A DNA stretch of 64,000 bases, from assembly GCF_001761465.1 (NCBI RefSeq), contig NZ_CP017479.1:2852001-2916000 (forward strand), written 5' to 3'. The notes under the pieces were generated by a model, which was given only the letters and a program-made list of their open reading frames with translations, had not been told where the DNA came from and did no database searches. Positions 1-64,000 of this stretch are shown here, piece after piece (within the stretch, counting starts at the first letter, position 1; every line of letters starts with the position of its first letter). Made by a program: the position numbers and the translations under genes. Source of the DNA: Flavobacterium gilvum (GTDB lineage: Bacteria; Bacteroidota; Bacteroidia; Flavobacteriales; Flavobacteriaceae).

Positions 1-401
1 TTTTCATCAAGAACTAATTCATTTGTTTTTGATAAATAAATAAAGAAAATTAGGAATTCCAGAAAAAAAATAGAAACAGCGAATAATGTTTGGAGAAATA
101 CAACTTGAAAATTATTTTGGCTAAGAAATAGCTTGTTAGAAAATGAAATAAAGCAAAATACCGAAGTAAAAATAAATAAAGCTGAAATTAATAAATTTCT
201 AATAGTATCTTCTTTTTTCTGTTGTCGCTTTTCAAAAACATAAACGTATCCAAAAGAAATAGAAACAAAAATTTCAAAAATAGCAGCATTAATTCTCCAT
301 ACCTTCAGATTAGCAAACGATCCACTAAGAATTATGGAAACAATTGAGATTATTAGTAAAGGTATAATCGTCAATAAACAAAACTTTTTAAATGCTTTCA
401 T
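1..401 (-). CDS. Hypothetical multi-pass membrane protein (C-terminus beyond window)
   Basis: An open frame on the minus strand begins with ATG at 401-399 and stays open to the window edge, about 133 codons, so the C-terminus is missing. The protein starts MKAFKKFCLLTIIPLL and shows about four hydrophobic segments (roughly residues 7-27, 37-54, 68-90 and 100-125). They are separated by short polar loops, including a basic stretch EKRQQKKED near residue 57. The pattern is that of a small inner membrane protein. I do not recognise the family and assign no function. It lies downstream of the YciO-like gene on the same strand, about 100 bp away, and could be co-transcribed with it. Confidence 0.6.
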   Translation of the reverse strand, partial: MKAFKKFCLLTIIPLLIISIVSIILSGSFANLKVWRINAAIFEIFVSISFGYVYVFEKRQQKKEDTIRNLLISALFIFTSVFCFISFSNKLFLSQNNFQVVFLQTLFAVSIFFLEFLIFFIYLSKTNELVLDE

Positions 402-504
402 ATCATTGTTTTTTAAAATTCAAATCAAAAGTCGTATGATTTGAATTTTATAAAAAAATAAAGATAGTGAAATGCATTTATTGGCTAGTGAATGGTAAAT
501 AATT

Positions 505-1125
505 TTAAATAATATCAATACTCCCTTTTCCTTCTCTCACTACTATAGGTTCGTGTCCAGAGACATCAATAATAGTTGAACCAACGTTGTCTCCGTAACC
601 GCCATCTATAACAATATCGACAAGATTTTGCCATTTTTCGAAAATTAATTCTGGGTCGGTGGTATATTCAATAACTTCGTCTTCGTCACGAATGGAGGTC
701 GAAACAATTGGATTTCCAAGTTGACGGACTATTTCTAAAGCAATGGAATTATCAGGAATACGAATACCAACAGTTGTTTTCTTTTTGAATTCTTTTGGAA
801 GACTATTGTTGCCGGGAAGAATAAAAGTATAAGGTCCTGGTAGAGCTCTTTTTAGTAGTTTGAATGTTGAAGTGTCTATTTGCTTAACATAATCTGATAA
901 GTTGCTTAAATCGTGGCAAATAAACGAGAAATTGGCTTTTTCCAGCTTTACTCCTTTTATTTTGGCAATTTTTTCAAGAGCACGTGAATTGGTAATATCG
1001 CAACCCAATCCATAAACAGTATCGGTTGGATAAATTACCAAACCTCCATCGCGAAGTACTTTTACCACTTTAGCAACGGCTGCTTCACTTGGTTTGTCGG
1101 GGTAAATTTTTACTAGCTGTGCCAT
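505..1125 (-). CDS. Sua5/YciO/YrdC family protein, YciO-like
   Basis: 206 residues, the same length as E. coli YciO. The YrdC fold is clear: YPTDTVYGLGC near residues 32-42, PGPYTFIL near 96, GIRIPDN near 120, STSIRDED near 141 and a terminal VVREGKGSIDII. YrdC/TsaC enzymes make threonylcarbamoyl-AMP for the t6A modification of tRNA. In this protein the segment after the first motif (KANFSFICHDLSNLSDYV) follows YciO rather than the canonical TsaC substrate loop, from memory of the E. coli sequences. YciO is a weak or doubtful t6A enzyme, so an automatic label of L-threonylcarbamoyladenylate synthase should be treated with caution. It is transcribed in the same direction as the helicase gene upstream, but a perfect 23-bp inverted repeat separates the two. 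Confidence 0.85.
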   Translation of the reverse strand: MAQLVKIYPDKPSEAAVAKVVKVLRDGGLVIYPTDTVYGLGCDITNSRALEKIAKIKGVKLEKANFSFICHDLSNLSDYVKQIDTSTFKLLKRALPGPYTFILPGNNSLPKEFKKKTTVGIRIPDNSIALEIVRQLGNPIVSTSIRDEDEVIEYTTDPELIFEKWQNLVDIVIDGGYGDNVGSTIIDVSGHEPIVVREGKGSIDII

Positions 1126-1155
1126 TTTTTTTGTTTTGTTTTTAAAAGTTTAATC

Positions 1156-1213
1156 TTTCAAGTTTAAGGTTTCAAGTTTACGTTATGCATAACTTGAAAC
1201 CTTAAACTTGAAA
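1156..1213. repeat. Perfect 23-bp inverted repeat between helicase and yciO-like gene
   Basis: Arms at 1156-1178 and 1191-1213 are exact reverse complements around a 12-nt loop. The arm is built from the word TTTCAAGTTTAAGG. It lies immediately downstream of the helicase stop codon, so the transcript can fold into a long hairpin. That may stop the helicase transcript or protect its 3' end. Confidence 0.85.
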
Positions 1214-1221
1214 CATTTTTT

Positions 1222-3567
1222 CTAACCTATGATTTCTAATTTTGCAAAGCGTAACAATAATTTTTTTAAGCCACCAACTTCAAATTTGATTTCGGCTTTT
1301 TTGTCGGCTCCAATTCCCTCGAGATTGATGACTTGTCCCTTCCCAAATCGTTCGTGCATTACTACATTTCCAGCAACCAGTTTATTATCAAATAAATTAG
1401 CGTTTCCAGTTGCAGAATTAATTGCAGGACCGCTCGAAACAGGTTTCAGTTTACGTAAATTAATATCCGATTTTGGTTCGTTATCTGTAATGTGTTTTGG
1501 AGGAGTACTTCCAACCGGTTTTGCCAAGCGCAATTTGGATTTATCCACATCACCAAAAATATCACTGTCAATCATTGGCTTGTAGCGGTAATTGTTTTCG
1601 GGAGCCGTAAGGTATTCCAGATACTGTCCGTTTATTTCCTCAATAAAACGGGAGGGGTCGCTATCAGTCAGTTTTCCCCAGCGGTAACGGGATTGCGCAT
1701 ACGTTAAATACGCCTGATGCTCCGCACGGGTTAAGGCTACATAGAATAAACGTCGCTCTTCTTCAAGCTCACTTCGGGTACTCATACTCATGGCGCTTGG
1801 GAACAAATCTTCTTCCATTCCTACAATGAACACATGAGGAAATTCAAGTCCTTTGGCCAAATGGATAGTCATCAAAGCAACACGATCTTCATCACTCGTA
1901 TCTTTATCCAAATCGGTGGCTAGTGCTACGTCTTCCAGAAATTCTGCCAATGAACCACGAGCACCGTCAACCTCTTTTTGACCTTCAGTAAAATCCTTTA
2001 TCCCGTTCAATAATTCTTCAATATTCTGAATACGAGCCATTCCTTCGGGAGTCGCATCTTTCTTTAGTTCCTGAATCAAACCTGTTTTTTTGGCTACATG
2101 ATCAGTAAGGTAAAACGCATCCTGATTTTCGTTAATCACCTGAAAACTTTGAACCATTGTTACAAAATCAAGCAATTTATTTTTGGTCGACGAATTTAGT
2201 TTCAAGTCAATTCGTTCAATATTTTGCATCACTTCAAAAATTGAACGTTTGTAGTGATTTGCAGCAATTGTCAGTTTTTCAATTGTTGTGTTTCCGATAC
2301 CGCGCGCAGGATAGTTTATAACACGAATCAACGCTTCTTCATCTTTTGGGTTTACAACCAATCTAAGGTAGCACAACACATCTTTGACCTCTTTTCTTTG
2401 GTAAAAAGACAATCCACCATAAATTCTGTACGGAATATCTCTTTTTCGCAAAGCGTCTTCAATGGCTCGGGATTGTGCATTGGTACGATATAAAACAGCA
2501 AATTCACCATTGTTCATTTGGTGATTCATTTTTTGTTCCCAAATCGTACTCGCCACAAAACGGCCTTCTTCATTATCAGTAATACTGCGGTGTACTTTTA
2601 TTTTTGGACCAAATTCATTGGCGGTCCAAACCACCTTGTCTAGTTTTACTTTGTTTTTGTCAATAATAGTATTGGCAGCTTCCACAATATTTTTGGTCGA
2701 ACGGTAATTTTGTTCCAATCTAAAGGTTTTTACGCCTTCATAATCTTTTTGGAAGTTCAGAATGTTATTGATATTCGCTCCGCGGAAGGCGTAAATACTC
2801 TGAGCATCATCCCCTACTACGCAAATATTCTGAAATTTATCAGATAAAGCGCGAACAATAAGGTACTGAGAATGATTGGTATCTTGGTACTCATCTACCA
2901 AAAGGTATCGAAAACGGTTTTGATATTTTGCCAGAACTTCGGGGAAACGAGTCAGTAATTCATTGGTTTTTAATAATAAATCATCAAAATCCATAGCACC
3001 CGACTTAAAGCATCGATCCACATAGTTTTTGTAGATTTCTCCCATTCTAGGTTTTTTGCTCATCGCATCAGCTTCTTGTAAATCGGGGTCGTTGAAATAG
3101 GCTTTTACGGTAATCAAACTATTCTTAAAACTAGAAATTCTGCTCAAAACCTGTTTGGGTTTGTAAATATCTTTATCCAATTGCATTTCTTTGATAATAC
3201 CCGAAATGGCACGTAAAGAATCTTGCGAATCATAGATTGTAAAGTTTGATGGATAGCCCAAATGTTCGGCTTCGGAACGTAAAATTCGGGCAAAAACAGA
3301 GTGAAAAGTTCCCATCCATAGGTTTTTGGCCTCGCTTGCGCCAACAATATCCGAGATACGTTTTTTCATTTCCCGGGCTGCTTTGTTGGTAAAAGTAAGC
3401 GCCAATATATTGAATGGATCAACACCTTGATGCATTAAATAAGCGATTCTGATGGTAAGTACACGAGTTTTCCCCGATCCGGCACCCGCAATAATAATCA
3501 TAGGACCATCTTTTTGCAGTACGGGTTGACGTTGAGCCTCGTTGAGCTGTTCTATATATTTTTGCAT
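1222..3567 (-). CDS. ATP-dependent DNA helicase, PcrA/UvrD family
   Basis: 781 residues, superfamily 1A 3'-5' DNA helicase used in nucleotide excision repair and in removing protein roadblocks. The Q motif LNEAQRQPV opens the protein. Walker A is GAGSGKT at residues 28-34, Walker B/motif II is VDEYQDTN near 226, motif III is GDDAQSIYAFRGA, motif V is TIHLAKGLEFPHVFIVG and motif VI is VALTRAEH. The last 50 residues (VVMHERFGKGQVINLEG onward) match the C-terminal Tudor-like domain by which PcrA and UvrD touch RNA polymerase. The length is normal. The start is supported because the Q motif begins only eight residues in. Confidence 0.93.
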   Translation of the reverse strand: MQKYIEQLNEAQRQPVLQKDGPMIIIAGAGSGKTRVLTIRIAYLMHQGVDPFNILALTFTNKAAREMKKRISDIVGASEAKNLWMGTFHSVFARILRSEAEHLGYPSNFTIYDSQDSLRAISGIIKEMQLDKDIYKPKQVLSRISSFKNSLITVKAYFNDPDLQEADAMSKKPRMGEIYKNYVDRCFKSGAMDFDDLLLKTNELLTRFPEVLAKYQNRFRYLLVDEYQDTNHSQYLIVRALSDKFQNICVVGDDAQSIYAFRGANINNILNFQKDYEGVKTFRLEQNYRSTKNIVEAANTIIDKNKVKLDKVVWTANEFGPKIKVHRSITDNEEGRFVASTIWEQKMNHQMNNGEFAVLYRTNAQSRAIEDALRKRDIPYRIYGGLSFYQRKEVKDVLCYLRLVVNPKDEEALIRVINYPARGIGNTTIEKLTIAANHYKRSIFEVMQNIERIDLKLNSSTKNKLLDFVTMVQSFQVINENQDAFYLTDHVAKKTGLIQELKKDATPEGMARIQNIEELLNGIKDFTEGQKEVDGARGSLAEFLEDVALATDLDKDTSDEDRVALMTIHLAKGLEFPHVFIVGMEEDLFPSAMSMSTRSELEEERRLFYVALTRAEHQAYLTYAQSRYRWGKLTDSDPSRFIEEINGQYLEYLTAPENNYRYKPMIDSDIFGDVDKSKLRLAKPVGSTPPKHITDNEPKSDINLRKLKPVSSGPAINSATGNANLFDNKLVAGNVVMHERFGKGQVINLEGIGADKKAEIKFEVGGLKKLLLRFAKLEIIG

Positions 3568-3709
3568 AGAAAAATTCTGTTTGAGGCAAAAATAAGAATT
3601 TTAGAATCAATAATTCAATATCAATGACAATGTCAAACAACAATATCAATTATTAAATACAATTAAAAATAAAATCAGGATTTATACAGTATTAATAAAT
3701 CCAAAACTG

Positions 3710-5191
3710 TTAAGGTCTCAGTTTTTTACCACGTTGTTCGGCGTAATAACTCAACGCTCTATACGAGGCATAAAATTTATAAATATTGCTTACATACTGT
3801 ACGGTTTCCTGTCCTATTTCATTGGCGGCGATAAGTTCAACATTGTCAAACCAGAGGTCCGGGTTTAGTCCTTTGGTTTTAGCTATTGCTCGTAATTGTA
3901 TTACACGTGCAGGACCAGCATTATAAGCTGCCAATGCGAGCAAATGACGGTTTAATTTATCGATTTTAGGATCACTGAAATACCGGTCAATTAAGAATCT
4001 CATGTATTTGACGCCTGCGTGTACATTATTGTCAATTTTGTTTATGTTTCTTATATAGAAAGGCTTACCTGCTGCTGTTTTAGGTAATACTTGCATTATT
4101 CCTACCGCTCCTTTGTGACTTACCAACGCCTGATTTAAACCTGATTCCTGATAACCTTGTGCAACCAAAAGTAGCCAGTCGAGTTGGTATCGGTCTGCAT
4201 ATTTCAGGAATGGAGCTTTGAGAACATTTACTTGTGAGAATGTTTTTTTTGTATAAATTTCGGGCAGAAGATCGGTGTTTTTTACATATTTGTTATAAAG
4301 AGTATTTCCTATCAATGTCCCCTTTGCATTTTTTTCTAAAAAAATATCGGTAGCTTTTTTCAATTTTGGTGAGTTTTTTCTAAAAACCATTCCATAAGAA
4401 ATATTTCGTGCTAATGGAATTTTCTCATATAAAACTAAATTTGGCATCACCTTAGCCCAAAGTTGTGCAACATCATCGACCATCGCCGAAAAAGGAATTA
4501 CACCCGAATTAATCATTTCTAGAATATCTTCAGATTCCAAATAAGGATCAATACTTTTGATAATGATTGGTTTTATTCCTTTGTTTTTTAGTGAATCATT
4601 TAATTTCACGACTGCAGATTCATAACTACTGCCTTCACGGAGATAAACTTCTTTACCCGAGAGGTCTGCGAGTGAGTTAAGTTTTGGTGATTTTGTTCCA
4701 CCAACAATAATTTCTTTGAGTCCTGTAATTGAAGGAATTGAAAAATCGACCTTTTTTTTTCGTTCTTCTGTAATGGCTAAGCCTGCATAACCTATATCGC
4801 CGTAGCCTTGTTCTAAAAGTGGTATCACCTGACTGCGGTTTACCGGTATGAAAATAATTCGTACTTGATGGGGTTTTAGATGTAAATGTTCATTTATTTT
4901 ATTTTCAAAAAGTGTCAAAGCTTCAAAGGCGATTCCGCTTCTTTTGTCTAAATTAATGGAATAGTAAAGATGAGTATAGGGAACCAAAGCGCGAATTCTT
5001 CGGCGTGCAACCATGCTGTCAAGATCACCAAACTGTTGTTTCCCTAATCCAAGAAATTCGTTCTCAGAATTAAAATTATACCATGTTGTATCTTTTTTGG
5101 ATATTAAAACGGATTTATCTTTCTCCTGTTTGCAGGATACACTACTCAAGAGAACAATCAAAAAAACGAGTATTATTTTTATTGGATGCAT
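3710..5191 (-). CDS. MltF-type membrane-bound lytic murein transglycosylase (lipoprotein)
   Basis: 493 residues. The N-terminus is a lipoprotein signal with lipobox SSVSC, giving a lipidated Cys near residue 20, so the enzyme should sit at a membrane facing the periplasm. Residues about 60-300 are a family 3 solute-binding-type domain (RIRALVPYTHLYYS, QGYGDIGYAGLAIT), which in MltF regulates activity. Residues about 325-470 are a goose-lysozyme-like SLT domain with QGYQESGLNQ (the Glu is the likely catalytic acid), GAVGIMQVLPKTA and ALAAYNAGPARV. It cleaves peptidoglycan glycan strands to 1,6-anhydro-muropeptides. The domain order and length match E. coli MltF. It is a stand-alone gene between two repeat-rich intergenic regions. 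Confidence 0.9.
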   Translation of the reverse strand: MHPIKIILVFLIVLLSSVSCKQEKDKSVLISKKDTTWYNFNSENEFLGLGKQQFGDLDSMVARRRIRALVPYTHLYYSINLDKRSGIAFEALTLFENKINEHLHLKPHQVRIIFIPVNRSQVIPLLEQGYGDIGYAGLAITEERKKKVDFSIPSITGLKEIIVGGTKSPKLNSLADLSGKEVYLREGSSYESAVVKLNDSLKNKGIKPIIIKSIDPYLESEDILEMINSGVIPFSAMVDDVAQLWAKVMPNLVLYEKIPLARNISYGMVFRKNSPKLKKATDIFLEKNAKGTLIGNTLYNKYVKNTDLLPEIYTKKTFSQVNVLKAPFLKYADRYQLDWLLLVAQGYQESGLNQALVSHKGAVGIMQVLPKTAAGKPFYIRNINKIDNNVHAGVKYMRFLIDRYFSDPKIDKLNRHLLALAAYNAGPARVIQLRAIAKTKGLNPDLWFDNVELIAANEIGQETVQYVSNIYKFYASYRALSYYAEQRGKKLRP

Positions 5192-5283
5192 CTTTTTTAT
5201 GTTTTTGGCATAATAAAGTTACATAAAATAATTGATTGTCAGATATTTAGTTGATAAGTTGGTTTTTTTTAAAAGGAGAATAT

Positions 5284-5450
5284 AGAAAATAGAGTATAGA
5301 TTTTAGATTGCAGATTAAAGATTGCAGATTAAAGATTGCAGATTAAAGATTGCAGATTAAAGATTACAGATTTCCTGCTTCCTATCTTCTGCCTTCTGCT
5401 TTCTGTTTTCAGCTTTCTGCTTTCTGTTTTCAGCTTTCTGCTTTCTGCTA
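5284..5450. repeat. Compound tandem repeat region
   Basis: Four exact head-to-tail copies of the 14-mer ATTGCAGATTAAAG occupy 5307-5362, followed by a diverged fifth start. Immediately after comes a pyrimidine-rich tract with 2.7 copies of a 21-bp unit (5395-5450) built from TTCTGCTTTCTG and TTTTCAGC. The region separates the mltF-like gene from the end of the AraC gene. Open frames through it have repetitive, low-complexity translations and are not genes. Confidence 0.85.
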
Positions 5451-5485
5451 TCTATACTCTTTTCTCTATTTCCTATCATCCGAAA

Positions 5486-6391
5486 CTAAACACCATTTGC
5501 GCATACCAAATTCCGATATTCGCTTGGCGTTTTTCCAGTTCTTTTTTTAAAGAAAATTGGGAAATAATCAGGGTTTTCGAAGTTTAAGCTATAGGATATT
5601 TCTTTTATTGGCTGATTGGTGCTGTACAATAAAAGTTTGGCTTCGTTTAATTTTAATTCGAGCATATATTTTGAAGGAGAAGTTCCTGTTAACTCTTTAA
5701 AAGCTCTACGAAATCCAGAGTAACTGATTCCTAAGTTTTTTGCAATATCCTCTGCCGTAATGTTTTTATAAACCTCTTCGCGCATTATCACTTTGGCTTT
5801 GTTGATTTTGTTGATGAGTTCTTCGTCTTCAAAATCCCTAGTTCTATCACGGTAATACATTAAACCCAAAATATTCATGACAATACCGCACAATGCTTGC
5901 TGAAATCCGGCTCGCTCCTCGTGTGCGATTTCAATGGCTTTGTAATACAAATCAATGATTTCTTCATTCATGCCGATATGAAAAACTGGTGGTTTGTTCA
6001 AAAAGAAACCTTCTTTCACAATCTTTTCAATCATTTTTCCTTTGAAACCAATCCAATATTCATTCCATCCGGTGTTTTCCATGGGTTTGTACGTATGCCA
6101 AACTCCAGGCATTAGGAAAAACATTTTTCCTTCAGTAATAAAATAGGATTCTTTGGAATTTCCATACGTAAAAACACCATTGCCATTTGTGATATACAGT
6201 AATTGATATTCGTTCAGAATTCTTCCTTTTCCAACATTAAAATAGTAATCTAGAGGATGTTTTTCGGGTGGATATTGTTGTTTTTCGTTAATGTTCTGAT
6301 GACCAACAGTTGTGATGGTTAGTCCCCATAATTCATCTTCATGTGATGTTATCGGATAATTAACACTATTGTTCAAGTCACTGTAAAACAT
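5486..6391 (-). CDS. AraC family transcriptional regulator, probably of rhamnose catabolism
   Basis: 301 residues. The N-terminal 150 residues are an AraC-type cupin sensor domain (GKGRILNEYQLLYITNGNGVF, then FFLMPGVWHTYKP). Residues about 200-295 hold two helix-turn-helix units: ITAEDIAKNLGISYSGFRRAFKELTG and IKEISYSLNFENPDYFPIFFKKRTG, ending in the family signature TPSEYR. The gene follows the rhamnose operon on the same strand but behind a strong terminator, so it is probably transcribed separately. Its position suggests that it senses L-rhamnose or a pathway intermediate and controls the operon. That role is inferred from position, not from any ligand residue I can read. Confidence 0.88.
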   Translation of the reverse strand: MFYSDLNNSVNYPITSHEDELWGLTITTVGHQNINEKQQYPPEKHPLDYYFNVGKGRILNEYQLLYITNGNGVFTYGNSKESYFITEGKMFFLMPGVWHTYKPMENTGWNEYWIGFKGKMIEKIVKEGFFLNKPPVFHIGMNEEIIDLYYKAIEIAHEERAGFQQALCGIVMNILGLMYYRDRTRDFEDEELINKINKAKVIMREEVYKNITAEDIAKNLGISYSGFRRAFKELTGTSPSKYMLELKLNEAKLLLYSTNQPIKEISYSLNFENPDYFPIFFKKRTGKTPSEYRNLVCANGV

Positions 6392-6433
6392 GGGGGTATC
6401 GATTATAATGAGAGTAAAATTTCAAACCTTTTA

Positions 6434-6441
6434 CAAAATTA
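6434..6441 (-). promoter_or_regulatory. Candidate -7 box upstream of the AraC gene
   Basis: Read on the minus strand this is TAATTTTG, an exact match to the Bacteroidota -7 consensus TAnnTTTG, about 43 nt before the AraC start codon. I see no clear TTG -33 element 17-23 nt further upstream, so the call is tentative. Confidence 0.35.
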
Positions 6442-6490
6442 AATAATAGGTACTCCCTGAATTCTGATTTTAATCATGTTTTAAAAAAAA

Positions 6491-6525
6491 ACTCCCCAAC
6501 TTCATTTTGTCAGAAGTTGGGGAGT
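6491..6525 (-). terminator. Rho-independent terminator of the rhamnose operon
   Basis: A perfect 13-bp stem (ACTCCCCAACTTC with its complement, 6491-6503 and 6513-6525) encloses a 9-nt loop. On the minus strand the stem is followed by nine T residues. It lies about 200 nt after the rhaA stop codon and upstream of the AraC promoter region. Confidence 0.9.
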
Positions 6526-6553
6526 GATCAGGGTAAATGTATGAGTTATTTTT

Positions 6554-6683
6554 ACCGCAGATTCGCAAATTTTTATAAAAATTCTTATTATAAATTAGCC
6601 ACCTTCAGTGGAATTTACACAAATTAGTTTTTCTAAAACTACAAAATTCAAGTTTGCAAGGAATAAATTTGCGAATTTGCGGT
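6554..6683. repeat. Long-range inverted repeat downstream of rhaA
   Basis: Arms at 6554-6572 and 6665-6683 (word ACCGCAGATTCGCAAATTT) match at 18 of 19 positions and are about 92 nt apart. Together with the terminator this accounts for most of the 332-bp gap between rhaA and the AraC gene. I see no gene in that gap. Confidence 0.8.
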
Positions 6684-6723
6684 TATTTAAAAAACTCATG
6701 CGTTTGCCCTAGGGAGCTAGGTT

Positions 6724-7986
6724 TTATCTTTTTGATGTTACGTTTTTCTCGTATTCCTGAATGTCGGCGATATAATCTTCGGCAGCAGGAATTCCTTTTG
6801 AGGCGCAATAATAATCAAAAACGGCAGCCCAAGGTAACGATTTGGCTTCTTCCAAAAGTGCTAGGCGTTCGAAATTTTGACCTTTTTTCTCATAGTCACG
6901 CAATTGTTCAATTGGTTCGAGTAATGCTTGTAAAAATGCTTTTTGTGTGGCACGAACTCCAATTACATAGGCACCAATTCTGTTGATAGAACCATCAAAG
7001 AAATCAAGTCCTACGTGAACGCGTTCCAATGCTTTGGCACGGATAATTTCCTGAGCAATGGCTTGTAGTTCATCGTTTAAAATCACCACGTGGTCACTAT
7101 CCCAACGAACTCCTCGGCTTACGTGCAGTAAAACTTCTTTTGAAAATAATAATAAAGACGAAATTTTATCCGAAATTACTTCTGTCGGGTGGAAATGTCC
7201 GGCATCAAGTGTGATTAATTTATTATTTGCAATTCCATAACCCATGTAAAATTCATGAGAACCAACAACAAAACTTTCGCTGCCAATTCCGAACAATTTA
7301 CATTCGACGCTGTCCAGCATATAGTCATCATTGGTTTTATATTCAAAAATTTTATCCAATGAATCTTTTAAATTTTGACGGTATTGCAAACGATTGGCCA
7401 CCAAATCTTTTGAACCGTCCGGAACCCAAATGTTGTGAATACATTTTGAACCTAACTGATGCCCCATTTCTTCGGCAATCTTACGACAACGAATAACGTG
7501 TTCAATCCAAAATTCACGAATAGCTGGATCTGGATGTGACAAAGTAAATCCGTCAGCCGATTTTTCATGAGAGAAACAAGTCGCATTAAAGTCGAGTTTG
7601 TATCCTTTTTCTTTGGCCCAGTCAATCCAGCTTTGAAAATGTTTAATCTCAATTTGGTTACGATCTACCACTTCACCACCAAAATCGCCATATAAAGCGT
7701 GAATGTTCACACGGTGTTCACCCGGAATCAGAGACATTGCTTTGTCAATATCGGCACGAAGTTCGGCTATTGTTCTTGCTTTTCCAGGATAATTACCTGT
7801 AACTTGGATTCCACCGGTCAATTCATCGTTGCCGGTTTCAAATCCCGTTACATCATCGGCTTGCCAGCAATGTAGCGAAATGGATAGTTTATCCATATCG
7901 GCAATTGCTTTTTCAACATCGATACCAAAATTGGCGTATCGAGTTTTAGCATATTCAAATGCTTGGTTAATTTGTTCTTTTTTCAT
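6724..7986 (-). CDS. rhaA: L-rhamnose isomerase
   Basis: 420 residues, the usual RhaA length. It interconverts L-rhamnose and L-rhamnulose, the first intracellular step of rhamnose use, in the cytoplasm with divalent metal. Diagnostic stretches shared with E. coli RhaA (from memory) are LHCWQADDVTGFE near residue 38, GGIQVTGNYPGKAR, DFNATCFSHEKSADGFTLSH, NIWVPDG, ESKLFGIG-like ECKLFGIGSES, LDAGHFHPTEVISDKIS, HVSRGVRWDSDHVV and GLDFFDGSINRI. The His, Asp and Glu metal ligands of the TIM-barrel site are in these segments and look intact. It is the last gene of the operon, 87 bp after fucO, and ends before a strong terminator. Confidence 0.96.
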   Translation of the reverse strand: MKKEQINQAFEYAKTRYANFGIDVEKAIADMDKLSISLHCWQADDVTGFETGNDELTGGIQVTGNYPGKARTIAELRADIDKAMSLIPGEHRVNIHALYGDFGGEVVDRNQIEIKHFQSWIDWAKEKGYKLDFNATCFSHEKSADGFTLSHPDPAIREFWIEHVIRCRKIAEEMGHQLGSKCIHNIWVPDGSKDLVANRLQYRQNLKDSLDKIFEYKTNDDYMLDSVECKLFGIGSESFVVGSHEFYMGYGIANNKLITLDAGHFHPTEVISDKISSLLLFSKEVLLHVSRGVRWDSDHVVILNDELQAIAQEIIRAKALERVHVGLDFFDGSINRIGAYVIGVRATQKAFLQALLEPIEQLRDYEKKGQNFERLALLEEAKSLPWAAVFDYYCASKGIPAAEDYIADIQEYEKNVTSKR

Positions 7987-8073
7987 TTTCGGTTTTTTTA
8001 CGAAATAGATAATTTTGTTATTCTAAAAAAGGTGTAAATCAGATATTTATAATAACACTCGTTAGTATTTCAG

Positions 8074-9234
8074 TTAAAATGCTTTTTTATAAAGTTCCAA
8101 GATGTCTTCAATCGTAACATCGGTTGGGTTTCCAGGGGTACAAACGTCTTCGAAAGCCGATTTGGAAAGACTTTTCAAATCTTCTTCTTTTACATTCAAC
8201 AGACGCAATTTTTCGGGAATTCCTACTTCTATGGCAAGATCTTTTACAGCTTTTACGGCTGCTTGAGCTGCTTCTTCAGTTGATAAACCTACAACAGAAA
8301 CTCCCATAGCACGAGCAATTTCGGCATATTTCCCAATAGACGATTTGGTGTTGAATTCCATAACAATTGGCAACAATAACGCATTGGCAACACCGTGAGG
8401 AATGTCATAATAAGCGCCAAGTGGGTGCGCCATTCCGTGAACCAAACCTAATCCAACGTTCGAGAATCCCATTCCGGCAATGTATTGAGCAACAGCCATA
8501 CCGTCTCGAGCCGTTACATCAGAAGGATTTTTTACTGCCGTAGGCAAATGTTTAGTAATCATTTCAATCGCTTTCAATTCGAACATATCCGACATTTCCC
8601 AAGCGCCTTTGGTAATATATCCTTCGATAGCGTGAGTCAAAGCGTCCATCCCCGTTGCAGCAGTTACGCTTGCAGGCAAAGTCAGCATCAATTCTGCATC
8701 AACAATAGAAAGAATCGGTATCGCATTTGGATCTACACAAACCATTTTCTTCACATTTTGTTCGTCAGTGATTACGTAATTGATAGTCACTTCGGCAGCA
8801 GTCCCAGCGGTTGTTGGTAATGCAATAATTGGCACACATTTGTTTTTGGTATCAGCCACGCCTTCCAAAGAAACCACATCAGAAAATTCAGGGTTATTTG
8901 AGATAATAGCAATCGCTTTGGCAGTATCGATTGGCGATCCACCTCCGATGGCTACAATAGTATCGGCTCCACAAGAGCCAAAACTAGCTAAACCTTCTTT
9001 TACTTGGGCGACAGTTGGATTTTGTTTTACATTTGAAAAAATGCAGTATTTTATTTTTGCAGAATCCAAAATTGCGGTAACTTTTTCTACCACTCCAAAT
9101 TTGATTAAATCTTTATCGGTAACAATAAAAATTTTTCTCAGACCTCTTTTTTTGATTTCACTTGCAAGAACAGAACGGCTTCCCGCCCCATAATAGGACA
9201 TTTTATTTAAAATGACTCGCTTAATGTTGCTCAT
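8074..9234 (-). CDS. fucO: Lactaldehyde reductase (iron-dependent alcohol dehydrogenase, FucO type)
   Basis: 386 residues, family III iron-containing alcohol dehydrogenase. It reduces L-lactaldehyde, the aldolase product of rhamnulose-1-phosphate, to 1,2-propanediol with NADH. The nucleotide loop is AIGGGSPIDTAKAI. PTTAGTAAEVTINYVITDE follows E. coli FucO closely. The iron ligands are in GMDALTHAIEGYITKGAW (Asp and His) and in GLVHGMAHPLGAYYDIPHG (two His). The gene sits between the aldolase and rhaA, which fits this role better than a general alcohol dehydrogenase. Under oxygen the same family can run in the oxidative direction. Confidence 0.93.
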   Translation of the reverse strand: MSNIKRVILNKMSYYGAGSRSVLASEIKKRGLRKIFIVTDKDLIKFGVVEKVTAILDSAKIKYCIFSNVKQNPTVAQVKEGLASFGSCGADTIVAIGGGSPIDTAKAIAIISNNPEFSDVVSLEGVADTKNKCVPIIALPTTAGTAAEVTINYVITDEQNVKKMVCVDPNAIPILSIVDAELMLTLPASVTAATGMDALTHAIEGYITKGAWEMSDMFELKAIEMITKHLPTAVKNPSDVTARDGMAVAQYIAGMGFSNVGLGLVHGMAHPLGAYYDIPHGVANALLLPIVMEFNTKSSIGKYAEIARAMGVSVVGLSTEEAAQAAVKAVKDLAIEVGIPEKLRLLNVKEEDLKSLSKSAFEDVCTPGNPTDVTIEDILELYKKAF

Positions 9235-9271
9235 AATTTTTTATATATTATTGTTTTATTATTTGCGATTT

Positions 9272-9367
9272 AGTGATTAGTGAATAGTAAATAGTCAACA
9301 AAGCATTCTAGACTAGAGACAAAAACCAACAATTAAAGTCGAGTATTTAAGCTACTCACTATTCACT
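9272..9367. repeat. Inverted repeat with TAGTGAATAGT word, inside the rha operon
   Basis: The left arm (about 9272-9296) and right arm (about 9341-9367) are imperfect reverse complements built from the word AGTGAATAGT. The right arm ends four bases before the stop codon of the aldolase gene. It separates the aldolase from fucO, so an RNA hairpin there could influence relative mRNA levels. The same word forms a second inverted repeat at 52496-52560. Confidence 0.7.
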
Positions 9368-9370
9368 CAT

Positions 9371-10678
9371 TTATTCTCTTATCAGTGCTTTGAATGCAAC
9401 TCTCAATTCATCTATTTCTTCATCTCCCATTGGGCACAAAGGTCCAACTGAAGCTGCCATGACTAATGAATTGGCACTAAACTCAGCTACTTCCAAATAA
9501 TCAAAAGTGTTTAATAATTGATCTCCGGTAACCACAACACAGTCATTTTCGATTAAAACAACTCGGTTTTTGTCAAACATATTAGCCATTTCATCAATGT
9601 CTTCAAACAAAGAACCAAAAGGAACTGTAGGTACATCTTGAAGGAAAATCCAGCTTTCTGGAATGGTGCGAACATCAAATTTGGTTCCGCTCACCGCATG
9701 CGCCATCAAATTGGGAGCCTGAGTGGTGATAATAGAATTAATGTGTGGATTTTGCTCATAAATACGTTTGTGCAACGCCACTTGATAACTTGGGTTTTTA
9801 TTATCCTCGGTCATTCCGTCTTTTACCTGAATAATATTATCGGCCGTGATGTTCCAGCGAGAAACATTGTGTGGAGTAATCAAAAAGTCATTTTTGTTCC
9901 AACGGGCAGAAACCGTTCCAAAAGTCGAAATCATTAATCCCTGTTCGCAAGCACGATGGATAATCTTTACCATATCTCTACGAATAGCAAGTTCATCAGA
10001 AGGATATCCAGGATCTGAAAAACGGGTCGCTTTTTGTGGAATTTGTGCTCTGTATTGTTGTATTTGCTCATCTGTCAATGCGGTCACTTTTCCTAGTTTT
10101 CCAGCATTTACGATGATACAACAGCATAGTTCCAGCGTTTCAAATCTTTGGTAAGCATCCAACATATCCGAACCTCCTAAAACCACGCCATGATTTTCCA
10201 TAATAACAGCTTTGCTATCAGTATTAATAAACTGATTGGCAATTTTTTCACCCAAATCTTCACTACCAGGGCAACCATAAGGTGCATAACCTATTTTGCC
10301 ACAAACCGAGCGAAAATGGGGAGTAATATTGGTATTAGGAACTTGACGAGTAATACTAAAAGCTACCAATCCCGGAGGATGTGCATGAATGATGGCATTT
10401 ATATCGGGACGTGCGGCATATATGGCTTTATGAAAAGGAAATTCTGATGATGGCTTGTGTAAACCTACAATGCTTCCGTCTTGTTTGACACAAACGATAT
10501 CTTTTGGAGTCAAATCTCCTTTGTCAACAGCTGATGGTGTTATCCAAATATCCCCATTTTTATCTCGAATAGAAATGTTTCCACCCGATGTAGTGGTCAT
10601 TCCTTTTTGATAAATTCTCCCGATTACCATATCAATCTGTTCAACCGGATGCATTAGCTTAATATCTAACTTTTTCAT
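9371..10678 (-). CDS. Tandem class II aldolase, probable rhamnulose-1-phosphate aldolase
   Basis: 435 residues made of two class II aldolase/adducin domains (about 1-215 and 216-435). Domain 1 keeps the zinc site: HAHPPG near residue 99 and ENHGVVLGG near 160. Domain 2 has the same layout, but the HxH is replaced in TTQAPNLMAHA and the last His motif reads IENDCVVVTG, so it probably lacks metal and is structural or regulatory. Between rhaB and fucO, the expected reaction is cleavage of L-rhamnulose-1-phosphate to DHAP and L-lactaldehyde. E. coli RhaD is one domain of about 274 residues, so this is a different architecture and the substrate is inferred from the operon. Some aldolases of this class accept related ketose phosphates. 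Confidence 0.85.
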   Translation of the reverse strand: MKKLDIKLMHPVEQIDMVIGRIYQKGMTTTSGGNISIRDKNGDIWITPSAVDKGDLTPKDIVCVKQDGSIVGLHKPSSEFPFHKAIYAARPDINAIIHAHPPGLVAFSITRQVPNTNITPHFRSVCGKIGYAPYGCPGSEDLGEKIANQFINTDSKAVIMENHGVVLGGSDMLDAYQRFETLELCCCIIVNAGKLGKVTALTDEQIQQYRAQIPQKATRFSDPGYPSDELAIRRDMVKIIHRACEQGLMISTFGTVSARWNKNDFLITPHNVSRWNITADNIIQVKDGMTEDNKNPSYQVALHKRIYEQNPHINSIITTQAPNLMAHAVSGTKFDVRTIPESWIFLQDVPTVPFGSLFEDIDEMANMFDKNRVVLIENDCVVVTGDQLLNTFDYLEVAEFSANSLVMAASVGPLCPMGDEEIDELRVAFKALIRE

Positions 10679-10717
10679 TTGTATATAATTTGTTTTCTTA
10701 ATGTTTATTTTTTCTTT

Positions 10718-12220
10718 CTAAATATGTTGCACAGAAGTTTCCTGATTTAATTTGGTAATAGTCAGGAATTTTTGGTAAGCTTCGTTCCAAATAGTCTGAT
10801 TTTCAGGAATAAATTCATCCAATTGTATTGAGTTACAAATAATTTGACGCATTTCCTGAAGCGAGTTCACACAACCAGCAGCTTTGGCCTGAATCATTAT
10901 GTTTCCGATAGCTGTGGCTTCAGAAGGTCCTGCCAATACCGTTATTCCTGTTGCATTGGCTGTCCATTGATTTAACAACGGATTTTTTGACCCACCCCCT
11001 ATTACATGTAATTTTTCAATCGGGAAAGGTGCCAAATCTTTTAGTTTTTCTAATACGTAATTGTATTTTAACGAAAGGCTTTCAAAAATGCAGCGAACAA
11101 ATTCGGCATGTGTTGAAGGCACTATTTGATTGGTTTGCCAGCAATATTCAGCAATGGCTGTAGGCATGCAAGAAGGGTTTGCAAATGACTCATAATCCGG
11201 ATCAATGATTGATTGAAAAGCAGGAACCGAAGTCGTCATTTGAACTAATTTTTCGTAGGCGTATGTGATACCTTCTTTTTTCCAATCTTTAAGGCATTGT
11301 TCTAATAACCACATACCTGTAATATTTTTCAAAAAACGGGTAGTTCCTTCAACCCCGCCTTCGTTGGTGAAGTTTAATGCAAGAGTAGTTGCGTTAATAA
11401 TCGGATCTTTCACTTCAATCCCCATCAATGACCATGTTCCTGAGCTTAAATAGGCGAAGTTTTCGTTTAATGCCGGCACTGCAGCTACTGCTGATGCGGT
11501 ATCGTGTCCCGCCACAGCAAGCACTTTGACTTTACCTAATTCACTTTCTGTAGCCAAATCATCTCTTAGACGACCTATTAAATGGCCGGGCATGACAATA
11601 TCACCAAGAATTGAGGGAGAAACACCTGCTTTTACTAGTAATTCGGGCTCAATTTCTTTGGTTTTTGGATTTAGTATTTGCGAAGTTGATGCTATGGTAT
11701 ACTCCACAACCTTGTTGCCAGTAAGCATATAGGCCAGTGCATCGGGTATGAATAATATTTCTTTTGCACTCTTTAGTAATGAATTTTTTGCTTGGCTTAA
11801 CGCAAAAAGTTGATACAAGCTATTGAAATTCATTATTTGAATTCCGGTAAGGCCATATACTTTTTCGTGTGATATTAATTGGAAATATTTTTCAGGCATT
11901 CCTATAGTATGTGGGTCACGGTATGCATATGGAATTCCGAGGATAGAACCGTCTTCGGCAATCAAAGCAAAATCGACTCCCCAAGTATCGATACCTATTG
12001 AGGTGATAGGAACCCCTTCTCGTTTTGCGGCTGCCAGTCCTGTTTTTAAATGCTCAAACAGGGAATAAATGTTCCAATGACTGTGGTTTCCAATTTGAAG
12101 TGTTTGGTTAGAAAAACGCGTTAGTTCTTTCATTTGAAGACGTCCTTGCTCAATTGTTCCCAAAATTGTGCGACCGCTTGTTGCTCCAAGGTCAAATGCT
12201 AAAAAAGATTTATTTTTCAT
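10718..12220 (-). CDS. rhaB: Rhamnulokinase
   Basis: 500 residues, FGGY carbohydrate kinase. It phosphorylates L-rhamnulose at C1 using ATP. The N-terminal phosphate-1 motif is FLAFDLGATSGRT (residues 5-17). GIDTWGVDF near 96 carries the catalytic-type Asp, AGHDTASAV near 240 is the second FGGY signature region and HVIGGGSKNPLLNQ near 410 is the adenosine-binding segment. DLGATSGR and GIDTWGVDF are typical of rhamnulokinases rather than xylulo- or glycerol kinases. It is the first gene of the operon (rhaB, aldolase, fucO, rhaA), 39 bp before the aldolase. Confidence 0.95.
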   Translation of the reverse strand: MKNKSFLAFDLGATSGRTILGTIEQGRLQMKELTRFSNQTLQIGNHSHWNIYSLFEHLKTGLAAAKREGVPITSIGIDTWGVDFALIAEDGSILGIPYAYRDPHTIGMPEKYFQLISHEKVYGLTGIQIMNFNSLYQLFALSQAKNSLLKSAKEILFIPDALAYMLTGNKVVEYTIASTSQILNPKTKEIEPELLVKAGVSPSILGDIVMPGHLIGRLRDDLATESELGKVKVLAVAGHDTASAVAAVPALNENFAYLSSGTWSLMGIEVKDPIINATTLALNFTNEGGVEGTTRFLKNITGMWLLEQCLKDWKKEGITYAYEKLVQMTTSVPAFQSIIDPDYESFANPSCMPTAIAEYCWQTNQIVPSTHAEFVRCIFESLSLKYNYVLEKLKDLAPFPIEKLHVIGGGSKNPLLNQWTANATGITVLAGPSEATAIGNIMIQAKAAGCVNSLQEMRQIICNSIQLDEFIPENQTIWNEAYQKFLTITKLNQETSVQHI

Positions 12221-12303
12221 CTGATTTTATATGAGTAAGAAACAAAAGTTGAATGATAATTGTGAATCACTGTTTTTTTCTTCAGTTTCAGAATTAACTT
12301 TTA

Positions 12304-12311
12304 CAAACGTA
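12304..12311 (-). promoter_or_regulatory. Candidate -7 box of the rhamnose operon
   Basis: On the minus strand the sequence is TACGTTTG, an exact TAnnTTTG match about 84 nt upstream of the rhaB start codon. The rest of the 314-bp gap (12221-12534) is AT-rich, and a regulator site may lie in it, but I could not single out a convincing operator or -33 box. Confidence 0.4.
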
Positions 12312-12534
12312 TTTTTTTAAACAATAATCAGAGATGAATTTTTGATAATTAAACTTAATTTTTTGATCACATTCTGAATTTTAACACTGTTATTTTGTTA
12401 AATATTCATTTTGAAGTGTGAATTTTGAGAAAACAGAATTGCTTCCGGAGACAAAAAACTCCTATTCTTTGAAGTGGTACTTAAATAGTAATTTTTATTC
12501 TAAAAGTTTTTTAAACCTTAAATTAGATTGGTTT

Positions 12535-12852
12535 TTATACTTCTACACCTTTATTTTTGAGAACAAATAATATCAAAATTAAAATAAAAAAAACGGTAGT
12601 AAATTTTAAAAACGACAGCATCCTTTGAGAAACTAAAAGTAATTCTGATTTATTGTCAAGATGTTTGTTATCCTTAATTTGATAAAACACTTCAACTTTT
12701 CCTTTAAAGACTTTAAGGGAAGATAAAGTATTTCCTTTTTGTTTTACTTTATAATAGTTATTTTGCTGAGCCATTGACCTAGTTTTATTTTGGTCTATAA
12801 ATTGATTTTCCGGAATAATATCTTCCTTCAAAAATTCTGTTTTGCTTTTCAT
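12535..12852 (-). CDS. Small hypothetical protein with C-terminal membrane anchor
   Basis: 105 residues beginning MKSKTEFLKEDIIPENQ. The first 75 residues are polar and lysine-rich. Residues about 80-98 (FLKFTTVFFILILILFVL) form one transmembrane segment, followed by a short basic tail, so it looks like a tail-anchored protein. I do not recognise a family. It is isolated, with more than 300 bp of non-coding DNA on each side. Support is limited to an intact frame with an ATG start and a plausible topology, so it may not be a gene. Confidence 0.4.
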   Translation of the reverse strand: MKSKTEFLKEDIIPENQFIDQNKTRSMAQQNNYYKVKQKGNTLSSLKVFKGKVEVFYQIKDNKHLDNKSELLLVSQRMLSFLKFTTVFFILILILFVLKNKGVEV

Positions 12853-13179
12853 GATTGCATTAATTTATTAAATATATTTTTGCCTGATGTCTCAAATTTA
12901 TCTAGACATTTCGCCAATATATTTGAATCTACACGATTGTTATAAGCAAGTATGATGCCAATATTGGGATATTGACTGCTGGCAATAGAACATTTAGTTT
13001 AAAATTAACATTGATTATTTTGATATTTTTGATAAAAAATGGATTCCTATTTTGGATACAAAGCTTGTTTCTGAATTGTTCTTTGTTAAATATATAATGG
13101 TTTAGCTGAATCAATAAGCACAATTTATTCGTAAATTAGCAGTACTATTACTATAATTCTAACTAAAATATTTATTTCT
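12853..13179. other. AT-rich intergenic region without a convincing gene
   Basis: The 327 bp contain one short minus-strand frame of 64 codons that I judge to be chance. It must hold the divergent promoters for the flanking genes, but I see no exact TAnnTTTG box in a good position for the lipoprotein gene at 13180. Confidence 0.5.
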
Positions 13180-13662
13180 ATGAAAAATCTGAGGATGTTT
13201 TGTTTATTGATTGCTTGTATTGGATTTGTGAGTTGTAAAAAAGATCAAGCCCCAAAAGAAGCTGAAACTGAAAAAAAGCTGGCCGAAAAGCCAATAAGTG
13301 TTGAGTGTTACAAGGCTTTGTATGAACAAGATACAATAGACTTGAAAATTAATAATTTAAAAAACGGCAACGTTAGCGGGAATATGGTGATGAAATTTTT
13401 TGGTCACCCTGCAAAAGTTGGTGAAATTTCGGGGAAATACCATGGAGATACATTGTTTGTCGACTATACATTTTCCATGGTTACGAATAAAGCAACAACT
13501 TTTAAGAACCCAATGGCGATGCTAAAAAAAGGGGAAGAACTCATACTGGGTAGCGGAAAAATTGAAACGTATTTGGGACGTTCGTTTTTTTCCAAAGACA
13601 CTCCAATAGATTTTGAAAAGGTAAAGTTTAAATTTTCTAAAGTGAAATGTGAAGAAAAATAA
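13180..13662 (+). CDS. Hypothetical lipoprotein
   Basis: 160 residues. The N-terminus MKNLRMFCLLIACIGFVSCKK is a lipoprotein signal with the lipid-bearing Cys near residue 19, followed by a charged linker rich in Lys and Glu. The mature part (ISVECYKALYEQDTIDLKINNLKNG, then a GNMVMKFFGHPAKVGEISGKY segment) looks like a small beta-rich domain that is widespread in flavobacterial lipoproteins of unknown function. No catalytic motif is visible. It is monocistronic, with a clear terminator directly behind it. Confidence 0.75.
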   Translation: MKNLRMFCLLIACIGFVSCKKDQAPKEAETEKKLAEKPISVECYKALYEQDTIDLKINNLKNGNVSGNMVMKFFGHPAKVGEISGKYHGDTLFVDYTFSMVTNKATTFKNPMAMLKKGEELILGSGKIETYLGRSFFSKDTPIDFEKVKFKFSKVKCEEK

Positions 13663-13666
13663 AGAT

Positions 13667-13697
13667 AAAAAAAGGAGAAAGTTGTTCTCCTTTTTTT
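13667..13697 (+). terminator. Rho-independent terminator of the lipoprotein gene
   Basis: A perfect 13-bp stem (AAAAAAAGGAGAA with its complement) and a 5-nt loop start 5 nt after the stop codon. The descending arm itself ends in seven T residues. Confidence 0.88.
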
Positions 13698-13784
13698 GTG
13701 TCTCGCAATTTAAATGTAATTTTTTTAATGAAGAAAGTTAAAATTTTTTCTTCATAAATAATGTTTTTGTCTTTGCAAAAAGGC

Positions 13785-13792
13785 TATTTTTG
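13785..13792 (+). promoter_or_regulatory. Candidate -7 box for the DUF1080 gene
   Basis: TATTTTTG matches TAnnTTTG. A TTTG lies at 13766-13769, giving a spacer of 15 nt, shorter than the usual 19. The start codon is 85 nt downstream of the box. Confidence 0.4.
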
Positions 13793-13876
13793 AAACCAAT
13801 TTTTTATCAAGAAAAGATTTCTGATTTTTAATAGATTTACAAATACACGAACAAAATTCGTTTTAAAATTATACTT

Positions 13877-14536
13877 ATGTTCAAAAAGACAACTATTGTA
13901 ACTGCTCTTCTTTTTATTTTAAATTCATGTGCTGTAAAGCAAACGAGCCTGACAATGAATGATTGGTATGCTTTTACCAAATCAAATTCTGAAAGACAGG
14001 AACCTTCAAAAGTCTATGAGTTTTCTGACGGCATGATACGCATGTATGGTGATGAAAATAGTTGTTTGATGACGAAAAAAAGTTATAAAAATTTTGAACT
14101 CACATTAGAATACCGATGGAATATTGAAGAAAAGTTTAATAAAAGAAAAAGCCTTAAAAATAGTGGCGTGATGTATAATATTCCGCTGGATGCATCAGAC
14201 AGGATTTGGCCAAAAGGAATTCAATTTCAGATAAAAGAAAATTCTACTGGTGATTTCATTTTTTTGGATAACGTAACTGCAAAAGTAAATGGAAAATTGA
14301 TTGAAGCCGGAGCAAGTGTTGTTTCTCCCAAATTTCTTGCAAATGAACAACCTTATGGAGAATGGAATACTTGCGTAATTAAATCATTCAATGGTAAAAT
14401 TACCCAATATTTGAACGGAAAATTGATAAACGAATGTGTGGAAGCAACTTCTATCGAAGGTAAAATTTCTTTGAATTATGAGAGTTCACCAATTGATTTC
14501 AAAAATATTGTGATAAAAAATATTTCGAAGGAATAA
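13877..14536 (+). CDS. DUF1080 (3-keto-disaccharide hydrolase type) lipoprotein
   Basis: 219 residues. The signal peptide ends in a lipobox (LFILNSCAV, Cys near residue 18), so the protein is probably anchored at the cell surface or in the periplasm. The rest matches the DUF1080 laminin-G-like beta-sandwich: a GMIRMYGDENSCLMTKKSYKN strand pair, FELTLEYRWN, NSGVMYNIPL, WPKGIQFQIKE, GEWNTCVIKSFNGKITQYLNG and a final FKNIVIKNIS. Domains of this family bind or hydrolyse sugars, some acting on 3-keto-glycosides. The specific substrate cannot be read from the sequence. It is convergent with the TSUP transporter gene. Confidence 0.82.
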   Translation: MFKKTTIVTALLFILNSCAVKQTSLTMNDWYAFTKSNSERQEPSKVYEFSDGMIRMYGDENSCLMTKKSYKNFELTLEYRWNIEEKFNKRKSLKNSGVMYNIPLDASDRIWPKGIQFQIKENSTGDFIFLDNVTAKVNGKLIEAGASVVSPKFLANEQPYGEWNTCVIKSFNGKITQYLNGKLINECVEATSIEGKISLNYESSPIDFKNIVIKNISKE

Positions 14537-14554
14537 AGGACTTTTATTGCGGTT

Positions 14555-15322
14555 TTATTTAAAAAACACATCGTAAGCAAAGCGAATCAAGGTTCCTATT
14601 ACAACAACAAGGAAAAAGATTCGGATGAATTTATTTCCCCGGTTGATAGCGAGTTTCGCGCCTGTCCACCCTCCTATTGCATTGCTGGCAGCCATCGGTA
14701 AGGCGATAGTCCAAATGATTTTTCCTTTAAGCATAAAGAGGCAGATGGAACCAAAATTGGTCGCTAGATTGACCATCTTGGCATTGGCAGAGGCGTGCAG
14801 AAAATCAAATCCCATTATGGCGATAAAGGCAACGACAAGAAAGCTTCCCGTTCCAGGACCTATGAATCCATCGTAGAAACCAACCACAAAACTGATTCCT
14901 ACAGCATTCAGAATTTGGGTTCTAACAGAAATATCTCTCTCTTGGTGCTGCCCGAAATTTTTCTTGGCGTAAGTATAAATTGCTAATAATGATAAAACTA
15001 CAAGTAATAAAGGTTTCATAAAATCGTTGCTTACATAGGTCAATATTGTTGATCCTAAAAATGCAGATGGACAAGCTAATAGCATCATGATAATCAGGAT
15101 TCTCCAATTAATAGTTACTTTTTTTACATATTGATAAGCGGCAAAAGAGGTGCCACTGAAAGCTGGTATTTTAAGGGATCCAATAACTGTCGATACAGGA
15201 AGGTTGGGCATAAGTATTAATCCTACTGGAGTTTGAATAAGCCCGCCACCGCCAACTATAGCATCGATAAATCCCGCAAAAAAGGCTGCTAAACAAAGTA
15301 ATATAATAATGTAAGTTTCCAT
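14555..15322 (-). CDS. TSUP family (TauE/SafE) membrane transporter
   Basis: 255 residues with about eight hydrophobic helices. The start FFAGFIDAIVGGGGLIQTPVGL (given in part: AGFIDAIVGGGGLI) is the conserved glycine-rich first repeat of the TSUP/DUF81 family. The second repeat has GFYDGFIGPGTGSFL near residue 145. The family exports or imports sulfur-containing anions and organosulfonates such as sulfite or sulfoacetate. Nothing next to the gene shows which one here. The length is typical. Confidence 0.88.
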   Translation of the reverse strand: METYIIILLCLAAFFAGFIDAIVGGGGLIQTPVGLILMPNLPVSTVIGSLKIPAFSGTSFAAYQYVKKVTINWRILIIMMLLACPSAFLGSTILTYVSNDFMKPLLLVVLSLLAIYTYAKKNFGQHQERDISVRTQILNAVGISFVVGFYDGFIGPGTGSFLVVAFIAIMGFDFLHASANAKMVNLATNFGSICLFMLKGKIIWTIALPMAASNAIGGWTGAKLAINRGNKFIRIFFLVVVIGTLIRFAYDVFFK

Positions 15323-15507
15323 ATATTTTGATTTTGGCTAGTATGTTTTCCCAAAAAAGGATACTGTCAGATTAGTTAATTAATTCTTTTTTTTATTGAC
15401 TTTGCGAGCGCCCACAAAAATACTATTCTGCTTTTTATTAATGTGTAAAATAGCCGTAGATTTAGTCCCAAAACATTATTTTTGCTTTTTTTTAAAATTG
15501 AAAACAA

Positions 15508-16029
15508 ATGGAATTATCAAAAATGATTGAATTACTGAGTTATACTCTGCCTGCCATTATCACAGGGATGGTTGCTTATTACTTTTTTAATTTACACACC
15601 AAAAATGAAGAAGGAAGACGTCGTTATTTATTAATGAAAGAAGGACAGAAAAACGCTATGCCTTTGCGCTTGCAGGCTTATGAGCGTATGGCTTTGTTTT
15701 TGGAACGTATTAGTCTTTCTAATTTATTGATTAGAATTTCTCCAATTTCGACAGATAAAAATGATTATGCCAATTTTATTATTGCCCAAATCGATCAAGA
15801 ATTCGAGCACAATTTGGCACAACAAATCTATATGACTGATGAGTGCTGGACAATCATTTCCACAGCTAAGAATTCCACCATTCAGATGATTCGAAAAGTT
15901 GCTTTGAGTCCTGATGTAAATGGCGCCGATAAATTGAGAGAAGTTTTATTAAATGATTTGCTCGAAAAACAAGCACCAAGCAATGCAGCATTGGCTTATA
16001 TTAAAAAAGAAGTGAGCCAGATGTGGTAG
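15508..16029 (+). CDS. Conserved hypothetical protein with N-terminal membrane anchor
   Basis: 173 residues. One transmembrane helix lies near residues 9-27 (LLSYTLPAIITGMVAYYFF). A soluble, mostly helical domain follows, with KNAMPLRLQAYERMALFLERISLSNLLIRI and later IAQIDQEFEHNLAQQIYMTDECWTII (each shown in full only in part here as MPLRLQAYERMALFLERI and IDQEFEHNLAQQIYMTD). I recognise it as a protein conserved across Flavobacteriia, function unknown. A TATTTTTG box at 15477-15484 lies 24 nt before the start. It is convergent with the patatin gene, the two stop codons being separated by a CTAAG-type hairpin. Confidence 0.75.
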   Translation: MELSKMIELLSYTLPAIITGMVAYYFFNLHTKNEEGRRRYLLMKEGQKNAMPLRLQAYERMALFLERISLSNLLIRISPISTDKNDYANFIIAQIDQEFEHNLAQQIYMTDECWTIISTAKNSTIQMIRKVALSPDVNGADKLREVLLNDLLEKQAPSNAALAYIKKEVSQMW

Positions 16030-16034
16030 TTTGA

Positions 16035-16129
16035 GTTTCTAAGATTCTAAGAGGCTAAGATTCTAAGTTTTTTTTAAAATTTCTAATGTAAAAATCTTAG
16101 TATCTCAGAAACTTAGAATCTTAGAATCT
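16035..16129. repeat. CTAAG-word inverted repeat, copy 1 (bidirectional terminator position)
   Basis: The left arm 16035-16067 repeats TTCTAAGATT and GGCTAAGATTCTAAG. The right arm 16095-16129 carries the complements CTTAGAATCTTAGAATCT. A T-tract of about eight follows the left arm. It lies between two convergent stop codons, where a bidirectional terminator is expected. Confidence 0.82.
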
Positions 16130-16139
16130 ATTTTAGCAA

Positions 16140-17039
16140 CTATTTATTATCACTCATAATTTCGCTTTTATTTTGGGCATATCTGTAACCGAGACTCCAC
16201 CATTTTTTCATTTTCTTCTGATCAAAAATTAAGGCGTTGTTGGTTAGTTTGGTTGGTGTGTAGTATAAATTGAGTTTTACGTTTTTATTTTTTGCTGCGA
16301 GTTTTCCGTTTGACAAATCGAGTTTTCCTACTTGGTCCAGCGTGAATAAAAACAAATTGATGAGCAGCGAAAAAGGATTTTTCCCCAAGATGGTTTTGGT
16401 AATTTTAATTTCGGTTTCCAGAATAATAACATCAATTTCTGTAGCTCCTCTGTTTATAGCTTCGCCAATTGGAATCAAACTCGAGAAACCACCATCTCCG
16501 TACTCGCAACCGTTCTTTTTGACGAGACTCATGAAAGGAAGATAGTTGCTTGAAATCCAAATCCAATCGCAAAATTCATCATAACTACAGTCTTTTATCG
16601 ATTTATATTCGGGTTTGTTTCTGGAAATATTAGTAACTGTAACGATTACATCAACAGGTAATGATTTAAGGTGTTCAAATTCGGAAATAGAGAAATCGGC
16701 TCTGATTAATTTTTGAAGATTTCGGCTTTCGCCAAAGGTTCGCTTTCCTCTCAAAAATTGTCGGAGGACATTGATGTGATTGATTGTTATGTAATTCTGT
16801 CTTTGTTTCTTTTTGATTATAAATGGATTGATGTCAAATATCTTATCCATATTGACATTAGTATAAATCGAGTGGAGTTTGTCTATATTTCCCAAAGCCA
16901 AATGAGGAATCAGCAGGCTTCCTGTTGAAGTTCCCAAAAATAAGTCATAGTGATGTCCTTTGTTTTGCAACAGATATTGGGCGACACCACCCGCAAAAGC
17001 GCCTTTACTTCCACCTCCTGAAATGACTAATGCTCGCAT
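16140..17039 (-). CDS. Patatin-like phospholipase
   Basis: 299 residues. The patatin fold is marked by the oxyanion loop SGGGSKGAFAGG (residues 7-18), the nucleophile elbow GTSTGS with Ser38 and the catalytic Asp in YGDGGFSSLIP near 181, so the Ser-Asp dyad is complete. Such proteins act as lipid acyl hydrolases, mostly on phospholipids. There is no signal peptide, so it is cytoplasmic or is delivered by an unseen route. No partner gene suggests a substrate. A CTAAG-word hairpin lies on each side of the gene. Confidence 0.9.
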   Translation of the reverse strand: MRALVISGGGSKGAFAGGVAQYLLQNKGHHYDLFLGTSTGSLLIPHLALGNIDKLHSIYTNVNMDKIFDINPFIIKKKQRQNYITINHINVLRQFLRGKRTFGESRNLQKLIRADFSISEFEHLKSLPVDVIVTVTNISRNKPEYKSIKDCSYDEFCDWIWISSNYLPFMSLVKKNGCEYGDGGFSSLIPIGEAINRGATEIDVIILETEIKITKTILGKNPFSLLINLFLFTLDQVGKLDLSNGKLAAKNKNVKLNLYYTPTKLTNNALIFDQKKMKKWWSLGYRYAQNKSEIMSDNK

Positions 17040-17050
17040 GATTTTTTTTT

Positions 17051-17175
17051 AAGTTTCTAAGAGGCTAAGTTTCTAAGACTCTAAGTTTTTTTTTTAGCTT
17101 CTAAGATACTAATTCTGAGTTTTCTTACTCTAAGTTGAAATCTTAGATTCTTAGAAACTTAGCTACTTAGAATCT
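17051..17175. repeat. CTAAG-word inverted repeat, copy 2, overlapping the M1 peptidase stop codon
   Basis: The left arm 17051-17085 carries TTTCTAAGAGGCTAAG and TTTCTAAGACTCTAAG. The right arm 17130-17175 carries the complements CTTAGATTCTTAGAAACTTAG and CTTAGAATC. The right arm includes the last codons of the M1 peptidase (Asp-Ser-Lys-stop), so the repeat encodes its C-terminus. Confidence 0.8.
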
Positions 17176-19235
17176 TCTTTAAGTAATCTATTCAATTGAA
17201 ATTGTTCTTTTTCATTTAAACTAGGTAATATTGACTGAAAAACAGTTCTTATGTCTTTATTCTTCAATAATATTCGAATGTTATCTCTTCCAAATTTAGA
17301 AAATTGCCACATATGATGTGTCGTTGAATTAACTAAATTCTTTAAAACAGTCTCGTTGATAATGTCAAAATTGATTAAGTATTCCAAAGCGTTTTGTCTT
17401 GTTGTGGCTTCATAATTTGGTGAAGAATAATTCAGTAATTCGTTAAGATAAGTTTCTTTATTGGCAGAATATTCAGGTGTCGAAATGGCCAACGATAACC
17501 ACAAAATACGTAAATTAAAGTCATTAAATCCTACCCAATTTTTAGTTCTTTCCATATACCCAGCTCTTTTGTTTTCAAAGTTATTCCATAAATAAAACAA
17601 TGCCAACTCTTGTGTTTGATAGGATTTGTCATTAAGGAAATTTTCATAATCAGTTCTGAATTCTTCTGGAATTTTCTGCAGAGTGCTCGCAACAGCTTGG
17701 CGAACTTGAAGATTTTGAGTTTGCAATGCTAATCGTAATAATTGTTTTTTGTCTTCAAATTTCTCCTTCATCAATTGACCGACGATAGAAGCTTTTACTG
17801 TAAAATAGACATCTGATTGAAGGGTTTTTTCAAAAAAATCATATTTCTCAGCCAATGGTTTACTCCTAAGTTTGTTAACTTCAAGTTGTATTTGCATTGA
17901 TTTGTTTTTGGATAGTAACTGATTGGCTATTTCACTATTGAAACCTGATGATTCAAGCCATACTTTACTAAAAGAATCCAAATCATAATTGGATACTTTT
18001 TTGATTTCATCAAAGAAATTTTGTGTTGTCACATTTTGATAAGCATATTTTTTTAAATAATTTTTCACTGCTTTTCTGAATGCTTCCTCCCCTATTCCTA
18101 CCCGTAAAACATGTAATGCCCACGCCCCTTTTTGATAAAACGACAACGAACTGGCTTTGGCATTCAGTACCGGAATGGTATCTGTTTTAGAGGCTTGTTT
18201 AAGTTGCATTGACGATTCATATAATTTAGAATAAAAATAATCTTCGCCGTAAATTTCCTTTTCGGCCAATAAAGCATAATAAGTTGCAAATCCTTCCTGA
18301 AGCCAATGATCTTTTCCGCTTTGTGCCGTAACCAAATCCCCAAACCACTGATGTGCTAGCTCATGCGCATTGACATTGGTATAGCTTCTGTCTTCAAAAC
18401 CAATAGAATCAACGACATAACGAGTAGAAAATAGTGTCGAACTCGTGTTTTCCATGCCTGCATACAAAAACTCTGAAACCGGAATCTGCCGATAGATTTT
18501 CCATGGGTACTTCACTCCTATTTCTTTTTCCAGGAAATTAAATATTTCCTTTGAGTAACGATAGGTAGGTTCTTGTTTTTCAATATTTTTTGAATTTAGA
18601 TACATTTCTATCTGGATGTCTGATTTTGATTTTTGAGTGTTTTTATCAAATTTTCCGATAGCTAGTGCCAGTAAATAAGAACTCATTGGTTTTTTCATTT
18701 GATAACTCCAAATGATTTTATTTTTATCAGCCATTTTCTTTTTTAAAATGCCATTAGCCAAAACCTGATATTTGGAATCAAATGCAATATTCATATTAAA
18801 AATTACTTTCTCGTTGACATCATCAAAACTCGGAAACCAATGACTAGTGTATTTTCCTTGTCCCTGTGTCCAAATTTCCAGATTATCTGTTTCTTCGGAA
18901 CCTACAAAATACATGGTTTGTTTTGGAGTAGCTGCGTACGAAAACTCTATGGAATTTTTTCCTTTTTGGAACGGATAAATCAATAGCAATTCTTTTCCGT
19001 TTGTTGTAAATGGGATAGTATTTCCTTTTAATTTAACCTCCGAAAAAGTCATATTTTGTGCATCAATTTTGATAGTATCAATAGGTTTCAGAACTTCAAA
19101 TTTGTATGTAACATTTCCGTTAACGCTTTTATTCACGGGATTAATGGTAATATATCCATTAACAGTTTTAAAATCAACGTATTTTGTTTGTTGTGCAAAT
19201 ACAAATGTGGATAGAAATAGGAAAAGGAATTTCAT
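17163..19235 (-). CDS. M1 family metallopeptidase (secreted aminopeptidase)
   Basis: 690 residues. A short signal peptide (MKFLFLFLSTFVFAQQ) directs export. The N-terminal beta-saddle spans about 15-200. The exopeptidase motif appears as GMENTSS near 268. The zinc site is HELAHQW near 291, with the third ligand Glu in WLQEGFATYY 19 residues later. A C-terminal HEAT-like helical region with repeated LRLALQTQNLQVRQAV-type units covers about 430-690. It removes N-terminal residues from peptides in the periplasm or outside the cell. The length fits the family. It is divergent from the Dph6-like gene. A TAACTTTG -7 box (19264-19271, minus strand) lies 29 nt upstream. Confidence 0.92.
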   Translation of the reverse strand: MKFLFLFLSTFVFAQQTKYVDFKTVNGYITINPVNKSVNGNVTYKFEVLKPIDTIKIDAQNMTFSEVKLKGNTIPFTTNGKELLLIYPFQKGKNSIEFSYAATPKQTMYFVGSEETDNLEIWTQGQGKYTSHWFPSFDDVNEKVIFNMNIAFDSKYQVLANGILKKKMADKNKIIWSYQMKKPMSSYLLALAIGKFDKNTQKSKSDIQIEMYLNSKNIEKQEPTYRYSKEIFNFLEKEIGVKYPWKIYRQIPVSEFLYAGMENTSSTLFSTRYVVDSIGFEDRSYTNVNAHELAHQWFGDLVTAQSGKDHWLQEGFATYYALLAEKEIYGEDYFYSKLYESSMQLKQASKTDTIPVLNAKASSLSFYQKGAWALHVLRVGIGEEAFRKAVKNYLKKYAYQNVTTQNFFDEIKKVSNYDLDSFSKVWLESSGFNSEIANQLLSKNKSMQIQLEVNKLRSKPLAEKYDFFEKTLQSDVYFTVKASIVGQLMKEKFEDKKQLLRLALQTQNLQVRQAVASTLQKIPEEFRTDYENFLNDKSYQTQELALFYLWNNFENKRAGYMERTKNWVGFNDFNLRILWLSLAISTPEYSANKETYLNELLNYSSPNYEATTRQNALEYLINFDIINETVLKNLVNSTTHHMWQFSKFGRDNIRILLKNKDIRTVFQSILPSLNEKEQFQLNRLLKEDSK

Positions 19236-19314
19236 TATAAATTGAATTTGTAGCTAAGTTATTCAAAGTTACAAAGGTTTAATCAACAAATCGTGGTAAA
19301 TTTGTTTTCGTATC

Positions 19315-19357
19315 TGTTGTAGAGACGTTGCAGTGCAACGTCTCTACTGCAACAAAT
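19315..19357. repeat. Palindromic GTAGAGACGTTGC repeat
   Basis: A perfect 13-bp inverted repeat (19319-19331 and 19335-19347) with a 3-nt loop is extended on both sides by TGTTG and CAACA. It lies in the divergent promoter region between the M1 peptidase and the Dph6-like gene. From memory this word recurs in many bacterial genomes, which suggests a dispersed REP-like element. Confidence 0.75.
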
Positions 19358-19374
19358 AATTCAAAATAAACCCA

Positions 19375-20121
19375 TTGAAAAAGAAAGCCCTATTTAATTG
19401 GAGCAGCGGAAAAGATTCTGCTTTAGCATTGTACAAAATTCTACAAAATAAGGATTACGAAATCAGTTGTTTGTTAACGAGTGTAAACCAACAATTCCAG
19501 CGTATTTCGATGCATGGCGTTCGGGTGGAATTATTAGAACAACAAGCTAAAAGTATTGGATTACCGCTTGAAATTATGCAAATTCCCGAAATGCCAACCA
19601 TGGAAGTGTACGAAGCCGTTATGAATAACACGTTGTCTAAATTAAAAGATCAAGGCATTACCCATTCTGTTTTTGGAGATATTTTTCTGGAAGATTTGCG
19701 AAAATACAGAGAAGATAAATTAGCAGAAATGGGTTTTGAAGGCATTTTTCCGCTTTGGAAAATTCCTACCCGTGATTTGATTCAGGAATTCATCACATTA
19801 GGATTCAAAACTATTGTGGTTTGTGTCAACGAACGATTTTTAGATAAAAGTTTTGTGGGACGAATTATTGATCAGGATTTTATAAATGATTTACCCGAAA
19901 ATGTTGATATATGCGGAGAAAACGGAGAATTTCACACCTTTACTTTTGATGGACCAATTTTTTCTAAACCGATTGAATATGAAATAGGCGAAGTTGTCTA
20001 TCGCAAATACGAAAAGCCAAAAGAAGAAGATTCATCCGATACCGCTTGTGATACTTCAACTTCTGACGCTTTTGATTATGGGTTTTGGTATTGTGATTTA
20101 TTAATGAAAAATAACTTTTAA
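19375..20121 (+). CDS. Dph6-related ATP pyrophosphatase (adenine nucleotide alpha-hydrolase family)
   Basis: 248 residues. The PP-loop SSGKDSALALYK lies at residues 10-21. Next come LLTSVNQQFQRISMHGVR, VFGDIFLEDLRKYREDKL and FPLWKIPTRDLIQEF, and near the end CGENGEFHTFTFDGP. This is the pattern of the diphthine-ammonia ligase family (Dph6), which activates a carboxylate by adenylation. Bacteria lack diphthamide, so the true substrate here is unknown and the eukaryotic name should not be taken literally. The start codon is TTG; no upstream in-frame ATG fits and the PP-loop begins nine residues in. It converges with the DUF1697 gene, one base apart. Confidence 0.85.
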   Translation: MKKKALFNWSSGKDSALALYKILQNKDYEISCLLTSVNQQFQRISMHGVRVELLEQQAKSIGLPLEIMQIPEMPTMEVYEAVMNNTLSKLKDQGITHSVFGDIFLEDLRKYREDKLAEMGFEGIFPLWKIPTRDLIQEFITLGFKTIVVCVNERFLDKSFVGRIIDQDFINDLPENVDICGENGEFHTFTFDGPIFSKPIEYEIGEVVYRKYEKPKEEDSSDTACDTSTSDAFDYGFWYCDLLMKNNF

Positions 20122-20122
20122 T

Positions 20123-20668
20123 TTACCTCTCCTCATACATTTTTAGCAATTGCGTAACGGTATTCCAGTTTCGGATGGTGGCTATTACGTTGAGTTTTTT
20201 CTCGATGTATTTTTGGTCAAATCGTGTTTTTCCGGCTCCAACAGCATATTTAATGTAAATTCGGTTTTCGTCAATACTGGCTTCATCTGGTTTTACCTGA
20301 CTCATTTTTAAATCGTTAAGGCTTTCGCTTCGCTGTGGAATCGAAAGAAAAGCAACATACAATTTTTTGGTATCAGCTTCTTTTTCTTTTAAAAAAGGAT
20401 TGTTTTTGAAACAGTTTTCCAAATCTTTTTTGCCAATAACAACCGTTGGAACTTCGTGACCGAAAACCTTAAAAATTTCCTGTTTTATTTTGAAGCCAAC
20501 TGCCGCTGCATTTTCTTCTTCGCAATCCACAAAAACATTTCCAGATTGAATGTACGTTTGCACATTTTGAAAACCAATGGCTTCCAAAGTTGTTTTCAAT
20601 GCATCCATTTTTATCATATTATGACCGGAAACATTTATTCCTCTGAGAAGTGCGAGATGAGTTGTCAT
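20123..20668 (-). CDS. DUF1697 domain protein
   Basis: 181 residues covering the whole DUF1697 domain: start HLALLRGINVSGHN, then LEAIGFQNVQTYIQSGNVF near 28-46 and a terminal IRNWNTVTQLLKMYEE. The fold is described as a ferredoxin-like pair of domains. The biochemical function is not established. The usual length is about 180. No neighbour gives a clue. Confidence 0.88.
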   Translation of the reverse strand: MTTHLALLRGINVSGHNMIKMDALKTTLEAIGFQNVQTYIQSGNVFVDCEEENAAAVGFKIKQEIFKVFGHEVPTVVIGKKDLENCFKNNPFLKEKEADTKKLYVAFLSIPQRSESLNDLKMSQVKPDEASIDENRIYIKYAVGAGKTRFDQKYIEKKLNVIATIRNWNTVTQLLKMYEER

Positions 20669-20742
20669 TTTTTTTAAATTTTATTGGTCAAAAATATCTT
20701 TTCTAAATTTTAAATCAAATTTTAAAAATTTAAAAGATGAAT

Positions 20743-21696
20743 TTAATTTGACAATGAATGTGTTTTGGCATATTTTTTCTTTTCAGAACGTGAAAATTCT
20801 TGTGTAATAACTGATTCATTCAATAATGCTGTATACTCTTTTCCACTTTCAATTGTAATAGTTCCTTCTGGTGTAACAAAATGTGGTGTAATGTATTTGT
20901 ACCTACTCTTGAAGCTTTTTAAGGTTTGATTCTTATTTTCATCAATATTTTTATCTGTTGAAAAGTAAACCGAAAAGTCAAGTCTATACCCATTCAAATC
21001 ATATTTTTCGATTAAACCCAATTCTGTTTGTGGATAAACTGTTTCTCCTAACTTTACAAAAATTGCGTTCTTTTTGAATCCTTTATAAACGGCAAAAGTA
21101 CCATCTGCATGTTCGACAACTACAGAGTTTCTTTTACTGGTATAATAAGGGTCATCTGATGTTGAGTTATCAGCATAATCATTTATTATGTCTACGACAA
21201 TCCCTTTTCTCATATTACAAATGGTATCTTGATCTTTTGGTTTTACCACATAAGACTTCCAATTAAATTTTTTTTCTTGTCCTAAATATTTTTCGCCAAT
21301 ATTTCCTGCTTCATAAATTTTTACTTTTTTTCCGTTTTTGAAAGGGAGCGTATATTGAAATAAACTGTCAACCTTAGGATTTTGCTTTCCCATCATAGTG
21401 TAATATTTCATTGAATATCTAATTCCTCTTCCAGTATTTGTCGGTTTTAACTTGTATAAATAACCTGAATTTCCATAGATTTCTGTTTTGTAATTCGTTA
21501 CATCACAATTTTCGACATTAGAAAATTCTAAGATTACGGTATAAGTTCCAGGCTTTTCTTTTGTGTAAGACAAATCTATGCTTTTATCGTCATTTACTTT
21601 TGAAGTGATGTCAATGATTTGCCTTTGCGCAAATAGTTTTGAATTGATTCCAAACATTGCAAGGAATGCTATCAAATAAAGTATTCTTTTTTTCAT
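20743..21696 (-). CDS. Secreted protein with degenerate M23-like (LytM) domain
   Basis: 317 residues. A signal peptide ends near FAQ (residues 1-24). Residues about 165-265 have the strand pattern of an M23 peptidase: MRKGIVVDI, RNSVVVEHADGTFAVYKGF, FVKLGETVYPQTELGLI, then a terminal core strand. The zinc ligands are missing: the usual HLHFE-type strand reads YRLDFSVYF, and YGHL is replaced by YKGF. It is therefore unlikely to cut peptidoglycan and may bind it or act as a regulator, as degenerate LytM proteins do elsewhere. The remaining N-terminal 150 residues look like a beta domain I cannot name. The gene stands alone. Confidence 0.72.
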   Translation of the reverse strand: MKKRILYLIAFLAMFGINSKLFAQRQIIDITSKVNDDKSIDLSYTKEKPGTYTVILEFSNVENCDVTNYKTEIYGNSGYLYKLKPTNTGRGIRYSMKYYTMMGKQNPKVDSLFQYTLPFKNGKKVKIYEAGNIGEKYLGQEKKFNWKSYVVKPKDQDTICNMRKGIVVDIINDYADNSTSDDPYYTSKRNSVVVEHADGTFAVYKGFKKNAIFVKLGETVYPQTELGLIEKYDLNGYRLDFSVYFSTDKNIDENKNQTLKSFKSRYKYITPHFVTPEGTITIESGKEYTALLNESVITQEFSRSEKKKYAKTHSLSN

Positions 21697-21922
21697 TGTG
21701 AGAGTGTATTTAGTTTCAGTTTTAAATGTTAGTATATAATTATATGATAATATATTTCTACAAATATAAAAATTTTCCTATACTATTACAAAAGTTTCGA
21801 TTTCCAAATTTCCCAACAAAAAACTATCTTCGCCTTTTTAAAAGAATAAAGAAACATAGAATAAAGCGTATCGACTTTATAAATCTAAATTCATAAATCT
21901 AAAATTTGCAATCCTAAATCAA

Positions 21923-24058
21923 ATGTCCAATAATCTCCTGGAAACTCCCATAGAATATCTCAAAGGCGTTGGCCCCACTCGGGGAGCGTTGTTGCGTAAG
22001 GAATTGGGGATTTTTAAATACGGGGATTTGGTCAATTTTTTCCCGAATCGCTATATTGACCGCACTCGGTATTATAAGATTAATGAGTTGCAGAATAATA
22101 TTGCCGAAGTGCAGATTATTGGCAAAATCATTAATATCAAAACAGTGGAATTTGGTCGAAACCAAAAGCGTTTGGTAGCCACATTTGTAGATGATACAGG
22201 ACAAATGGAACTTAACTGGTTTCAGGGGCTCAAATGGATAAAGGAGAGTTTGAAACTCAATGTGGTTTGTGTTATTTTTGGAAAATGCGCCCAATATGGG
22301 AATAATTACAGTATGGCGCATCCCGAAATTGAGTTGTTGAGCGAACATGAAAAAAGTCTGCGTTCAGCGATGCAACCTGTTTATCCTTCGACTGAAACCT
22401 TGGCAAATCGAGGAATAACGAATCGCGTGGTGAACAAAATGATGCAGCAATTGTTTCTGGAAACACAAGCTTTATTCAGCGAAACGTTGCCGGTGTATTT
22501 GATAAATGAACTCAAGCTGATTCCAAAAAATGCGGCTTTATTCAATATACATTTTCCCAAAAGTGCCGATATTTTGGCGAAAGCCCAATTCAGATTAAAA
22601 TTTGAAGAATTGTTCTTCATTCAATTGCAATTGATTACGAAAAATTTGATTCGGAAACACAAAATAAAAGGTTTTCCGTTTACGAAAGTGGGTGAGTTTT
22701 TCAATGAATTTTATCAAAATCATTTGCCATTTGATTTGACAAATGCCCAAAAAAGAGTAATCAAGGAAATAAGAATTGACATGGGAAGCAATGCCCAAAT
22801 GAACCGATTATTGCAGGGTGATGTGGGTTCTGGGAAAACCATTGTGGCTTTTATGAGTATGCTTTTGGCTTTGGATAATGGCTATCAGGCCTGTTTGATG
22901 GCGCCTACAGAGATTTTGGCTAATCAGCATTTTATTGGATTGTCAAAATTGGCAGCTTCGATGAATATCAACATAAAAATCCTGACCGGTTCTACCAAAA
23001 TTGCCGCCCGAAGAATTATATACGAAGAACTAGAAAACGGTACTTTGCAAATACTTATTGGTACGCATGCTTTATTGGAAGACAAAGTAAAATTCCAAAA
23101 TTTAGGTTTGGCGGTTATCGATGAGCAACATCGCTTTGGTGTCGAACAACGTTCCAAATTATGGAAGAAATCCAATCCTAATTCCACCAATCAAGGCGAA
23201 CCGGTTCCGCCACATATTTTAGTCATGACGGCCACTCCTATTCCACGAACTCTGGCGATGAGCCTCTACGGTGATTTGGATATTTCGGTTATTGATGAGT
23301 TGCCTCCGGGCAGAAAACCGATACAAACAGTGCATCGGTATGATTCCAACCGACTGAAAGTCTGGAAATTTATTCGAGACGAAATTGCATTGGGACGTCA
23401 AATTTACATCGTTTATCCGCTCATTCAGGAGTCGGAAAAAATGGATTACAAAGATTTGATGGATGGTTACGAAAGTATTTCTCGTGATTTTCCATTGCCC
23501 CAATATTCTGTTTCAATCCTTCACGGAAAAATGAAACCTGACGAAAAAGATTCTGAAATGAAACGTTTCGCCGAAGGAAAAACCAATATCATGGTTGCCA
23601 CAACGGTTATCGAAGTTGGTGTAAATGTTCCCAATGCAAGTGTAATGATTATCGAAAGTGCCGAACGTTTCGGTCTCTCTCAGCTTCATCAATTGCGGGG
23701 TCGCGTGGGACGTGGAGCCGAACAAAGCTATTGTATTTTGTTGACTTCGTTCAAACTGTCGAGCGACAGCAAAACCCGAATGGAAACGATGGTGAGTACC
23801 AATGACGGTTTTGAAATTGCAGAAGTTGACCTAAAACTACGTGGCCCAGGTGACTTGATGGGAACGCAACAAAGCGGTGTGCTGAATCTTCAAATTGCTG
23901 ATATTGTTCGGGATCGAGATATTTTGATGTTAGCACGAAACTATGCTATCAAGATTTTGAAAGATGACGGACCTCTCGAAAAACCGGAGAATGCAATTCT
24001 GAAAGCGGTTTTTATTGAATTAACTAAAAAGAAAAATATCTGGAATTATATTAGTTGA
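21923..24058 (+). CDS. recG: ATP-dependent DNA helicase RecG
   Basis: 711 residues. It remodels stalled replication forks and Holliday junctions. The wedge domain begins with IEYLKGVGPTRGALLRKE and contains the OB fold (IAEVQIIGKIINI onward). Walker A GDVGSGKT is near residue 298, the DEQH box (VIDEQHRFGV) near 395 and motif III TATPIPRTLAM near 435. TTVIEVGVNVPNASVM and QLHQLRGRVGRG are the C-terminal motifs V and VI. The TRG-related segment DLKLRGPGDLMGTQQSG follows. Order and length are normal. A 16-nt T-tract begins two bases after the stop codon, in front of CTAAG-word hairpins. Confidence 0.97.
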   Translation: MSNNLLETPIEYLKGVGPTRGALLRKELGIFKYGDLVNFFPNRYIDRTRYYKINELQNNIAEVQIIGKIINIKTVEFGRNQKRLVATFVDDTGQMELNWFQGLKWIKESLKLNVVCVIFGKCAQYGNNYSMAHPEIELLSEHEKSLRSAMQPVYPSTETLANRGITNRVVNKMMQQLFLETQALFSETLPVYLINELKLIPKNAALFNIHFPKSADILAKAQFRLKFEELFFIQLQLITKNLIRKHKIKGFPFTKVGEFFNEFYQNHLPFDLTNAQKRVIKEIRIDMGSNAQMNRLLQGDVGSGKTIVAFMSMLLALDNGYQACLMAPTEILANQHFIGLSKLAASMNINIKILTGSTKIAARRIIYEELENGTLQILIGTHALLEDKVKFQNLGLAVIDEQHRFGVEQRSKLWKKSNPNSTNQGEPVPPHILVMTATPIPRTLAMSLYGDLDISVIDELPPGRKPIQTVHRYDSNRLKVWKFIRDEIALGRQIYIVYPLIQESEKMDYKDLMDGYESISRDFPLPQYSVSILHGKMKPDEKDSEMKRFAEGKTNIMVATTVIEVGVNVPNASVMIIESAERFGLSQLHQLRGRVGRGAEQSYCILLTSFKLSSDSKTRMETMVSTNDGFEIAEVDLKLRGPGDLMGTQQSGVLNLQIADIVRDRDILMLARNYAIKILKDDGPLEKPENAILKAVFIELTKKKNIWNYIS

Positions 24059-24059
24059 G

Positions 24060-24235
24060 TTTTTTTTTTTTTTTTGAAGATTCTAAGATTCTGAGTTGCT
24101 AAGATTCTAAGCTTTTTTTTAAGAGCTAAATTTTCAATAATCTGATGAATAAACTTAGAATCTTAGCAACTCAGAATCTTTCTAACTAAAAAAAGTAACT
24201 TAGAATCTTAGTTTCTTAGAAACTTAGAAACTTTT
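24060..24235. repeat. CTAAG-word inverted repeat, copy 3 (three arms)
   Basis: After a 16-nt T-tract (24060-24075), the left arm 24076-24111 carries AAGATTCTAAGATTCTGAG and TTGCTAAGATTCTAAG. A right arm at 24152-24180 and a second right arm at 24196-24232 carry the complements, so two alternative hairpins are possible. The rest of the 358-bp gap to the efflux operon is AT-rich, and I found no certain promoter in it. Confidence 0.8.
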
Positions 24236-24416
24236 CAATTAAACCTTTTCTTTTTTTAAATGTCAAAATAACTTGAAAATGGAATTTTGCTTAATTTTAA
24301 TATTTGTATGTACAAACGTTAAATAAAAATTAACAATTCTATTTTTAACAATTCTAAAACCTAATTTTGTTTAAACCTTGCAAAAGGATACGTTAAACTT
24401 CTTTTATATTAAAAAA

Positions 24417-25484
24417 ATGAAAATAAAAAATCTTGTATATGCCATATTAATAATAGGGTTTGGTGGATTTATAGCCTACAGAATTTCTTCAAATAATTCA
24501 AAAGGCAAAGGAGGAAAAGACAAAGACGACAAAAATAAACCTACTACAGTAACAGGTGTTATTGTTAATCCTAAAACATTTGACAATAATTTATCGCTTT
24601 CGGGTTCTCTTGAGGCCAATGAGCAAATTGAAATTCATTCAGAGGTTTCCGGAATTGTCGAAGGCATTTATTTTCAGGAAGGCAGCAATGTAACCAAAGG
24701 GCAACTTTTGTTCAAAGTAAATGATATTGAATTAAAGGCTCAGTTGGCTCAAGCAAGCACCAAAGAAGGATTGGCAGCCGAAAATGAAAGAAGAGCCAAA
24801 TTGCTTTTGCAAAAAGAAGCCATCAGCCAAGAAGAATATGATATAGCAAGAAGTGATTATAAATCGGCTCAGGCTCAAACACAGTTAATCAAAGCCCAAA
24901 TCTCTAAAACATCGGTTCGAGCTCCTTTTTCAGGAAAAATTGGACTTAGAGCCATTTCTCCCGGAACTTATATCACACCAACTGTTTTGGTTGCCAAATT
25001 GGTTAACATAAGTCAATTGAAAATCACTTTTTCGATTCCAGAAAAATATGCTTCACAAGTAAAAACAAATACCACTTTAACTTTTACGGTCGAAGGTTCA
25101 ACAGAGCAATTTACTGCCAAAGTTTATGCAATAGAACCAGAAGTGTCAGTTACAACCCGTACTTTACAAGTAAGAGCAATAACAGAAAACAGCAAAGGAA
25201 AATTATTGCCGGGAACTTTTGCCAATGTTGCATTGCCTCTAAGTATTATCAAAGACGCGATAGTTGTGCCTACAGAAGCGATTATTCCAATACAGGATGG
25301 AAAAAAAGTATTTATTGCCAAAAATGGAATGGCCAAAGAAGTTAAGGTAGAAACCGCTACAAGAACAGATGCATCTGTTTTGATTCTTTCTGGTTTAAAA
25401 TCAGGTGACACTATATTGACCAGTGGCGTAATGGCTTTAAAGGATTCTACTAAGGTTAAGGTGGTTTTAAATCTTAAAAAATAG
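24417..25484 (+). CDS. RND efflux periplasmic adaptor subunit (membrane fusion protein)
   Basis: 355 residues from the ATG at 24417. An in-frame TTG 39 bases upstream would add 13 residues, but the membrane anchor starts at MKIKNLVYAILIIGFGG, which favours the ATG. A barrel-sandwich domain begins with LSGSLEANEQIEIHSEVSG and closes with ISKTSVRAPFSGKIGLRAISPG. The alpha-hairpin between them is about 45 residues. It is followed by the beta-barrel (ISQLKITFSIPEKY) and the membrane-proximal domain (VPTEAIIPIQDGKKVFI). It links the inner membrane pump encoded next to the TolC-like channel. The drug or metabolite exported cannot be read from the sequence. Confidence 0.92.
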   Translation: MKIKNLVYAILIIGFGGFIAYRISSNNSKGKGGKDKDDKNKPTTVTGVIVNPKTFDNNLSLSGSLEANEQIEIHSEVSGIVEGIYFQEGSNVTKGQLLFKVNDIELKAQLAQASTKEGLAAENERRAKLLLQKEAISQEEYDIARSDYKSAQAQTQLIKAQISKTSVRAPFSGKIGLRAISPGTYITPTVLVAKLVNISQLKITFSIPEKYASQVKTNTTLTFTVEGSTEQFTAKVYAIEPEVSVTTRTLQVRAITENSKGKLLPGTFANVALPLSIIKDAIVVPTEAIIPIQDGKKVFIAKNGMAKEVKVETATRTDASVLILSGLKSGDTILTSGVMALKDSTKVKVVLNLKK

Positions 25485-25653
25485 ATTTTTGATTGATGAT
25501 TAACGATTTTTGATTTCAGATTTTTATAGACTGAACTTTAAAAATTTTAAGATGAAATCATGAATAAATAACGAGTATATTATTAGATAATAAACATAGC
25601 TGACTTTAGAACAAATCTAAAATCTGAAATCAGCATTCTTAAATCATAAATCT
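25484..25653. repeat. Inverted repeat with GATTTCAGATTTT word inside the efflux operon
   Basis: The left arm (about 25484-25525) repeats GATTTTTGATT and GATTTCAGATTTTT. The right arm (about 25613-25653) carries the complements AAATCTGAAATCAG and AAATCATAAATCT. It fills the 171-bp gap between adaptor and pump genes and begins at the adaptor stop codon. Confidence 0.75.
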
Positions 25654-25655
25654 CT

Positions 25656-28600
25656 ATGAGTTTATCCACTTTAAGCATAAAAAGACCTGTAATGACAATC
25701 GTTATGAACTTAGCGATTATATTATTTGGTATTATCGGTTACACTTATTTGGGCGTTAGGGAATTTCCTTCGATAGATCCCGCCCAGGTTTCCATCCGTA
25801 CCAGTTATACAGGAGCCAATTCAGATATTATCGAATCCCAAATTACTGAGCCTCTTGAAAAAGCAATCAATTCAATTGACGGAATCCGTAACATTACTTC
25901 GTCGAGTTCACAAGGAAGCAGTAATATTACAGTTGAATTTAATTTGGACAAAAATCTCGAGGAAGCTGCCAATGATGTTCGTGACAAAGTTTCGCAGGCA
26001 ATGCGTAATCTGCCCCAGGATATTGATGCACCACCAGTTGTTTCCAAAGCAGATGCAAATAGTGATGCCATTATCTCGATGACCGTACAGAGTGATACTC
26101 GAAGCGCATTGGACCTGAGTGATTACGCCGAAAATGTAATTGGACAGCGATTGGAAACAATTCCTGGAGTTAGTGGTGTTCAAATTTGGGGACAAAAAAG
26201 ATATGCCATGCGATTGTGGATTAATCCCGAAAAATTGGCTTCCTACGGTTGCACTGTCGCCGAAGTTCGCGATGCTCTGAACAGTCAGAATGTGGAATTG
26301 CCTTCGGGGAAAATCACAGGAAATAACACAGAACTAACTGTAAAAACGATAGGAAATCTTTCAAAACCAGATGAATTCAATAATATTATTATTCGTTCAG
26401 AAGGAGAAAAAATAGTACGTTTCAGTGATATTGGTATCGCCGAATTGGGACCGGAAAATGTAGAGACCAAAATGACACAATCTGGTACTCCCCTTGTTGG
26501 TGTGGCCATTGTTCCCCAGCCGGGAGCTAATTATCTGGATATTGCAAAAGAATTTTATAAACAATACGAACGCCTAAAAAAAGATTTGCCAAGTGATATT
26601 AAATTAAACATTGCAATTGACAATACTGTTTTTGTAAAAAAATCAGTGATTGAAGTTGCCGAAACGCTTGGGATTTCAATTATACTGGTGATTTTAATTA
26701 TCTTTTTGTTTTTCAGGGATTGGGCAATTGCTTTTAGACCTTTGATAGATATTCCTGTATCGTTGATAGCGACGTTTTTTATTATGTGGCTTTTTGGCTT
26801 TTCGATAAACGTATTAACCTTGTTGGCAATTGTTCTCGCCACAGGATTGGTTGTAGATGACGGTATTGTGGTTACCGAGAATATTTTCAAGAAAGTGGAA
26901 GAAGGAATGTCTCCTATTGAAGCTGCTATAAAAGGATCAAACGAGATTTTCTTTGCTGTAATATCGATATCCATTACTTTGGCGGCGGTATTTTTGCCGG
27001 TAATTTTTCTCGAAGGATTTGTGGGACGCTTGTTCCGTGAATTTGGGGTCGTTATTGGAGCCGCAGTATTGATTTCGGCTTTTGTGTCTCTGACACTTAC
27101 TCCAATGTTGAATGCTTACTTGATGAAAGGAGGCCATCAAAAAAAATCAAAATTTTATGAGCTTACTGAACCTTATTTTGTGAAACTAAATACAGGTTAT
27201 GCCAATGCTCTAACCCGTTTTATGAAAAAAAGATGGTTGAGTTTCCCGATTCTTATTGTTTGTTTTGGATTGATTTATCTGTTTTTTAATATTCTGAAAA
27301 AAGAAACGGCACCTTATGATGACCGTAGTTCTTTAGGGATGACTATAACAATGCCTGAAGGAGCATCCTATGAATATACGGATCGTTTTATGCAGGAAAT
27401 TTCAAGGTTGATTGATGATTCTATTCCGGAGAAAAAAGTTGCATTGGTGATTACCTCGCCAGGATTTATTTCAACGGCAGTTAATACAGGAAGGGTTCGT
27501 ATCGCTTTGGTTGATTCTGATAAAAGAAAATTAAAACAAAAAGAAATTGCTGAAAAGCTTACTAAATGGACTAATAATTATTCAGAAGCAAAAACCTCAG
27601 TGATGGAACAGCCAACAATTGCTGTAAACAGGCGTGGTGGTATGCCGGTTCAATACATTATTCAGGCCCCAAATTTTGAAAAACTAAGAGAAAAAATTCC
27701 TTTGTTTATGGACGAAGCGGCAAAAAGCGATGTTTTCTCTACGACAGATGTGAATTTAAAATTCAATAAGCCTGAAATTAATGTTTCGATTGACAGGGAA
27801 AAAGCAGAGAGTTTGGGAATTTCTGTAAAAGATGTTGCGCAAACTTTGCAACTTTCATTGAGCGGTCAGCGTTTTGGTTATTTTATCAGAAACGGAAAAC
27901 AATACCAGGTAATTGGTCAGTTTGAAAAAGAAGATCGTTCAAAGCCATTGGATTTAACATCGATGTATGTCAAAAACAATAAGGGCGAATTGATCCAAAT
28001 GGATAATGTTGTAAAAATTGTTGAACAAAGTAATCCACCCCAGTTGTATCACAACAATCGATATATGTCAGCAACTGTTTCGGCAAGTCTAGCTCCAGGC
28101 AAAAGTCTTAGCGATGGAATCGACGCAATGAATGAAATTAAGGCCAAAGTTCTTGATGACTCATTTACCACCGATTTAGGGGGAGAATCTAGGGATTTTG
28201 TGGAGAGTAGTTCGAATACTTCTTTTGCCTTTGGATTGGCTTTACTGTTGATTTTCTTGATATTGGCAGCACAATTTGAAAGTTTTGTAGATCCTTTCAT
28301 TATTATCCTGACAGTACCCATGGCGGTTGCTGGAGCGTTATTTTCACTTTGGTTGTTCAATCAGACCTGGAATATTTTTAGTCAGATTGGAACCATTATG
28401 TTAATTGGATTGGTAACCAAGAACGGAATCCTGATTGTCGAATTTGCCAATCAGCTGAGGGAACAAGGAAAACCAAAAATGGAAGCAATTATTGAAGCTT
28501 CAGAAGCAAGGTTGCGTCCTATTTTGATGACCAGTTTGGCTATTTCGTTGGGAGCTTTGCCAATTGCATTGTCGCTGGGAGCTGCGGCCACAAGTAGAAT

Positions 28601-28754
28601 TGGTATGGGAGTTGTAATTGTGGGAGGAACAATTTTCTCATTGGTTCTTACTTTATTTGTAATTCCTGCCTTGTATTCAATGTGGTCCAAAGCCCGTAAA
28701 CATTATCCGGAATTTGACCATATTGATGAATATGAACGTGAGGTGAAAAAATAG
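25656..28754 (+). CDS. RND efflux pump, inner membrane permease (HAE1 type)
   Basis: 1032 residues with the AcrB plan of 12 membrane helices and two large periplasmic loops. Helix 1 contains PVMTIVMNLAIILFGIIGYT. Early porter motifs are VREFPSIDPAQVSI and GVSGVQIWGQKRYAMRLW. Helix 4 has ATGLVVDDGIVVTEN with the paired Asp of the proton relay. Helices 11-12 carry GLVTKNGILIVEFANQLREQG and LRPILMTSLAISLGALPIAL. It exports substrates driven by the proton gradient, together with the adaptor upstream and the channel downstream. The length is typical for a multidrug-type rather than a heavy-metal pump. Confidence 0.95.
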   Translation: MSLSTLSIKRPVMTIVMNLAIILFGIIGYTYLGVREFPSIDPAQVSIRTSYTGANSDIIESQITEPLEKAINSIDGIRNITSSSSQGSSNITVEFNLDKNLEEAANDVRDKVSQAMRNLPQDIDAPPVVSKADANSDAIISMTVQSDTRSALDLSDYAENVIGQRLETIPGVSGVQIWGQKRYAMRLWINPEKLASYGCTVAEVRDALNSQNVELPSGKITGNNTELTVKTIGNLSKPDEFNNIIIRSEGEKIVRFSDIGIAELGPENVETKMTQSGTPLVGVAIVPQPGANYLDIAKEFYKQYERLKKDLPSDIKLNIAIDNTVFVKKSVIEVAETLGISIILVILIIFLFFRDWAIAFRPLIDIPVSLIATFFIMWLFGFSINVLTLLAIVLATGLVVDDGIVVTENIFKKVEEGMSPIEAAIKGSNEIFFAVISISITLAAVFLPVIFLEGFVGRLFREFGVVIGAAVLISAFVSLTLTPMLNAYLMKGGHQKKSKFYELTEPYFVKLNTGYANALTRFMKKRWLSFPILIVCFGLIYLFFNILKKETAPYDDRSSLGMTITMPEGASYEYTDRFMQEISRLIDDSIPEKKVALVITSPGFISTAVNTGRVRIALVDSDKRKLKQKEIAEKLTKWTNNYSEAKTSVMEQPTIAVNRRGGMPVQYIIQAPNFEKLREKIPLFMDEAAKSDVFSTTDVNLKFNKPEINVSIDREKAESLGISVKDVAQTLQLSLSGQRFGYFIRNGKQYQVIGQFEKEDRSKPLDLTSMYVKNNKGELIQMDNVVKIVEQSNPPQLYHNNRYMSATVSASLAPGKSLSDGIDAMNEIKAKVLDDSFTTDLGGESRDFVESSSNTSFAFGLALLLIFLILAAQFESFVDPFIIILTVPMAVAGALFSLWLFNQTWNIFSQIGTIMLIGLVTKNGILIVEFANQLREQGKPKMEAIIEASEARLRPILMTSLAISLGALPIALSLGAAATSRIGMGVVIVGGTIFSLVLTLFVIPALYSMWSKARKHYPEFDHIDEYEREVKK

Positions 28755-28856
28755 TTTCTAAGATTCTGAGATGCTAAGAAACTAAGAAGCTAAGTTTTTT
28801 TCTGAGATTCTTAGGGAATTACAAATCTGAAAAAAACTTAGAATCTTAGCATCTTT
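28754..28856. repeat. CTAAG-word inverted repeat, copy 4, inside the efflux operon
   Basis: The left arm 28754-28795 starts in the pump stop codon and carries TTTCTAAGATTCTGAG, ATGCTAAG and AAACTAAGAAGCTAAG. Right arms at 28803-28813 and 28836-28856 carry GATTCTTAG and CTTAGAATCTTAGCATC. A T-tract follows the left arm, so partial termination before the channel gene is possible. Confidence 0.8.
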
Positions 28857-28877
28857 AAATAAAAAATACTTAAAAAA

Positions 28878-30188
28878 ATGAATACCAAATTGTTTATTAA
28901 AAGCTTTCTTCTGTTTTTCCTTTGCTTTTCGACAGGAAATGCACAGGAAGTGTTAACTCTTGAAAATGCAATTAAAATAGCATTGGAAAATAATTTTGAA
29001 ATAAAGATTGCACAAAATAATTTAAAAATAAATGAAACCAATGTTGCTTACGGAAATGCCGGTATGTTGCCAAGCATTACAGCTTCGGTGACGGATGACA
29101 ATAGCGTTAAAAACTCATCACAAACGCGTCAGGATGGAACGACTACTTCATTGGATAATGCCAAAAATAACAGTCTGAATTATGGCGTAAATCTTGGCTG
29201 GACTATTTTTGACGGAATGAAAATGTTTGCCAAATATGATCAATTAAAAGAATTCAAAAACATGAGCGACGCTCAGATGAAATTGACGATAATTAGCAAA
29301 GTGAGCAGTGTCAATTCGGTTTATCATGATTTAATTCAGGAACAACAAAAATTGTCTGATTTGGATTCGACTATTGTTATTTCGAAAAAGAGACTTGAGT
29401 TTACTAAAAACCGTTATACTATTGGTAAAAATTCAAAACTTGATGTCTTAAATGCACAAGTGGATTTGAATACCGATCTTGGGAATTTGGTAAAAGAAAA
29501 GCAAACTTACGCCAATGCAAAAACACTTTTGAATCAGATTTTAGCAAGAGATTTGAATACTGATTTTAGAGTTTCAGAAGGTATCCAGGTAGACAGACAA
29601 TTAAAACTTGATGAATTGTTGGCTCTTGCCGAAAAGCAAAACCCCGAATTAGAAATGCAAATTATCAATAAAAAGATATCTGAACTGGATTTGAAACAAA
29701 TAAAAGGAGAGCGTTATCCTACAGTCAGATTGAATACTGGGTATAATTTCAATGATACACAATCGAGTTTGGGATTTACTTCTCAATCCTCTGCTCACGG
29801 TTTAAATTACGGATTTACTGCGGCTTTGAATTTGTTTGATGGAAATTCGCAAAACAGAAATGAAAAAATTGCCAAAATGCAAATTGATAATTCTAAACTG
29901 GCAATCGATCAGCAATTGACTCAGTTGAGAAGTAATCTAACGGTTGCTTACCAAGTGTATTTAACCAATTTGGACTTGATTGACTTGGAAGAAAATAATA
30001 CAGCCATTGCAAAACAGAACTTAGAAATTACGGCCGAAAAGTTTAAAATTGGAACGATTACTTCTGTCGAATTTAGAGCGGCTCAGTTGAATCATATTAA
30101 TTCAAAAATTCGTTTGAGTAGCGCTCAATTTCAAGCCAAACTATCAGAAATTACTTTGAGGGAATTAGCTGGAAATCTTAATTTTTAG
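28878..30188 (+). CDS. TolC-like outer membrane efflux channel
   Basis: 436 residues. A signal peptide ends at NAQE (near residue 22). Two outer membrane efflux protein repeats follow: LTLENAIKIALENNFEIKIAQ at the first and LDELLALAEKQNPELEMQIIN at the second, with long coiled-coil hairpins (for example LEFTKNRYTIGKNSKLDVLNA and LEITAEKFKIGTITSVEFRAA, abbreviated here to TKNRYTIGKNSKLDVLNA and ITAEKFKIGTITSVEF). The repeat of the KxxIGxxxxxxxxxA pattern in both halves is typical. It completes the tripartite pump, third gene of the operon, 123 bp after the permease. Confidence 0.93.
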   Translation: MNTKLFIKSFLLFFLCFSTGNAQEVLTLENAIKIALENNFEIKIAQNNLKINETNVAYGNAGMLPSITASVTDDNSVKNSSQTRQDGTTTSLDNAKNNSLNYGVNLGWTIFDGMKMFAKYDQLKEFKNMSDAQMKLTIISKVSSVNSVYHDLIQEQQKLSDLDSTIVISKKRLEFTKNRYTIGKNSKLDVLNAQVDLNTDLGNLVKEKQTYANAKTLLNQILARDLNTDFRVSEGIQVDRQLKLDELLALAEKQNPELEMQIINKKISELDLKQIKGERYPTVRLNTGYNFNDTQSSLGFTSQSSAHGLNYGFTAALNLFDGNSQNRNEKIAKMQIDNSKLAIDQQLTQLRSNLTVAYQVYLTNLDLIDLEENNTAIAKQNLEITAEKFKIGTITSVEFRAAQLNHINSKIRLSSAQFQAKLSEITLRELAGNLNF

Positions 30189-30213
30189 TTATTTTTGATA
30201 TCAAAAAGATTTT

Positions 30214-31077
30214 ATGATATCGTATAATCCCAAAGTTTGGATTGCTTATATTTTTCGTTTTCAAAAATCAGATACGTTAAGAGAGCTTTTGCCGTATATG
30301 ATTTTAATTGGGTTGTATTCTGGTGCTATCGCTTATTTAGAAATTGAATGTTTTAAGCTCGAAGAGTCCAGTAATGTCAAAAATCTGACAGTAATTCATA
30401 CTTCTTTGGGCTTTGTAATCTCTTTGTTGTTGGCTTACCGAATCAATTCAGCTTATGATCGCTGGTGGGAAGGTCGAAAATTATGGGGATCTTTGGTCAA
30501 TAATAGCCGGAATCTGGCTATGAAACTTTCCGTTATGCTAAAGGACGAAAAGGATTTGGCTTACTTTAGAAGACTAATTCCGAGTTATGCTTCCATGTTA
30601 AACAAGCATTTAAAAGACGAGGAAACCAGTATGCAATTATTTGATCATGTAGATTTGGATTTGGATCATCATAAACACAGGCCCAATCAAATTGCAAAAA
30701 TGTTGTATCAAAAGATTAATGATTTGTATGTTTCCCACAAAATAACAGGAGATCAATTGATTATTTTGAATGGTGAAATTCAATCTTTTACAGATATTTG
30801 TGGCTCTTGTGAAAGAATAAAAAACACGCCTATCCCCTATTCGTACAGTACTTTTATCAAAAAATTCATTTTTATTTTTGTATTGACACTGCCCTATGCT
30901 TATGTTTTTACTTTGGGATATTACATAATACCATTTGCTTGTTTGATTTTTTATGTATTGGCCAGTATCGAATTAATTTCTGAAGAAATCGAAGAACCTT
31001 TTGGTTATGATGATAATGATTTGCCAACTACAAAAATTTCCACAAATATCAAAAAGCACATTGAGGAAATATTATAG
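30214..31077 (+). CDS. Bestrophin-like ion channel family protein
   Basis: 287 residues. The start ISYNPKVWIAYIFRFQKSD and the segment HTSLGFVISLLLAYRINSAYDRWWEGRKLWG are hallmarks of the bestrophin/UPF0187 family, where RINSAYDRWWEGR is the most conserved stretch. About four membrane helices are visible, the last pair near 215-255. ISEEIEEPFGYDDNDLP near 262 is the C-terminal signature. Bacterial members form pentameric cation or anion channels. It lies 25 bp after the TolC-like gene and may be the last gene of that transcript, though a functional link is not established. Confidence 0.87.
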   Translation: MISYNPKVWIAYIFRFQKSDTLRELLPYMILIGLYSGAIAYLEIECFKLEESSNVKNLTVIHTSLGFVISLLLAYRINSAYDRWWEGRKLWGSLVNNSRNLAMKLSVMLKDEKDLAYFRRLIPSYASMLNKHLKDEETSMQLFDHVDLDLDHHKHRPNQIAKMLYQKINDLYVSHKITGDQLIILNGEIQSFTDICGSCERIKNTPIPYSYSTFIKKFIFIFVLTLPYAYVFTLGYYIIPFACLIFYVLASIELISEEIEEPFGYDDNDLPTTKISTNIKKHIEEIL

Positions 31078-31128
31078 TAAGAGTTTCAAAATTTGTTGGA
31101 ATTGAATCGATTTTTGGCATTGACTAAC

Positions 31129-31159
31129 TTTGTGCCTAGCTTAACATTGATTATATTTG
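31129..31159 (+). promoter_or_regulatory. Bacteroidota-type promoter of pheT
   Basis: TTTG at 31129-31132, a 19-nt spacer and TATATTTG at 31152-31159 fit the -33/-7 consensus exactly. The start codon at 31181 leaves a leader of roughly 15 nt, too short for a T-box or attenuator. Confidence 0.8.
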
Positions 31160-31180
31160 CATTCTTGAAAAAAAATAAAC

Positions 31181-33601
31181 ATGAAAATATCTTATAACTG
31201 GTTAAAACAATTCATAAAAATTGATTGGAAATCAGAAGAAACGGCTGCATTATTGACTGATTTAGGTCTGGAAGTAGAAGTAGTAGAGAAATACCAATCG
31301 GTAAAAGGCGGATTGGAAGGTATCGTTGTAGGTCACGTACTTACTTGTGTGCCTCATCCTGATGCTGATCGTTTGAAAGTGACCACTGTAGATTTGGGCG
31401 ATGGCGTTCCTGTTCAAATTGTATGTGGAGCCAGTAATGTCGATGCAGGACAAAAAGTTCCAGTAGCAACTATTGGTACCGTTTTGTATGATAAAGAGGG
31501 GAATTCTTTTACCATTAAAAAAGGAAAAATCAGAGGACAGGAAAGTCACGGAATGATTTGTGCCGAAGATGAATTGGGTCTTGGTGAAAGTCACGACGGA
31601 ATTATGGTTCTAGATAATTCAATTGCAGCGGGAACATTGGCTTCGGCAGTTTTTAAAATTGAAAATGACGAAGTTTTTGAGATAGGTTTGACACCAAATC
31701 GTGCCGATGCAATGAGTCATTTTGGGACTGCCCGTGACTTGAGAGCAGGTTTAATTCAAAAAGGTACTCATGTAGAATTAATTACTCCATCAGTAAGCAA
31801 TTTTAGAGTTGATAAAAGAATCCTGAAAATTGATGTTGATGTAAAAGATACGCACCTTGCGCCAAGATATTGCGGGGTTACAATTTCTGGGATTACCGTG
31901 AAAGATTCTCCAGAATGGTTAAAAAACAGACTGAAAGCAATTGGAATCAATCCAAAAAATAATATAGTGGATGTAACCAATTATGTATTGCATGATTTGG
32001 GGCAGCCGCTACATGCTTTTGATGCTTCAAAAATCAACGGAAAAGTTATCGTGAAAACACTTCCGGCAGGGACCAAATTCACTACTTTGGATGATATTGA
32101 AAGAACGTTGCATGAAGAGGATTTAATGATTTGTGATGAAAAAGGGCCTATGTGTATTGCAGGTGTTTTTGGAGGAAAAAAATCAGGTGTGACGGAGACA
32201 ACTACTTCTATTTTCCTTGAAAGTGCTTATTTTAACCCGGTAAGTATTCGAAAATCTGCAAAAAGACATCAATTAAATACTGATGCTTCTTTCCGATTTG
32301 AAAGAGGAATTGATCCAAGTATCACAGAATATGCTTTGAAAAGAGCCGCATTATTGATACAGGAAGTTTCTGGTGGTGAAATTACGGCAGATATCATTGA
32401 TATTTACCCAAAGAAAATAGAAGGCTTCAGCGTCTTTTTGAATTTCAAAAATGTAGCGAGAATTATTGGTCAGGAATTGCCAAAAGATACTATTAAACAG
32501 ATTTTGGCTTCATTGGAGATAAAAGTAAATAGTGTTTCAGACGCCGGTTTGGGATTGACCATTCCTCCCTATCGTGTTGATGTTCAAAGAGAAATTGATG
32601 TTATCGAAGAAATTTTAAGAGTGTATGGCTATAACAATATTGTATTCTCTAAAAAATTAAATGCTACCGTTTCTAATTCTCCAAGAAACGAGGATTATAA
32701 GGTGCAAAACATCATTGCTACACAATTGAATTCTCAAGGGTTTCATGAAATGATGGCTAATTCATTGACGACAGCTTCTTATGTTCAGCTTTCGGATGCG
32801 TTAAAAGAAGAATACAACGTAACGATGCTTAACCCATTGAGCAGTGATTTAGCAGCTATGCGTCAGTCGTTGTTGTTTTCTGGTTTGGAAGCGATATCTT
32901 ATAATATAAATCGTAAAAATTCGGATTTAAAATTATTTGAGTTTGGTAAATCCTACCATAAATTTTTATCCGGTTATGAGGAAATCAAGCATTTGACTTT
33001 ATTCCAAACAGGAAACAGAAATCAGGAAACTTGGACAAATGCACAAAAACCATCGGATTTCTTTTTGTTCAAAGGTTATGTTGAAGCAATATTGTCAAGG
33101 CTAGGAATTTCAAATTCAAAAAGTGTTCCGGTAAATACTGATGTCTTTTCAGAAGGAATTGCTTTCGGTATAGGAAATGAAACAATTGTTGAGTTTGGAG
33201 TGGTTAAAAAATCAATTTTAAAACATTTTGGAATTAAACAAGAAGTGTTCTTCGCTGATTTTAATTGGGCAACGATTTTGAAATTAATGTCAAATAAAAT
33301 TAAATATACTGAAATTCCAAAATATCCAGAAGTTCGCAGGGATTTAGCTTTGATGGTAAATCAAAATGTGACTTACGATGCAATTTATTCTGTAGCTAGA
33401 CAAACAGAAAAATTGTTGTTAAAAGACATTAATTTGTTTGATGTTTACGAAGGTAAAAATTTACCCGAAGGGAAAAAATCCTATGCGTTGAGTTTTACTA
33501 TTCAGGATACTGCGAAAACTCTTGAAGATGTTCAAATTGATAAAATTATGAGCAAACTAATCAAGAATTTTGAAGCAGAGCTTGGAGCAAGTTTGAGGTA
33601 A
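31181..33601 (+). CDS. pheT: Phenylalanine-tRNA ligase beta subunit
   Basis: 806 residues, the large subunit of the alpha2-beta2 enzyme that charges tRNA-Phe. Domain order is canonical: start MKISYNWLKQFI, EMAP-II-like tRNA-binding domain (about 40-150, GIVVGHVLTCVPHPDADRL), B3/4 editing domain (about 210-380, with NPKNNIVDVTNYVLHDLGQP), B5 domain (about 405-475), catalytic-like core (about 490-690) and C-terminal FDX-ACB anticodon-binding domain (about 710-805, YPEVRRDLALMVNQNVTYDA). It is not next to pheS, which is usual in this group. A strong promoter lies just upstream and a terminator just downstream. Confidence 0.97.
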   Translation: MKISYNWLKQFIKIDWKSEETAALLTDLGLEVEVVEKYQSVKGGLEGIVVGHVLTCVPHPDADRLKVTTVDLGDGVPVQIVCGASNVDAGQKVPVATIGTVLYDKEGNSFTIKKGKIRGQESHGMICAEDELGLGESHDGIMVLDNSIAAGTLASAVFKIENDEVFEIGLTPNRADAMSHFGTARDLRAGLIQKGTHVELITPSVSNFRVDKRILKIDVDVKDTHLAPRYCGVTISGITVKDSPEWLKNRLKAIGINPKNNIVDVTNYVLHDLGQPLHAFDASKINGKVIVKTLPAGTKFTTLDDIERTLHEEDLMICDEKGPMCIAGVFGGKKSGVTETTTSIFLESAYFNPVSIRKSAKRHQLNTDASFRFERGIDPSITEYALKRAALLIQEVSGGEITADIIDIYPKKIEGFSVFLNFKNVARIIGQELPKDTIKQILASLEIKVNSVSDAGLGLTIPPYRVDVQREIDVIEEILRVYGYNNIVFSKKLNATVSNSPRNEDYKVQNIIATQLNSQGFHEMMANSLTTASYVQLSDALKEEYNVTMLNPLSSDLAAMRQSLLFSGLEAISYNINRKNSDLKLFEFGKSYHKFLSGYEEIKHLTLFQTGNRNQETWTNAQKPSDFFLFKGYVEAILSRLGISNSKSVPVNTDVFSEGIAFGIGNETIVEFGVVKKSILKHFGIKQEVFFADFNWATILKLMSNKIKYTEIPKYPEVRRDLALMVNQNVTYDAIYSVARQTEKLLLKDINLFDVYEGKNLPEGKKSYALSFTIQDTAKTLEDVQIDKIMSKLIKNFEAELGASLR

Positions 33602-33622
33602 TTTCAAACCAAAATATTTTTT

Positions 33623-33656
33623 AATCCTAGTTCAGAAATGAATTGGGATTTTTTTT
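33623..33656 (+). terminator. Terminator of pheT
   Basis: The hairpin AATCCTAGTTCA / TGAATTGGGATT (with two weak positions) is followed by a run of eight T residues, 21 nt after the stop codon. Confidence 0.75.
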
Positions 33657-33680
33657 GCAAAACATCTTTGCGAAATGGGT

Positions 33681-33751
33681 CACAGATTACACGGATTGAA
33701 CGGATTTCACACAGATTAAAAAAAAATCCGTGACAATCCGTGTAATCCGTG
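33681..33751. repeat. ATTACACGGATT inverted repeat at convergent gene ends
   Basis: Arms at 33681-33698 and 33734-33751 match at 17 of 18 positions. A second, inner pair ACGGATT / AATCCGT (33700-33706 and 33725-33731) continues the stem around an A-rich loop. It lies between pheT and the OmpA-family gene and probably ends transcription of the latter. Confidence 0.82.
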
Positions 33752-33760
33752 GCCTATTTT

Positions 33761-36022
33761 TTATAAATTTTTAATCACAAATTCACTTCTTCTGTTCAAT
33801 TCGTGTTGTTCTTCATCGCAAGAATCTTCGGGAACACATTTTACAATTGGAACAGATTCCCCATAACCTTTGGCATAAATTCTGTTTTTAGGAATCCCTT
33901 GTTCTATAATGTAATTTCGAGTTGCATCAGCTCTTTTTTGAGAAAGGTCTTCATTGAATTTTGCGTTACCACGATTGTCTGTATGTGAACCAATTTCTAC
34001 AACCATTTCAGGATATTTATTCATTAATTCAGCGACCCGATTCAATATTTTTTTTGATTCTTTTCGAATGTACCACATATTGTAATCAAAATAAATAGGA
34101 TCGGTTTTGATGATTAAACGGTCTTTGTCTTTTACCACATCTTTTTCGGTGGCTACAATCGCTTCTGTTTTTTCTTTTTTCTTAGCTGCCGCTATTTCTT
34201 TTGTCTTTTTATCGGCTTCTAATTTTTCTTTTTTTAATTGTTCAGCAGTAGCTAAGTTTGCCAATCTTTTTTCCTCAAGAGCAATAGCATCTTCTTTTTT
34301 CTTTTGTTTGAGAGCGTTGGCTTCAGCAGTTTTCTTTTCTTGAAGTGCTATCGCATCTGCTTTCTTTTTTTGTTGAATTGACACTAATTCAGCCGCTTTC
34401 AATTGCTGTGCTTTGAGTAAATCGTCTGCCTTTTTTTTCTCAAATGCAATTTGCTCTTCTTTTTTGATAATTTCCAAAGATCGAATATCCATAGAACCAT
34501 CGTTTGATTTTTTTCTTTCAGCCGAAGAATGGAACGATTTTGAATTTTCGGTATAATTTTCTTTGGTTGCTACTATTGAGTAATTTGATTCACATTCAAT
34601 TGTAAAATTAAATTTTCCATCGGCATCAGTTATTCCTTTTTCAAGCTCTTGATTGGAACTGTTTTTTAAAACTACCGTAGCATTTTTCAGCGCAAGATGC
34701 GAATCAGTGTCGGTGATGATTCCTGCGATATATTGTTTGCAGTCTTCTATAATAAGTTCTTTGGTTTCTTTTAAAGAATAAATATCATCTTTTCCTTTTC
34801 CTCCCGGTCTATCCGACGAAAAATATCCTTCTTTGGTATCAGAATTGATGGTAAAGGCAAAATCATCATAACCTGAATTCAACGGAAGTCCAACATTTGA
34901 AGCTTTAGAATACGAATTGTTTTGAATATCAGAAACAAAAACATCCAAAGCTCCGTAACTTTCACGACCATTTGAAGAAAAATATAATTTATTGTCTTTC
35001 GAAACAAATGGAAATTGTTCTCTTTTGGAAGTATTAATGTTCTCTCCCAAATTAATTGGAGTTCCGTACGTTGTTCCTTCTATAGAAACTTTATAAATAT
35101 CAAAAGAACCCAATGTTCCCGGCATGTCTGATGCAAAATAAAGTGTTTTTTCATCTGGACTCAAAGCAGGATGCTCAACAGAATAATTAGGACTATTAAA
35201 AGGTAACGCCGTAATATTCGTCCATTTATCTTTTACAAATTCAGCTCTGAAAATTTGAATGTTTGAAATTTTGTCAGCATTTTTCGCTCTACTTCCATTG
35301 TTAGAATTGTTTCGGGTAAAATACATGAATTTCCCATCTTTAGTAAAAATAGCATTTGATTCGTGCATTGGTGATTTTAAATCTTTTGAAAAATAAGTAA
35401 TCGAAGAATCACTAACATTTATATTTTTTAATGGAATACTGACCAAATTGAGATATAATTCATTATTCCATTTGTAGGTTTTGTCGAATAAATTAGGTTT
35501 CTTTTTGACTGCTGCAAAAACCAATTTATCACCAAATACAACCGCTCCAAACTCCGAATTCTCGGTATTTAATGGCAAATTTTGAATAGTATATCTGTTG
35601 CCAATAGCACTAACATTTTTTAAGGTTTTGATATCACTTTCCAACTTTTCGATTGCTCTACTATTATTTGAAGCCGAATAAAACTTTCGCATAACATCAT
35701 TGGCTTCGTTGTATTTTCCTTTGGCTTTCAATGTTTGGGTGTATCGAAAATAAACATCTTCGGAAAGGTTTTTGTTATTGCTATGAACCAAAATTGCATA
35801 TTGTTTTTGAGCATTATCGAAATCATTTGTAAAGAAATAACAATCTCCTAAGTTTTGAATCACTTCCTGTGTTTGGATTTTGTTACTGATTTTTTCGTAC
35901 AAAGGAATGGCTTCGCTATAATATGTTTTATTAAAAAAACGGTTAGCTCTTTCCAAATCTTGCTGTTGCGCTTGTATGAATTGGATTGAAAATACGATGA
36001 GGAGTATATATATATGTTTCAT
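33761..36022 (-). CDS. OmpA family protein with TPR and PD40 repeats (type IX-associated)
   Basis: 753 residues. A signal peptide ends near QAQQ (residue 19). TPR-like helices span about 20-125. Next come several PD40/WD40-like beta-propeller repeats (ALSPDEKTLYFASDMPGTLG, SKDNKLYFSSNGRESYGALD, GYFSSDRPGGKGKDDIYSL) to about 415. A carboxypeptidase-regulatory-like domain covers about 425-490. A Lys/Ala/Glu-rich predicted coiled coil of about 100 residues follows. The C-terminal OmpA domain (VEIGSHTDNRGNAKFNEDLS with RADATRNYIIEQGIP) binds peptidoglycan. It resembles the T9SS-linked OmpA proteins that accompany PorP/SprF genes. The protein probably tethers the surface system encoded upstream to the cell wall. 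Confidence 0.9.
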   Translation of the reverse strand: MKHIYILLIVFSIQFIQAQQQDLERANRFFNKTYYSEAIPLYEKISNKIQTQEVIQNLGDCYFFTNDFDNAQKQYAILVHSNNKNLSEDVYFRYTQTLKAKGKYNEANDVMRKFYSASNNSRAIEKLESDIKTLKNVSAIGNRYTIQNLPLNTENSEFGAVVFGDKLVFAAVKKKPNLFDKTYKWNNELYLNLVSIPLKNINVSDSSITYFSKDLKSPMHESNAIFTKDGKFMYFTRNNSNNGSRAKNADKISNIQIFRAEFVKDKWTNITALPFNSPNYSVEHPALSPDEKTLYFASDMPGTLGSFDIYKVSIEGTTYGTPINLGENINTSKREQFPFVSKDNKLYFSSNGRESYGALDVFVSDIQNNSYSKASNVGLPLNSGYDDFAFTINSDTKEGYFSSDRPGGKGKDDIYSLKETKELIIEDCKQYIAGIITDTDSHLALKNATVVLKNSSNQELEKGITDADGKFNFTIECESNYSIVATKENYTENSKSFHSSAERKKSNDGSMDIRSLEIIKKEEQIAFEKKKADDLLKAQQLKAAELVSIQQKKKADAIALQEKKTAEANALKQKKKEDAIALEEKRLANLATAEQLKKEKLEADKKTKEIAAAKKKEKTEAIVATEKDVVKDKDRLIIKTDPIYFDYNMWYIRKESKKILNRVAELMNKYPEMVVEIGSHTDNRGNAKFNEDLSQKRADATRNYIIEQGIPKNRIYAKGYGESVPIVKCVPEDSCDEEQHELNRRSEFVIKNL

Positions 36023-36035
36023 ATTTTATTCTTTT

Positions 36036-36971
36036 TTAGAAAAATCTGGGTGATTTATCGTATCCTTTGCCTAATAAATCCAAGTTATACAGCAGGACAA
36101 TTTCATGTGAACCAGAACTGAATTGACTCAGATTGGAAGTGATATAATCATAAGAATAGCCTATTCTCAAACTTGGAGTAACATTCACATTCATCAATAA
36201 ACTTACAGAATCATCAAAACGGTAGGCAGCTCCAAATTCGAATTTTTCATTATACAATACATTAGCCGTTAAATCGACAGAAACTGGTGCTCCTTTTACA
36301 AATATTGCCATTGCAGCCGGTTTGAATTTAAAAGCTTGGTTGATGTCAAAAACATATCCTCCTGTCAAATAAGTATGGATTTCCTGCGGTCCAAAGGAAT
36401 TTGAAGTTGATCTTGATTTGATATGTTCAGACGAAAGCAGGTTTGGAGCTGAAACACCTATATAATAATTATCTCCAAAATAGTAAGCTCCTACTCCAAT
36501 ATTGGGCACTGTTTCGTTTATGTTTTCTGCAAATGCTTTATCTGTAGAAATATCACCACTATTCAATTGAAAACCATTAAAATTGGTACTTATCGACGAA
36601 AATCCAGCTTTTAGCCCAAATGAAAGTTTTTGCTTTTCATTCAATTGAAGAACATAGGCAAAATCGGCATAGAAATTAGTTTCTTTTTTGGCTCCATTTC
36701 CAATATTGTCAGACACTAGCGATAAGCCTGTTTCTATTTTTTTGTTTATAGGTGTATGTGCAAATAAGGTCAGGGTTTTGGGTGCTCCCTCTATTCCTGC
36801 CCATTGGTAACGGTACAAACTTCCTAAATTAAGAATTGCAGGAGTTGCTGTCGTATATGCAGGATTTATTACACTCATATTATTCATATATTGTGTAAAA
36901 TGTGGGTCTTGCTGTGCTGTTGCCTTTAGTGCGGAAAGGAATATAAACACAAGAAGTACTATTTTTTTCAT
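36036..36971 (-). CDS. PorP/SprF family type IX secretion-associated membrane protein
   Basis: 311 residues. The signal peptide ends in ATAQQ (near residue 20), followed by DPHFTQYMNNMSVINPAYT, the characteristic PorP/SprF start. The rest alternates as outer membrane beta strands, with RIGYSYDYITSNLSQFSSGSHE near the C-terminus. Family members help individual type IX cargo proteins reach the cell surface (SprF serves SprB in F. johnsoniae). The gene sits 27 bp after a large type B-sorted protein and 13 bp before the OmpA gene, the standard three-gene arrangement. Confidence 0.93.
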   Translation of the reverse strand: MKKIVLLVFIFLSALKATAQQDPHFTQYMNNMSVINPAYTTATPAILNLGSLYRYQWAGIEGAPKTLTLFAHTPINKKIETGLSLVSDNIGNGAKKETNFYADFAYVLQLNEKQKLSFGLKAGFSSISTNFNGFQLNSGDISTDKAFAENINETVPNIGVGAYYFGDNYYIGVSAPNLLSSEHIKSRSTSNSFGPQEIHTYLTGGYVFDINQAFKFKPAAMAIFVKGAPVSVDLTANVLYNEKFEFGAAYRFDDSVSLLMNVNVTPSLRIGYSYDYITSNLSQFSSGSHEIVLLYNLDLLGKGYDKSPRFF

Positions 36972-36998
36972 CAGAATAAATTTATTGGTAAAAATGAA

Positions 36999-39900
36999 TT
37001 ATCGGTTTAAATAAAGTTGACCTTGTTTTGGAGGTAAATTATCTTTATTATAATTGATAATATAAAAGTAAACTCCTGTTGGGGCATCACCGCTAATGAA
37101 ACTTGAATTGGAATTTTTACCATCCCAAGCTGGTTTGTTATTGTCTCCCTTGAACATCACATTTCCGTATCTGTTGAAAATTTCTAATGTATAATTTGGA
37201 AATGAAAATTCGATATCTGTGATTTGAAAAGTATCATTTACTCCATCTCCATTTGGCGAAAAGCCATCAGGGATTTTTAAGCCTTCAGGAGTTACTGAGC
37301 AATTGGTTAATGTAACGATTGTTGATAGCGGACTGGAATAACATTTAGTTGTTGTATCATAATCAAATCCATAATAAGTAACTCCTTCTTCGAGTAAATG
37401 TGTATTTGGAAGTGCTGTTCCATTTGACTGAGTATCAAACCAAGTTAAATTTGACGAAGCAGTTGTATTGTTTGACAAATTAAAAATGGTAGGCTTGTTT
37501 ATTCCGCAGAATTGGTTTCCATTCGACTTTAAAACTGGTATTGGAACAGTGTTTATCTGAACACTAATGGTGGTTGCCAACGATTCGCAACCGGAGGCAT
37601 TAGATTCTTTGACAAAATAATTTTTTGTTGTCAATGGTTTATTTGCAGGCAAAGGTGTTGTACTTGTCGCAGTATCATACCATTTGTATTGATTTCCGTT
37701 TGGAACTAAATTAGCGACAGTTGCCAAATCAGTTTCGCAAAATTTTTGATTACTAGCTGTTGGACTATTAGGTATGGCATTTACAGTAAAATTTTTAGAA
37801 AGAGAATTTATTACAGATGAACAGCCATTTCCGACATTCATTATATTGGTTAAAACCAAAGTATTGATTCCTGTATTCTGAAGGTTGGTTGCTGGAATTG
37901 AAAAATTTGTATTTCCATTACTTACTACCAAAGGAATTGTTTGTGAAGCAATAGTATTTGCTCCAGATACTGCATAAGTCAAAGAAACATTTGTCAAAGT
38001 CCTTAATCCTGTAATAGTTACACTTGCAGCTTGTCCCAAACAAACGTTATTTACAGTAACAGCCATATTACTTGTATCAGGAATAGCGTTTACAGCAAAA
38101 CTTTTTGATAATGTTGATGTGTTAGTGCAAAGGGTCAAATTGTTGGTTATGTTGGTTATGGTAATCGTTGTATTTCCTGAATTTGGAATTAAATTTGGAG
38201 CAATAGCAAAAGTTGCTTGACCTGCAGTAATATTCAAAGTTGCAGGAATTGCAGTCGCTATATTGTTTCCTGATAAATTATAAAGAATATTATAATTTCC
38301 ATCGGTAAGATTGGAAGTGCCGGAGAAATTTACATTTGCTGAATATCCTTGGCAAATGGAAGCAATAGCCAATGTTGCATTGTTAATTTGTGGAGTTGAA
38401 TTGATAATGACAGTAATTGTTTTCAAAGGCGATTCACATCCTGTTGTTGTATTTACTTCTTTGACAAAATAATTTCCAGAAATTAATGGAGTTGTATTAC
38501 TCAGAGGAACTGTACTTGTTGCAGAATCAAACCACTGGTATTGACTTCCTTGCGGAATTAAATTAGAAACTTTTGCATTGTCTGAAGTACAAAACTTTTG
38601 ATCATTAGCAACAGGAATACTAGGGATAGGGTTTACAGTAAAATCAGTCTTGTTATTAATTGCCGATGAACATCCTGTTATTGTATTAGCCAAGTTAGTT
38701 ATCGTAAAAGAAGTTAGTCCAACATTTTGCAGATTATTTATTGGAATTATGAAATTAGCCTCTCCACCCGTTACTGTCAAAAGAATAGTTTGTAAACCTG
38801 AAACATTTGCGCCAGAAAGTATATAATCAATCGAAATTGACGTTAAAGTTCCCAAACCAGAAAGTTTTACGTTTGCAGTTTGTCCTTGGCAAATATTTTT
38901 GATTGTTGCTGTAAGATTGGTAGCATCCGGTAGCGGATTTATTGTAAAGGATTTGCTAAGTGCAGCTGTATTGGTACAACCAGTGATTGCATTCGTAATT
39001 TTGGTAATTGTTACAGTGCTTGTACCAGCATTTGGAATCAAATTCTTTGGAATTGTAAAAGTGCCTAATCCACTGCTGATATTAAGTACTGCATTTATAG
39101 CGGTGGCAGTATTCCCTCCGCTTATATTATAAATGATATTATAACTTCCATCAGTAAGATTTGATGTCCCTGAAAAATCTACTTGTGCGTCAAAAGTTTG
39201 ACAAATCGGAGCTATAGTAAGTGTGGCGCTATTGATTTTAGGAATTGGATATATATGCAATACGTCTTCTATTGTACCAATAATATTATTGCAAAGTCCT
39301 AGACTGTTTACATCTTTTATGTTTATGATACTAATGGTGTAATCTTGAACTTGCTGAAAATTTACTGAAGGAATTGGGAAGTTCAACACACCTCCTGAAA
39401 AAAACTGTGTAGTTTTTATTGGTGCAGCAATTCCAGATATACTATAAGTAACTTCATAAGAGCCATTTGGAATGGTTTGAGTACCTTGTGTTAAGATAGC
39501 ATTGTAAGTGGCGGTTGGAATTTCATTCTCACATTTATCAGAGTTTACAGTTAATGTCGCCCCTGTGAAATCAAGTTGTTTTTCAATAGTGATACTAACA
39601 GTTGATGAAAGATCTTTACAAACAGTATTATTTGATTTTACGGTATAAGTAAAAGCATATATTCCAGGACCTCTAGTATTGTATATATTTTGAATGTTGA
39701 TAAAAGAATCTGTATCATTATTTATTTCAGAAGTTCCAAATTCAGTCCAGATTCCATCAGCGTCTTCATCTGCCAATTGGCTATTTAAATCAAGATTTGT
39801 GTAAGAAGCTAATTGATTGGAACACAATTGTAAATTAGTTGGAATCCCAGGTTTTGGAGAACGGTAAATCGACACATAGATTGTTGAAGGAGGCGGTGCA

Positions 39901-40481
39901 ACACATGACCCTATTGCGGGTATTGTATACGTATAAGAATAAGTGTCATCTGGAATGGCAACCGAAGCATTCAAAACGCCTGTTGTAGGGCTCAATCCTC
40001 CCGACCCATCATTGTCTGTCCATGTTCCACTAATTTGTGGATCTGGAAAATTACCATTAAAAACCTGAAATAAATTATAGCTTGTTTCAGAACTACAAAT
40101 AGAGGAATTGGGCGCGGGAACCCCAGTATATCCACCTATTGTTACAGTCACGGTGGCGGTATTGTCAACACAGCCAGAAACATTGGTAACTGTATAGGTA
40201 TAATGATAGATGCCGCTTTTTAAAATTTGTTGAGCATTTAAAACTCCTGTAATCTTGTTTAATCCGCCAGATTTGTCATCATCTCTCCAAGTTCCGCCTA
40301 GAGTTGGATTTCCTCCCAATTGTGAGAACAAATCAATTGTTTTACTAGACGTATTTGCGATATCACAAACGGTAAGCATTACGTTATCATTTCCAGCACA
40401 TTGGGCAAGAACACTTTTTGGACAAAAAAAGAGAATGAATAGGGCAAAAAAGGGAACGGGTAAGTGTAGTTTTTTAACCAT
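36999..40481 (-). CDS. Large secreted repeat protein with type B gliding-motility C-terminal domain
   Basis: 1160 residues. The signal peptide ends near VLAQC (residue 27). The body consists of Ig/PKD-like beta modules with paired Cys. One unit of about 280 residues occurs twice (about 414-694 and 696-972), each beginning NATL and containing ICQ, DFSGTSNLTDG or NFSGTSNLTDG, and FCxxDxAxVxNLxPxGxQYxW. The last 90 residues (IPDGFSPNGDGVNDTFQI, EIFNRYGNVMF, GVYFYIINY) are the type B sorting domain recognised by the type IX secretion system. It is probably a cell-surface adhesin or matrix protein. It is first in the operon with PorP/SprF and OmpA genes. Confidence 0.92.
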   Translation of the reverse strand: MVKKLHLPVPFFALFILFFCPKSVLAQCAGNDNVMLTVCDIANTSSKTIDLFSQLGGNPTLGGTWRDDDKSGGLNKITGVLNAQQILKSGIYHYTYTVTNVSGCVDNTATVTVTIGGYTGVPAPNSSICSSETSYNLFQVFNGNFPDPQISGTWTDNDGSGGLSPTTGVLNASVAIPDDTYSYTYTIPAIGSCVAPPPSTIYVSIYRSPKPGIPTNLQLCSNQLASYTNLDLNSQLADEDADGIWTEFGTSEINNDTDSFINIQNIYNTRGPGIYAFTYTVKSNNTVCKDLSSTVSITIEKQLDFTGATLTVNSDKCENEIPTATYNAILTQGTQTIPNGSYEVTYSISGIAAPIKTTQFFSGGVLNFPIPSVNFQQVQDYTISIINIKDVNSLGLCNNIIGTIEDVLHIYPIPKINSATLTIAPICQTFDAQVDFSGTSNLTDGSYNIIYNISGGNTATAINAVLNISSGLGTFTIPKNLIPNAGTSTVTITKITNAITGCTNTAALSKSFTINPLPDATNLTATIKNICQGQTANVKLSGLGTLTSISIDYILSGANVSGLQTILLTVTGGEANFIIPINNLQNVGLTSFTITNLANTITGCSSAINNKTDFTVNPIPSIPVANDQKFCTSDNAKVSNLIPQGSQYQWFDSATSTVPLSNTTPLISGNYFVKEVNTTTGCESPLKTITVIINSTPQINNATLAIASICQGYSANVNFSGTSNLTDGNYNILYNLSGNNIATAIPATLNITAGQATFAIAPNLIPNSGNTTITITNITNNLTLCTNTSTLSKSFAVNAIPDTSNMAVTVNNVCLGQAASVTITGLRTLTNVSLTYAVSGANTIASQTIPLVVSNGNTNFSIPATNLQNTGINTLVLTNIMNVGNGCSSVINSLSKNFTVNAIPNSPTASNQKFCETDLATVANLVPNGNQYKWYDTATSTTPLPANKPLTTKNYFVKESNASGCESLATTISVQINTVPIPVLKSNGNQFCGINKPTIFNLSNNTTASSNLTWFDTQSNGTALPNTHLLEEGVTYYGFDYDTTTKCYSSPLSTIVTLTNCSVTPEGLKIPDGFSPNGDGVNDTFQITDIEFSFPNYTLEIFNRYGNVMFKGDNNKPAWDGKNSNSSFISGDAPTGVYFYIINYNKDNLPPKQGQLYLNR

Positions 40482-40629
40482 AAATTATATTATTTATTCA
40501 AAAATAGACATTTTCATACAAAATAAAGTCTTTTTGATTTTAATTTAATTCGGTGTTAAAAGTAGTAGTCGAGATTTAATTTTATAGAAAACAGATATGT
40601 TGAGTTATGGCTAATTAGTATATAAAAAA

Positions 40630-40650
40630 AATCCCGACTATGTCGGGATT
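40630..40650 (-). terminator. Terminator of rpsA
   Basis: A 9-bp perfect stem (AATCCCGAC with its complement) and a 3-nt loop are followed on the minus strand by eight or more T residues, 24 nt beyond the rpsA stop codon. Confidence 0.9.
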
Positions 40651-40674
40651 CTCTATATTCAAAAAATCTAAGAA

Positions 40675-42453
40675 TTATTTTTTCTCTGATTTTTCCATTT
40701 TAGCTTTCAATGCAGCTAATACATCATTGTTATCTCCAAGAGTTGCAGCTGGTGCATTTGTTGTAGAGTTAGATGAAGTATTTTCAGTTGCAGCTTTCAC
40801 ATTTTTCTCTTCTTCTTCACGGAAGATAGCAGTGTGAGAAGCAACTACTCTTTTGAATTCTTTATTGAACTCGATTACTTTGAAATCAGCAGTATCACCT
40901 TTTTTCAATTTTTTTCCGTCTTCTTTTTCAAGGTGACGAGTTGGAATGAAAGCAACGATATCATCTCCGAATTCTACAGTAGCTCCTTTGTCAACGATTT
41001 CAGAAATTTCACCATTGTGGATAGTTCCTACAGCAAAAGAATCTTCGTATTGATCCCAAGGATTAGCAGTAGTTTGTTTGTGACCTAAAGATAATTTACG
41101 TCCATCAACATCTAATTCTAATACAACTACATCAAGTTTTTCACCAACATTTACAAATTCAGATGGGTGTTTGATTTTCTTAGTCCAAGAAAGGTCAGAG
41201 ATGTAAATTAATCCATCGATTCCTTCTTCTAATTCTACGAAAATTCCAAAGTTTGTAAAGTTTCTAACGATACCTGTATGTTTAGAACCTACTGGGTATT
41301 TAGAAGTGATATCAGTCCAAGGATCTTGAGTCAATTGTTTGATACCCAAAGACATCTTACGATCATCTCTGTCAAGAGTCAATACAACAGCTTCAACAAC
41401 ATCCCCTACTTTTACGAAATCTTGAGCAGAACGTAAGTGTGTAGACCAAGACATTTCAGAAACGTGGATTAAACCTTCAACACCTTCAGCAACTTCGATA
41501 AATGCACCGTAATCAGCGATTACAACTACTTTACCAGAAACTTTGTCACCAATTTTCAAATCAGCGTTCAAAGCATCCCAAGGGTGAGCGTTCAATTGTT
41601 TCAATCCTAATTGAATTCTTGTTTTCTCATCATCGAAATCAAGGATTACAACGTTCAATTTTTGGTCTAATTCAAGAACTTCACTTGGGTGGTTGATTCT
41701 TGACCAAGAAAGGTCAGTAATGTGGATTAATCCATCAACACCACCTAAGTCAATAAACACACCGTATGAAGTGATGTTTTTAACAACACCTTCCAATACT
41801 TGTCCTTTTTGTAATTGACCGATAATTTCTTTTTTCTGTACTTCGATATCAGCTTCAATAAGCGCTTTATGAGATACAACAACGTTTTTGAATTCGTGGT
41901 TGATTTTTACCACTTTGAATTCCATCATTTTGTTTACATATACATCGTAATCTCTAATTGGCTTAACATCAATTTGAGATCCTGGTAAGAATGCTTCAAT
42001 TCCGAAAACATCAACGATCATACCACCTTTAGTTCTGCATTTTACAAAACCATTAACGATTTCACCTGTTTCGTTTGCAGCAATAACTCTATCCCATGAT
42101 TTGATAGTACGTGCTTTTCTGTGTGATAATACTAGTTGACCAGTTTTGTCCTCACGGATGTCAATTAATACCTCTACTTTGTCACCTACTTTTAAATTTG
42201 GATTGTAACGGAATTCATTTAATGAAATAACACCTTCCGATTTTGCGTTGATATCAACGATAACGTCTCTATCTGTAATTCTCACAACTACTCCTTCTAC
42301 TACTTCTTCTTGGTCAGTAGCGATAAAAGTTTTTGATACTAGTTCTTCGAATTCCAACAAGTTTTTCTCATCCACAGCATCGATACCTTCTTCGAAGTTA
42401 TGCCAGTTGAAATTTGCTAAAAACTCTTCTTGTGATTTTAATTGTTCAGACAT
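40675..42453 (-). CDS. rpsA: 30S ribosomal protein S1
   Basis: 592 residues. It contains consecutive S1 RNA-binding domains, for example VVEGVVVRITDRDVIVDINAK (shown in part as GVVVRITDRDVIVDI), GVVKNITSYGVFIDLGGVDG, GKVVVIADYGAFIEVAEGVEG and GIVRNFTNFGIFVELEEGIDG, with conserved LSWSRINHPSEV-type linkers. The N-terminal 60 residues are an acidic extension and the C-terminal 45 residues are low in complexity. It delivers mRNA to the 30S subunit, which matters in this phylum where Shine-Dalgarno use is weak. A consensus promoter lies about 120 nt upstream. Confidence 0.97.
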   Translation of the reverse strand: MSEQLKSQEEFLANFNWHNFEEGIDAVDEKNLLEFEELVSKTFIATDQEEVVEGVVVRITDRDVIVDINAKSEGVISLNEFRYNPNLKVGDKVEVLIDIREDKTGQLVLSHRKARTIKSWDRVIAANETGEIVNGFVKCRTKGGMIVDVFGIEAFLPGSQIDVKPIRDYDVYVNKMMEFKVVKINHEFKNVVVSHKALIEADIEVQKKEIIGQLQKGQVLEGVVKNITSYGVFIDLGGVDGLIHITDLSWSRINHPSEVLELDQKLNVVILDFDDEKTRIQLGLKQLNAHPWDALNADLKIGDKVSGKVVVIADYGAFIEVAEGVEGLIHVSEMSWSTHLRSAQDFVKVGDVVEAVVLTLDRDDRKMSLGIKQLTQDPWTDITSKYPVGSKHTGIVRNFTNFGIFVELEEGIDGLIYISDLSWTKKIKHPSEFVNVGEKLDVVVLELDVDGRKLSLGHKQTTANPWDQYEDSFAVGTIHNGEISEIVDKGATVEFGDDIVAFIPTRHLEKEDGKKLKKGDTADFKVIEFNKEFKRVVASHTAIFREEEEKNVKAATENTSSNSTTNAPAATLGDNNDVLAALKAKMEKSEKK

Positions 42454-42574
42454 GCTGATAAAAAATTTGTATTCTGTTTTTTCTCGAGTTTCTCCATGCG
42501 AAAGAAAAATACAGAAGTTGTTTTACTTTAATTATTTGATACCTAAAGGAAACTCTTATCCGTCAAAAGGTGTG

Positions 42575-42605
42575 CAAAATTAATTCATTTTTCTGAAACT
42601 GCAAA
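42575..42605 (-). promoter_or_regulatory. Bacteroidota-type promoter of rpsA
   Basis: Read on the minus strand: TTTG (42605-42602), a 19-nt spacer, then TAATTTTG (42582-42575). This is an exact consensus. The predicted leader is about 115 nt, long enough to hold autoregulatory structure for S1. Confidence 0.82.
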
Positions 42606-42670
42606 ACAAAATGCGAGTGATTATCAATCTATTATTGAAGGAGCACAGGATTTCGTTTTTTTCAGGAAGT

Positions 42671-42743
42671 GTAGTCCCGCTTTTCACTACAATCTTATAA
42701 GCCGAACCCCGGCTTATAAGGATTTTCGCTTCAATCGGGGTTA
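42671..42743 (-). ncRNA. Candidate structured RNA, copy A (flavo-1-like)
   Basis: On the minus strand the order is CCCCGATTGAAGCGAAAATC, then a hairpin with an 11-bp perfect stem (CTTATAAGCCG, 42710-42720 with 42694-42704, loop 5 nt), then AGATTGTAGTGAAAAGC and GGGAC. The flanking CCCG (42739-42736) and CGGG (42679-42676) pair and close the structure. A second copy with a different but still paired closing stem lies at 49365-49455. The motif reminds me of the flavo-1 RNA family of Flavobacteriia, from memory and unconfirmed. It lies upstream of the rpsA promoter. The neighbouring 42745-42900 also carries a decayed GTCATTGCGAGG repeat. Confidence 0.5.
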
Positions 42744-42913
42744 GGTTAGAAGTCTAGTATTTCATAAGAAGTAACAAACCCATAGTTTTTCCTCGCAATG
42801 ACAAACTTTGCAAATAGCTTTTGGTTACAAGTTTATACATACTTGACGAAAATCTTAAATCCAAACTTATAAGATTAATGACAATAATATTGTTTTGATT
42901 TAGTTAAAAAACA

Positions 42914-42949
42914 ACAAACCCGACAAATTCAATTTTCTGTCGGGTTTGT
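42914..42949 (-). terminator. Terminator of the nucleoside permease gene
   Basis: A 12-bp perfect stem (ACAAACCCGACA with its complement, 42914-42925 and 42938-42949) with a 12-nt loop and a T-rich tail on the minus strand lies six bases beyond the stop codon. Confidence 0.87.
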
Positions 42950-42954
42950 TTATA

Positions 42955-44331
42955 TTAATGACTTAAGTTTTCCAAAGGAATCGGTTTATGCTCGTGTTTG
43001 AACAAAACAGCAAATGCTATCGCAATGATTAGCGAATAAGCTGCAAAAGCCAGCCAAATCATATGCCAGTCTTTCATCATAATAACATTTTGAAATAATC
43101 CATCTGCAGAAACAGCGTTTCCTTGACTTTTTACAAACTCAAGCATTTTTGGATTTGCGCTATCTGTATGTAAAAAAGAAGCTAACTCTGAAGTTGTGTT
43201 AAAAGATTTTGTAAAAAAGCGATCAATTGCCCAGCCAGAGGTAAAGCTTCCCAAAATTGCCCCAACTCCATTGGTCATCATCATAAATAAACCTTGTGCT
43301 GAAGAACGATTTTTGGCATCGGTATGAGTTTCCACAAACAATGACCCGGATATATTAAAGAAATCAAATGCCATTCCATAAACGATACAGGACAATATAA
43401 TCATCCACAATCCTTGAACAGGATCTCCAAACGCAAATAGGCCAAAACGCAATACCCATGCTAGCATACTGATAAGCATTACTTGTTTAATTCCAAAACG
43501 TTTCAAGAAAAATGGAATAGCAAGAATGAATAAAGTCTCAGAAATTTGGGAAATAGACATAATAATAGTTGAATATTTCACCACAAATGAATCGGCGTAT
43601 ATTGGGAAATGTTTGAATTCATCTAAAAAGACATCGCCATAAGCGTTAGTCAATTGTAAAGCTCCTCCCAAAAACATCGAAAAAATAAAAAACAAAGCCA
43701 TTTTGTAATCGGCAAATAACTTGAAAGAACCCAATCCCAATGTTTCCATCAGTGAGGCATCCTCTTTTAGTAATCGTTGCGGTTTGCATTTTGGCAAAGT
43801 AAATGAATACAATCCTAATGCAACGGCGGCGATTCCAGCAATATAAAATTGATAGGCAGTTGCTTTATTTCCGGTCAGATTGGTAATCCACATCGCGACA
43901 ATAAAACCGATAGTTCCAAAAACACGAATAGGCGGAAAATCCTTAACGACATCTTTGTTGTTTGTTTTCAGTGCATTATAAGATATGGAATTACTCAAAG
44001 CAATAGTTGGCATGTAACAACACATCGCCAAAAGCATAATATATATAAAGGTGTCTGGTGTAGTAACTTTTGGAATATAAAATAAAACTGCTCCATAGGA
44101 AATATGAAGTATCCCATATAATTTTTCGGCATTAATCCACCTGTCAGCAATAATACCGGATATAGTTGGCATAAAAAGAGAAGCGATTCCCATTGTTCCA
44201 AAGACCAAACCAAATTGAGTACCTTCCCAGTTTTTGGTTCCAAACCAATAATTTGCAATTGTAATTAACCAAGCTCCCCAAACAAAAAATTGGAGAAAAC
44301 TCATTAATATCAACCTGTTTTTAATTCCCAT
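42955..44331 (-). CDS. Nucleoside permease, MFS nucleoside:H+ symporter family
   Basis: 458 residues with 12 membrane helices. The first helix region MSFLQFFVWGAWLITIANYWF and FGTMGIASLFMPTISGIIADRW are typical of the NupG/XapB family, and QGLFMMMTNGVGAILGSFTSGW lies in the second half. It imports nucleosides with protons at the inner membrane. The protein is about 40 residues longer than E. coli NupG, with the extra residues in the loop near 375-405 (SFNTTSELASFLHTDSANP). The next gene transcribed upstream is cmk, a pyrimidine nucleotide enzyme, 75 bp away. Confidence 0.85.
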   Translation of the reverse strand: MGIKNRLILMSFLQFFVWGAWLITIANYWFGTKNWEGTQFGLVFGTMGIASLFMPTISGIIADRWINAEKLYGILHISYGAVLFYIPKVTTPDTFIYIMLLAMCCYMPTIALSNSISYNALKTNNKDVVKDFPPIRVFGTIGFIVAMWITNLTGNKATAYQFYIAGIAAVALGLYSFTLPKCKPQRLLKEDASLMETLGLGSFKLFADYKMALFFIFSMFLGGALQLTNAYGDVFLDEFKHFPIYADSFVVKYSTIIMSISQISETLFILAIPFFLKRFGIKQVMLISMLAWVLRFGLFAFGDPVQGLWMIILSCIVYGMAFDFFNISGSLFVETHTDAKNRSSAQGLFMMMTNGVGAILGSFTSGWAIDRFFTKSFNTTSELASFLHTDSANPKMLEFVKSQGNAVSADGLFQNVIMMKDWHMIWLAFAAYSLIIAIAFAVLFKHEHKPIPLENLSH

Positions 44332-44406
44332 AAGACGATCTGTATTTTTTATTTGTAGAATTTTGTGGCGCGTAAATCTACCATTAAAATTGATATTTCC
44401 AAAAAA

Positions 44407-45099
44407 TTATACAGCATTAATAACATCGTTTACCAACTCTAAAACGGCGTCAAATTGTTCTTTACGATCCAGATAAGAATTATCCACTTCAATTGCGTCG
44501 TCAGCCATTACAAGAGGAGAGTCAACTCTATGAGTATCAATATAGTCACGTTCAACCACATTCTTTAATACTTCTTCGTAGGAAACAGAATCACCTTTTG
44601 CCTTTAATTCATCGTAACGTCTTTGCGCACGGGTATCTGCCCCTGCGGTCATGAATATTTTGAGTTCGGCATTTGGAAAAACGACGGTTCCTATATCTCG
44701 GCCATCCATAACAATTCCTTTTTCCTTACCCATTTCCTGTTGTTGTTCTACTAATTTGGTGCGAACTTCAGAAATTGCGGCTACAGAACTTACAAAGTTG
44801 GAAACTTCCAAAGTACGAATTTCAGTTTCAACATTGATATCGTTCAGGTACATTTCGGCAAAACCCAATTCGGAATTGAATTTGAAATGTAATTTTATCG
44901 AAGGCAAGCTGCTTATTAATTTTTCTTTATCAAAAAAATCAGTTCCAATGTAATTGTTCTGCATTGCATACAATGCCACAGCTCGGTACATCGCACCAGT
45001 ATCTACATATACATATCCCAAATGTTTGGCAAGTTGCTTCGCCAAAGTACTTTTCCCAGTGGATGAAAATCCGTCTATTGCTATGGTTATTTTTTTCAT
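44407..45099 (-). CDS. cmk: Cytidylate kinase
   Basis: 230 residues. The P-loop GFSSTGKSTLAKQL lies at residues 10-23, YVDTGAMYRAVALYA follows at about 30-45 and IVMDGRDIGTVVFPNA is near 129. The lid segment with TRAQRRYDELKAKGD is near 152. It phosphorylates CMP and dCMP with ATP. It keeps the NMP-bind insertion of bacterial CMP kinases. In many bacteria cmk is next to rpsA; here the permease gene lies between them. Confidence 0.95.
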   Translation of the reverse strand: MKKITIAIDGFSSTGKSTLAKQLAKHLGYVYVDTGAMYRAVALYAMQNNYIGTDFFDKEKLISSLPSIKLHFKFNSELGFAEMYLNDINVETEIRTLEVSNFVSSVAAISEVRTKLVEQQQEMGKEKGIVMDGRDIGTVVFPNAELKIFMTAGADTRAQRRYDELKAKGDSVSYEEVLKNVVERDYIDTHRVDSPLVMADDAIEVDNSYLDRKEQFDAVLELVNDVINAV

Positions 45100-45165
45100 T
45101 ATTTATTTTTAAGTATTTTTTAGTTCTTTACTCTTTATTCTTTACTCTTTCTTCTGTCATCAAAA

Positions 45166-46188
45166 TCATTCCCCAAAATTAACAATCAATCCAAATAAAC
45201 TGGTATTTCCTGCCAAAGTATATTTCGAATAAGAGTAATTAAATTTTAATTTATTCAGTTTGAGACCAAAACCAACGGCAAGTCCCGAGAAATTGCGTTG
45301 TTCTTCTATTCGTAGTTCTTCAGCTCTCCTAAAATTATACCCCAATCTAAGATTAAAAGCTTTTTTTGGAAAAAATTCAGCTCCAAAAATCATATGTCGC
45401 AAAGCATTATTGAAAAATGAGATTTTTTCTTCTTCAACAGTACCATCAATTGAAGTTTGTGAGCGAACAGGATTTGAAAAAGCCAGATTCCATTGTTGCA
45501 AGTTTTCGAGGGTAAAATGCCAGCGTATCGGAACGTGTTCCAATTCCTGTGAAACTCCGGCGATTATTTCAAATGGCAAACTTTCCCTATTGCCGTCATA
45601 AGTAGTAAATTGGGTTCCGATATTCTTCAAAGTCAGCGCCCAGTTTACATCATTTTTTTCATCGATATAAACCATTCCTAAATCTATGGCTGCACCAAAA
45701 GAATTATAAGTTTCCAGGGTAGATTCGATTAATTTGGCGTTGGCGCCCAAGTGAATGTCGGTATAAGGAATATTGTAAGCATAACCCAAAGAAAGCGCTA
45801 TTTCGCTACCGGTAAATGATGAAGTTGGCAAACCATTTTCATCATAACCATCAAATTTTCCGTAATTAATATAATTTATTCCGGCCTGAAAGGTTTGTAT
45901 GTGTTGGTCGTAAGTATAAGCGTATGATGCAGTACCATAAGTTACTTCCTGGTAATAATTGCCATAATTTAAGGATAAGTGGTTGTCCATTTCCTGATTG
46001 ATGGCTGCGGGATTGAAAAGTGCCTGATTCACATCTTCATCATAAATAGTAATAACCTTCCCGCCCAAAGCCGCCTGTCTTGGCGAAGTAACAAGATTTA
46101 AAAACTCATAAGTATGCTTCCCTCCTATTTGTCCGTATGTCGCAAAACAAATTAAGGATAAAAAGTAAAATGAAAGTTTTTGGGACAT
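45166..46188 (-). CDS. porQ: Type IX secretion system protein PorQ
   Basis: 340 residues. The signal peptide ends near ATYGQ (residue 19), followed by GGKHTYEFLNLVTSPRQAALGG, the PorQ/PorV-type start. The sequence then alternates as outer membrane beta strands and ends in SLFGLIVNFGE. PorQ is an outer membrane component that works with PorZ, PorU and PorV at the type IX attachment complex, which releases and anchors cargo carrying C-terminal domains. The large protein at 36999-40481 is such a cargo. A TATGTTTG box (46239-46246, minus strand) lies about 50 nt upstream. Confidence 0.9.
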   Translation of the reverse strand: MSQKLSFYFLSLICFATYGQIGGKHTYEFLNLVTSPRQAALGGKVITIYDEDVNQALFNPAAINQEMDNHLSLNYGNYYQEVTYGTASYAYTYDQHIQTFQAGINYINYGKFDGYDENGLPTSSFTGSEIALSLGYAYNIPYTDIHLGANAKLIESTLETYNSFGAAIDLGMVYIDEKNDVNWALTLKNIGTQFTTYDGNRESLPFEIIAGVSQELEHVPIRWHFTLENLQQWNLAFSNPVRSQTSIDGTVEEEKISFFNNALRHMIFGAEFFPKKAFNLRLGYNFRRAEELRIEEQRNFSGLAVGFGLKLNKLKFNYSYSKYTLAGNTSLFGLIVNFGE

Positions 46189-46276
46189 ACGATATTTGAA
46201 AAGGGAATGTCAAAAATTCACCCCGAAGTTATCGGCATCAAACATACAAAAATTAAAGAGAAAAGCCTTAAAAAAC

Positions 46277-46327
46277 AAAGTCCAAATTCCGTCTTCCTGT
46301 TTACTTCAGGAGTGGATTTTGGACTTT
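46277..46327 (-). terminator. Terminator of lon
   Basis: A 14-bp stem with one mismatch (AAAGTCCAAA..., 46277-46290 with 46314-46327) encloses an inner TCCTG/CAGGA pair. On the minus strand it is followed by TGTTTTTTAAG. Confidence 0.82.
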
Positions 46328-46357
46328 TATTAGGAATGAAATATTCGGTAACCGATT

Positions 46358-48811
46358 TTATTTCAAGTCTTTTGCGTTTTTCACCTTGTCTTTTGTTATA
46401 GCCAAATTCAAAACTTCGCTCATCTCTTTTACATAATGAAATGTAAGTCCTTCTAAGTACTCCGCTTTGATTTCGTCAATATCGCTTTTGTTTTCATGAC
46501 ACAGGATTATTTCTTTAATATTGGCTCTTTTGGCGGCCAATATTTTTTCTTTAATACCACCAACAGGCAATACTTTTCCTCTCAAGGTTATTTCTCCTGT
46601 CATGGCTAGATTTTTCTTCACTCGTTTTTGAGTAAGTAAAGAAACCAATGACGTCAGCATAGCAATACCGGCACTTGGGCCATCTTTTGGAGTTGCTCCT
46701 TCCGGAACATGCAAGTGAATATTGTATTTGGTAAGTATTTCAGGATTTAATCCCAATAATTCGGCGTTGGCTTTGATGTATTCCAAAGCAATTGTTGCCG
46801 ATTCTTTCATGACATTTCCTAAATTTCCGGTAATGGTCATTGAACCTTTTCCAGGAGAAAGTAATGATTCTATGAAAAGAATATCGCCACCAACACTTGT
46901 CCATGCCAAACCGGTAACAACACCGGCTACTTCATTATTCTCGTATTTATCTCTTTCCAATCTAGGAACTCCCAAGACTTTTATAATATCTTCGTCGGTA
47001 ATTTTTTTATTGTACTCCTCCTCCATCGCAACTGATTTGGCAGCATTACGAACGATTTGCGCAATTTTATTTTCCAATCCACGAACACCAGATTCACGTG
47101 TATAACCTTCGACAATTTTTTCTAATTGTTTTTTACCAATACTCAAATGTTTGGCGGTTAACCCGTGCGCTGTCAATTGCTTAGGGAATAAATGTTTTCT
47201 GGCTATTTCTATCTTTTCTTCAGTTGTATACCCCGACATTTTTATAACTTCCATTCTATCCACCAAAGCAGGCTGAATAGCGGCCATATTGTTTGAAGTA
47301 GCAATGAACATCACTTTGGACAAATCATAACCCATTTCTAGGAAATTATCATAAAAAGCGTTGTTTTGCTCTGGATCCAAAACTTCCAATAATGCCGAAG
47401 ACGGATCTCCGTTATGACTGGAGGATAATTTGTCAATTTCGTCCAAAACGAACACCGGGTTGGATGTTCCAGCTTTTTTCAAACTTTGGATAATTCGTCC
47501 AGGCATAGCACCGATATATGTTTTTCTGTGTCCACGAATTTCGGCTTCGTCACGCAATCCACCTAGAGAAATGCGAACATATTCTCTCCCCAATGCCTCG
47601 GCTACAGATCTACCAATAGATGTTTTACCAACTCCTGGAGGCCCTGCTAAACAGATAATTGGGGATTTCATATCATTTCTTAGTTTAAGCACGGCTAAAT
47701 GCTCAATCATTCTTTTCTTGACATCTTCTAAACCAAAATGATCTTTGTCTAATACTTTTTGAGCGTGTTTTAAATCGAAATTATCTTTTGAAAATTCGTT
47801 CCAAGGCAATTCCAAAAATAATTCCAGGTAATTTCTTTGAATACCAAAATCAGGAGCTTGCGGATTCATTCTACGCATTTTCGATAATTCCTTATCGAAA
47901 TGGTTTTGCGTTTTTTCATCCCATTTCTTTGTTTTGGCTTTCAGACTCATTTCGTCCATTTCTTCCTCCTGCGAAACGCCCCCCAATTCCTCTTGGATGG
48001 TTTTCATTTGCTGGTGCAAGAAATATTCTCTTTGCTGTTGGTCAAGGTCAAAACGAACTTTGGATTGAATATCATTTTTCAATTCCAGTTTTTGCAACTC
48101 GACATTCATATAGCGCAATGTTTCCAAAGCACGCTCTTTCAATCCGTTTATAGATAATAATTCTTGTTTTTCCTTAACCAACAAATTCATGTTAGAAGAA
48201 ACAAAATTGATTAAAAATGATGGACTGCCAATATTTTTTATTGCAAATGTGGCTTCTGTTGGAATATTTGGGCTTTCGCTGATTATTTTAACAGCCAATT
48301 CTTTTACAGATTCAATTATGGCATTGAATTCAGAATCTTTTTTAGTTGGTCTTTTTTCAGGAACTTCTTTTATAGTTGCCTTAAGATAAGGTTGTTCTGA
48401 TTTGATTTCGGATATTTCGAAACGTTTTTTTCCTTGCAGAATAACAGTTACGTTACCATCGGGCATTTTTAAAACGCGCAAAATACGGGCAACAGTACCA
48501 ATTTTGTTGATATCATCAATAGTTGGATCTTCGTCTTCCTCATTGAGTTGTGCCACAACACCAATGATTTTACCGCCTGCATTGGCATCATTGATTAATT
48601 TTATGGATTTATCTCTTCCTGCCGAAATAGGAATAACTACACCCGGAAATAAAACTGTATTGCGTAAAGGCAGAATTGGCAAAGAATCTGGTAGTTCTTC
48701 ATTATTCATTTCTTCCTCGTCTTCTGGAGTCAATAATGGAATTAATTCGGCTTCAGAATCAAATTCCTGAAGTGACAGATTGTCAATAGTTAGTGTTTTA
48801 TGGTTTGACAT
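46358..48811 (-). CDS. lon: Endopeptidase La (Lon protease)
   Basis: 817 residues. An N-terminal substrate-binding LON domain (about 45-240, beginning [19 protein letters not shown]) is followed by a helical linker. The AAA module has Walker [16 protein letters not shown] near 391 and Walker [13 protein letters not shown] near 455. The protease domain carries the catalytic Ser in [11 protein letters not shown] near 713 and the Lys in [13 protein letters not shown] near 756. It degrades misfolded and regulatory proteins with ATP in the cytoplasm. A TATATTTG box (48857-48864, minus strand) sits about 46 nt upstream. I see no heat-shock operator such as a CIRCE inverted repeat. Confidence 0.97.
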
Positions 48812-48856
48812 AACGTTATTTAAGTCTTTTTGTCATTAATGTTACAAATCGGAGCG

Positions 48857-48864
48857 CAAATATA
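48857..48864 (-). promoter_or_regulatory. Candidate -7 box of lon
   Basis: The minus strand reads TATATTTG, matching TAnnTTTG, with a start codon about 46 nt downstream. No TTG lies at the expected -33 distance. Confidence 0.4.
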
Positions 48865-49060
48865 AGGTATCACAACAATATTTTACCCTAATATGCGTGC
48901 ATAAATATTGAACTTTAAAATAAGGCAATCATTGTGCCAAAGAAAATTTTATATAATAATTTTTCTTAATAAATAATTATTGCTCTTTTTAGAATATTTA
49001 GTGTTATTACGTTCAGTTTTGTCATCCGAAGGAATCTCACGCTTGGTTAATTCCAAAGCT

Positions 49061-49156
49061 AGCGCGAGCGTCCCGCTCGTACCTGCATATAAAGGTTGGA
49101 AAAAAGTGTTTAATGGTTGTATAAATTGGAATGGGCGCGAGCGGGACGCTCGCGCT
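49061..49156. repeat. GC-rich 19-bp inverted repeat in an AT-rich gap
   Basis: Arms at 49061-49079 and 49138-49156 (AGCGCGAGCGTCCCGCTCG) are exact reverse complements, and each arm also contains the smaller palindrome GAGCG-TCC-CGCTC. The composition stands out from the surroundings. I see no open frame of a transposase. Confidence 0.85.
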
Positions 49157-49231
49157 ATCGAAAGAAATTATGAAAACGAAATTATTTTATTTAATAAAAA
49201 TGATGTTGAGTCGCAGAATGCCGCGTGAAGG

Positions 49232-49364
49232 CAATGTCATTAAGTTAAGCGTTTTTTATGTCATTTCGACGAAGGAGAAATCACATAACGTGAGTCACTA
49301 GTGAGATTCCTCGTACCGCGGAATGACAAAACGATGGTTTTATATCCTTAACTTAATGACATTT
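49232..49364. mobile_element. MITE-like palindromic element, 133 bp
   Basis: Terminal inverted repeats of 17 bp (AATGTCATTAAGTTAAG at 49233-49249 and its complement at 49347-49363) enclose an imperfect palindrome with GTCATTTCGACGAAGGAG on one side and CGCGGAATGAC on the other. Just outside are CGCGTGAAGG (49222-49231) and CGCGTGAGGG (49365-49374), a 10-bp direct repeat with one difference, as expected for a target duplication. It has no coding capacity. Confidence 0.6.
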
Positions 49365-49455
49365 CGCGTGAGGGATAGAAGTGGAGCTCTTTTTCCTTGA
49401 TTTTTTTATCAAGAAAAAAAGCGGGAACGGATAGCCCGACCCTTGGGGCACGCCC
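49365..49455 (+). ncRNA. Candidate structured RNA, copy B (flavo-1-like)
   Basis: The sequence runs GAGGGATAGAAGTGGAG, then a long hairpin (CTTTTTCCTTGAT with ATCAAGAAAAAAAG), then CGGGAACGGATAGCCCGACC and CTTGGGGCACGCCC. GGG (49372-49374) pairs with CCC (49434-49436), in the place where copy A has CCC with GGG. An outer GCGTG/CACGC pair (49366-49370 and 49449-49453) and a GCCC...GGGC hairpin add structure. It lies about 110 bp upstream of the sigma factor gene, on the same strand. The other parts of the 752-bp gap are the two repeats listed before it. I see no gene. Confidence 0.5.
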
Positions 49456-49563
49456 AAATAAAAAATTTAATGGAAACAAATTTCTGTTTAAAATAAATTA
49501 TTTTTATCAAAGTGTAACAAACCAAAAAATCTTCTGTCTTTGGTATAAATCATAATTATTTAA

Positions 49564-50118
49564 TTGAGTCTGAACAGTCAAAATATCGAGGAATTAGTTT
49601 CGTTATGCAAAGCGAACAATCAGAAAGCACAATTCGAGATTTATAATCGCTATTGCAAGGCGATGTATAATGTGGCCTATCGAATTGTGAAAGACGAGCA
49701 TTTTGCCGAAGATGTTATGCAGGAAGGTTTTTTGAAAGCCTTTACCAAAATACATGATTTTAAACAAGAAGTGGCTTTTGGCGCCTGGCTCAAACGGATA
49801 ATTGTGAATTACAGTATTGATTTTTACAAAAAGAATAATCCATTTAAAACAGAAGATTTTGAAAAAACACTTTACAAATTAGAAGAAACAGATACTGACT
49901 GGGAAGAAAAATTAAATTTTAATGATTTAAAAGTTAAACAAGTTCTGGATGCGATTCAGTCCTTAAAATACAATTACAGCATGGTTTTGACACTATTTTA
50001 TATAGAAGGTTATGACCAGGAAGAAATAAGTGAAATTCTTAAAATAAGCTACGCCAATTGCAGAACGACATTGAGCAGAGCCAAAGAAAGTTTAAGAAAA
50101 AAATTGAGTGAGTCATGA
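49564..50118 (+). CDS. ECF-type RNA polymerase sigma factor
   Basis: 184 residues. Sigma region 2 spans about 15-85 (FEIYNRYCKAMYNVAYRIV, EDVMQEGFLKAFTKI with the core-binding and -10 recognition helices). Region 4 spans about 120-178 (LFYIEGYDQEEISEILKISY, then CRTTLSRAKESLRKKL). There is no region 3, as in ECF sigma factors. The start codon is TTG; the next Met is too far inside region 2. The stop codon overlaps the ATG of the next gene (ATGA), which implies translational coupling with a probable anti-sigma partner. The regulon presumably includes this operon. Confidence 0.92.
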   Translation: MSLNSQNIEELVSLCKANNQKAQFEIYNRYCKAMYNVAYRIVKDEHFAEDVMQEGFLKAFTKIHDFKQEVAFGAWLKRIIVNYSIDFYKKNNPFKTEDFEKTLYKLEETDTDWEEKLNFNDLKVKQVLDAIQSLKYNYSMVLTLFYIEGYDQEEISEILKISYANCRTTLSRAKESLRKKLSES

Positions 50119-50651
50119 AAAATGAAAATGAAAAATTAGACCAATTATTTGAAAATTTTGAAAATCAATGGGATGTCCAAGAGTTGGATTCTCAACACTT
50201 TAATCGGTTTTCGGAAAAATTGAATCTGAAAAAGAGAAAAAGGAATTTTGGGCTTATTTATGCTATAGCCGCTTCTGTTGTTGTGCTGCTTGGAATTACT
50301 ATGTTTTATCCGAAAGCGGATAATCGTCAGGAACTGAAATTTGCTTCGAAAGAAACCAAACAAACAGATTCTATTTTTACTGTTTTGATTGAACGTCAAT
50401 TGGAACAAATTGAAGCAAAAAAATCACCTGAAAATGAAAAAATTATAAGTGATGCTTTGCAGCAAATGAAATCGCTTGATAGTGATTATGAAAAAATTAA
50501 GCATGAATTGGAAGTAAATGGTGAATGTAAACCTATTATTTATGCGATGATAAGCAACCTACAAACCCGAATTTCGTTTTTGCAAAGTGTTTTGCAAAAT
50601 ATTGAACAAACCGAAAAATTAAAAAAATTGAAAGATGAAAAAACAATTTAA
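50115..50651 (+). CDS. Single-pass membrane protein, probable anti-sigma partner
   Basis: 178 residues. The cytoplasmic N-terminus (FENQWDVQELDSQHFNRFSE, residues about 15-34) resembles the short sigma-binding segments seen next to ECF sigma factors of Bacteroidota. One membrane helix covers about 47-65 (LIYAIAASVVVLLGITMFY). The periplasmic part is helical, with coiled-coil character (NLQTRISFLQSVLQNIEQTEK at the end, given here as ISFLQSVLQNIEQTEK). It has no zinc-binding anti-sigma motif. The role is inferred from its 4-bp overlap with the sigma gene and from its topology. Confidence 0.7.
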   Translation: MKNENEKLDQLFENFENQWDVQELDSQHFNRFSEKLNLKKRKRNFGLIYAIAASVVVLLGITMFYPKADNRQELKFASKETKQTDSIFTVLIERQLEQIEAKKSPENEKIISDALQQMKSLDSDYEKIKHELEVNGECKPIIYAMISNLQTRISFLQSVLQNIEQTEKLKKLKDEKTI

Positions 50652-51705
50652 CATACTGCAATTATTCCTTTTGTTAATTCCTTTTTTGGGATTTTCGAAT
50701 GATGGTTTTAATTATACCAAACAAAAAACAATAAGTAAAGCTTATGTTGTGAATAGCGATGCCGGGTTGAATATTGATAATTCTTATGGAAATATTTTTG
50801 TTGCCACATGGAATGAGGATAAAATAGAAATTGAAGTCCTTATTAAAGTAAGCGGTAATGATGAAAAATGGGTTAACCAAAAGTTGGATGGTATCAATGT
50901 TGATTTTACGGCTTTAAAGAGTTTGGTTACGGCCAAAACTGTTTTTGATAATATCAGCTCAAAAAACAATGGTAAAAACAATAATTTTGAAATTAATTAT
51001 ACTGTAAAAATTCCTAAAAACGGATCCGTAAAACTGAATAACAAGTACGGAAATATAGGAACTTCGGATTTGTTTGCTGCTACTGATATTAACTGCAGTT
51101 ATGGAAAAATTAATTTGGGAAAACTGAACGGAAACAGTAATACAATACAAATTAGTTATTGTTCTAATTCGACGATGGAATTCATAAAAAGCGGTGCTGT
51201 TACATCAAAATATTCGGGTCTGAAAATGGATGAAGTAAACAAACTCGATTTGCTTTCTGACTATTCTGAAATTGAAATTGAACAAGGAAATGACCTAAAA
51301 TATACCAGCAGATATGGTAGCGTGAAAATCAAAAAAGTAAATACCTTGGACGGTAACGGAAATTATTTGACCATTTATGTAGGCTCTTTATTTAATCAAT
51401 TAAAAATGAGCGCCCGATACAGTAATATTTCAGTTGATGCAATTCAGTCCAAAGCTGGAAATGTTAGTATTGAAGCAGCTTATACCGGTGTGAATGTAGG
51501 TTTTAATCCTAATTATGCTTTTGATTTTGATGTTTCATTGCGATATGGAGATTTTAAGTCGGATAATGAAATGACTGTTAATTCTAGAGAAGAAACCAAT
51601 ACTTCTAAGAAAATAGGTGGTTTTTACAAGAAAAAAGGAGAAAACAAGGTTACTATTTCGGCAAGTTATGGTAACGTGAAATTGAATAAAAAAGAAAATC
51701 AATAA
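50635..51705 (+). CDS. Secreted beta-repeat protein (DUF4097-like)
   Basis: 356 residues. The signal peptide ends near LGFSN (residue 21). The mature protein has repeated short strands built around aromatic-Gly or Asn pairs: NIDNSYGNIFVATW, LNNKYGNIGTSDLF, INCSYGKINLGKL, YTSRYGSVKIKK, MSARYSNISVDA, VSLRYGDFKSD and ISASYGNVKLNKK. This periodic YG/YS pattern points to a right-handed beta-helix or stacked strands, as in DUF4097 proteins. No enzyme motif is visible. Its start overlaps the previous gene by 17 bp, so it belongs to the sigma factor operon and is probably an envelope or surface protein under its control. Confidence 0.75.
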   Translation: MKKQFNILQLFLLLIPFLGFSNDGFNYTKQKTISKAYVVNSDAGLNIDNSYGNIFVATWNEDKIEIEVLIKVSGNDEKWVNQKLDGINVDFTALKSLVTAKTVFDNISSKNNGKNNNFEINYTVKIPKNGSVKLNNKYGNIGTSDLFAATDINCSYGKINLGKLNGNSNTIQISYCSNSTMEFIKSGAVTSKYSGLKMDEVNKLDLLSDYSEIEIEQGNDLKYTSRYGSVKIKKVNTLDGNGNYLTIYVGSLFNQLKMSARYSNISVDAIQSKAGNVSIEAAYTGVNVGFNPNYAFDFDVSLRYGDFKSDNEMTVNSREETNTSKKIGGFYKKKGENKVTISASYGNVKLNKKENQ

Positions 51706-51773
51706 CAATTGCAATTTCAATAATCAATGACAATGAGGAATTTAATAAAACATTAATTTAATTTAGAAAAAAA

Positions 51774-52487
51774 ATGAAAAAATCAACTCTATTAATTTTT
51801 TTAAGCGTACTGTTTCTTTCAGTAACTGGAATTGCGCAAACCAAAATAAAAGGAAACGGAAAGGTAATTACCGAGAAAAGAACAACTGCGGGGTATGATG
51901 AAATAAGTGTTTCTGGTTTTTACGATGTGGTTTTGGTCTCTGGAACCGAAGGAGCAATAACAATTGAAGGTGAGGAAAATATTCTTCCTCATGTAAAAAT
52001 AGAAGTCAGCGGTAATGTATTGAAAATTTATAATGATAAAGTAAGCTTCGATACCAAAAAAGATGTTACTGTGACTGTACCTATTGAGCAAATAAATGCT
52101 CTAAGTTTATCTGGATCTGGTGATATTACAACGAAAACTTCAATTGTTTCCCCTGTATTTAAGGCTAAATTATCTGGTTCTGGTGATTTGACGTTAGATG
52201 TTAAAAACACCGATTTTGAAATTAATTTGAGCGGTTCAGGAGATATTGTTTTAAAAGGAAGTTCGGATAATTTTACTTCAAAAGTATCAGGTTCTGGGGA
52301 TATAGATGCAGTTAATTTATTAACTAAAAAAGCAAATGTAACCGTTTCTGGTTCTGGAGATATGAAATTGAATTGCAGTGAAAGCCTATATGCAAGAGTT
52401 TCGGGTTCAGGCGATATTGAATACAAAGGAAACCCTCAACAAAAAGACACAAAAGTGAGTGGCTCCGGTGATATTACAAAAATATAA
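51774..52487 (+). CDS. Head GIN domain protein (DUF2807), secreted
   Basis: 237 residues. The signal peptide ends near GIAQ (residue 22). GKVITEKRTTAGYDEISVSGFYDVVLVSG (shown in part as TAGYDEISVSGFYDVVL) is the DUF2807 start. From residue about 110 to the end, seven copies of the motif SGSGDI or a close variant recur every 17-23 residues, which gives a regular beta-helix. The protein has no catalytic residues that I can identify. It is 68 bp after the DUF4097-like gene and is probably the last gene of the sigma factor operon. Its frequent link to ECF sigma genes suggests an envelope stress or surface role (inference). Confidence 0.85.
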   Translation: MKKSTLLIFLSVLFLSVTGIAQTKIKGNGKVITEKRTTAGYDEISVSGFYDVVLVSGTEGAITIEGEENILPHVKIEVSGNVLKIYNDKVSFDTKKDVTVTVPIEQINALSLSGSGDITTKTSIVSPVFKAKLSGSGDLTLDVKNTDFEINLSGSGDIVLKGSSDNFTSKVSGSGDIDAVNLLTKKANVTVSGSGDMKLNCSESLYARVSGSGDIEYKGNPQQKDTKVSGSGDITKI

Positions 52488-52495
52488 ATAGAGTA

Positions 52496-52560
52496 ATTAG
52501 TGAATAGTCCTTAGTAATTAGAAAATTATAACACAAACTAAGGACTATTCACTATTCACC
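52496..52560. repeat. TAGTGAATAGTCCTTAG inverted repeat over the MFS stop codon
   Basis: The left arm 52496-52514 (word ATTAGTGAATAGTCCTTAG) pairs with the right arm 52538-52560. The right arm contains the stop codon and the last Gly-Glu codons of the Atg22-like MFS gene. It shares its core word with the repeat at 9272-9367. Confidence 0.8.
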
Positions 52561-53880
52561 AATTTCCTTCTTCGGAACTCTTTTCAAAAGAAAGATTCCA
52601 ATTATAAAAAATGCAGTCAGGAACACAATTGCCAATCTTGGGCTTCCGGTAATTTGGTCAATGGCACCATAAACACACATTCCAATTACAATTCCAATTT
52701 TTTCGGTTACATCATAAAAACTGAAAAAAGATGCTGTATCTTCCGTCTCAGGTAAAAGTTTGGAATATGTTGAACGAGACAAAGCCTGAATTCCTCCCAT
52801 AACAAGTCCTACCAATGCAGCCATTATATAAAACTGATTAGGAGTTTTTATAAAAAAAGCAGCCGAACAAAGTATTGCCCAAAAACAATTGATGACAATA
52901 AGTGTCGGTATGTTTCCGAATTTGGCAGATGCTTTTGAAGTTAAAATAGCTCCACAAATAGCGATAATCTGAATTAATAAAATACAGATTATCAGTCCGG
53001 TTTGGCTTTGGCTCGGAGATTCCCAAGCGATTTCTTGAGAACCAAAATAGGTTGCAATGAGCATTACGGTTTGAACAGCCATACTGTAGACAAAAAAGCT
53101 AGCCAAATATCTTTTTAACGGTATGTTGCTTTCTAATAATCCCCATACTTTTTTCAATTCCTTAAAACCATTGAATACAACAGCTTTTGTCACTTTTCTA
53201 GCTTCATTTTTGTTTCCTTTTGGCAAAAAATAATAAGTATATTGACTGAATAACATCCACCAGATTCCTACCATTACAAAGGAATATTTCATGGCTTTCA
53301 TTGCAGCTTCTCCTTTAGTACTTCCAGTTATTCCAAAAGTATCAGGCATCATTACCATAGCTAGATTTACAATTAGTAGAATCACACTTCCAATGTATCC
53401 AAGGGAATACCCTTTGGCACTTACGGCATCCTGTTGTTCGGTAAAAGCAATATCAGGTAAGTAAGAGTTATAAAAAACCAAACTTCCCCAAAAACCGATT
53501 AAACCAAAAAAGTAAAAAAACAATCCAACGTAGATATTTTCTAGGCTAAACCAATTGAGACCAATGCATGAAAGTGCTCCCATATAACAGAAAAATTTCA
53601 TGAAGGATTTTTTATTTCCAACATAATCGGCAATTCCAGATAATAATGGCGAAAAAAAAGCAACCATTAGGAATGCCGCTGCAGTAACAAAGCTTATCAA
53701 TGCCGAGTTTTTTAAATTCATTCCGAATACCTCAATATAATGATCTCTTCCAGAAAATAAAGCCTCATAAAATATTGGGAAAATGGCTGACGAAATAACC
53801 AACGGATATACCGAATTGGCCCAATCGTAAAATGCCCATGCGTTCAATAACTTTTTGCTTCCTTTTGCTAAATCTGCCAT
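52552..53880 (-). CDS. MFS transporter, Atg22/UMF1-like
   Basis: 442 residues with about 12 membrane helices. The start NAWAFYDWANSVYPLVISSAIFPIF contains AFYDWANSVY, the signature of the UMF1/Atg22-like MFS group. PLLSGIADYVGNKKSFM (loop 2-3), LPDIAFTEQQDAVSAKGYSLGYIGS and MGGIQALSRSTYSKLLPET are conserved stretches. Yeast Atg22 exports amino acids from the vacuole. The bacterial substrate is unknown. It converges with the sigma factor operon, the ends sharing an inverted repeat. Confidence 0.87.
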   Translation of the reverse strand: MADLAKGSKKLLNAWAFYDWANSVYPLVISSAIFPIFYEALFSGRDHYIEVFGMNLKNSALISFVTAAAFLMVAFFSPLLSGIADYVGNKKSFMKFFCYMGALSCIGLNWFSLENIYVGLFFYFFGLIGFWGSLVFYNSYLPDIAFTEQQDAVSAKGYSLGYIGSVILLIVNLAMVMMPDTFGITGSTKGEAAMKAMKYSFVMVGIWWMLFSQYTYYFLPKGNKNEARKVTKAVVFNGFKELKKVWGLLESNIPLKRYLASFFVYSMAVQTVMLIATYFGSQEIAWESPSQSQTGLIICILLIQIIAICGAILTSKASAKFGNIPTLIVINCFWAILCSAAFFIKTPNQFYIMAALVGLVMGGIQALSRSTYSKLLPETEDTASFFSFYDVTEKIGIVIGMCVYGAIDQITGSPRLAIVFLTAFFIIGIFLLKRVPKKEIGE

Positions 53881-53997
53881 GTTAGTTTTTTATTTGCGAA
53901 TTTATTTATTTTTTGATTGGAACAATAACAAATGACGTTTTTTCACAGATTAATTTTTTATTTTAAATTACTGAATCCATTCTTGAAATTAGATATT

Positions 53998-54026
53998 AAA
54001 AAAGCTACTCCTTTTGAGAATAGCTT
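53998..54026 (-). terminator. Terminator of the M48 peptidase gene
   Basis: On the minus strand the hairpin AAGCTA...TAGCTT, with an inner CTC/GAG pair, is followed by six T residues, starting about 38 nt after the stop codon. Confidence 0.65.
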
Positions 54027-54063
54027 GAAGAATTTTAAAATGTAATTTTTCTGAATCTGATAA

Positions 54064-54876
54064 TTATTTAGTAGCATTGACCTTGGCAGCAATCTCTTTT
54101 GCTTCAGGTATTAATTTTTGCAAATTGGCTATACGAGTAGCATCAGAAGGGTGTGTGCTAAAGAATTCTGATTGTGCAGCTCCACCGGATTGTGCAGCCA
54201 TCCTTTGCCAAAAAGCAATAGTCTCATCTGGATTAAATCCGGCAATAGTCATCAAAATTAGCCCCAATCTGTCGGCTTCGCTTTCATGGCTTCTGCTAAA
54301 AGGAAGCATTGCTCCTACTTCGGTTCCTAAACCATAATATTGTTGCCACATTTGCTGTTTTTCGGCACTTTGGCCTCCTGTAGCTACTGCAAGACCTACG
54401 GCACCAATTTGCTGTAGTTGTGCTGCACTCATCCTTTGTGCACCGTGATTTGCTATAGCGTGAGAAACTTCATGCCCCATAACTGTTGCTAATCCATTGT
54501 CGTCTTTGGTTATTGGTAAAATCCCCGAATACACAACGATTTTCCCTCCTGGCATACACCATGCATTTACATCTTTGCTATCGACCAAATTATATTCCCA
54601 TTGATACCCTTTCAAATATTCTGGTTTTCCTTTGTAATTCGCGTACTTTTCTGCTGCAGCTTTAATTCTTAATCCAACACTTTCTACTCTTTTGGCATCT
54701 GGTGTTCCTGTAATGACTTTATTGTCTTTCAAAAAAGTACCGTACTCCTGAAAAGAAGTAGCAAATAAATTATCGTTGGATACAAAATTAAGTTCTTTTT
54801 TACCTGTGATGGGATTGGATGCACAAGAGTAAACTAAATATGTTATTGCTATTCCAATGAAAAAAAACTTTTTCAT
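54064..54876 (-). CDS. M48 family metallopeptidase, lipoprotein
   Basis: 270 residues. The signal peptide ends in a lipobox (VYSCASNP, Cys near residue 18). The zinc site MGHEVSHAIANHGAQR lies near 137, and the third ligand Glu is in RSHESEADRLG near 198. PGGKIVVYSGIL near 109 and FFSTHPSDATRIANLQ near the C-terminus are typical of the LoiP/YcaL/BepA-like group. Such enzymes degrade misfolded outer membrane proteins in the periplasm. The zinc site is complete. The gene is monocistronic, with a terminator behind it. Confidence 0.93.
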   Translation of the reverse strand: MKKFFFIGIAITYLVYSCASNPITGKKELNFVSNDNLFATSFQEYGTFLKDNKVITGTPDAKRVESVGLRIKAAAEKYANYKGKPEYLKGYQWEYNLVDSKDVNAWCMPGGKIVVYSGILPITKDDNGLATVMGHEVSHAIANHGAQRMSAAQLQQIGAVGLAVATGGQSAEKQQMWQQYYGLGTEVGAMLPFSRSHESEADRLGLILMTIAGFNPDETIAFWQRMAAQSGGAAQSEFFSTHPSDATRIANLQKLIPEAKEIAAKVNATK

Positions 54877-54996
54877 AATCTTTAGGTTTAATTGTTTGAC
54901 ATAAAATTACGATTTTTTCTGTTTATTATTCTAAAAAAGAGATTCAAATCTACTCTATTGTTCTGATATTCAACAATAAACATTGCCTTATTAATT

Positions 54997-56904
54997 TTAA
55001 GATATTTTAAAAATTACAGCACTCAAAGGCGGAAGCTTTATAGGAGCAGAATATTCCTTTCCGTCATAAGGATCAATTTCTATCACAATTTTTTTATTGT
55101 TTTTCACTCCACTACCTCCAAAATCTGTACTGTCACTATTGAATATTTCTGTAAGTTTTCCTGATTTAGGCAATCCTATTCTATAATTTTCACGTACTAC
55201 TGGAGTAAAATTGAGAACAACTATCAAATCGTCTTTGGAATCGTTTCCTTTTCGGATGAAAGATAACACAGCCTGTTCGTGATCGGAGTAGTTAATCCAT
55301 TCAAATCCTTCTGGGCTGAATTGTTTTTCATACAAAGCCGGTTCTGTTTTGTATAATGAATTAAGTTTGGTAATTGTTGATTTTATTCCATTGTGAAAAG
55401 GATATTGCAATAAATGCCAATCCAAACTGTTTTGGAAATCCCATTCTCCACTTTGACCAAATTCAGAACCCATAAACAATAATTTTGTTCCGGGATGGGC
55501 AAACATATAGCTGTAAAGCAATCTTAAATTTGCAAATTTTTGCCACTCATCTCCAGGCATTCTTCCCGCAATCGATCTTTTGCCATACACCACTTCATCA
55601 TGTGAAAGCGGAAGCATGAAGTTCTCTGTATAGGTATATGTCATTGAAAATGTCAAGTCATTTTGATGGTATTTTCGATAGACTGGCTCTTTTTGAAAAT
55701 ATTCTAATGTATCGTGCATCCAACCCATCATCCACTTCATTCCAAAACCTAATCCACCGGCAAACGTAGGTCTGGATACCATCGGAAAAGAAGTGCTTTC
55801 TTCGGCGATTGTTTGCACACCTTCATAATTTGAATATACTGCTTCGTTAAAATCTTTCAAAAAACTTATCGTATCCAGGTTTTCTCTTCCTCCATAAAAA
55901 TTTGGTTCCCACTCACCATCATTTCTTGAATAATCTAGATAAAGCATTGAAGCAACAGCATCTACTCTAAGACCATCAATGTGATAATGATGTAGCCAAA
56001 AAAGCGCATTACTGATCAAAAAGGAGCGAACTTCATTTCGTCCATAATTGAAAACCAAACTTTTCCAATCTGGGTGATATCCCTTGCGGCGATCTGGGTG
56101 CTCAAATAAATTGGAACCATCAAAAAATCCTAAACCATGTGCATCTTCAGGAAAATGTGAAGGAACCCAATCCAAAATAACTCCGATGCCGGCTTGGTGC
56201 AATTTATCGACAAGCAGCATAAAATCCTGAGGATTTCCAAAACGGGAAGTTGGAGCAAAATAGCCTACCAATTGATAACCCCATGAAGGATCATAAGGAT
56301 ATTCCATAATTGGCATGAATTCGACATGTGTAAAGCCTGTTTCTTTTACATATTTTACAAGATCTTCGGCATACTCTTGATAAGTTAAAAAGCGATTTTC
56401 TTCTCCATGTCTTTTCCAAGAACCCAAATGAACTTCATAAACGGAATATGGTTTGTCCAAATCGTTGTGTTCTTTTCGGTTTTGCATCCATTTTTCGTCT
56501 TTCCAATTGTAATCCAGATCCCAAATAACCGAAGCGGTATGTGGAGGCTTTTCGCAGTAAAAGGCAAATGGATCAGCTTTTTCTGTGATTACTCCCCCGT
56601 TGTTGGATTGAATTTTGTATTTATAAGTTGTTCCTTGTTCGATTCCGGGAATAAATCCTTCCCAAATACCAGATGAATCCCATCTTACTTGCAATTGATG
56701 TTCTCCCTGAATCCAGTAATTAAAATCTCCAACTACAGAAACCGTTCTTGCTGATGGTGCCCATACGGCAAAATATACTCCTTTTACACCATCAACTTCT
56801 ATGGGATGTGCACCTAGTTTTTCGTATAGTCTAAAATGTTTTCCTGCTTTGAATAAATCGATGTCAAAATCCGTAAAAAGCGAATAGGTTTGTACTTTGT
56901 TCAT
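54997..56904 (-). CDS. glgB: 1,4-alpha-glucan branching enzyme
   Basis: 635 residues, GH13. The N-terminal CBM48 (about 30-125) starts YEKLGAHPIEVDGVKGVYFAVWAPSA (in part GVKGVYFAVWAPSARTV). The barrel carries the nucleophile Asp in HIDGLRVDAVASMLY near 308, the acid Glu in TIAEESTSFP near 357 and LPLSHDEVVYGK near 428. It cuts and re-joins alpha-1,4 chains to make alpha-1,6 branches. It is the last gene of the glycogen operon, 31 bp after the maltokinase gene. It serves both the GlgA product and the GlgE product. Confidence 0.96.
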   Translation of the reverse strand: MNKVQTYSLFTDFDIDLFKAGKHFRLYEKLGAHPIEVDGVKGVYFAVWAPSARTVSVVGDFNYWIQGEHQLQVRWDSSGIWEGFIPGIEQGTTYKYKIQSNNGGVITEKADPFAFYCEKPPHTASVIWDLDYNWKDEKWMQNRKEHNDLDKPYSVYEVHLGSWKRHGEENRFLTYQEYAEDLVKYVKETGFTHVEFMPIMEYPYDPSWGYQLVGYFAPTSRFGNPQDFMLLVDKLHQAGIGVILDWVPSHFPEDAHGLGFFDGSNLFEHPDRRKGYHPDWKSLVFNYGRNEVRSFLISNALFWLHHYHIDGLRVDAVASMLYLDYSRNDGEWEPNFYGGRENLDTISFLKDFNEAVYSNYEGVQTIAEESTSFPMVSRPTFAGGLGFGMKWMMGWMHDTLEYFQKEPVYRKYHQNDLTFSMTYTYTENFMLPLSHDEVVYGKRSIAGRMPGDEWQKFANLRLLYSYMFAHPGTKLLFMGSEFGQSGEWDFQNSLDWHLLQYPFHNGIKSTITKLNSLYKTEPALYEKQFSPEGFEWINYSDHEQAVLSFIRKGNDSKDDLIVVLNFTPVVRENYRIGLPKSGKLTEIFNSDSTDFGGSGVKNNKKIVIEIDPYDGKEYSAPIKLPPLSAVIFKIS

Positions 56905-56935
56905 TTTTTGTTTTTTATTTTCTTCTAAAATGTAA

Positions 56936-58573
56936 TTAGTTAGCTTTGTTAAACCCCATTATACTGGCAATTCCAGTCAAGGGAATTACGGACCACCTTG
57001 GTCTGGAATTCAATTCATAACCCAATTCGTAAATAGCTTTTTCTAAAAGGCAATATTTTAATAAAAAGTCAATTTCTTTTTGATAACCAATATTCAGATT
57101 GCCAGATTGTGCCACTTCGGTATAGGTGTTCAAAAAGACACCCACGAAATATTTATATAAAATTTCTCCAGCGTGAAAAAGTTCATTTTGTGAATACGGA
57201 TATTTATCGTTGCTGTTGAAGATTGTTGCGTAAATCGCATAATGAAAAGAACGAAACATTCCGGCTACATCTTTTAGCGGAGGCTGTTTTACTTTTCTGT
57301 CCCTAATGGTACTTTCTGGTTCTCCTTCGAAATCAAGAATCCAAAAATCGTCTCCATTGACTAAAACCTGTCCCAAATGATAATCTCCATGAATACGAAT
57401 TCGCTCCGATTTCATCTGTGTCCAATCAAATTGAATAAACGCTTTTCGAATTTCTTTTTTATGATCCAAAAACTGATTGGCGAGCTCCAGTTCTAATCCA
57501 TCCAGCTTGTGTAAATTATTTTCCAGAATATTGAGACGGTTCTGAAACTGATACGTTAATCTGTTTTTTAGCCAAACTGAATAATCACCATTGTAGGTAA
57601 GCGGCGTAAAAGCCGTTTCATGGATGTCGCTGCCCAATGCGATGTGCATTTCGGCAGTTCGGGTTGCCAGTTTTTGAATTCTTAAAAAAATGCTTAATCC
57701 TGCCCAATCAATAATTTCATGGGGTACATTGTTTAATTGTAATCTGTGGAAAAGTGCTATGTCCGGAAGTTTATTAATAGCGATTTTTTTTGTTTTTAAA
57801 TTGTCAAAAATTCGATCCACTTCTTCGAGCATATACTTCCATGCATCACCTTGATTTGGAACTAATTCCTGCATTAACCCTAGTGTAATATTCCCATCCG
57901 AAGACTCAATGCTCATGCTTCCTGTATAAGCCGGCGAATGTTTAAAATTCATTCGTTCTGTTAAAAAACGGCTTATTTCATAATCGGGATTCATGTTGAT
58001 GTAAATCCTTCTGAAAATTTTCAGAACCAATTTTTCATTGTAAATAATCGAAGTATTGCTTTGTTCTACGCCCATAAAACGGGAAGAAATATACTCTTTG
58101 TCATGCAATACTTTTCCTTTATGGAATTTCACATTTGATTCTTCATGTTTTTTGGAATGAATGATTTTCTCAAAAAGTAATTTCCTAAAATCTTCCTGAT
58201 GCAATGCATCCACAAGGTATCCCTCTTTTTCGTCCATGATGACCGGAGCAATAACGGTATTGGTATCCAAATCTTCTTCAGACATAAATGCCAATGGCAT
58301 AAAATAATGCTGATAAAAAGCTTCTTTAAAATTTACTTCTAACAAAACTCCGTAATATGTATTGTCGTTTGAACTTATTTTAAAAGAATGTACAATTTCA
58401 ATATATTTCAGGGTGCTGGCTTTTCCTCCATACCATCTTTTATTGATAATGTAATTTTCTAAAATATCAGTGGCAAAAATTTTAATAAAATTTTCGTCTT
58501 CAAGCGCATTATCCCAACTTGTGTGAAATACAAGAGGGTCTTTATACTCGGCTTCGTTAATTTTTTCAGCCAT
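56936..58573 (-). CDS. Maltokinase-like protein
   Basis: 545 residues. The N-terminal cap (about 25-200) has INKRWYGGKASTLKYIEIV and VLKIFRRIYINMNPDYEISRFLTE. The kinase-like C-lobe has the catalytic loop IRIHGDYHLGQVL near 395 and the metal-binding WILDFEGEPEST near 413, both signatures of maltokinases. It should phosphorylate maltose to alpha-maltose-1-phosphate with ATP, the donor for GlgE, whose gene overlaps it by one base (TAATG). In many bacteria this domain is fused to trehalose synthase; here it is free-standing and no trehalose synthase lies in the window. Confidence 0.88.
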   Translation of the reverse strand: MAEKINEAEYKDPLVFHTSWDNALEDENFIKIFATDILENYIINKRWYGGKASTLKYIEIVHSFKISSNDNTYYGVLLEVNFKEAFYQHYFMPLAFMSEEDLDTNTVIAPVIMDEKEGYLVDALHQEDFRKLLFEKIIHSKKHEESNVKFHKGKVLHDKEYISSRFMGVEQSNTSIIYNEKLVLKIFRRIYINMNPDYEISRFLTERMNFKHSPAYTGSMSIESSDGNITLGLMQELVPNQGDAWKYMLEEVDRIFDNLKTKKIAINKLPDIALFHRLQLNNVPHEIIDWAGLSIFLRIQKLATRTAEMHIALGSDIHETAFTPLTYNGDYSVWLKNRLTYQFQNRLNILENNLHKLDGLELELANQFLDHKKEIRKAFIQFDWTQMKSERIRIHGDYHLGQVLVNGDDFWILDFEGEPESTIRDRKVKQPPLKDVAGMFRSFHYAIYATIFNSNDKYPYSQNELFHAGEILYKYFVGVFLNTYTEVAQSGNLNIGYQKEIDFLLKYCLLEKAIYELGYELNSRPRWSVIPLTGIASIMGFNKAN

Positions 58574-60507
58574 TATTTATGAATTTTAAATAAGTGAAAA
58601 GGCAATTCAGGAGAAAGTTCTACATAATTCCATTCGTTATCCCATGCATAGGTGTTTCCGGTTATCAAATCGGTAATTTGAATGTTTTGAGTACCAATTT
58701 TTTCAATTGGAAGTTTCACCATTGCCCTTCCGGTATGATGTGCATCCAAACTAACAACCATTAAAGTCTCATCTTGTTTTTCGTCATCAAATTTATAATA
58801 GGCAATTATCTGTTCATTGTTTGTCTCACAAAAAGCAATATTATTAGTTTGCTGTAATGAAGAATGTTCCTTACGGAGTATGTTGATTTTTTTGATAAGA
58901 GCAATTAATTTATTTTGAATGTTCCAGTCCCATTTGTAACATTGATACTTTTCAGAGTGCAGATATTCTTCTTTTCCCTGTGCCATTGGAGTACTAATCA
59001 TGTATTCGAAAACAGGGCCATAAATCCCAACATTGGAACTTAAAGTTGCTGCCAGAAAATATTTTTGCAAATGAATAGACTCGTTTCCATTTTGCAATGC
59101 AAAAGGATTTATGTCTGGTGTATTGGGCCAAAAATTAGGTCTGTAAAATTCTTTTTGTTCTGTTTGAGTCAATTCCTCCACATATTCGGTCAATTCTTTC
59201 TTGGTATTTCTCCATGTAAAATAAGTGTAAGATTGACTAAAACCTTGTTTTGCCAACTCATTCATTATTTTTGGACGCGTAAATGCTTCTGCCAAAAACA
59301 AAACATTTGGATGTTTCTTTTTGACTTCGGCGATAAGCCAACCCCAAAAATAAAATGGTTTGGTATGAGGATTGTCTACTCTGAAAATTTGAATATCACA
59401 TTCTTCAATCCAAAATAAGGCAACATCCAGTAATTCCTTCCAAAGATTTTTCCAATCTGAGGTCTCAAAATAGATTGGCTGAATGTCTTGGTATTTTTTT
59501 GGAGGATTTTCGGCGTATTGAACGGTTCCGTCTGGTCTCCATTTAAACCACTGCGGAAAATCCTTCACATACGGATGATCTGGCGCCGCCTGCAATGCGT
59601 AATCCATTGCGACTTCGATTCCCAGATTTTTTGCTTTTTGTACCAATTCTTTAAAATCCTCAATAGTTCCCAATTCGGGATGTGTAGATTTGTGTCCTCC
59701 ATATTGAGAACCAATTCCCCAAGGCGAACCTACATCACCCCATTCTGCGTTTGTAGCGTTATTTTTCCCTTTTCGGTTTACTTCACCAATCGGATGAATA
59801 GGAGGAAAATAAAGTGTATCAAATCCCATATCGGCAACTCTGGAAAGTAATCGTTCACAGTCTTTGAAAGTACCATGTTTTCCATCTTCGGCAGATGCAG
59901 AACGTGGAAAAAATTCATACCAGGTACTGAATAAGGCTTTTTTTCTATCAACATATATTTCCAATTCAATTGATTTATTTTCTAAAAAGCGAATTGGGTA
60001 TTTTTTGAAAATATGAAATAGTCTTTCTGATTTTGTTTCTCTAACGGCATTATCATATTCATGCTCAGTCGTAAAATAATAAATTAACTGATTCAGATAT
60101 TCATTATCAGCTCCGTCGACCAAATTCAAAATAGCTCGAACATATTCTGCACCTTCCAATAATTCGGATTTAACGTATTGATTGTCATTGATTTTTCGTT
60201 CGGTACCATGTTGCCAGTTCAAAGCATAATCGACCCATCCTTCAACAAAATAGGTGTATTTCCCTTGTTTGTCAACTTGGAATTCGGCAAACCATTCATC
60301 ATTGTGAGTGGGAGTCATTCGAACTTCCCTCCATTCATTTTCGGATTCGTGCTTAAATTTGACACAAGATTCCACAACATCATGTCCATCTGAAAAAACT
60401 TCAGCGGTAACAACTACTTTTTGGCCAACAATTCTTTTAATGGCAAAGTTGCCTCCATTAAGCTGGGGCAAAACATTTTCTATAATAATACGGGTTTGAT
60501 TCTGCAT
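58573..60507 (-). CDS. glgE: Alpha-1,4-glucan:maltose-1-phosphate maltosyltransferase
   Basis: 644 residues from the ATG at 60507. A frame extension to 60528 adds seven residues but is less likely, because MQNQTRIIIENVLPQLNGG is the usual family start. GH13 family with the GlgE N-terminal domain (about 1-190). Conserved parts are YFPPIHPIGEVNRKGKNN, DYALQAAPDHPYVKDFPQWF, the nucleophile Asp in IFRVDNPHTKPF near 385 and the acid Glu in LFLAEAFTRPK near 415. It transfers maltosyl units from maltose-1-phosphate to glucan ends. It lies between glgC and the maltokinase gene in the glycogen operon. Confidence 0.94.
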   Translation of the reverse strand: MQNQTRIIIENVLPQLNGGNFAIKRIVGQKVVVTAEVFSDGHDVVESCVKFKHESENEWREVRMTPTHNDEWFAEFQVDKQGKYTYFVEGWVDYALNWQHGTERKINDNQYVKSELLEGAEYVRAILNLVDGADNEYLNQLIYYFTTEHEYDNAVRETKSERLFHIFKKYPIRFLENKSIELEIYVDRKKALFSTWYEFFPRSASAEDGKHGTFKDCERLLSRVADMGFDTLYFPPIHPIGEVNRKGKNNATNAEWGDVGSPWGIGSQYGGHKSTHPELGTIEDFKELVQKAKNLGIEVAMDYALQAAPDHPYVKDFPQWFKWRPDGTVQYAENPPKKYQDIQPIYFETSDWKNLWKELLDVALFWIEECDIQIFRVDNPHTKPFYFWGWLIAEVKKKHPNVLFLAEAFTRPKIMNELAKQGFSQSYTYFTWRNTKKELTEYVEELTQTEQKEFYRPNFWPNTPDINPFALQNGNESIHLQKYFLAATLSSNVGIYGPVFEYMISTPMAQGKEEYLHSEKYQCYKWDWNIQNKLIALIKKINILRKEHSSLQQTNNIAFCETNNEQIIAYYKFDDEKQDETLMVVSLDAHHTGRAMVKLPIEKIGTQNIQITDLITGNTYAWDNEWNYVELSPELPFHLFKIHK

Positions 60508-60600
60508 AGCATGAGTTAAATAGAACATGTAATTTAGTAAATATTACTCTTTTAAGGAATTAAATTATTAAAAAATAAGTATCCAAAAAAGATAAAAATT

Positions 60601-60644
60601 ACACCAAATTAAAACCACATTAAATGGGTTTTTATATTTGGTGT
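60601..60644 (-). terminator. Hairpin between glgC and glgE
   Basis: ACACCAAATTAAAACC and GGTTTTTATATTTGGTGT form an imperfect stem of about 15 pairs in the 169-bp gap. On the minus strand the stem is followed by TAATTTTTAT. It may be a partial terminator or processing site that separates glgA-glgC from the GlgE branch. Confidence 0.5.
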
Positions 60645-60676
60645 ATTGTTTTTCAAAAGTTCTTTAAAGTTAATTA

Positions 60677-61957
60677 TTATTCGATTTTATAATTATTTGG
60701 AATTATGGCTTCTTTTCGAATAACAATAATTCCATCTTTTACACAGTATAATTCATTGTTTGAATCGGGTAAATGTTTTCCGCCTTTAATATATACATCG
60801 TCACCAATTCTGCAATTTTTATCCACAATAGCATAATCAATATAACATCTTTCTCCAATTCCAATTACCGGTTTTCCTTTTTCGATATCGTCTTTGATGT
60901 CATCGATATTCTGATAAAAATCATTACCCATCACATAAGTGTTTTTAACCACCGTTTCTTCACCTATTCGGGATCTGTTTCCAATTATCGATTTGGTAAT
61001 TTCTTTGGCTCGAATAATACAGCCTTCGGAGATTACGGACTTTTCAACCATCGTTTTATGAAATTTTGATGGAGACAGCAAACGTGGTCTTGTGAAGATT
61101 TTATTTTTGTTATCAAATAAATTGAATTTTGGCAGATCATCTGTTAATCCAATATTCGCTTCAAAAAAGGAGTCAATATTTCCAATATCAGTCCAGTATC
61201 CTTCGTATTGATAGCTTAGTAATTTTTTGTTCCCAACAGCTTGCGGAATAATTTCTTTTCCAAAATCTTTTGTGTTTGGATCAGACATTAAATCAATCAA
61301 TAATTTTCTGTTGAAAATATAGATTCCCATAGAAGCCAAATAGTTTTTTCCAAGGATTTTCATTTCTTCGCTTACCTCTGATGTCCATTCGGGCAATAAT
61401 TCTTTGGCAGGTTTTTCTATAAAAGAAACAATCTCATTCTCTGAATTGGTTTTTAATATACCGAATTCAGGAGCATCTTTGTCATTTACAGGCAAAGTTG
61501 CAATAGAAATATCAGCATCGGCCTCGATATGAGCTTCAATCATTTCATTAAAATCCATTTGATACAATTGATCACCAGATAGAATTAAGGCATAATCAAA
61601 TTCATGGTTTAAAAAATGAGACATACATTGTCTAACTGCATCTGCAGTACCCTGAAACCAGGTTGGGTTGTCTGGTGTTTGCTCTGCTGCCAGGATATCA
61701 ACAAAAGACTGGCTGAAAATGCTGAAATTATAGGTGTTTTTAATGTGCGCATTCAAAGATGCAGAATTGAATTGCGTTAGCACAAACATTCTTCGTACAT
61801 CAGAATTTATACAATTAGAAATCGGAATATCAACCAACCTGTATTTTCCTGCGATAGGGACAGCAGGTTTTGATCTTTTGGCTGTTAATGGATATAATCT
61901 TGAACCCTGGCCGCCTCCCAAAATAATTGCGATAACATTTTTCTTTTTAGCTTTCAT
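60677..61957 (-). CDS. glgC: Glucose-1-phosphate adenylyltransferase
   Basis: 426 residues from the ATG at 61957. A TTG four codons upstream is also in frame but less likely. The nucleotide-binding start IAIILGGGQGSRLYPLTAKRSKPAVPIAG (in part GGGQGSRLYPLTAKRSKPA), SGDQLYQMDF near 140, SFIEKPAKE and SMGIYIFNR are the GlgC signatures. The C-terminal left-handed beta-helix (about 290-425) carries hexapeptide repeats. It makes ADP-glucose from ATP and glucose-1-phosphate. Its start overlaps the end of glgA by 11 bp, so the two are translated together. Confidence 0.96.
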   Translation of the reverse strand: MKAKKKNVIAIILGGGQGSRLYPLTAKRSKPAVPIAGKYRLVDIPISNCINSDVRRMFVLTQFNSASLNAHIKNTYNFSIFSQSFVDILAAEQTPDNPTWFQGTADAVRQCMSHFLNHEFDYALILSGDQLYQMDFNEMIEAHIEADADISIATLPVNDKDAPEFGILKTNSENEIVSFIEKPAKELLPEWTSEVSEEMKILGKNYLASMGIYIFNRKLLIDLMSDPNTKDFGKEIIPQAVGNKKLLSYQYEGYWTDIGNIDSFFEANIGLTDDLPKFNLFDNKNKIFTRPRLLSPSKFHKTMVEKSVISEGCIIRAKEITKSIIGNRSRIGEETVVKNTYVMGNDFYQNIDDIKDDIEKGKPVIGIGERCYIDYAIVDKNCRIGDDVYIKGGKHLPDSNNELYCVKDGIIVIRKEAIIPNNYKIE

Positions 61958-63377
61958 ATTTCTTTGCAATAATTAAATTATATAATTCTAAATATTCTTG
62001 GCTAACATTTTCCCAAGAATGATCTGTATTCATTCCTTTTATTCTTAATGCATTGGTGCGGTCTTTATCTTTATATAAATTGACCGCTCTATCTATGGCG
62101 TCACAAACATCTTCTGCCGAAGGCTGTTCATGGCAAATTCCATTTCCATTGTCTTCAAAATCACTAATTGTATCTCTCAAGCCACCAGTTCTTCGTACAA
62201 TTGGTATTGTTCCATATCGCAAAGCATACATCTGATTCAATCCGCAAGGCTCAACGCGTGACGGAATCATAATAAAATCTGAACCTGCATAGGTTTTATG
62301 CGCCAGTTCTTCATTGTAACCTATATATACGGAATAATTTCCTTTATAAACGGGAAGCAACTGTGTCAGTTGATTTTCTATTTCCGTATCTCCATATCCC
62401 AGAATCAGTATATTAATTTCTTCTTTTAAAGTTGCCATAGCTGATTGAACTACTTTTGACAGTAAATCAGCACCTTTTTCATTATATAATCTTCCAATAA
62501 AGCTAAAAAGTGGTTTTGCTGGATTCATTCCAAAATGCAAACACAATTCTTCTTTATTTCGTTGTTTTCCTTCGTAAAAATCAGAATTCGAATAATTTGT
62601 ATTAATCATAAAATCCTTTTCGGGATTCCAAATAGTAAGGTCAATTCCGTTGAGAATACCTTTTGATTTGTCTCGAACCCGCTGATACAATGTTTCCAAT
62701 CCACTACCCGTATAATTTATTTCGTTGAGATAACTTGGAGAAACAGTTGTAATTGCATCGGCGCATTTTATTCCTGAGGCCAAAGAATTAATATAATTTT
62801 CCCATTCCAACTCTTTTATATGAACCAAATCAAATTCGGGCAAATAATATAATTTATTAAATGTAAATATCCCTTGGTACAAACTGTTATGAATCGTAAT
62901 CAGGGTTGTTATGTCTTTTATTTTCTCATATTTTGGACAAAATTTTTTCATAAAAGGAATCAATCCTGTATGATGATCATGGCAATGAATGATATCAGGC
63001 ATTGAATTTCTTCCAATTATCCAGTCTAATGTTGCAATCTGAAAAGATACAAACCGTTCTATATCGTCTTTATAATTATAAACGTTAGGGCGGTCAAAAA
63101 GTTCTGGTATTTCTATCAGATACAATTCAAAACCCAATTTATTGGATGTTTCCTTTTGTACAGTAAAAGGGAAATTAAAAGTGCCAAGTTTTAATTTTCC
63201 CCAATGAACGCACTCAAAATTATTTTCTTTTCTAAACGTTGTTTCATAAGACGGAATAACTACACGAACCTGATTTTTGAAGCTACTTTGATATTTTGGC
63301 AACGCTCCAATTACATCGGCCAAGCCACCCACTTTTGCTACTGGGTAACATTCTGCTCCAATGTGAAATATCTCCAT
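61947..63377 (-). CDS. glgA: Glycogen synthase (ADP-glucose type)
   Basis: 476 residues, GT5. The start MEIFHIGAECYPVAKVGGLADVIGALPK contains the KxGGL motif (KVGGLADV) that binds ADP-glucose. HCHDHHTGLIPF near 132, TIHNSLYQGIF near 163 and FIGRLYNEKGADLL near 290 follow. The C-terminal half has PSRVEPCGLNQMYALRYGT with the catalytic-type Glu and RRTGGLRDTI. It adds glucose from ADP-glucose to glucan ends. It is the first gene of the operon glgA-glgC-glgE-maltokinase-glgB. Confidence 0.96.
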   Translation of the reverse strand: MEIFHIGAECYPVAKVGGLADVIGALPKYQSSFKNQVRVVIPSYETTFRKENNFECVHWGKLKLGTFNFPFTVQKETSNKLGFELYLIEIPELFDRPNVYNYKDDIERFVSFQIATLDWIIGRNSMPDIIHCHDHHTGLIPFMKKFCPKYEKIKDITTLITIHNSLYQGIFTFNKLYYLPEFDLVHIKELEWENYINSLASGIKCADAITTVSPSYLNEINYTGSGLETLYQRVRDKSKGILNGIDLTIWNPEKDFMINTNYSNSDFYEGKQRNKEELCLHFGMNPAKPLFSFIGRLYNEKGADLLSKVVQSAMATLKEEINILILGYGDTEIENQLTQLLPVYKGNYSVYIGYNEELAHKTYAGSDFIMIPSRVEPCGLNQMYALRYGTIPIVRRTGGLRDTISDFEDNGNGICHEQPSAEDVCDAIDRAVNLYKDKDRTNALRIKGMNTDHSWENVSQEYLELYNLIIAKKYES

Positions 63378-63565
63378 GAATTTTACTTTATTTTTAATGA
63401 CAGGGCTTTAATAATCTCCATCATTTGAATACAAAAATTAAAAAATAACTTTTTTTGTGGGGTTTATTCAAGTTATTTTACCATTAAATTTATTAGTACT
63501 TTTATGTTTTTTTAAATATAATTAAAAAAAACTAAATACTCAATCAATTGTTCAATTTTATTGAT

Positions 63566-64000
63566 ATGACAAAAAATACTTCGAATCATATAAAGCCTTT
63601 GAAAATTCCTAAGATTTTAGTACTCTCTAGTAAGGTTATTGCGTTTTTGTCAGACAAATGGGTAACTGTTTACGCTTCAAAATTATTTACAACTCCCATA
63701 AAACATAAAGTTCCGAAACGAGAAATTGATATGGATCAAAAGAGTATCCAACAAATGATTGTAATTCCCGAGATAAATAGAAAGGTAAATATCTATCAAT
63801 ACGGGAAAAGCGAGAAAAAAGTGTTGCTGGTTCATGGATGGTCAGGAAGAGGAACACAATTGTGCAAAATTGCAGATGAAATGCTGAAACTAGGATATGC
63901 AACTGTTAGTTTTGATGCTCCAGCACATGGTAAATCGCCAGGAAACTCAACTATTATGGTGGATTTTATTGCTTCAATTTTGGAAATAGACAGACTATTT
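63566..64000 (+). CDS. Alpha/beta hydrolase (C-terminus beyond window)
   Basis: 145 codons are present from the ATG at 63566 to the window edge, with no stop. The protein has a basic N-terminus (MTKNTSNHIKPLKIPKILVL) and then the hydrolase core: VLLVHGWSGRGTQL near residues 90-103 (oxyanion loop HGWSGRG) and VSFDAPAHGKSPGNS near 118-132. The nucleophile elbow GxSxG lies beyond the edge, so I cannot confirm that it is catalytic. The HGWSGR and DAPAHGKS pattern is common in an unassigned group of bacterial esterase-like proteins. It is divergent from glgA. Confidence 0.82.
   Translation, partial: MTKNTSNHIKPLKIPKILVLSSKVIAFLSDKWVTVYASKLFTTPIKHKVPKREIDMDQKSIQQMIVIPEINRKVNIYQYGKSEKKVLLVHGWSGRGTQLCKIADEMLKLGYATVSFDAPAHGKSPGNSTIMVDFIASILEIDRLF

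Follow-up and report, generated by a model that had tools for sequence, protein, structure and literature searches.

Two stretches resembling one structured RNA were noticed in the DNA analysed here, a window of 64,000 nucleotides from Flavobacterium gilvum (NZ_CP017479.1, positions 2,852,001 to 2,916,000): copy A, upstream of rpsA, and copy B, upstream of a sigma factor gene. The locus raises the question of what kind of element this is, and whether it belongs to the genes that it precedes. The family that an earlier note had suggested for both copies, flavo-1, was the correct one, since cmscan against Rfam assigned each of them to Flavo-1 (RF01705) above the gathering score of 42 bits, and they were the only Rfam matches within the window at gathering scores. 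Flavo-1 is an already known family of which both copies are members, and its description (PMC2864571) gives the same core in the same taxon. The neighbouring genes had also been named properly, rpsA from its S1 domains and the sigma factor from its sigma-70 regions 2 and 4. The features of the two sites were as follows.

40675..42453, minus strand: rpsA, ribosomal protein S1 (six S1 stretches, PF00575 E 2e-78)
42575..42604, minus strand: sigma-A type rpsA promoter, TTG-N19-TAATTTTG, 3′ of copy A (sequence pattern)
42640..42668, minus strand: copy A 3′ arm, closing with GCTCC as is common for types 1 and 2 (by eye)
42669..42746, minus strand: copy A Flavo-1 core, RF01705 model positions 1-76 (cmscan, 69.8 bits, E 2.9e-13)
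42747..42768, minus strand: copy A 5′ arm, starting CTTATGAAATACTAGACTTC, outside the Rfam model (arms alike among the genome's own copies, by eye)
42914..42949, no strand assigned: terminator-like palindrome ACAAACCCGACA...TGTCGGGTTTGT, separating copy A from the symporter gene (read from the sequence)
42955..44331, minus strand: nucleoside:H+ symporter gene, 5′ of copy A (PF03825 E 2.6e-123)
49361..49445, plus strand: copy B Flavo-1 core (cmscan, 52.9 bits, E 1.3e-8)
49366..49370, plus strand: copy B extra closing stem, 5′ side GCGTG (by eye)
49440..49448, plus strand: copy B second small hairpin CCC..GGG, proposed three-way junction (by eye)
49449..49453, plus strand: copy B extra closing stem, 3′ side CACGC (read from the sequence)
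49564..50118, plus strand: ECF-type sigma factor gene, 3′ of copy B, its start taken as the first in-frame start, TTG (Sigma70_r2 E 9.3e-17, Sigma70_r4_2 E 6.2e-13)

The structural resemblance described in that note held when read straight from the sequence: the order GAT(T/A)GAAG(C/T)G ... AGC(G/C)(G/C)GA is common to both copies, the closing stem changes from CCC/GGG in copy A to GGG/CCC in copy B, and the cmscan alignments show paired apical hairpins in both, with sequences that bear no relation to each other. Covariation was found among paralogues as well as at orthologous sites; with the Rfam matches, this runs counter to the outcome (neither a match nor covariation) that the note had named as refuting its call. 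In a hand-chosen alignment of 45 own-genome copies (A1), double changes occurred at 13 of the 17 predicted pairs, one of which was AU in 23 copies, GC in 13, UA in 8 and CG in 1, with none broken. When copies occupying the same sites in two relatives were compared (26 of 27 shared copies taken, one of type 3 being left out; 25 pairs comparable, four base pairs scored in each), 27 of 100 base-pair cells had changed on both sides and were still Watson-Crick, and 5 were broken on one side. Among these four pairs, compensations could occur singly, as in L110-L183 and L131-L213, and in L012-L240 and L118-L246 all four had changed together. Over eight outer pairs, G-T combinations outnumbered A-C mismatches by 48 to 15, G-U making up about 2.5% of cells, which indicates that one strand folds and counts against a symmetric cruciform; the same excess would be expected equally of an RNA. 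Copy A folded strongly as a single sequence (RNA z -3.6; other strand z -2.7), unlike a longer stretch containing copy B (z -1.0). Searches with model R1 gave rough E-values, and alignments A2-A4 were fitted to the R1 structure. The pattern of substitutions shows that the fold of Flavo-1 is real and that one strand is constrained to form it.

The alignments show that the core consists of short stems with small internal loops, carries a quickly changing apical hairpin and has conserved arms at its flanks. Only the core is covered by RF01705; what falls outside the model is, in types 1 and 2, the arms ending with GCTCC and, in type 3, to which copy B belongs, the additional closing stem and second hairpin. 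By eye, the arms are direct rather than inverted repeats, and a 14-base arm motif (up to one mismatch) gave 35 matches, 31 of them adjoining Flavo-1 matches, the rrn duplicate L108 being left out of this comparison. Both sides of the extra closing stem were visible in 10 of the 12 copies of type 3, where its fifth pair was read by eye as G-C in six, T-A in three and A-T in one, and copy B appears to be a variant of Flavo-1 with a three-way junction. The inner hairpins carried almost no orthology signal, with identities of 0.63 vs 0.60 (26 shared copies taken, 20 usable).

The F. gilvum genome contained at least 95 Flavo-1 matches, and the best 90 were analysed, the five weakest (<40 bits) being left out. 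Two close species had 128 (G182) and 86 (G274) matches, from which 15 and 55 copies, respectively, were fetched. Matches occurred in 26 of 40 searched genomes, own included, and in 0 of 14 control genomes; G018 and G020, of the same genus, had no match, hence Flavo-1 is dispensable. Relative to neighbouring genes, the best 90 copies included 27 in tandem and sense, 28 in tandem and antisense, 20 divergent and 14 convergent, a random distribution in a count that rests on ORF calling and is blind to rRNA genes, and no strand or position bias was detected for them on the chromosome (halves, Fisher p 0.67). In 27 of the 90 own copies, the place was common to relatives with both flanks and the orientation. 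Recent mobility was sought between G413 and G414, which are 96.9% identical at rpsA, and no clean empty site was seen in the stretches compared for 36 G413 copies: alignments spanned the place in 20, the element itself not being checked singly, two were partial and 14 lay outside the fetched stretches. Flavo-1 is, on these comparisons, a structured repeat dispersed over intergenic sites of Flavobacteriaceae chromosomes, with many copies standing at the same places in relatives.

The rpsA site was followed over 120 named loci from Flavobacterium and Flavobacteriaceae-type records. Flavo-1 was present at 96 of them (94 at E<=0.01), one being in an F. johnsoniae CI04 record, and absent from 24; it had one orientation in 96/96, and in 79/96 the same leader motif followed it at 86-90 nt. 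In all 85 loci scored, namely those of the 120 in which the simple core pattern was found, the rpsA promoter was downstream of Flavo-1; the TTG-N19 promoter pattern itself was seen in 120/120, both results being partly by construction, given that the scan motif began TTTTGCA. A terminator-like hairpin preceded Flavo-1 at 37 of these 85 loci, against 3 of 85 in a control of one single-base shuffle per locus, with none seen at 48, and a sigma-A promoter was found upstream of Flavo-1 at two. Over 81 loci, the mean majority was 0.63 at -30..-1, 0.43 at -60..-31 and 0.40 beyond. In this set the outer pair GATn/nAGC, read at fixed offsets, did not form a standard pair at 33 of 81 loci, being A-A at 27; these loci are a subgroup with a shortened core, in which the register may have shifted. 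At rpsA, Flavo-1 apparently sits between transcripts, a position that is remarkable because it is common across the genus. A -7-like TAAGTTTG occurs on its own, with no TTG partner, 5′ of copy A in the window (42869-42862). At ribosomal RNA operons, Flavo-1 was found at 22 of 30 loci, upstream and antisense in 22/22, and no fixed distance to the rrn promoters was observed, the box lying about 175 to 410 nt off and not being found in 2 of the 22. Being widely common in the genus, the rpsA and rrn sites are probably ancestral.

While a structured element with covariation was confirmed, the proposed tie of an RNA to rpsA and to the sigma operon was not borne out, the orientation being random genome-wide and copy A lying 5′ of the rpsA promoter and therefore outside the leader made from that promoter. 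Both copies do stand upstream of their genes in the sense orientation, as cis-regulatory leader RNAs of rpsA and the ECF sigma operon would, but the rrn copies are antisense, and Weinberg et al. 2010 (PMC2864571) scored Flavo-1 as 'n' (probably not) for cis-regulatory function. Flavo-1 is thus unlikely in general to be a leader RNA for rpsA or the sigma operon, and for copies A and B jointly such a role is very improbable; the order promoter, element, gene in sense was rejected from the place of copy A and from the random orientation. Near copy B no promoter emerged for comparison: a TAnnTTTG box was not found between 49150 and 49700 of the plus strand, a stretch that takes in this copy and the beginning of the sigma ORF. 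An intrinsic terminator was rejected too, as the arm or GCTCC follows the element with no consistent T run (by eye) and 28 of the 90 copies are antisense to both neighbours.

It could be argued that Flavo-1 is a functional RNA, either an independent small RNA or a processed transcript, expressed from weak, alternative-sigma or pervasive promoters. The type label in Rfam is 'Gene; sRNA'. A review lists the family, in a section and a table, among the small-RNA families that are most abundant in bacteria, with a blank function entry (PMC9029176). The one-strand fold, with G-U exceeding A-C, and true covariation among paralogues and at the same sites are what such an RNA would leave behind, but G-U amounts to only some 2.5% of cells. 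In F. psychrophilum, Flavo-1 coincides with several 5′ transcribed regions, whereas many matches lie outside transcribed regions (PMC9723704). A sigma-A-like promoter was present within 75 nt to the left of Flavo-1 in only 3 of 145 copies, so that, with the two rpsA loci noted above, no conserved one is seen on the folding strand, in contrast with the rpsA promoter at 85/85, and conservation ends about 30 nt 5′ of the core. This count speaks less strongly against an RNA in that the pattern used was strict and of limited sensitivity, with few promoters found anywhere and alternative-sigma promoters outside its reach. A functional RNA is, on balance, possible but rather doubtful.

A quiescent selfish repeat of the MITE, ERIC or REP kind, spread by an unknown enzyme and now passive, with its uniformity due to conversion between copies, would account for the many copies in random orientation, for types with their own flanking arms and for other repeats inserted in Flavo-1. 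The near lack of orthology signal in the inner hairpins agrees with it, as do L012-L240 and L118-L246, where the change of all four pairs is expected of whole replacement; the single compensations of L110-L183 and L131-L213 do not. Nor does such a repeat explain why the rpsA and rrn sites and 27 of 90 own sites recur in other species, at rpsA despite the loss of sequence further 5′. No carrier emerged from three limited searches, in which neither plasmid nor phage records matched one type 1 copy and no viral contig matched one exact Flavo-1 pattern. This explanation is therefore considered improbable, though it deserves consideration. Its more specific form, a REP moved by a host Y1 (RAYT-type) transposase, draws on the short intergenic hairpin, on three Y1_Tnp genes in the F. 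gilvum genome and on repeats beside two of them that hold GCTCC, the five bases with which many Flavo-1 copies end (by eye; this may be chance). Nevertheless, a Rfam scan of the three Y1 loci (10,032 bases) found no Flavo-1 at E<=1, and the counts of Y1 and of Flavo-1, the latter in part lower bounds, were uncorrelated in 25 genomes (Spearman 0.08, p 0.72); genomes without Y1 had at least 88, at least 44, at least 12, at least 20 and 0 copies. A REP/RAYT origin was accordingly rejected as very improbable.

The explanation tentatively preferred, at a little short of even confidence, is that Flavo-1 is a structured intergenic element acting at the level of DNA, whose inner hairpin is renewed by copying. 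It might work as a folded single strand or as a protein-docking site between transcription units, for example as a topological or transcriptional insulator before heavily used promoters, and the inner hairpin would be renewed through copying between or within copies. A broader version, according to which a family filed as RNA would be a structured-DNA element with one folding strand, kept at fixed intergenic posts before rrn and rpsA and at dozens of further places as an insulator or docking site, and with an apical hairpin for whose continual rewriting other copies or the opposite arm would be the source, is speculative and itself doubtful. If the element does act as DNA, it would be misleading to annotate Flavo-1 as a small RNA, and chromosomes would have gained a landmark of a new kind. 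With one widely common site at rpsA, often between a terminator-like hairpin and a promoter, the question is now simply testable.

Among known systems, REP/BIME elements are short intergenic hairpin repeats, many per genome and in either orientation, and Flavo-1 resembles them in all these respects. It differs from them in being longer, in having internal loops and a variable apex, in occupying sites common across species and in that no Y1 association was found. ERIC and BOX are structured imperfect palindromes of about 100 nt without a known mobiliser, as is Flavo-1; what may set Flavo-1 apart is the occurrence of all four Watson-Crick types at single pairs and the widely common rpsA site. 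The attC sites are built with a constant base and a variable tip, a design that the proposed DNA element would share, its role being a different, housekeeping one. If this reading is right, Flavo-1 would represent a class of chromosomal element in which an attC-like build serves a housekeeping role.

Two matches to Flavo-1 (Rfam RF01705) were found in the window, where two copies of one structured RNA had been proposed from the sequence alone:

42669-42746, minus strand: copy A, Flavo-1 match (Rfam RF01705, 69.8 bits, cut-off 42)
49361-49445, plus strand: copy B, Flavo-1 match (Rfam RF01705, 52.9 bits, cut-off 42)

These scores bore out the resemblance to Flavo-1 pointed out in the earlier note, and no match to any other Rfam family was found in the window at Rfam gathering scores. 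The proposed motif order was recovered in both copies, as was the swap of CCC/GGG in copy A for GGG/CCC in copy B. On the minus strand, copy A separated rpsA from the gene for a nucleoside symporter, both in the same orientation as the copy; copy B was located upstream of an ECF-type sigma gene. Folded as a single sequence, copy A was strongly structured (z -3.6 as RNA, -4.1 as DNA) and its complement gave z -2.7 and -3.7, respectively; the stretch with copy B was unremarkable (z -1.0 as RNA, -1.6 as DNA). Copy B belonged to a cluster of other repeats (window 49062-49155 and 49233-49363), among them two GCGAGCGGGACGCTCGC-type palindromes in mutually opposite orientation, and TTAACTTAATGACATT, inverted, on either side of a 'GAGATTCCTCGTACC..GGAATGACAAAA' stretch.

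The covariation claimed in the earlier note also held, with double changes among the copies of F. gilvum and at same-place copies in relatives. RNAalifold, applied to 45 selected F. gilvum copies, revealed double changes at 13 of 17 predicted pairs; one pair presented all four Watson-Crick types and was broken in 0/45 copies, and another was distributed as CG 29, UA 6, GC 4, AU 3 and broken 3. A stricter test scored four outer base pairs in copies found at the same place in F. gilvum and a close species (24 pairs with G274 and one with G182), giving 100 cells. Sixty were unchanged and paired, and 27 had changed on both sides, being Watson-Crick before and after, these cells not being independent, since 8 of the 27 came from two pairs of copies in which all four base pairs had changed, the pattern expected from whole replacement. 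The remainder comprised five single changes within standard pairs, five single breaks and three others.

Three alignments of Flavo-1 copies (A2, A3 and A4), of 36, 92 and 98 rows once duplicates had been taken out, contained more G-T than A-C, by 48 to 15 at the eight outer pairs and by 93 to 33 at all 17 pairs. Were the two strands equally important, these counts should be equal, so the annotated strand is, judging from these alignments, the one that folds. Folding of one strand in particular suggests a single-stranded form, whether RNA or DNA. The G-T share was nevertheless only ~2.5% of cells, which would be low for RNA. Counting against the fold itself, the pair GATn/nAGC at fixed offsets was a standard pair in only 48 of 81 rpsA loci, 42 of them A-T, and A-A in 27; the off-standard loci were at least partly those of a shortened-core subgroup, and their register may have shifted. 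The shortened core (GATAGAGCGG...GCGAAAGCGGG) had A-A at one outer pair, and its structure may differ.

Among the best 29 rpsA matches of a 398-genome search of the genus, 26 presented Flavo-1 at -282 to -336 from the rpsA start codon, in the same orientation, and the model search agreed, placing it at the same 27 of 30 rpsA loci with F. gilvum included, two of them weakly. A leader-motif scan of named genomes (MAGs included, overlapping with the genomes of the first set) yielded at least 120 loci, and the element was upstream of rpsA in 65 loci out of an initial 80 listed and in 31 out of the remaining 40. Its orientation was one and the same in 96/96, with E<=0.01 in 94/96, and it lay 86-90 nt from the leader motif in 79/96 and up to 135 nt in the others. 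Longer distances of 98-100 and 109-111 nt correspond to about one and two extra helical turns; those of 123-125 and 132-135 nt fall outside this spacing, and relatedness could explain the pattern. The element was absent from 24 of the 120 listed loci; by eye, in element-less loci such as L253 and L342, the upstream CDS apparently almost reached the rpsA promoter region, so that the entire spacer would be missing. An additional copy, in the opposite orientation, was found ~2 kb on, past rpsA, in 15/120 listed loci.

Mean column majority across 81 rpsA loci was 0.82 at the core start, 0.63 in the preceding 30 nt, and 0.43 and 0.40 further out. A terminator-like hairpin preceded the element in 37/85 loci (3 when shuffled), and sigma-A promoters before it were scarce (2/85). 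With the same sigma-A pattern, the promoter of rpsA itself was recovered on the downstream side of the element in 85/85 loci, a count obtained partly by construction, since the scan motif begins TTTTGCA. PMC9723704 gives the TAnnTTTG box as the consensus for sigma-A in F. psychrophilum. With a hairpin before it, its own promoter rare and the rpsA promoter after it, the rpsA copy thus appears to lie between transcription units in many loci. Throughout 145 Flavo-1 copies, a sigma-A promoter was found within 75 nt of three.

Flavo-1 also preceded two rRNA leaders in F. gilvum, out of five listed, and at least three in G274. In 30 leader loci, one per genome, taken from 101 genomes of the genus searched (80 matched; F. 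gilvum included), 22 had a match at E<=1e-3, some of the eight matchless loci being cut off at contig ends. All 22 elements were upstream of the rRNA and antisense to it, at variable distance from the rRNA promoter. In two F. gilvum rRNA operons (L107 and L108), a near-identical repeat unit (99.9% over 2.1 kb) stopped 19 nt past the Flavo-1 match, so that the element delimits the homogenised rRNA unit on its outer side.

F. gilvum harbored at least 95 Flavo-1 matches, at least 87 of them above the cut-off, with 150 of 1383 first-look candidates scored. Matches occurred in 26 of 40 genomes, F. gilvum included, and 4 of 16 genera, and counts within the genus ranged from 0 (G018 and G020) to at least 88. 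Orientation was sense at rpsA, antisense at rrn and both ways elsewhere: relative to flanking ORFs, the 90 best F. gilvum copies were tandem-sense (27), tandem-antisense (28), divergent (20), convergent (14) or open (1). Ten of these 90 overlapped an ORF call of >=80 aa, and no chromosome-half bias of the F. gilvum copies was found. A counterpart with the same flanks and orientation was identified for 27/90 in a comparison with 55 G274 copies and 15 G182 copies, and the rpsA copy is likewise shared with G274.

By eye, the F. gilvum copies sorted into types. Types 1 and 2 had an A-rich 5′ arm, and most of these copies ended in GCTCC; the two arms of type 1 were akin to direct repeats. The arm motif AATCTTTCTGCTCC occurred 35 times at <=1 mismatch, against 2 for the reversed control, and 31 of the 35 adjoined Flavo-1 matches. 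Type 3, which includes copy B, presented, by eye, an additional closing stem, GCGTN/NACGC, whose fifth pair was G-C in six, T-A in three and A-T in one of the 10/12 copies with both sides visible, and a second hairpin, CCC..GGG; together these would form a three-way junction. In the 20 of 26 orthologous pairs usable for comparing blocks, the inner block carried almost no orthology signal (identity 0.63 vs 0.60 in non-orthologues), whereas the outer parts did (0.80 vs 0.70); the apex class was the same in 6/20 pairs, against 26%, and the inner-loop type in 7/20, against 44%. The tip has thus been exchanged wholesale and the base kept, and conversion may lie behind this turnover. Within Flavo-1 of L149 and L150 (F. 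gilvum) and L075 (an rpsA locus), a repeat ACTTCACTT..GTTCAGTGAA.. was inserted, always behind GATT, and L065, another rpsA locus, had a different repeat behind GATTG.

The family, the fold, the places and the scarcity of sigma-A promoters at rpsA are established; Flavo-1 would, by inference, work as DNA, with a putative insulating or docking function. That it is a DNA-level structured element sited between transcription units is a possible reading, tentatively preferred, its standing slightly lowered by the GATn/nAGC pair at the rpsA loci and because the promoter pattern is not highly sensitive. An RNA role is less probable, and a passive repeat less probable still.

No published connection between Flavo-1 and either rpsA or rrn came up in literature searches on Flavo-1/RF01705, Flavobacterium repeats, rRNA/rpsA promoters and structured mobile elements. 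Those on Flavo-1/RF01705 led to PMC2864571, PMC9723704, PMC9029176, PMC3765529 and PMC7682815. F. gilvum harbored three Y1_Tnp (RAYT-like) genes, L059, L060 and L061 (G000:C1:1022188, 4291691 and 2441286), and hairpin repeats of the form GCTCCAT(G/A)GGAGCGAC flank two of these, L059 and L061. Many Flavo-1 copies end in the same five bases, GCTCC, as these repeats contain, perhaps by coincidence. PMC12306157 gives REP counts for two Flavobacterium species and does not name Flavo-1 alongside them.
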